This document shows, piece by piece, positions 1 through 14,946 of a DNA stretch of 14,946 nucleotides. How positions within the stretch are numbered: position 1 is the first letter of the stretch; every line of letters starts with the position of its first letter. The notes below the pieces were generated by a model that was given only the letters and a program-made list of their open reading frames with translations, ran no database searches and was not told the origin of the DNA. The position numbers and the translations under genes were made by a program. This DNA comes from Planctomycetota bacterium (GTDB lineage Bacteria > Planctomycetota > Planctomycetia > Pirellulales > Pirellulaceae): positions 1 to 14,946 of the forward strand of contig JAPLNJ010000704.1 of NCBI GenBank assembly GCA_026692885.1, in the 5' to 3' direction.

Positions 1-250
1 GGCGGGAACACTCCCACCGACTTACGTCGGGAGCTTCTCGGGGACGATCACGACACGGCGAGCATTTCGCAACGTTATGATCAAGGCCATCGTTTCGCTG
101 TCCCCCTCCGTGCCCCGGCCTTGCTATCCGATCTTGCGAGGCGTCATGGTGGGTGATCTGCTCCCAACCATTGTAAATCGTGGGGGTGTTCCAACGCTTG
201 AGTTCCAGCAACTCCGCGTGGCTCAGTCGTGGCGGGGCAGAAGGGTTCAT
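1..250 (-). pseudogene. N-terminal fragment of an RraA-like protein, open at the window edge
   Basis: An ATG at 250-248 opens a minus-strand frame with no stop to the window edge (83 codons). Residues 1-37 look like genuine protein: a short Pro-rich start, then an amphipathic stretch (LSHAELLELKRW) and NTPTIYNGWEQITHHDA. I recognise this as like the N-terminus of RraA-family proteins (4-hydroxy-4-methyl-2-oxoglutarate aldolase / RNase E regulator-like), which start with a helix and then a TPT-containing motif. From about position 138 leftwards the translation becomes Gly/Arg-rich and crosses the repeat at 38-88, which does not look like the family. The gene is therefore probably truncated or joined to unrelated DNA. 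No convincing ribosome site precedes the ATG. The family call is from memory of the motif and is moderate; the coding nature of 140-250 is more secure than the name. Confidence 0.45.
38..88 (+). repeat. 51-bp repeat, copy 1 (inverted match to the right edge of the window)
   Basis: These 51 bases match the reverse complement of 14896-14946 at 49 positions; the differences are at 44 and 57. The right part, from GCAACGTTATGATC to the GGCC at 85-88, is also shared with a third copy at 14776-14810. The core holds GCGA-gcatt-TCGC, a small hairpin, followed by the palindromes AACGTT and TGATCA. A separate hairpin (CCGAC-ttac-GTCGG, 17-30) lies just to the left. No transposase or integrase is in the window, so these are not shown to be transposon ends. 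The two other copies precede an ECF sigma gene, so a promoter or regulatory role is possible. Confidence 0.8.
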
Positions 251-553
251 GGGTGGGATCCCGTGGTGCGGGGTTGGGAGAACACAGGTTTCTTGAGCAA
301 GGGGAGACTAAGTATGGACGTCGCGAAATGACTTGTCCACCACGAATGGCGGGGAGGTCTGTCAGCCCGGATTATTCACGTAGGCCGGAACGAGGTCGCA
401 CAAAGCTATGCCGGAGCGGCGCAACCGAAGCCAGAAGGAAGAACCTGCTTGGTGCAAACCGCCCACGCCCCACGCGACCGAAGTTCCGGCAATGGCTTCG
501 GTTGCTTGTTCCGGCCTACAGCTTCACGAATAATCCGGGGTCAGGGCCTTCTC
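251..553. other. About 300 bases with no recognisable gene
   Basis: Open frames cross this stretch on both strands, as expected at this GC content, but their translations are rich in Arg, Gly, Ser and Pro and show no domain, signal peptide or consistent frame. No tRNA-like fold, CRISPR repeat or strong promoter was seen. It sits between the RraA-like fragment on the minus strand and gene remnants on the plus strand. Confidence 0.4.
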
Positions 554-733
554 TGCTGCAAGGCGAAGTGGGCGGTACAGTGGGCTCCGGTCGCCAACGG
601 CACTCCCGCCAAGGACAAGACTTGGGCACCGGAGGAGATTGACGCCAACCACGCGTCCGTTCGCGACGGCGGCGGCTTGCGCCGTCTGACGGTCGCCCGC
701 GAGGCCGATGGGGTCTGGACTATCATCCGCTGA
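554..733 (+). pseudogene. C-terminal remnant of an unrecognised gene
   Basis: From about 554 to the TGA at 731-733 the plus-strand frame reads like the end of a folded protein: charged and aromatic residues alternate, with WAPEEIDANH and a final strand-like AREADGVWTIIR. The frame upstream of about 550 loses this character, and no start with a ribosome site fits. I do not recognise the family. It is followed after 14 bases by an AAGGAG and then by another C-terminal fragment, so it looks like the tail of the first gene of a decayed operon. The remnant status is inference; the short length keeps confidence low. Confidence 0.3.
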
Positions 734-747
734 TCATCACAATTGCC

Positions 748-753
748 AAGGAG
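748..753 (+). promoter_or_regulatory. Orphan Shine-Dalgarno AAGGAG
   Basis: A perfect AAGGAG lies 14 bases after the stop of the preceding remnant, the same motif used ahead of the genes at 4738 and 5593. No ATG, GTG or TTG in the frame of the following coding stretch occurs at a usable distance. The ribosome site may have lost the 5' end of its gene by deletion. Confidence 0.35.
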
Positions 754-756
754 TAA

Positions 757-1038
757 CGAGCGGTTCCTCACGCAGCCCGACCCGGCCATGAATTCACTCG
801 CCGCCAACAGTTTGTCAGTCAGTCGCAGCTCGCGGAAGACGTGCGCAAACGACTCACCGAAAAGGTGGAACGCGTGAAGCAAATCGCGCACGCCTGGGCA
901 GAGGCTGGTCGCGACCCGGCGTTCAGGGCCAAGACCATGGGTGAAAAGGTCAAGCCGTTTATCGACGTCGGCAAGATCATCGAAGCGGAAACCGAACTGG
1001 ATCGCTTGCTCGAACAACTCAAAAAAGACACAAGATGA
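757..1038 (+). pseudogene. C-terminal fragment with a helical-hairpin module (KVERVK...W...EAE..LD)
   Basis: The frame opens after a TAA at 754-756 and ends at TGA 1036-1038. From about 790 it reads as real protein, with two long amphipathic helices carrying KVERVKQIAHAW, GRDP, and EAETELDRLLEQL. This module also occurs twice at the end of the next protein (around residues 425-480 and 499-552), and I recall it as a tail of secreted planctomycete and related proteins. The only usable start is GTG at 841, which would give 65 residues beginning inside the module, with a poorly spaced GGAAG. It is more likely the tail of a larger gene whose front was deleted. Its stop overlaps the next ATG as ATGA, which indicates translational coupling in the ancestral operon. 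Confidence 0.55.
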
Positions 1039-2705
1039 AGACCAACACCCCAATCCTCCTCGTCTGTCTCCTCGCCTTCAAGGCCTCGGCAACAGAGCCC
1101 AAAGTTGCTGATGTCGCTGAAACCAAATATCTGACCTTTCAACTCATGACCGGTCTCCCTGGGTATGCAGGCCCGCAGCCAATGCCCGGCCATTTTGTGC
1201 TTGGCAAGGCGCAATTGGAGGCGTTTGTCCACGACGCAGTCAAAGCGATCGGAACGACGGGAGACATCCGGCACAAGTTGGGGTTTGCCGTGGGGCCCCT
1301 CTGTTTTGATATGTCCGACGAGGAAACGCGCCAGTTCATCCACGATTCGTTTGCGGTCGCCCGGGAAAACGATGTGGCCGTTGCCTTTCACATCGACGAT
1401 TCGATTTCTTGGGGAGCGCGCAAGGACCTCTTGTCCAATCCTGACAACATCGAGACTGCGGACTGGCAACAAAACTCCAACACGGGCCGGCGGGCTGATT
1501 GGGGTCCCCAACCCACCAAGTTTCCGCCGCAGATGTGTTTCAACAGCCCCGCCATCGTGGCCGCGGTGAAAGATCGCGCGGGGCTGATCGGCACAGAAAT
1601 CAAGCACGAGCTGCCGGTCTTGAAATCCCAAGGAAAGGAACACCTGTTCGCGGGCGTCATCGCCGGGTGGGAGACTTACATCGGCCGCGATTTTGAAACA
1701 GACCGTCCCCTGGGTTATCGGGCCCTCAGCCATCGGGGATTCAGCAAAAGCAATCCGCCCAAGGATCCCGACCTCGAGCGGGTCCGCATCGTCAAGGAGT
1801 TCATGGAACTCTGGGCCAATTCTCTACACGCGGCTGGAACTCCCCGCGAGAAGATATTCTGCCACATCGCGTTCACGTCCCAAGGACTGCGCGCAGCGGA
1901 CGCGAAAGAATCCTACGCGGAAAAAGTTCATTTCGCCCTGCCCGAGGTGGCCTTCAGTTCCGCATATCGTCCGGGATTCTCCACCTACCCTGAGGGGACG
2001 ACCGTCAAGGAAATCTATGCCGTTCTGGCCCAGCACGGTTCTCCCGGCTGGATCTCCGCCGAAGGCACCAACGTGTCTCCTACGAGCATGCCGGGCGAAC
2101 CCAACATGGAGACCTATTTGGGGCGGATGTTCAACCACGGTGCAGTGCTGGTGAATGTTTTTGCCTGGGGCGTTGGCGGTGAGGCCATGCGCAACAACTT
2201 CTTTCGCCAGGCCACAGAGAATCCCGAGGCGCTGGCCGCGTACGCCAAGTTTCTGCGGCACAACGCCCTCGTCGAGACCGCCCCGACTGGTTTCTCCAGC
2301 GAGGCCTTCCAAGCTAAGCTGCACCGAATTCAAAGGGGTCTCCCCGGCTGGGTTCAAGAATCGGGACAACAGGCGCGGGTGCTGCCCCTGACGAAAGAAC
2401 TCGAGGCGTTGATTAGGAACAGGAAATGGCTGGAAGCGGACAAACTGGCCGATGAGTTGCTGGCGCTCATGAAGGGCGCACCGATTGAGGCGCAGACGGA
2501 GGTATTACCCCGCTCGGAACGCCTACCTCCCAAGATTCAAAGAATCCAGAGGGAGCTACCCGCATGGCTCCAGGGCGACGCCGACAAGAAGAACAAGGCC
2601 ACCGCGCTCATGCGACAACTGCAAGAGCATCTGAAAGCCAAGAACTTCGAGGAAGCCGAGCGGACGGCTGATTCCATTCTGCAGATGATGGGCAAATCAC
2701 TATGA
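1035..2705 (+). CDS. Secreted TIM-barrel glycoside-hydrolase-like protein with C-terminal helical tail
   Basis: This is an intact 556-residue protein. Residues 1-20 form a signal peptide (MKTN, then a hydrophobic core ending in ASATEP), so it is exported. The body, about residues 30-415, alternates strands and helices with motifs seen in TIM-barrel glycosidases: FHIDD near 115-120, AGWETY with Glu213, and ISAEGTN with Glu343. These two Glu residues are candidates for catalysis, but I cannot assign a family or substrate. The tail carries two related helical hairpins (residues about 425-480 and 499-552; IQRGLPGW and IQRELPAW). The start overlaps the preceding stop (ATGA) and the end overlaps the next ATG (ATGA), so it is translationally coupled on both sides. 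A non-enzymatic carbohydrate-binding role is also possible. Confidence 0.7.
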   Translation: MKTNTPILLVCLLAFKASATEPKVADVAETKYLTFQLMTGLPGYAGPQPMPGHFVLGKAQLEAFVHDAVKAIGTTGDIRHKLGFAVGPLCFDMSDEETRQFIHDSFAVARENDVAVAFHIDDSISWGARKDLLSNPDNIETADWQQNSNTGRRADWGPQPTKFPPQMCFNSPAIVAAVKDRAGLIGTEIKHELPVLKSQGKEHLFAGVIAGWETYIGRDFETDRPLGYRALSHRGFSKSNPPKDPDLERVRIVKEFMELWANSLHAAGTPREKIFCHIAFTSQGLRAADAKESYAEKVHFALPEVAFSSAYRPGFSTYPEGTTVKEIYAVLAQHGSPGWISAEGTNVSPTSMPGEPNMETYLGRMFNHGAVLVNVFAWGVGGEAMRNNFFRQATENPEALAAYAKFLRHNALVETAPTGFSSEAFQAKLHRIQRGLPGWVQESGQQARVLPLTKELEALIRNRKWLEADKLADELLALMKGAPIEAQTEVLPRSERLPPKIQRIQRELPAWLQGDADKKNKATALMRQLQEHLKAKNFEEAERTADSILQMMGKSL

Positions 2706-4131
2706 ACCATCGAACCTTGCTTGCCGTGCTCGTGGCGACCGCTTTCCAGGCCGCGGCGCCGGCGGCGGAAGACAGCCGCCCGAAGCTGCCCTTCTCCGTC
2801 AAGGTGACTGAGGAGAAATTGGAGTCGCTGCCCGACTATATGGGACCGAAGAACCCGGTCGATATGGACTTCCCCTATTGCCCAGTGATGATCGATGGCG
2901 AGTACTGGATTATCTCCAGAAGTACCTCTCCTTCAATTACATCAGCGGCCTGTCGGTGTGCAACGACCTGACGAAGCAGGACTGGGGGCCTTCCTACTAC
3001 TTCGGCCCTTATTGGTGCAGCGGCGGGCTGGTCGGCACTTGGGCGACCAATGAGGCCAAGACCGATATTCATGCTGGCGGCCAGACGTTGTTCGTCTACG
3101 CTTTCTGGCAGAAGGCGGCGGCCCGCCAGTTTCGTATCGACCTGGGGCCGAGTGAGACCGCCGCAGTCGGATTCGTTTCGCCCTCGGTCTACCTGAGCAC
3201 GCCCAGTCAAGGGCATTGGGGCGTGACCGCGGAACCCGGACACTACTGCGGCTATACACCGCTGTTCGAATCGGCGGACCCGATTGAGAGCCGCCGCACC
3301 CGCCGGGTATCGAGCGCCAGCACGGAGCTGTCCTACCAGGGCCAATGGACCGACGAGGCGCACCAGAGCTACTACGAGGGCCAGGCGAAAGTCAGCGCGG
3401 TGGCCGGGGAGAGCGTCGCGCTGGCCTTCCACGGCGCGGACATCTACTGGCGGGCCGTGAAGGGACCGGACTGCGGCCAGGCCGACGTCTTCCTCGACGG
3501 TGTTCTGGCAAAGACCGTCGACTGCTATGCCAATCTCCCCACCACCTACCAGTTCGGATTCATCAAGACCGGACTGGATGCGAAGACGCCGCACACGATC
3601 AAGGTGGTCGTACGCGGCGACAGGAATTCCGCCTCGAAGGGCGCAGCGATCAAGCACATGCTCTTCGAATATGCCGCCGAAAGTTACCGGGCGTCGGACG
3701 GCTATTCTAGCGTCCCAGGTAAGAACCAGTGGCACAACCAGCAGCGGAGCGGCGGAGCCTATTCCGACATGACCTTCAAGGATCCGCACTGGAAGGGCGA
3801 CGATACGTGCGAGATCGGCTACTTTCACATGACGCCCGGCGTGGGCGACGCGGTGCGGAAATGGGTGGCCCCGCGCGCGGGCGTGGTCCGCGTCGAAAGC
3901 CGCGTGTCTCCGGATGGCGGCAACACCCGCGCCGTGAATGTGGCCATCCTGCATAACACCCGGGAAATCTGGCCGACGCAAACCGTCAAGGACAAGCCCG
4001 TTCTCCACGACCTGGAACTCACCGTGATCCCGGGCGACGCCCTGTACTTCATCGCCAGCAGGCAGGACGCGGCCAGCGGCCGCATCCATTGGGATCCGGT
4101 GGTCACGTACAAGGAGTACCCACATGACTAA
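2702..4131 (+). pseudogene. Secreted carbohydrate-active protein, frame broken near 2900-2915
   Basis: The first frame starts at ATG 2702 with a signal peptide (MNHRTLLAVLVATAFQAAAP) and reads FPYCPVMIDGEYWII, a motif like those of glycan-processing beta-propellers. Around 2900-2915 sensible coding moves to another frame, beginning DYLQKYLSFNYISGL and continuing to TAA 4129-4131. The second part has a jelly-roll-like module (about 3320-3690: DVFLDG, HTIKVVVRG, MLFEY). A final module (about 3700-4120) has GKNQWHN, VRKWVAPR.G.VRVE and a closing WDPVVTY, which I know as a frequent C-terminal domain of secreted planctomycete and verrucomicrobial proteins. The parts may be joined by an internal deletion rather than a single-base indel. 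The ATG overlaps the preceding stop (ATGA) and the end overlaps the next ORF by 8 bases. Confidence 0.6.
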
Positions 4132-4318
4132 TCGCTGTGCTGCCTCGATTAGCGCCTTCTACGGCAACCCCTATGACGGCATGATCAGCCCGCCTGACTG
4201 CCGGCTGGCGTGGAGTTGTCCGATGGCCTGTTTGAAGGACGGGCTCAACCACCTTGCCCTGCAATGCGACTCGCCCCAGGGCATCCGCGTGATTTTCGTG
4301 GACTTGGCGGTTTCTTGA
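4124..4318 (+). pseudogene. Gene scrap: start codon joined to a beta-sandwich C-terminus
   Basis: A 64-codon ORF starts inside the end of the previous gene (ATGACTAA, 8-base overlap). Its first residues (MTNRCAAS) look like a signal peptide without a hydrophobic core. The last 30 residues, with LKDGLNHLALQC and IRVIFVDLAVS, look like the closing strands of a carbohydrate-binding or glycosidase beta-sandwich, where a 'K-x-G-x-N-x-L' turn is common. The simplest reading is an in-frame deletion that fused the start of an operon gene to the end of the same or another gene. It could be expressed as a small peptide by coupling, but there is no positive evidence. I cannot name the family. Confidence 0.4.
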
Positions 4319-4724
4319 GATTCAGCAGAGGGGGACGTTAACCGGGTCGGCGATTTGGCGACAACGCGCGCCATCGTAACCCAAAGCGTAAGCGAGGAGA
4401 ACTCGGCTGTCCGGTCGAAGAAATGAGCCCGCAGGTCGCGAAGACTGCGGGCCAACCGATGATTGACTTACGGCGCCCAGCCGCGCGGGCCTCCGCCGAC
4501 GAAGGCGGCCGACCATCTCGCGTGGGACGCGACCGAGTTGTATCATGGGAATCGTACGACTGCTGCCGGACCGCCCGGTGCGAGGTCCGGTTGGCTGCCG
4601 TTTGGCCGACCAACGACCGAGGTGGTGGACGGTGGTCCCGAAAACCCGCCTTCGCGACGAGTGTCTAGAGTTTTGTGTTGTGAGATAACGAAAATGCAGA
4701 GAGAGCGATCCGCTTCACCGGTTC
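4319..4724. other. Non-coding gap before the peptidase operon
   Basis: About 400 bases separate the remnant operon from the metacaspase gene. The open frames here are Arg/Pro-rich with no domain character on either strand. The region has two clean hairpins (4427-4452 and 4493-4508) and becomes more AT-rich just before the operon (about 4665-4695, around TTTTGTGTTGTGAGATAACG). A promoter for the peptidase operon most likely lies in that AT-rich part, but I cannot define -35 and -10 boxes with confidence. Confidence 0.4.
4427..4452. terminator. Perfect 8-bp GC hairpin, possible terminator of the remnant operon
   Basis: GCCCGCAG (4427-4434) pairs perfectly with CTGCGGGC (4445-4452) around a 10-base loop. 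There is no T-tract on either side, so it is not a canonical intrinsic terminator. It lies 108 bases after the last plus-strand remnant, so it may act as a transcript-end structure or mRNA element. A weaker hairpin, CCGCC-gacgaa-GGCGG, follows at 4493-4508. Confidence 0.35.
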
Positions 4725-4730
4725 AAGGAG
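4725..4730 (+). promoter_or_regulatory. Shine-Dalgarno AAGGAG deciding the GTG start at 4738
   Basis: A perfect AAGGAG is followed by seven bases and GTG 4738-4740. This supports GTG over the in-frame ATG two codons later. Confidence 0.7.
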
Positions 4731-4737
4731 ATCTACC

Positions 4738-5563
4738 GTGCTGATGCGCGCCTTGGTGGTAGGCATCAACGAGTACTGCACGCCGGACGTTCCGGTGCAG
4801 AACCTCCAGGGGTGTCTGAACGATGTGCAACTGCTGTTGGCGGTGCTGCAGTCCGTGTACGGTTGTCCGGCCAATCGCATCCGCACCTTGCTGGACTCAG
4901 AAGCCACGACGGCCAATCTGGAGCGGGCCTTCAGGGAGTGTGGTCGAGGGTGAACGGCTATTCTTCTACTACTCCGGGCATGGCGTCCGAGTTCCCGACA
5001 CGAACGGTGATGAACCGGATGGGTGGGATGACTCATTGGTACCCCACGACTTCTCGAAAGTCAGGCCCTTTCTGGACGATGAGATTCGGGCCTTCCGGGC
5101 TCGAGTTCCCGCAACGGCCAAGATGATCCTGGTGTTTGACTGCTGCCACGGCGGTGGCATGCCCCGCGCGCCCATGTCCACGAGTGCCGCCGACGCGGAG
5201 CGTCAGGCACAACGTCAGGTGCGGTACGTGTCCCCCCTCTCTCGAGACTTGTACTCCCACGCGCAGCTGCAGCAACTCCAGCGCCATAAACAGTCCTGCG
5301 GCATCGAGGCGATCGCCGAGAACTTCATCTGCCTGGCCGCGTGTGGGCGAGACGAGCAGGCCTATGAGCAACCGCTCGAGAACCGCCGACACGGCGTCTT
5401 CACCTACGCACTGGGCCAAATCTTGAAGGCCCGTGGCCCAACGGCGACGGCCCACGAGATCGAACGCGACTCGCAGGAATTCATCTCCCGGCTCGGGATC
5501 GAATTCCAGGTACCTTGCGTGCTTGGCAACCGGGCCTACTACGACATTCCGTTATTCGATTGA
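4738..5563 (+). pseudogene. Metacaspase-like peptidase (caspase-fold, C14), frameshifted at about 4940-4953
   Basis: The product is a Cys-His endopeptidase of the caspase/metacaspase clan, about 274 residues if the frame is restored, and so a bare catalytic domain. The first frame (GTG 4738 to TGA 4951-4953) has the opening strand RALVVGINEY and NLQGCLNDV. The second frame continues with LFFYYSGHG (His codon 4979-4981) and the acidic loop DTNGDEPDGWDDSLVPHD. It then has LVFDCCHGGG (catalytic Cys codon 5144-5146) and ends at TGA 5561-5563. Both dyad residues are present. The product is likely cytoplasmic, as no signal peptide is seen. A +1 change joins the frames: either an ordinary indel around 4938-4950 or recoding at CGA-GGG-TGA-A. 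The gene is first in a four-gene cluster with good ribosome sites and is paralogous to the N-terminus of the next protein. Confidence 0.7.
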
Positions 5564-5580
5564 GCTGACCCTCAGCAGCG

Positions 5581-5586
5581 AAGGAG
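5581..5586 (+). promoter_or_regulatory. Shine-Dalgarno AAGGAG deciding the GTG start at 5593
   Basis: AAGGAG precedes GTG 5593-5595 by six bases, 29 bases after the previous stop. This fixes the start of the fusion protein and supports cotranscription. Confidence 0.75.
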
Positions 5587-5592
5587 TAAGAC

Positions 5593-8500
5593 GTGAGCAC
5601 AAAGCGCGCCCTCGTGATCGGTATCAATCAGTACCCACTCCTGCCAGGACGGGACTTGGTGGGATGCGTGCATGATGCCCAACTGATGCAGTCGATCCTG
5701 GTAAATCGCTTCGGCTTCCCCGCGGAAAATGTCCGGATGCTGACGGACGGCGAGGCGACCCAAGCGGGGATCCGTTCCGCGTTCCAACGATTGCTGGACG
5801 AGACTGGCACGGACGATGTGGTGGTGGTCTTCTACGCCGGCCACGGTTCGCAGATGACGGATCGGGAAGGGGACGAACCGGACGGGCTGGACGAGACGAT
5901 CGTGCCTCACGACAGTGGCCGCGATCCCCAGCCGAACCGGGATATCACCGATGACGAACTGTACTTCGTCGTGCTGGAACTAAGCAAGAAGACCCCGCAC
6001 ATCACGCTAATCTTCGACTCTTGTCACTCGGCCACGATCACCCGCGATGTCTTTGGCGTGGGCTCGCGCTCGATTCCGGCCGACGAGCGCGGCGTGGAGG
6101 ACCTGCCGCCTTCACCGATCGCGGACAAGACGCCGTTGGTGCTGGGTAGCAATCTGGGGCCCAGCGGCTGGCTGCCCCTCGGATCCCGGTACGTCTTGCT
6201 CGCAGGTTGCCGTGCCGAGGAAAGTTCGTTCGAACATCGGCTGCATCAGGACGGCCAGGAACTGGTGCATGGAGCACTAACCTTCTTCCTCGCTCGCGAA
6301 CTGTCGCATGCCGAAACGGGTAGTACGTACCGCGATGTGTTCGAACGCGTCAGCAGCCAAGTAACCGTGGCCCACTCGCGTCAGCATCCGCAGATCGAAG
6401 GCACCCTGGATCGCGAGCTGTTCGGCACGCGGGACATCGCGCCGATGCGATTCGTGGCGATTACGGGGCGCATCGGTTCGCAAGTCACGCTGGCGGCCGG
6501 AGGGGCCCAGGGCTTGACCGTCAACTCGGCCTGGGCCATTTATGCCAGCGGCGTGAAGCAGATCCCGGAAAACGCCGTTCGTCTGGGACGCGTCCAGATC
6601 ACGAAAGTTGGCGCCGTGACATCCGAGGCCACGATTGAAAGCGAGTCGCAGCCGGGGATCATCGTGGAAGGTACCCGCGCGGTGGAGGAGAGCCGTTGCC
6701 AAGCCAGCATGAAACTGGCCGTCGAAGTGGTGGCGCCGGACGGCTACCGAGCGGACGCCGAGCAGTTACGGAACCTGATCCAGCAGTATCTCTTGCTGGA
6801 ATTGGCGCCGGCTGGTGCGGCCGCGGTGCGGGTTTACGTCGTGGCTCCGCGCGAAACGGCCGGACAACAGGACGCCGTGCCGCAGTTGGGCCCAGTGACC
6901 CACGCGACCTGGGCCGTGGTCGGCCAAGACGGCAAGCTCATCATGCCGCCGCATCGGGTCGATGAGCAGAACGCAGTGGGGATCGTCTGTGATAACCTGG
7001 AGAAGATCTGCCGCTACGAGAATGCGCTCCAATTGGAGAACCCAGACCGCAGCAACGAACTCGATGGCCAAATCGAGTTCGTTATCAAACGCCAACGGAG
7101 CGACGGGCAATGGGTGCCGGCCGAAGCGGATGCGACGGGCGCGGGCGTGACGTTTGAAGAAGGTGATCGGCTGGCGTTCACAATGACAAACAAATACCGT
7201 CAGCCACTCTACATCACGCTGCTGGACTTCGGCCTTACGGGCTGCATTGACCAAGCCTACCCTCATCGAGGTGCCAGCGAGGCCCTGGCGCCGGGGCGCA
7301 CCGTGACGATTGGCGAGCGAGCGGGCGAAGAACTGGAGTTGGTTTTTCCCGATAACTTTCCCTTCGTCGCGGATCCTGCGGAGCAGACGCCTGCGGAGGG
7401 CACAGAACACCTCAAGCTGTTTGTGACCACGGCTCCCGCGGATTTCAGTAGTCTCCTCCAGGCCGGCGTGCGCGACGCGGCCAAAGACGCACGCGCCACA
7501 GCGAATCCGCTGGAGCAACTGCTGGAGTTCGCGATGGTAGGCGGAGGTACTCGGGAACTCAAGCCGGTCAAACGCCCGCCAGCCGAGCAGTGGACGACGG
7601 TCACCCGCAGTTTCTCGCTGCGGCGTAAGGCGCCCAAGATCCGTTTGCCCGGAGATGACACGGCGGTTGTGGTTGGTGACAAGACGTTGCGGACTCCGGG
7701 ATTGACCGGGGTGGTACAAGTGCATGCGTCTTATCGTGCCCGGACACGCAGCGCGGAGTTGACGACGGATCGATTGGAGCAAGTGCTCGCCATCCAGAAC
7801 TGTACGCTCGGCGAGACGATCGAGATCATGGACGCCCGTGAGACCGGTCCCGCACGCGCCGTAACGCCATACCGCGAGCCCGCCCTGGAACTGGAGACGC
7901 CCGAGCCGGGGGCCGGCTGGGAGCAAGTGGTGCTCTACGCGGACGAAAGCGGCGTGCTGAGCTGGAATTTCACCGAGCCGGCGTCTCGGGGGGAGAACCG
8001 CCGCACCTACGTGCTTCGCCGACATGTGCCGCAGGCTGTGCCCGCCGGGGAACGCGGACTGATCGGCGCCGTCGGCCGCAAGCTCCTCAAGATGGTCCTG
8101 CTGCCATTGGTGGATCCGCTGATCGGCAAGATCAGCGAAACGTTTGCCCGGCGTTGGGAAGAGCGGCATCGTCCCTACCGCCTGCGGATGTTCACGCCCG
8201 ACGATTACCGTGCGGAGGTCCCCGACGCTTGGCATGCCGGGAACTGGCAGAAGCTCGCAAGCGGACGGTCGCTGCTGCTGATCCACGGCACGTTCAGCCG
8301 CGCGCATTCGGCTTTTGGAGCGTTGCCCCCAGAGTTCGTCGGTCAGCTGTGGGACCGATATCAAGGACGCGTGTTCGCCTTTGACCACTTCACGATGTCG
8401 GACAGCCCGCAGCAGAACGTGAAGTGGTTCCTGAACCAGATACCCGACGGCATAGCCCTCGATTTGGACGTCGTCTGTCATTCTCGCGGCGGGCTGGTCA

Positions 8501-9084
8501 GTCGCGTGCTTGCCGAGAAGTTGACGGAGGTTACGCCACGTCCCGAGCAGACGCGGATCCACAAGGTGGTGTTCGTCGCAAGTCCTAACGCCGGGACCAG
8601 GCTGGTCGACAACCAATATCTGGGCGATCTGCTCGACAGCCTGACGAACCTGATCAACTTCTTGCCCGATAACGGCGCCACCGACATCCTGGAGGGCGTG
8701 CTCACGGTGGTGCGGCAACTCTCGGTCGGGGTGCTCGGCGGGTTGGACGGCCTGCAGTCGATGCGGCCCGGGGGCCCGTTCCAGCAGTGGCTGAACCAAG
8801 GACCGCGCGGGCAGGCTCAATACTACGCCCTCGCGTCCAATTTCGAGCCAGCCAATCCCGGCTGGAAGGACTTTGCGAAGAACCGCTTAATGGACTGCGT
8901 CTTCCAGCAGGATAACGATCTCGTCGTGCCGACGGCCGGCGTCTTCGAGAACAACGGTTCGCCGATGTTCCCCATCGCGGACCGGCACGTATTCCCGCCC
9001 GCCGACGCGGTCAGCCACACGGTTCACGTGAACTCATCCCTGGCGGGGCAGGCCAATGCTCAGACGTTGTGCGGACCCTTCTGA
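5593..9084 (+). CDS. Metacaspase / DUF4384-like / alpha-beta hydrolase fusion protein
   Basis: The protein is intact, with 1163 residues and no signal peptide. Residues 1-280 are a metacaspase-like peptidase with ALVIGINQY, FYAGHG (His84), the acidic GDEPDGLDETIVPHD loop and FDSCHS (Cys144); the dyad is complete. Residues about 285-500 are beta-rich and unrecognised. Residues about 518-615 (FEEGDRLAF, LYITLLDF, AYPHRG, VFPDNFPF, KLFVTT) resemble DUF4384, a domain often found beside caspase and kinase modules. A further linker follows. Residues about 890-1150 are an alpha/beta hydrolase with LLIHGTFS (oxyanion region), the nucleophile elbow VCHSRGG (Ser964), NDLVVP with Asp1109 as likely acid, and His1142 or His1145 near the end. 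A protease and a lipase- or esterase-like domain on one chain suggest that proteolysis controls the hydrolase, but substrates are unknown. It follows its paralogue by 29 bp and precedes the TPR gene by 13 bp. Confidence 0.82.
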   Translation: MSTKRALVIGINQYPLLPGRDLVGCVHDAQLMQSILVNRFGFPAENVRMLTDGEATQAGIRSAFQRLLDETGTDDVVVVFYAGHGSQMTDREGDEPDGLDETIVPHDSGRDPQPNRDITDDELYFVVLELSKKTPHITLIFDSCHSATITRDVFGVGSRSIPADERGVEDLPPSPIADKTPLVLGSNLGPSGWLPLGSRYVLLAGCRAEESSFEHRLHQDGQELVHGALTFFLARELSHAETGSTYRDVFERVSSQVTVAHSRQHPQIEGTLDRELFGTRDIAPMRFVAITGRIGSQVTLAAGGAQGLTVNSAWAIYASGVKQIPENAVRLGRVQITKVGAVTSEATIESESQPGIIVEGTRAVEESRCQASMKLAVEVVAPDGYRADAEQLRNLIQQYLLLELAPAGAAAVRVYVVAPRETAGQQDAVPQLGPVTHATWAVVGQDGKLIMPPHRVDEQNAVGIVCDNLEKICRYENALQLENPDRSNELDGQIEFVIKRQRSDGQWVPAEADATGAGVTFEEGDRLAFTMTNKYRQPLYITLLDFGLTGCIDQAYPHRGASEALAPGRTVTIGERAGEELELVFPDNFPFVADPAEQTPAEGTEHLKLFVTTAPADFSSLLQAGVRDAAKDARATANPLEQLLEFAMVGGGTRELKPVKRPPAEQWTTVTRSFSLRRKAPKIRLPGDDTAVVVGDKTLRTPGLTGVVQVHASYRARTRSAELTTDRLEQVLAIQNCTLGETIEIMDARETGPARAVTPYREPALELETPEPGAGWEQVVLYADESGVLSWNFTEPASRGENRRTYVLRRHVPQAVPAGERGLIGAVGRKLLKMVLLPLVDPLIGKISETFARRWEERHRPYRLRMFTPDDYRAEVPDAWHAGNWQKLASGRSLLLIHGTFSRAHSAFGALPPEFVGQLWDRYQGRVFAFDHFTMSDSPQQNVKWFLNQIPDGIALDLDVVCHSRGGLVSRVLAEKLTEVTPRPEQTRIHKVVFVASPNAGTRLVDNQYLGDLLDSLTNLINFLPDNGATDILEGVLTVVRQLSVGVLGGLDGLQSMRPGGPFQQWLNQGPRGQAQYYALASNFEPANPGWKDFAKNRLMDCVFQQDNDLVVPTAGVFENNGSPMFPIADRHVFPPADAVSHTVHVNSSLAGQANAQTLCGPF

Positions 9085-9085
9085 C

Positions 9086-9089
9086 GGAG
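9086..9089 (+). promoter_or_regulatory. Shine-Dalgarno GGAG deciding the ATG start at 9098
   Basis: GGAG directly follows the preceding stop and lies eight bases before ATG 9098. This start gives a clean signal peptide, whereas the longer reading from 9056 would put 14 extra residues in front of it and overlap the fusion gene. Confidence 0.5.
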
Positions 9090-9097
9090 ACCGACTT

Positions 9098-11653
9098 ATG
9101 CCTACCCGTGGCACTCGCGTCTTGATCCTGACGGCGACGTTGGCGCTCTTAGGTTCTGCCGAAGTCGCGAATGGTCAGCGGGGCCGTCCGCTACCACCGC
9201 GGCCGGTGCCGCACGAATTCAAGCCGTATGAATTCAAGCCGTATGAAGGCAAAGGGATTGAGTACAAGCCCCACGATGGCAGATCCGAGCCGAGTCGTCT
9301 TGAGCCTTCCGAGAAGGCCCCCCACGAAGGCGGACGTGACAACGAAGCTAGTCGAAAGTCACGTTCTTAATCCCCAGGCTCGCTCGGAACGAGGAACCGA
9401 TTGGCGCGGGAAATTATTGGATCTCCAATTGGACGCGAAGATCGCTCCGCTTCGCGCGTTGAACGACCTGCGGAGCCAAGCTTCAGCGTTTTCCGGGCCA
9501 ACCTGCGAGGGGCTGGCTGATATGGCTTTGGCAGAGATGGGCCAGCAGGTTCATAAGGGCAGTGAGCCAGTTGCCCTCTTGCGCGAGCTTGACGCAACGC
9601 TAAGGCGCTATGAAGCCGGCCGTGAAACGGGCTCTGTCGGGAATTCCGTTCAGAATAGAGTTGTCGCGGGGTTGGGGCGTTTGAAGGAGGGACTTGCGGA
9701 GCGCGCATGGCGCGACGGTCTCGACAAGATCGCCAAACCCGCTGAAAGCAACCATTGGGCGGCTGCACGAGATAGTGCCCGTTCGTTGTTGGAGGGGCTC
9801 AAGTCGGTGTCGTCGGATGCCCCCCACGCGGCGGCGGCCAAGACCGTCCAGCGGTTCGCCGAGGTCGCGGAACGGCAAGTACTATTGGACGCGGTGTCCA
9901 AGGCGTTGGACGGTGACTTCGGCCCGGCCTCACGACTGCCCACCCGTGAGTCATTAGCCAGCTTTCCCGCATCCTTGCGCCGCGCTCTTGATTATGTTCG
10001 TCACTGTCAGATATTGTACGCCGAGACGGCGAAGTCAGACGAGCAGCCCCCGGAGCCAGCCAAGATCCGCTTCGCCATCGCCGAACTCACAGCGAATGAA
10101 CCAAGCGTGCGGAACCCGCTCCGGCACGTCGAGATCGAGTTGGCCGTGCAGGCCTTTCTGCAAGGCCATCCTGCGCCGGCGCGCGACCTGCTGAAAGACG
10201 CCACCTGTGATCGCCGGGAGGATGAAGGTCCCACAGACCATGACACTTCCTTCGCGGATCTGGTACGAGATCTGAAAGCGGTAGTGGTCGGCGAGGGAAA
10301 GCTGGACGGGGATGGCGTCGGGACGAAGGTCGGCGACGAGCACACGGGTTTGCACCCGGCGCGCGGGCCTCCGCCAGGGGCCGCCAAGTTCTTACTTCCG
10401 GAAGCCGGGGTGCTTAGTTATCGTCCGCCGCTCGTCGAATCGCCATTCGGAAAACTGCCGCCCCTGAAGCGGGCCATCGACGCGATCGCTATTCCGTTGC
10501 GCGAGGAGGCCAGAACGAAAGCCCGGGAGGAATCCGCCCAGACCCGAACAGAATCGCAAGCCGCCCTGAAGGAGCTAAGGCAAGTGGCGGCCGGATTTCC
10601 GCGCGCGCCGCCAGTTCCAATTCCGGGCGATGACGAGAAACGCAAACGCTTCGCGGCGTCGTTGACGTCAAGCTTGTCCGCGAGTGATTCTTCGGGGCAC
10701 GACGCGGTGTGGTATTTGAATCGCGGTTTGGACTCTCACAAGCGAGGCGATGAGAATCAGGCGTTGGAGGAATTCGCTGCTGCCTTGTCGGTCAGGCCAT
10801 CAGCGATCTCGAAATCGCGGTCAACCTGGAGCCCACCAACGGAAAGGCATTTTCGCTACTTGGTACGGCTTGGCGATTGAAAAAAGACTACGACAAGTCC
10901 ATCGAGAACTACACTCAAGCGATTCGTCTTGAACCAACCGCTGTGCGTTTCGCACTGCGAGCTGGCGTTTGGCGAAACCAACAGGAGCACAGCAAAGCCT
11001 TGGCGGATGTCGCTGAATCCATTAAGCGAGATCTGCATGAAAGCTTGGCTTACTCGGTCGCTGGAGATATCTGGTCTGCGAGGAAAGAATTCGACAAAGC
11101 CTTGGCGGAGTACACCAAAGTGATCGAACAGGATCCCAAGTCGGCGGACGCCTATGTAGACCGAGGGGATGCATTTCTTGCAATGCAAGAATTCGACCGA
11201 GCCGTCAAGGATTACAGTCGAGCTGTCGAGCTGGCCCCCGGCAGGGCCGGTTTCTTGATCGACCGCGGGCGCGCGTACAGGCGATCCGGACGGTATCGGG
11301 ACGCACTTGCGGACTACGCATGTGCCCTTAAGAAGGATTCCAAGAGCGCGCGGGCTCTCAGCTGCCAAGCTTGGCTTCTGGCAACGTGCGAAAAGGACGG
11401 GTTTCGTGACGGCAAGCGAGCCGTTGAGAGCGCCACGCAGGCATGTGTCCTCGATGCGTGGCGCGACTGGCAAGGACTGGAAATCCTCGCGGCAGCCTAT
11501 GCCGAACAAGGCAATTTCATGGAAGCCGTAGAGTGGCAGCAGAAAGCCATCGAACTAGCGCCGCTGGAGGAAGTCGAGCAACTGAGGTCCCGCCTGTCCT
11601 TGTTTCGGGAACGAAAACCTTACCGCGATCATGTCGAACGCCGGCCAAATTGA
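9098..11653 (+). pseudogene. Exported TPR-repeat protein with two frame disruptions
   Basis: ATG 9098 opens with a signal peptide (MPTRGTRVLILTATLALLGS), then a Pro/Tyr/Lys segment with a duplicated EFKPY. That frame ends at TAA 9368-9370, but coding character continues in the +1 frame (SHVLNPQARSERG onward) as a long, mostly alpha-helical region to about 10790. A second shift near 10785-10805 leads to the third frame, with AISDLEIAVNLEP and then about six TPR units (TQAIRLEP, TKVIEQDP, SRAVELAP, KAIELAP) to TGA 11651-11653. At the second break the end of one TPR helix abuts the middle of the next, so roughly 20 residues seem deleted. TPRs bind proteins; the role would be scaffold or sensor, and export of the intact ancestor is inferred from the signal peptide. 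The stop overlaps the CHAT start by 23 bases. Confidence 0.6.
9215..9244 (+). repeat. Perfect 15-bp tandem duplication (EFKPY twice)
   Basis: GAATTCAAGCCGTAT occurs twice in direct succession and encodes EFKPY-EFKPY; a degenerate third and fourth unit (EGKGI, EYKPH) follow. It lies just after the signal peptide of the TPR protein and probably forms a flexible, expandable linker. Confidence 0.85.
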
Positions 11654-14393
11654 GCACAAAATCGCAGCCGCACTTGCCAGCTCCGACTGCCAGCGGGCGG
11701 AAGTTTTGGCGGAACAGTACCGGGACCAAGCTCAGGAACCGGTCGCGGGGGAACTCGCGCAATCCGAGTGGTTCCGGTCGCGATACCTGTCGGTCCGCGT
11801 GAGTCTGCATAGCGGTCAATTGGAAGCAGTTCTGAAATACGCCGAGCCGCTTTTGGGCCGTGTCCACGATGTCCCGCCCGAATTGGCCTGCGAACTGTTG
11901 TTAACGGTCGCCGAAGTCCGCGCTCGGCTGGGACAGACCACAGACGCCAGGAACGCCTTGGCGAAAGCGGTAATATTCGACAGGCTGCTGCAAACCGATC
12001 GCCTCCTGCGGCTCCGGCACCTTCGGGCCAGACTGTTGCTGGGCGACGTGTCGCAGTTGGCCAGCGAGTTGACTGCCTGCTATCGGATGCTGGAGCAGGA
12101 CCATGCCAACCATGCGCTCCTGTTGATCGAGGAAGGACGCGCATGGGAAAGCACGGGAGACTTGCGCCGCGCAGAAGCCTGTTGGCAGCACGCCGGCACG
12201 ATCGCGCAGCAGGTCGGTGCATCGCCCGTGCGGACCGACGCCCTCCTGCAGCTCGGCCGGTTGCGGCATCTGCGCGGCGAACTCCAGGCGGCGTTGGATG
12301 CTTACGATGAGGCGGCCGAGAATGCCATCGCAGGGACGCCTCAGGTGCTGGAACTCCGCCTGCGCCACCTGTTGGTCGAACTCGAACTAAACCGCTGGAA
12401 GCAAGTGCAGGCGACTTATCGGCGACTGCTGCCGGACGACCTTCGCGCGAAGTTGCCGTCCGAACTGCGGGGCTTGGCTGCCACGCTGGGTGTGCTGTTG
12501 GAGGGAGACGCCGGTGCACCGGACAACGCCGAGCTCCGGGCCTATCGCAGTGCTTCTCGCGGCGATCGAGCGACGGCGCGGAGGCAGTATACAGCGGCTT
12601 TCGAGTCGGCCCAAGATCCGGTACGCCGGGCGCGATTGGCACTCGCGCTCGGCCTGTTGGAGTTGGCTGAGGCGAATCGCACAGAAGCCCAGCGCTGGTT
12701 GGACTTGGCGGAGCCGTTGGCTCGCGCCCACGGACTAGACGAAGTGCTCTGGCGGTGCCTGGAGGCACGCGGCCAAGCGTTCGCGGAAATCGACTCGGAC
12801 GACGAACGTGCGCGGCCGTGCTACGAGGAAGCGATTGCCGTTTCCGAGCGACAACGCGCCCAATTCCGTAGCGGGCTCGACGCGGCCGCCTATGCCGTCC
12901 ACCGCACGACGGTCGCCCAGTATCTATTGCGAGGTGTCGCACGGCGCGACGACGGTGCGAGTCTGTTTCAATATCAGGAACTGGAGCGTGGCCGGCTGCA
13001 ACTCGAATTGCGACTGGCTGGCGAACGCCGCGAGGGTTTTCCCGAGAACGCTGCCTGGGAGCAACTGTCTCGCGAATGGAAGGAACTGGCGGAGCATGCC
13101 CGGCCCGACGACCCGGCCGGGTCCGGAAGGGGCGATCCGCAGAGCGTCGAACAAGAACGGCTGCTGGAGCAATATCTTTCCGATGCCAGCCGCCGTGGCG
13201 ACTATGCGATTCCCGCGATGAGCACACTCGCGGATTTGGAACGGAGCTTGCCGTCCGGTTCCGTTTTCGTGTCCGCCAGTATCGTGGAAGACGAGATCTT
13301 CTGGTTGGTCGTCCGCCCAGGAAAGTCGTTCCAAATCGTGCGGGTGCCGGATGCCAATGCAGTGACCGCGCAGGTGCGGCGTCTGCGTCAGTGCATCGAA
13401 AGCCAACTGCGCAGCTCGGCACGCAGCCAGGAGCGTGGGGAACTCGACAAACACCTGACGGCTCTGGGAGAAGGCCCCCTGGGGACGGCCTTGGGACAAA
13501 CGCTGCGATCGGGCGAGAAGGTGCCGGAACGAGTGCTTTGGATTCCCGACGGGGACCTCTCCGGGCTGCCCCTCCATGCAGTGCGTTGGAAAGGCCGGTA
13601 TCTGATTGAGACCCACGAATTCGTGTATGACTTCTCCGGTTCGTGGGTCGTGTACCAGGCGCAGGCGTCACACCGTCGGCGACTTCGTTGGGGCGGACCA
13701 CTGATGGTGGTGGAAAGCCCAGAGAGACTGCGGTTTGCAGAACGAGAAGCCGAGGGGGTGGCGATGCATCTCGCGCACAGTCGCATTCTGCGTCGCGACC
13801 AAGCAAATCGCGAGAACATTCACCGGTATCTGCGACGCGCGAAGCTGCTCCATGTCGCCTGCCACGCTCACTTTGACCCGCATCGGCCCGCCGACGCCTA
13901 CGTGCAGTTGCCGTCCGGAGAATCCTGGCATGGGGTCGAATGGCTGAACGGCGATTTGCTCGGAATGCCGTTGGTGGCACTGAGCGCGTGCCGGACGGCT
14001 CAGACGTCCGCGGTGGTGGGCCAGGAGGTCTTTGGGCTGGTCTCGGCGGCTCTGGCAGGAGGCGCCGGCAACGTCCTGGCCGGACTTTGGCCGGTACTTG
14101 ATCAAGACGCCGTGGCCCTGATGTGTCGGTTCTATCATCATTGGCTGACCCAACCGGCTTCGACAGCTTTGGCGTTGGCCCAGCGCGAGGCCCTGGCCGA
14201 TGCGCGCAGCAGTCCCTTGGCGTGGGCCGTTTTTGCTCTCTTCGGCGATTGCCGCCCGTGTATCGGTTCTCGCTGGTGGTGGCGTTGGTGGGCGCGCTTC
14301 CGGCAGAGACGCCAGGAATCTGCTCGGCCTGTTCACGACGCTGCAATTCATCGAGGGGTGTTCCGTACGGATCGAACCGGTCGTCCTCGTTGA
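11631..14393 (+). CDS. TPR-CHAT peptidase
   Basis: The protein has 920 residues. Residues about 1-460 are helical TPR-like repeats (GDLRRAEACW, GELQAALDAYDEA, NRTEAQRWLDLA). Residues about 465-530 form a charged linker, and about 535-875 a CHAT domain, the caspase-like fold of clan CD. Visible CHAT features are SVFVSASIVEDEIFWLVV, WIPDGDLSGLPLHA, LLHVACHAHFD (catalytic His745), LVALSACRTA (catalytic Cys787) and AGNVLAGLWPV. The dyad is intact. In known TPR-CHAT proteins the TPRs bind a partner that activates cleavage. No signal peptide or clear membrane segment is seen. The ATG lies 23 bases inside the preceding gene with no good ribosome site, which suggests coupling. From about residue 897 (position 14319) the sequence is the antisense of an ECF sigma gene, so the last 24 residues are probably not ancestral. 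The basic, Trp-rich tail at about 880-895 may be native. Confidence 0.85.
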   Translation: MSNAGQIEHKIAAALASSDCQRAEVLAEQYRDQAQEPVAGELAQSEWFRSRYLSVRVSLHSGQLEAVLKYAEPLLGRVHDVPPELACELLLTVAEVRARLGQTTDARNALAKAVIFDRLLQTDRLLRLRHLRARLLLGDVSQLASELTACYRMLEQDHANHALLLIEEGRAWESTGDLRRAEACWQHAGTIAQQVGASPVRTDALLQLGRLRHLRGELQAALDAYDEAAENAIAGTPQVLELRLRHLLVELELNRWKQVQATYRRLLPDDLRAKLPSELRGLAATLGVLLEGDAGAPDNAELRAYRSASRGDRATARRQYTAAFESAQDPVRRARLALALGLLELAEANRTEAQRWLDLAEPLARAHGLDEVLWRCLEARGQAFAEIDSDDERARPCYEEAIAVSERQRAQFRSGLDAAAYAVHRTTVAQYLLRGVARRDDGASLFQYQELERGRLQLELRLAGERREGFPENAAWEQLSREWKELAEHARPDDPAGSGRGDPQSVEQERLLEQYLSDASRRGDYAIPAMSTLADLERSLPSGSVFVSASIVEDEIFWLVVRPGKSFQIVRVPDANAVTAQVRRLRQCIESQLRSSARSQERGELDKHLTALGEGPLGTALGQTLRSGEKVPERVLWIPDGDLSGLPLHAVRWKGRYLIETHEFVYDFSGSWVVYQAQASHRRRLRWGGPLMVVESPERLRFAEREAEGVAMHLAHSRILRRDQANRENIHRYLRRAKLLHVACHAHFDPHRPADAYVQLPSGESWHGVEWLNGDLLGMPLVALSACRTAQTSAVVGQEVFGLVSAALAGGAGNVLAGLWPVLDQDAVALMCRFYHHWLTQPASTALALAQREALADARSSPLAWAVFALFGDCRPCIGSRWWWRWWARFRQRRQESARPVHDAAIHRGVFRTDRTGRPR

Positions 14394-14709
14394 TCGGCCG
14401 CGTGCGAGACAGGCACGCCCGAGTTCGATTTCGGCGGCCACGGGTGTACAACAGATTCAAAGCGATCCGATAGAGCCAGGTGTAGAACGCGCAGCGCTGC
14501 CGGAAGGTGGCGAGTTTCAGGTAAGCCTGGACGAAGGCGTCCTGCGTGATTTCCTCGGCGTCCCCATGCACGCCAGCGACATGGCGGAGGCCGGTGAACA
14601 ATTGGTCTTGGTACTTGCGAACCAACTGTCCAAAGGCATCTGAATTGCCCGCCAGCGACCGTTCGATAAGTTGTTTGTCGGTCGTATTTTGTTCGGTTGT
14701 CGTGAACAT
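14320..14709 (-). pseudogene. ECF sigma factor truncated after region 2
   Basis: From ATG 14709 the minus strand encodes about 130 residues of an RpoE-like ECF sigma factor. It has an N-terminal TDKQLIERSLAGNSDAFGQL helix, then GDAEEITQDAFVQAYLKL and FYTWLYRIALNLL (core-RNAP-binding and -10-recognition region 2), then a charged linker ending LDELQRREQAEQ. Region 4 (-35 recognition) should follow within about 60 codons. Instead, from 14319 the frame reads the antisense of the CHAT gene and stays open only because that strand is GC-rich. The fragment is convergent with the CHAT gene and overlaps its last 74 bases. A start at 14748 (MNWHSD) is possible; neither start has a good ribosome site. 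Region 2 alone is unlikely to direct transcription, though it could bind core RNA polymerase. Confidence 0.75.
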
Positions 14710-14775
14710 GACGTTGACTTTCGCGCGAGTGTCGCTGTGCCAATTCATGGAAAGCAAAGGCCGTGCCAACAACGG

Positions 14776-14810
14776 GGCCTTGATCGTAACGTTGCGCACG
14801 GCTGTCAGTG
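14776..14810 (-). repeat. Dispersed repeat, copy 2 (upstream of the ECF sigma fragment)
   Basis: On the minus strand this reads CACTG, two variable bases, AGC, a variable stretch, then GCAACGTTACGATCAAGGCC. The last 20 bases match copies 1 and 3 at 19 positions, while the left part is diverged. It starts exactly 120 bp from copy 3, in direct orientation, and lies about 67 bp upstream of the ATG at 14709 (28 bp from the alternative start at 14748). Confidence 0.7.
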
Positions 14811-14895
14811 CTGGCAATGATCTGGGTGGCTGGTGGCTGAGCCTAAGCGAGGCCCCCGTACCCGGTGGCTGGGGCATCGCTGCACTCTGCCCCAG

Positions 14896-14946
14896 GGCCT
14901 TGATCATAACGTTGCGAAATGCTCGCAGTGTCGTGATCGCCCCCGA
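14896..14946 (-). repeat. 51-bp repeat, copy 3, ending at the window edge
   Basis: This is a 49/51 inverted match to 38-88. On the minus strand it contains TGCGA-gcatt-TCGCA, a perfect 5-bp stem, and a longer imperfect dyad between GATCACGACACTGCG and CGCAACGTTATGATC. It stops exactly at the last base of the window, so it may extend further. Between copies 2 and 3 (14811-14895) I see no gene, although the minus strand is open from the window edge through to the sigma ATG. Confidence 0.8.

Follow-up and report, generated by a model that had tools for sequence, protein, structure and literature searches.

In bacterial gasdermin systems, a caspase-fold (clan-CD) peptidase unleashes a membrane-damaging effector. 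A pairing of caspases with alpha/beta-hydrolases was noted in 2020 in the VMAP/MoxR-vWA ternary systems, which are predicted conflict systems (Kaur et al. 2020, PMC7159879), and in the canu and trypsin-nuclease pairs a peptidase lies beside a pro-effector enzyme that is inactive until cut, with TPR proteins at some of these loci (PMC12799240). The window, the whole 14.9-kb contig analysed, contains four genes in a row on the plus strand (4738..14393) that bring caspase-fold peptidases together with a lipase fusion.

By coordinates, the same-strand arrangement and tight spacing described in the first-pass annotation hold: 29 bp separate genes 1 and 2 (5563 to 5593), 13 bp separate genes 2 and 3 (9084 to 9098), and genes 3 and 4 overlap by 23 bp (11631–11653). 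Because promoter and terminator signals across the cluster do not rise above those of shuffled sequence, operon status rests on this spacing. The four-gene cluster is real, but only genes 2 and 4 are intact, together ~6.2 kb of coding sequence with catalytic residues kept; gene 1 is broken by one frame change and gene 3 by two. Gene 1 (4738..5563, +; GTG start at 4738) is a small metacaspase (Peptidase_C14), recognized by a caspase profile in two frames. Profile positions 3–57 match in the frame that opens at 4738 and runs into a stop at 4951–4953, and positions 73–222 match in the next frame; the frame changes before that stop, and codon preference shifts in the same stretch. The second frame holds both the GHG and the DCCHG motifs, and the Cys-His dyads claimed for three caspase-fold peptidases are indeed present in genes 1, 2 and 4. 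Gene 3 (9098..11653, +) changes frame, judged by codon preference, at ~9300–9370, where there is a run of C, and again at ~10780–10860. Because of these two changes, the 'exported TPR' protein proposed earlier exists only as three pieces: a start that by eye resembles a signal peptide (9098–9370), a middle (9171–10880) whose only relative among 7991 scored candidates was the window's own protein, and TPRs found by profile search (10877–11653). A truncated sigma factor gene adjoins the cluster; sigma-factor homology and TPR-CHAT homology both end near 14310–14316.

Gene 2 (5593..9084, +) encodes an intact protein of 1163 amino acids from a GTG start, and its earlier description as a metacaspase fused to a serine hydrolase stands: it scores above the cut-offs of Peptidase_C14 (PF00656; 92.2 bits, cut-off 21.4, with the His/Cys dyad) and of DUF7379 (PF24096; 176.8 bits, cut-off 33, with Ser-Asp-His). 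The metacaspase domain (residues 1–290, 5593..6462, +) carries the dyad H84/C144, invariant in the relatives ungapped there (116 and 117, respectively, of 120, window included). It is followed by a middle region (residues 291–675, 6463..7617, +) that was found behind caspase domains of this kind in the loci scanned and contains a weak DUF4384 match, below cut-off, at residues 520–614. The predicted structure then shows a mainly beta-sandwich region (residues 680–820, 7630..8052, +), the proposed gating prodomain, ahead of the DUF7379 lipase-fold hydrolase identified by profile (residues 889–1163, 8257..9081, +). In the hydrolase, S964 sits in a CHSRGG motif with D1109 and H1142 downstream; the serine is kept in 114 of 119 relatives, and D1109 and H1142 each in 118 of 118. 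The serine is absent from the other five, and also from one fusion locus (L004). Among the matches listed, the nearest fold to the lipase is BlEst2, which by its titles is listed both with its propeptide and as the mature enzyme. For the full-length fusion the model reaches a mean pLDDT of 71.4 and a pTM of 0.40, so we relied on its caspase domain only. Of 7995 proteins scored, 330 are relatives of gene 2 at E<=1e-20, a count that includes gene 2 itself; none was found in viral contigs. Scores against the EACC1-associated caspase family (NCBIfam NF047832) were 34.3 and 35.6 bits, below its cut-off of 140.

Gene 4 (11631..14393, +; 920 amino acids, intact) encodes the TPR-CHAT protein. Its CHAT peptidase domain (residues 619–873, 13485..14249, +) scores well above the family cut-off (PF12770; 139.3 bits against a cut-off of 24), and its dyad, H745/C787, is invariant in 22 aligned sequences including the window. 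The cluster had been credited with two TPR-carrying proteins; gene 3 has its TPR piece and many gene 4 relatives carry listed TPR families, but gene 4's own TPR signal is weak and below cut-off (19.9 against 30.1 bits). When the relatives of gene 4 are combined into a profile, it finds solved chains with a CHAT domain, those of Csx29, but weakly (best E 2.3e-4). No gene 4 relative appeared at E<=1e-60 in 392 genomes of the planctomycete phylum sample or at E 1e-30 in a single genome, sets that hold no genome known to match and whose silence shows little; viral contigs likewise yielded none.

A further caspase-fold peptidase is encoded within 6 kb of the fusion at 12 of the 20 other loci that carry one, on the same strand in 11 and adjacent in 9. 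These partners are of several types: CHAT, caspase-nSTAND1-WD40, TPR-S-caspase and clostripain-like. In 14 of the genomes with a fusion locus, 14 of the 53 other C14/CHAT genes are within 6 kb of the fusion, where ~0.2 would be expected. With the profiles used, eight loci have no caspase-fold neighbour (L001, L003, L004, L010, L126, L130, L153 and L154); L010 and L153 stop at a contig edge and L003 has a short 3′ flank. All four compact fusions of the planctomycete sample (L131–L134) are likewise without one. What recurs around the fusion is the protease-lipase pairing; the exact four-gene set, whose absence elsewhere the first-pass annotation had named as a refutation, was seen at none of the 20 loci. 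By domain layout, no TPR-CHAT protein of the window's type was seen beside another fusion in these loci; the partner at L125, the one that ends in a CHAT domain, aligns with gene 4 chiefly along 75 residues of CHAT.

Lipases encoded by a gene of their own directly follow a CHAT gene in 38 of 42 cases; of the remaining four, one is fused, two lie at contig ends and one has none. Of 34 CHAT partners, 17 carry TCAD7, which Pfam describes as a 'ternary complex associated domain', and the one separate lipase queried against phages found no match. The recurrence of neighbouring peptidases and the CHAT-lipase pairs fit a protease whose target is a hydrolase effector. In kind, though not in its details, they support the initial suggestion that one of these peptidases activates a hydrolase effector. 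PADLOC gives no clear defence-island signal. Around the fusions it covered 88 of 110 neighbour ORFs, a set without the caspase-fold partners and some short ORFs; the best 25 of 85 families match five members each, kinase models included. Around the pairs, where it covered 103 of 116 neighbouring ORFs, SAVED_CHAT occurs in five members and 17 other families in one or two each.

The proposed protease cut site, Arg821-Gly822 (8053..8058, +), lies in a loop between the beta-sandwich and the lipase. Position 821 is Arg in 119 of 120 relatives (Lys once) and position 822 is Gly in 116 of 120, with Val or Phe following the Arg in two. In the alignment of these 120, the Arg stands behind a variable, gapped linker, and in the predicted structure its loop has a pLDDT <50. 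Among lipases of mixed context, the Arg is kept in 54 of 57 (49 of 50, with seven new ones then added; L163 repeats L059, and L158 carries Arg-Gly). Two of the three exceptions are without a protease partner (L074; L164/L167); the third, L166, is fused to CHAT and has Lys in place of Arg and no small residue next to it. CHAT has no entry in the cleavage-specificity table, where other clan-CD families are given as cutting after Asp, Asn or Leu.

From the fold, the catalytic residues, the gene linkage and the conserved Arg, all of which computation provides, we predict that the lipase is a proenzyme activated in cis or in trans by an Arg-cutting caspase-fold peptidase, a proposal on which we are evenly divided. 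The DUF7379 hydrolase of gene 2 would be held behind the beta-sandwich and its own metacaspase domain until an Arg-preferring caspase-fold peptidase cuts Arg821-Gly822; this would free or open the lipase, which could then attack the cell's membrane lipids. Here we infer the cut, its effect, a lipid as the substrate, and cell death or defence as the outcome. In relatives whose lipase is separate, the cutting enzyme would be the product of the CHAT gene immediately upstream, acting in trans; in the fusions it would be either the fused caspase, in cis, or a neighbouring peptidase, in trans. Within the window, the products of gene 4 (TPR-CHAT) and gene 1 (small metacaspase) are the candidate initiators, with the TPRs as the putative sensing part. 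Judging from related genomes, proteases of this kind would turn the lipase on, probably as a way for the bacterium to damage its own membrane. Several observations speak against this reading: the eight fusion loci and four compact fusions without a caspase-fold neighbour, the broken frames of genes 1 and 3, the cleavage preferences tabulated for other clan-CD families, the Lys of L166, the Val or Phe behind the Arg in two relatives, the proteins that lack the lipase serine and the lack of a clear PADLOC signal. A helix that inserts into the membrane after the cut was considered and rejected: the stretch in question is strongly hydrophobic, yet in the better model its core is a strand. Tentatively, these genes could belong to a widespread bacterial self-destruct module in which a lipase executioner has one conserved Arg-Gly/Ser/Ala site for any Arg-cutting caspase-fold peptidase. 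Such a module, itself somewhat doubtful, might use a caspase in cis; its peptidase in trans might be a CHAT, caspase-STAND, TPR-S-caspase or clostripain. That would make it an enzymatic counterpart of the gasdermin pathway, with the window as a three-peptidase version.

Protease and lipase might instead be two effectors delivered together and working in parallel, neither activating the other, with Arg821 kept for folding. Fusion and operon linkage indicates joint use, not order, and the Arg could be structural because F837, G845, P861 and R865 are equally conserved (each, like R799, in 119–120 of 120). We consider co-delivery rather unlikely given that the Arg follows a linker that varies and carries gaps, that its loop is modelled with low confidence, and that it is missing from both lipases without a protease partner, although these are two negatives only. 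It is more improbable still that the peptidase cuts a housekeeping lipase to inactivate it: this would leave the same gene pairs and the same conserved Arg, but the cut would split the beta-sandwich from an entire lipase fold, as happens when a prodomain is removed, and BlEst2 has propeptide and mature forms by its titles.

A different doubt concerns the window itself, which may be decayed or misassembled, so that its four genes do not function as a set. The three frame changes (one in gene 1, two in gene 3), the run of C at one of them, the adjoining truncated sigma factor and the shared end of both homologies near 14310–14316 could all be read this way. Frame changes beside homopolymers also fit sequencing error, however, and genes 2 and 4 retain intact coding sequence and catalytic residues; we regard decay as unlikely, though worth taking seriously.

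If the proenzyme reading is correct, it would describe a bacterial lipid-cutting executioner that is controlled like the gasdermins, with its activating peptidase swapped between families, and would give the unexplained domain DUF7379 a function. It also turns the bare observation of a hydrolase beside a caspase into a concrete prediction: one residue (Arg821), one cut and a gain of lipase activity.

The VMAP/MoxR-vWA systems (PMC7159879) share with these loci a caspase-superfamily peptidase with a neighbouring alpha/beta-hydrolase, an arrangement found here in the gene 2 fusion and in the 38 of 42 CHAT-lipase pairs, and the TCAD7 of half the CHAT partners is a further point in common. They differ in that the hydrolase here is a DUF7379 protein that has a beta-sandwich and is either joined to a metacaspase or encoded as the partner of CHAT. 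No VMAP core, MoxR or vWA was found among the window ORFs scanned, on a contig where a part lying beyond its 14.9 kb could be missed, or in the best 25 of 140 families for 103 neighbour ORFs of the pairs. The canu and trypsin-nuclease pairs (PMC12799240) resemble these loci in that a peptidase gene adjoins a proposed pro-effector enzyme, with TPR proteins in some cases. Unlike canu as described there, the effector here is a lipase-fold hydrolase and not an MBL nuclease, the peptidase can be CHAT, C14 or C11, and a single conserved Arg is the predicted place of the cut; no MBL family was found among the window ORFs scanned. The TPR plus CHAT layout of gene 4 is like that of Csx29 of type III-E CRISPR, but gene 4 scores 26.3 bits against the Csx29 family (NCBIfam NF041237), far under the cut-off of 300. 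As the first-pass annotation had it, gasdermin and CRISPR parts are absent: the window ORFs scanned, from one 14.9-kb contig, include no gasdermin family, no Cas family, no gRAMP/Cas7-11 and no Csx30. Literature searches that covered few subscription papers or preprints found no paper on DUF7379 or TCAD7, and among the matches listed, with subscription papers and preprints mostly outside, no title or abstract start describes a CHAT or caspase paired with a lipase or hydrolase. Within the searches made, the cut site, the clostripain partners and the stand-alone CHAT-lipase pairs look new. As in the gasdermin systems, a clan-CD peptidase accompanies a proposed membrane-damaging effector, but the effector here is an enzyme instead of a pore.

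The first-pass annotation had described a cluster of four peptidase and TPR genes, and their spacing and shared plus strand are confirmed. The reading frames of gene 2 (5593..9084) and gene 4 (11631..14393) are intact; profile searches show that gene 2 joins a metacaspase to a DUF7379 hydrolase via two intervening regions, and that gene 4 carries a CHAT peptidase domain at its C-terminal end. The set does not stand as four intact genes, since gene 1 (4738..5563) and gene 3 (9098..11653) are frame-broken rather than single open frames. A codon-preference model trained on intact ORFs places one frame switch in gene 1, whose caspase profile match continues across two frames, and two in gene 3; these switches may reflect either gene decay or sequencing error, and a C run is present at one frame-change site. 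Searching with the middle part of gene 3 returned the window's own protein alone (7991 candidates scored). Upstream of the cluster are two long plus-strand ORFs (1035-2705 and 2878-4131), neither matching a Pfam family over the cut-off. Downstream, on the minus strand (14316-14709), a profile match marks a sigma factor of which region 2 alone is present (Sigma70_r2). Its similarity to sigma factors ends near 14310-14316, as does the similarity between gene 4 and its relatives, so either the contig is misjoined there or the sigma gene is truncated.

The DUF7379-family lipase is tied to caspase-fold peptidases, both as a fusion and as a separate protein. We surveyed caspase-lipase fusions at 20 loci besides the window, excluding three (L008, L020, L023) whose gene is cut by the contig end; the beta-sandwich module gave no match in the L130 fusion. 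A further clan-CD peptidase gene lies within 6 kb of the fusion at 12 of the 20 loci, on the same strand at 11 and directly adjacent at 9. These partners are a caspase-nSTAND1-WD40 protein followed by CHAT (L002 and L017, whose identical arrangement means that the cases are not fully independent), a clostripain-like C11 peptidase with CHAT on the opposite side (L005), C11 then caspase-nSTAND1 (L006), TPR-S-caspase (L007, and L018 on the opposite strand), CHAT (L125, L127, L152, and as two genes in L129) or a caspase (L135, L029); His and Cys are kept in the 8 CHAT and 7 C14 partners checked. The profiles used found no clan-CD neighbour at eight loci (L001, L003, L004, L010, L126, L130, L153, L154), among which the contig edge ends L010 and L153 and the flank of L003 is short, nor beside any of four compact fusions from the planctomycete sample. 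In a Pfam census of 14 of the 20 genomes, 14 of 53 CHAT/C14 genes (32 CHAT, 21 other C14) are near the fusion, in 11 of the 14 genomes, against ~0.18 expected for a 15.5-kb stretch in a 4.5-Mb genome (Poisson P ~4e-22); one of the six genomes outside the census has a partner (L029).

A scan of genome contigs (79 loci, from the best 80 of 163 candidates) yielded not only full fusions but also two split forms: caspase-middle proteins that lack the lipase, some of them encoded next to a CHAT gene, and beta-sandwich-lipase proteins without caspase. The latter kind accounts for 42 non-redundant lipase ORFs, from taxa including Pseudomonadota, Actinomycetota, Acidobacteriota, Gemmatimonadota and Planctomycetota. 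A CHAT gene immediately precedes 38 of them, with 24-133 bp from the CHAT stop to the start of the lipase-module match. The remaining four are fused to CHAT (L087), cut by the contig end (L033, L116) or, in L074, preceded by an AMP-binding enzyme gene and no CHAT. The 34 CHAT partners aligned (of 38) all match CHAT, 17 also match TCAD7, and all keep the dyad His and Cys. CHAT is also the commonest family among neighbours of these pairs (7 of 103 ORFs); a second CHAT gene adjoins the pair in L042, L061, L069 and others.

Related arrangements occur elsewhere. The adjacency of caspase-middle proteins without lipase to CHAT genes (L012-L016, L139, L140, L144; cyanobacteria, Chloroflexi, a Calditrichia MAG and the planctomycete sample) is a second caspase-CHAT partnership; in L144, from a planctomycete sample genome, caspase, caspase-middle, CHAT and caspase genes follow one another on one strand (3-13318). 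A Ruegeria pomeroyi megaplasmid (L157, 5680-11577) encodes DUF7379-CHAT as a single chain, with a SIR2-like and AAA domain gene 36 bp after it, a make-up reminiscent of defence genes. In L158 and L168, CHAT and several lipase-like segments share a single chain of ~1800 aa; the lipase is preceded by Arg-Gly in L158, and Lys stands at that place in L166/L168.

Across 120 relatives of gene 2, identity in the beta-sandwich/lipase linker is at most 0.56 at any residue of 814-820, and then comes Arg821, present in 119 and Lys in the other. Gly822 is kept in 116 (otherwise Ser in 2, Val in 1, Phe in 1). In a mixed-context alignment of 50 lipases, 10 from fusions, 49 have the Arg, with Gly (36), Ser (11) or Ala (2) as the next residue; the sole exception, L074, has no protease partner. 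DUF7379 occurs in 8 of 336 genomes of the Actinomycetota sample, the main source of seven lipases added to the 50 (an eighth, L163, is L059 again). Five have Arg-Gly (L116, L158, L160, L162, L165); L164, whose 7.9-kb contig (L167) carries no caspase-fold gene, has Val, and L166, a lipase-CHAT chain of ~1800 residues, has Lys then Ile. Overall, Arg is present in 54 of 57 lipases, several of them closely related (Nocardia) and not independent, and both partnerless lipases (L074, L164) lack it. The Arg821 loop has pLDDT <50 in a good structure model. CHAT peptidases are kin of separase. One review's table of P1 residues gives Arg for clostripain and separase, Arg/Lys for metacaspases and other residues for animal caspases, legumain and MARTX peptidase, and has no entry for CHAT preference (PMC4357240). 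We predict that Arg821, between beta-sandwich and lipase, is likely a protease cut site.

In the simplest reading, the lipase would be a proenzyme opened by a cut at Arg821. The CHAT protein would make this cut in split systems; in fusions the protein's own caspase may do so, triggered or backed up by a neighbouring sensor-peptidase, a place that the TPR-CHAT protein (gene 4) and small metacaspase (gene 1) would hold in the window. That the neighbours are so varied, and that some contain STAND NTPase and WD40 repeats, fits a sensor role for the partner. We infer which way the cascade runs, what its substrate is and how it ends.

The kind of system is already known, given published hydrolase-caspase pairs and protease-activated pro-nucleases. 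VMAP caspases are described as always having an alpha/beta-hydrolase neighbour, with joint action proposed (Kaur et al. 2020, PMC7159879); the word "lipid" is absent from that paper's main text, and a follow-up has alpha/beta-hydrolases acting on membrane lipids (PMC8195603). Activation of pro-nucleases by proteases has been shown, including at caspase-nuclease loci with TPRs (PMC12799240). Unlike in the VMAP ternary systems, none of the 25 neighbour families listed for the CHAT-lipase pairs here is MoxR, vWA or VMAP. Within the literature searched, such pairs look new, as do an executioner lipase for which a single Arg site is predicted and the clostripain and STAND-caspase partners.
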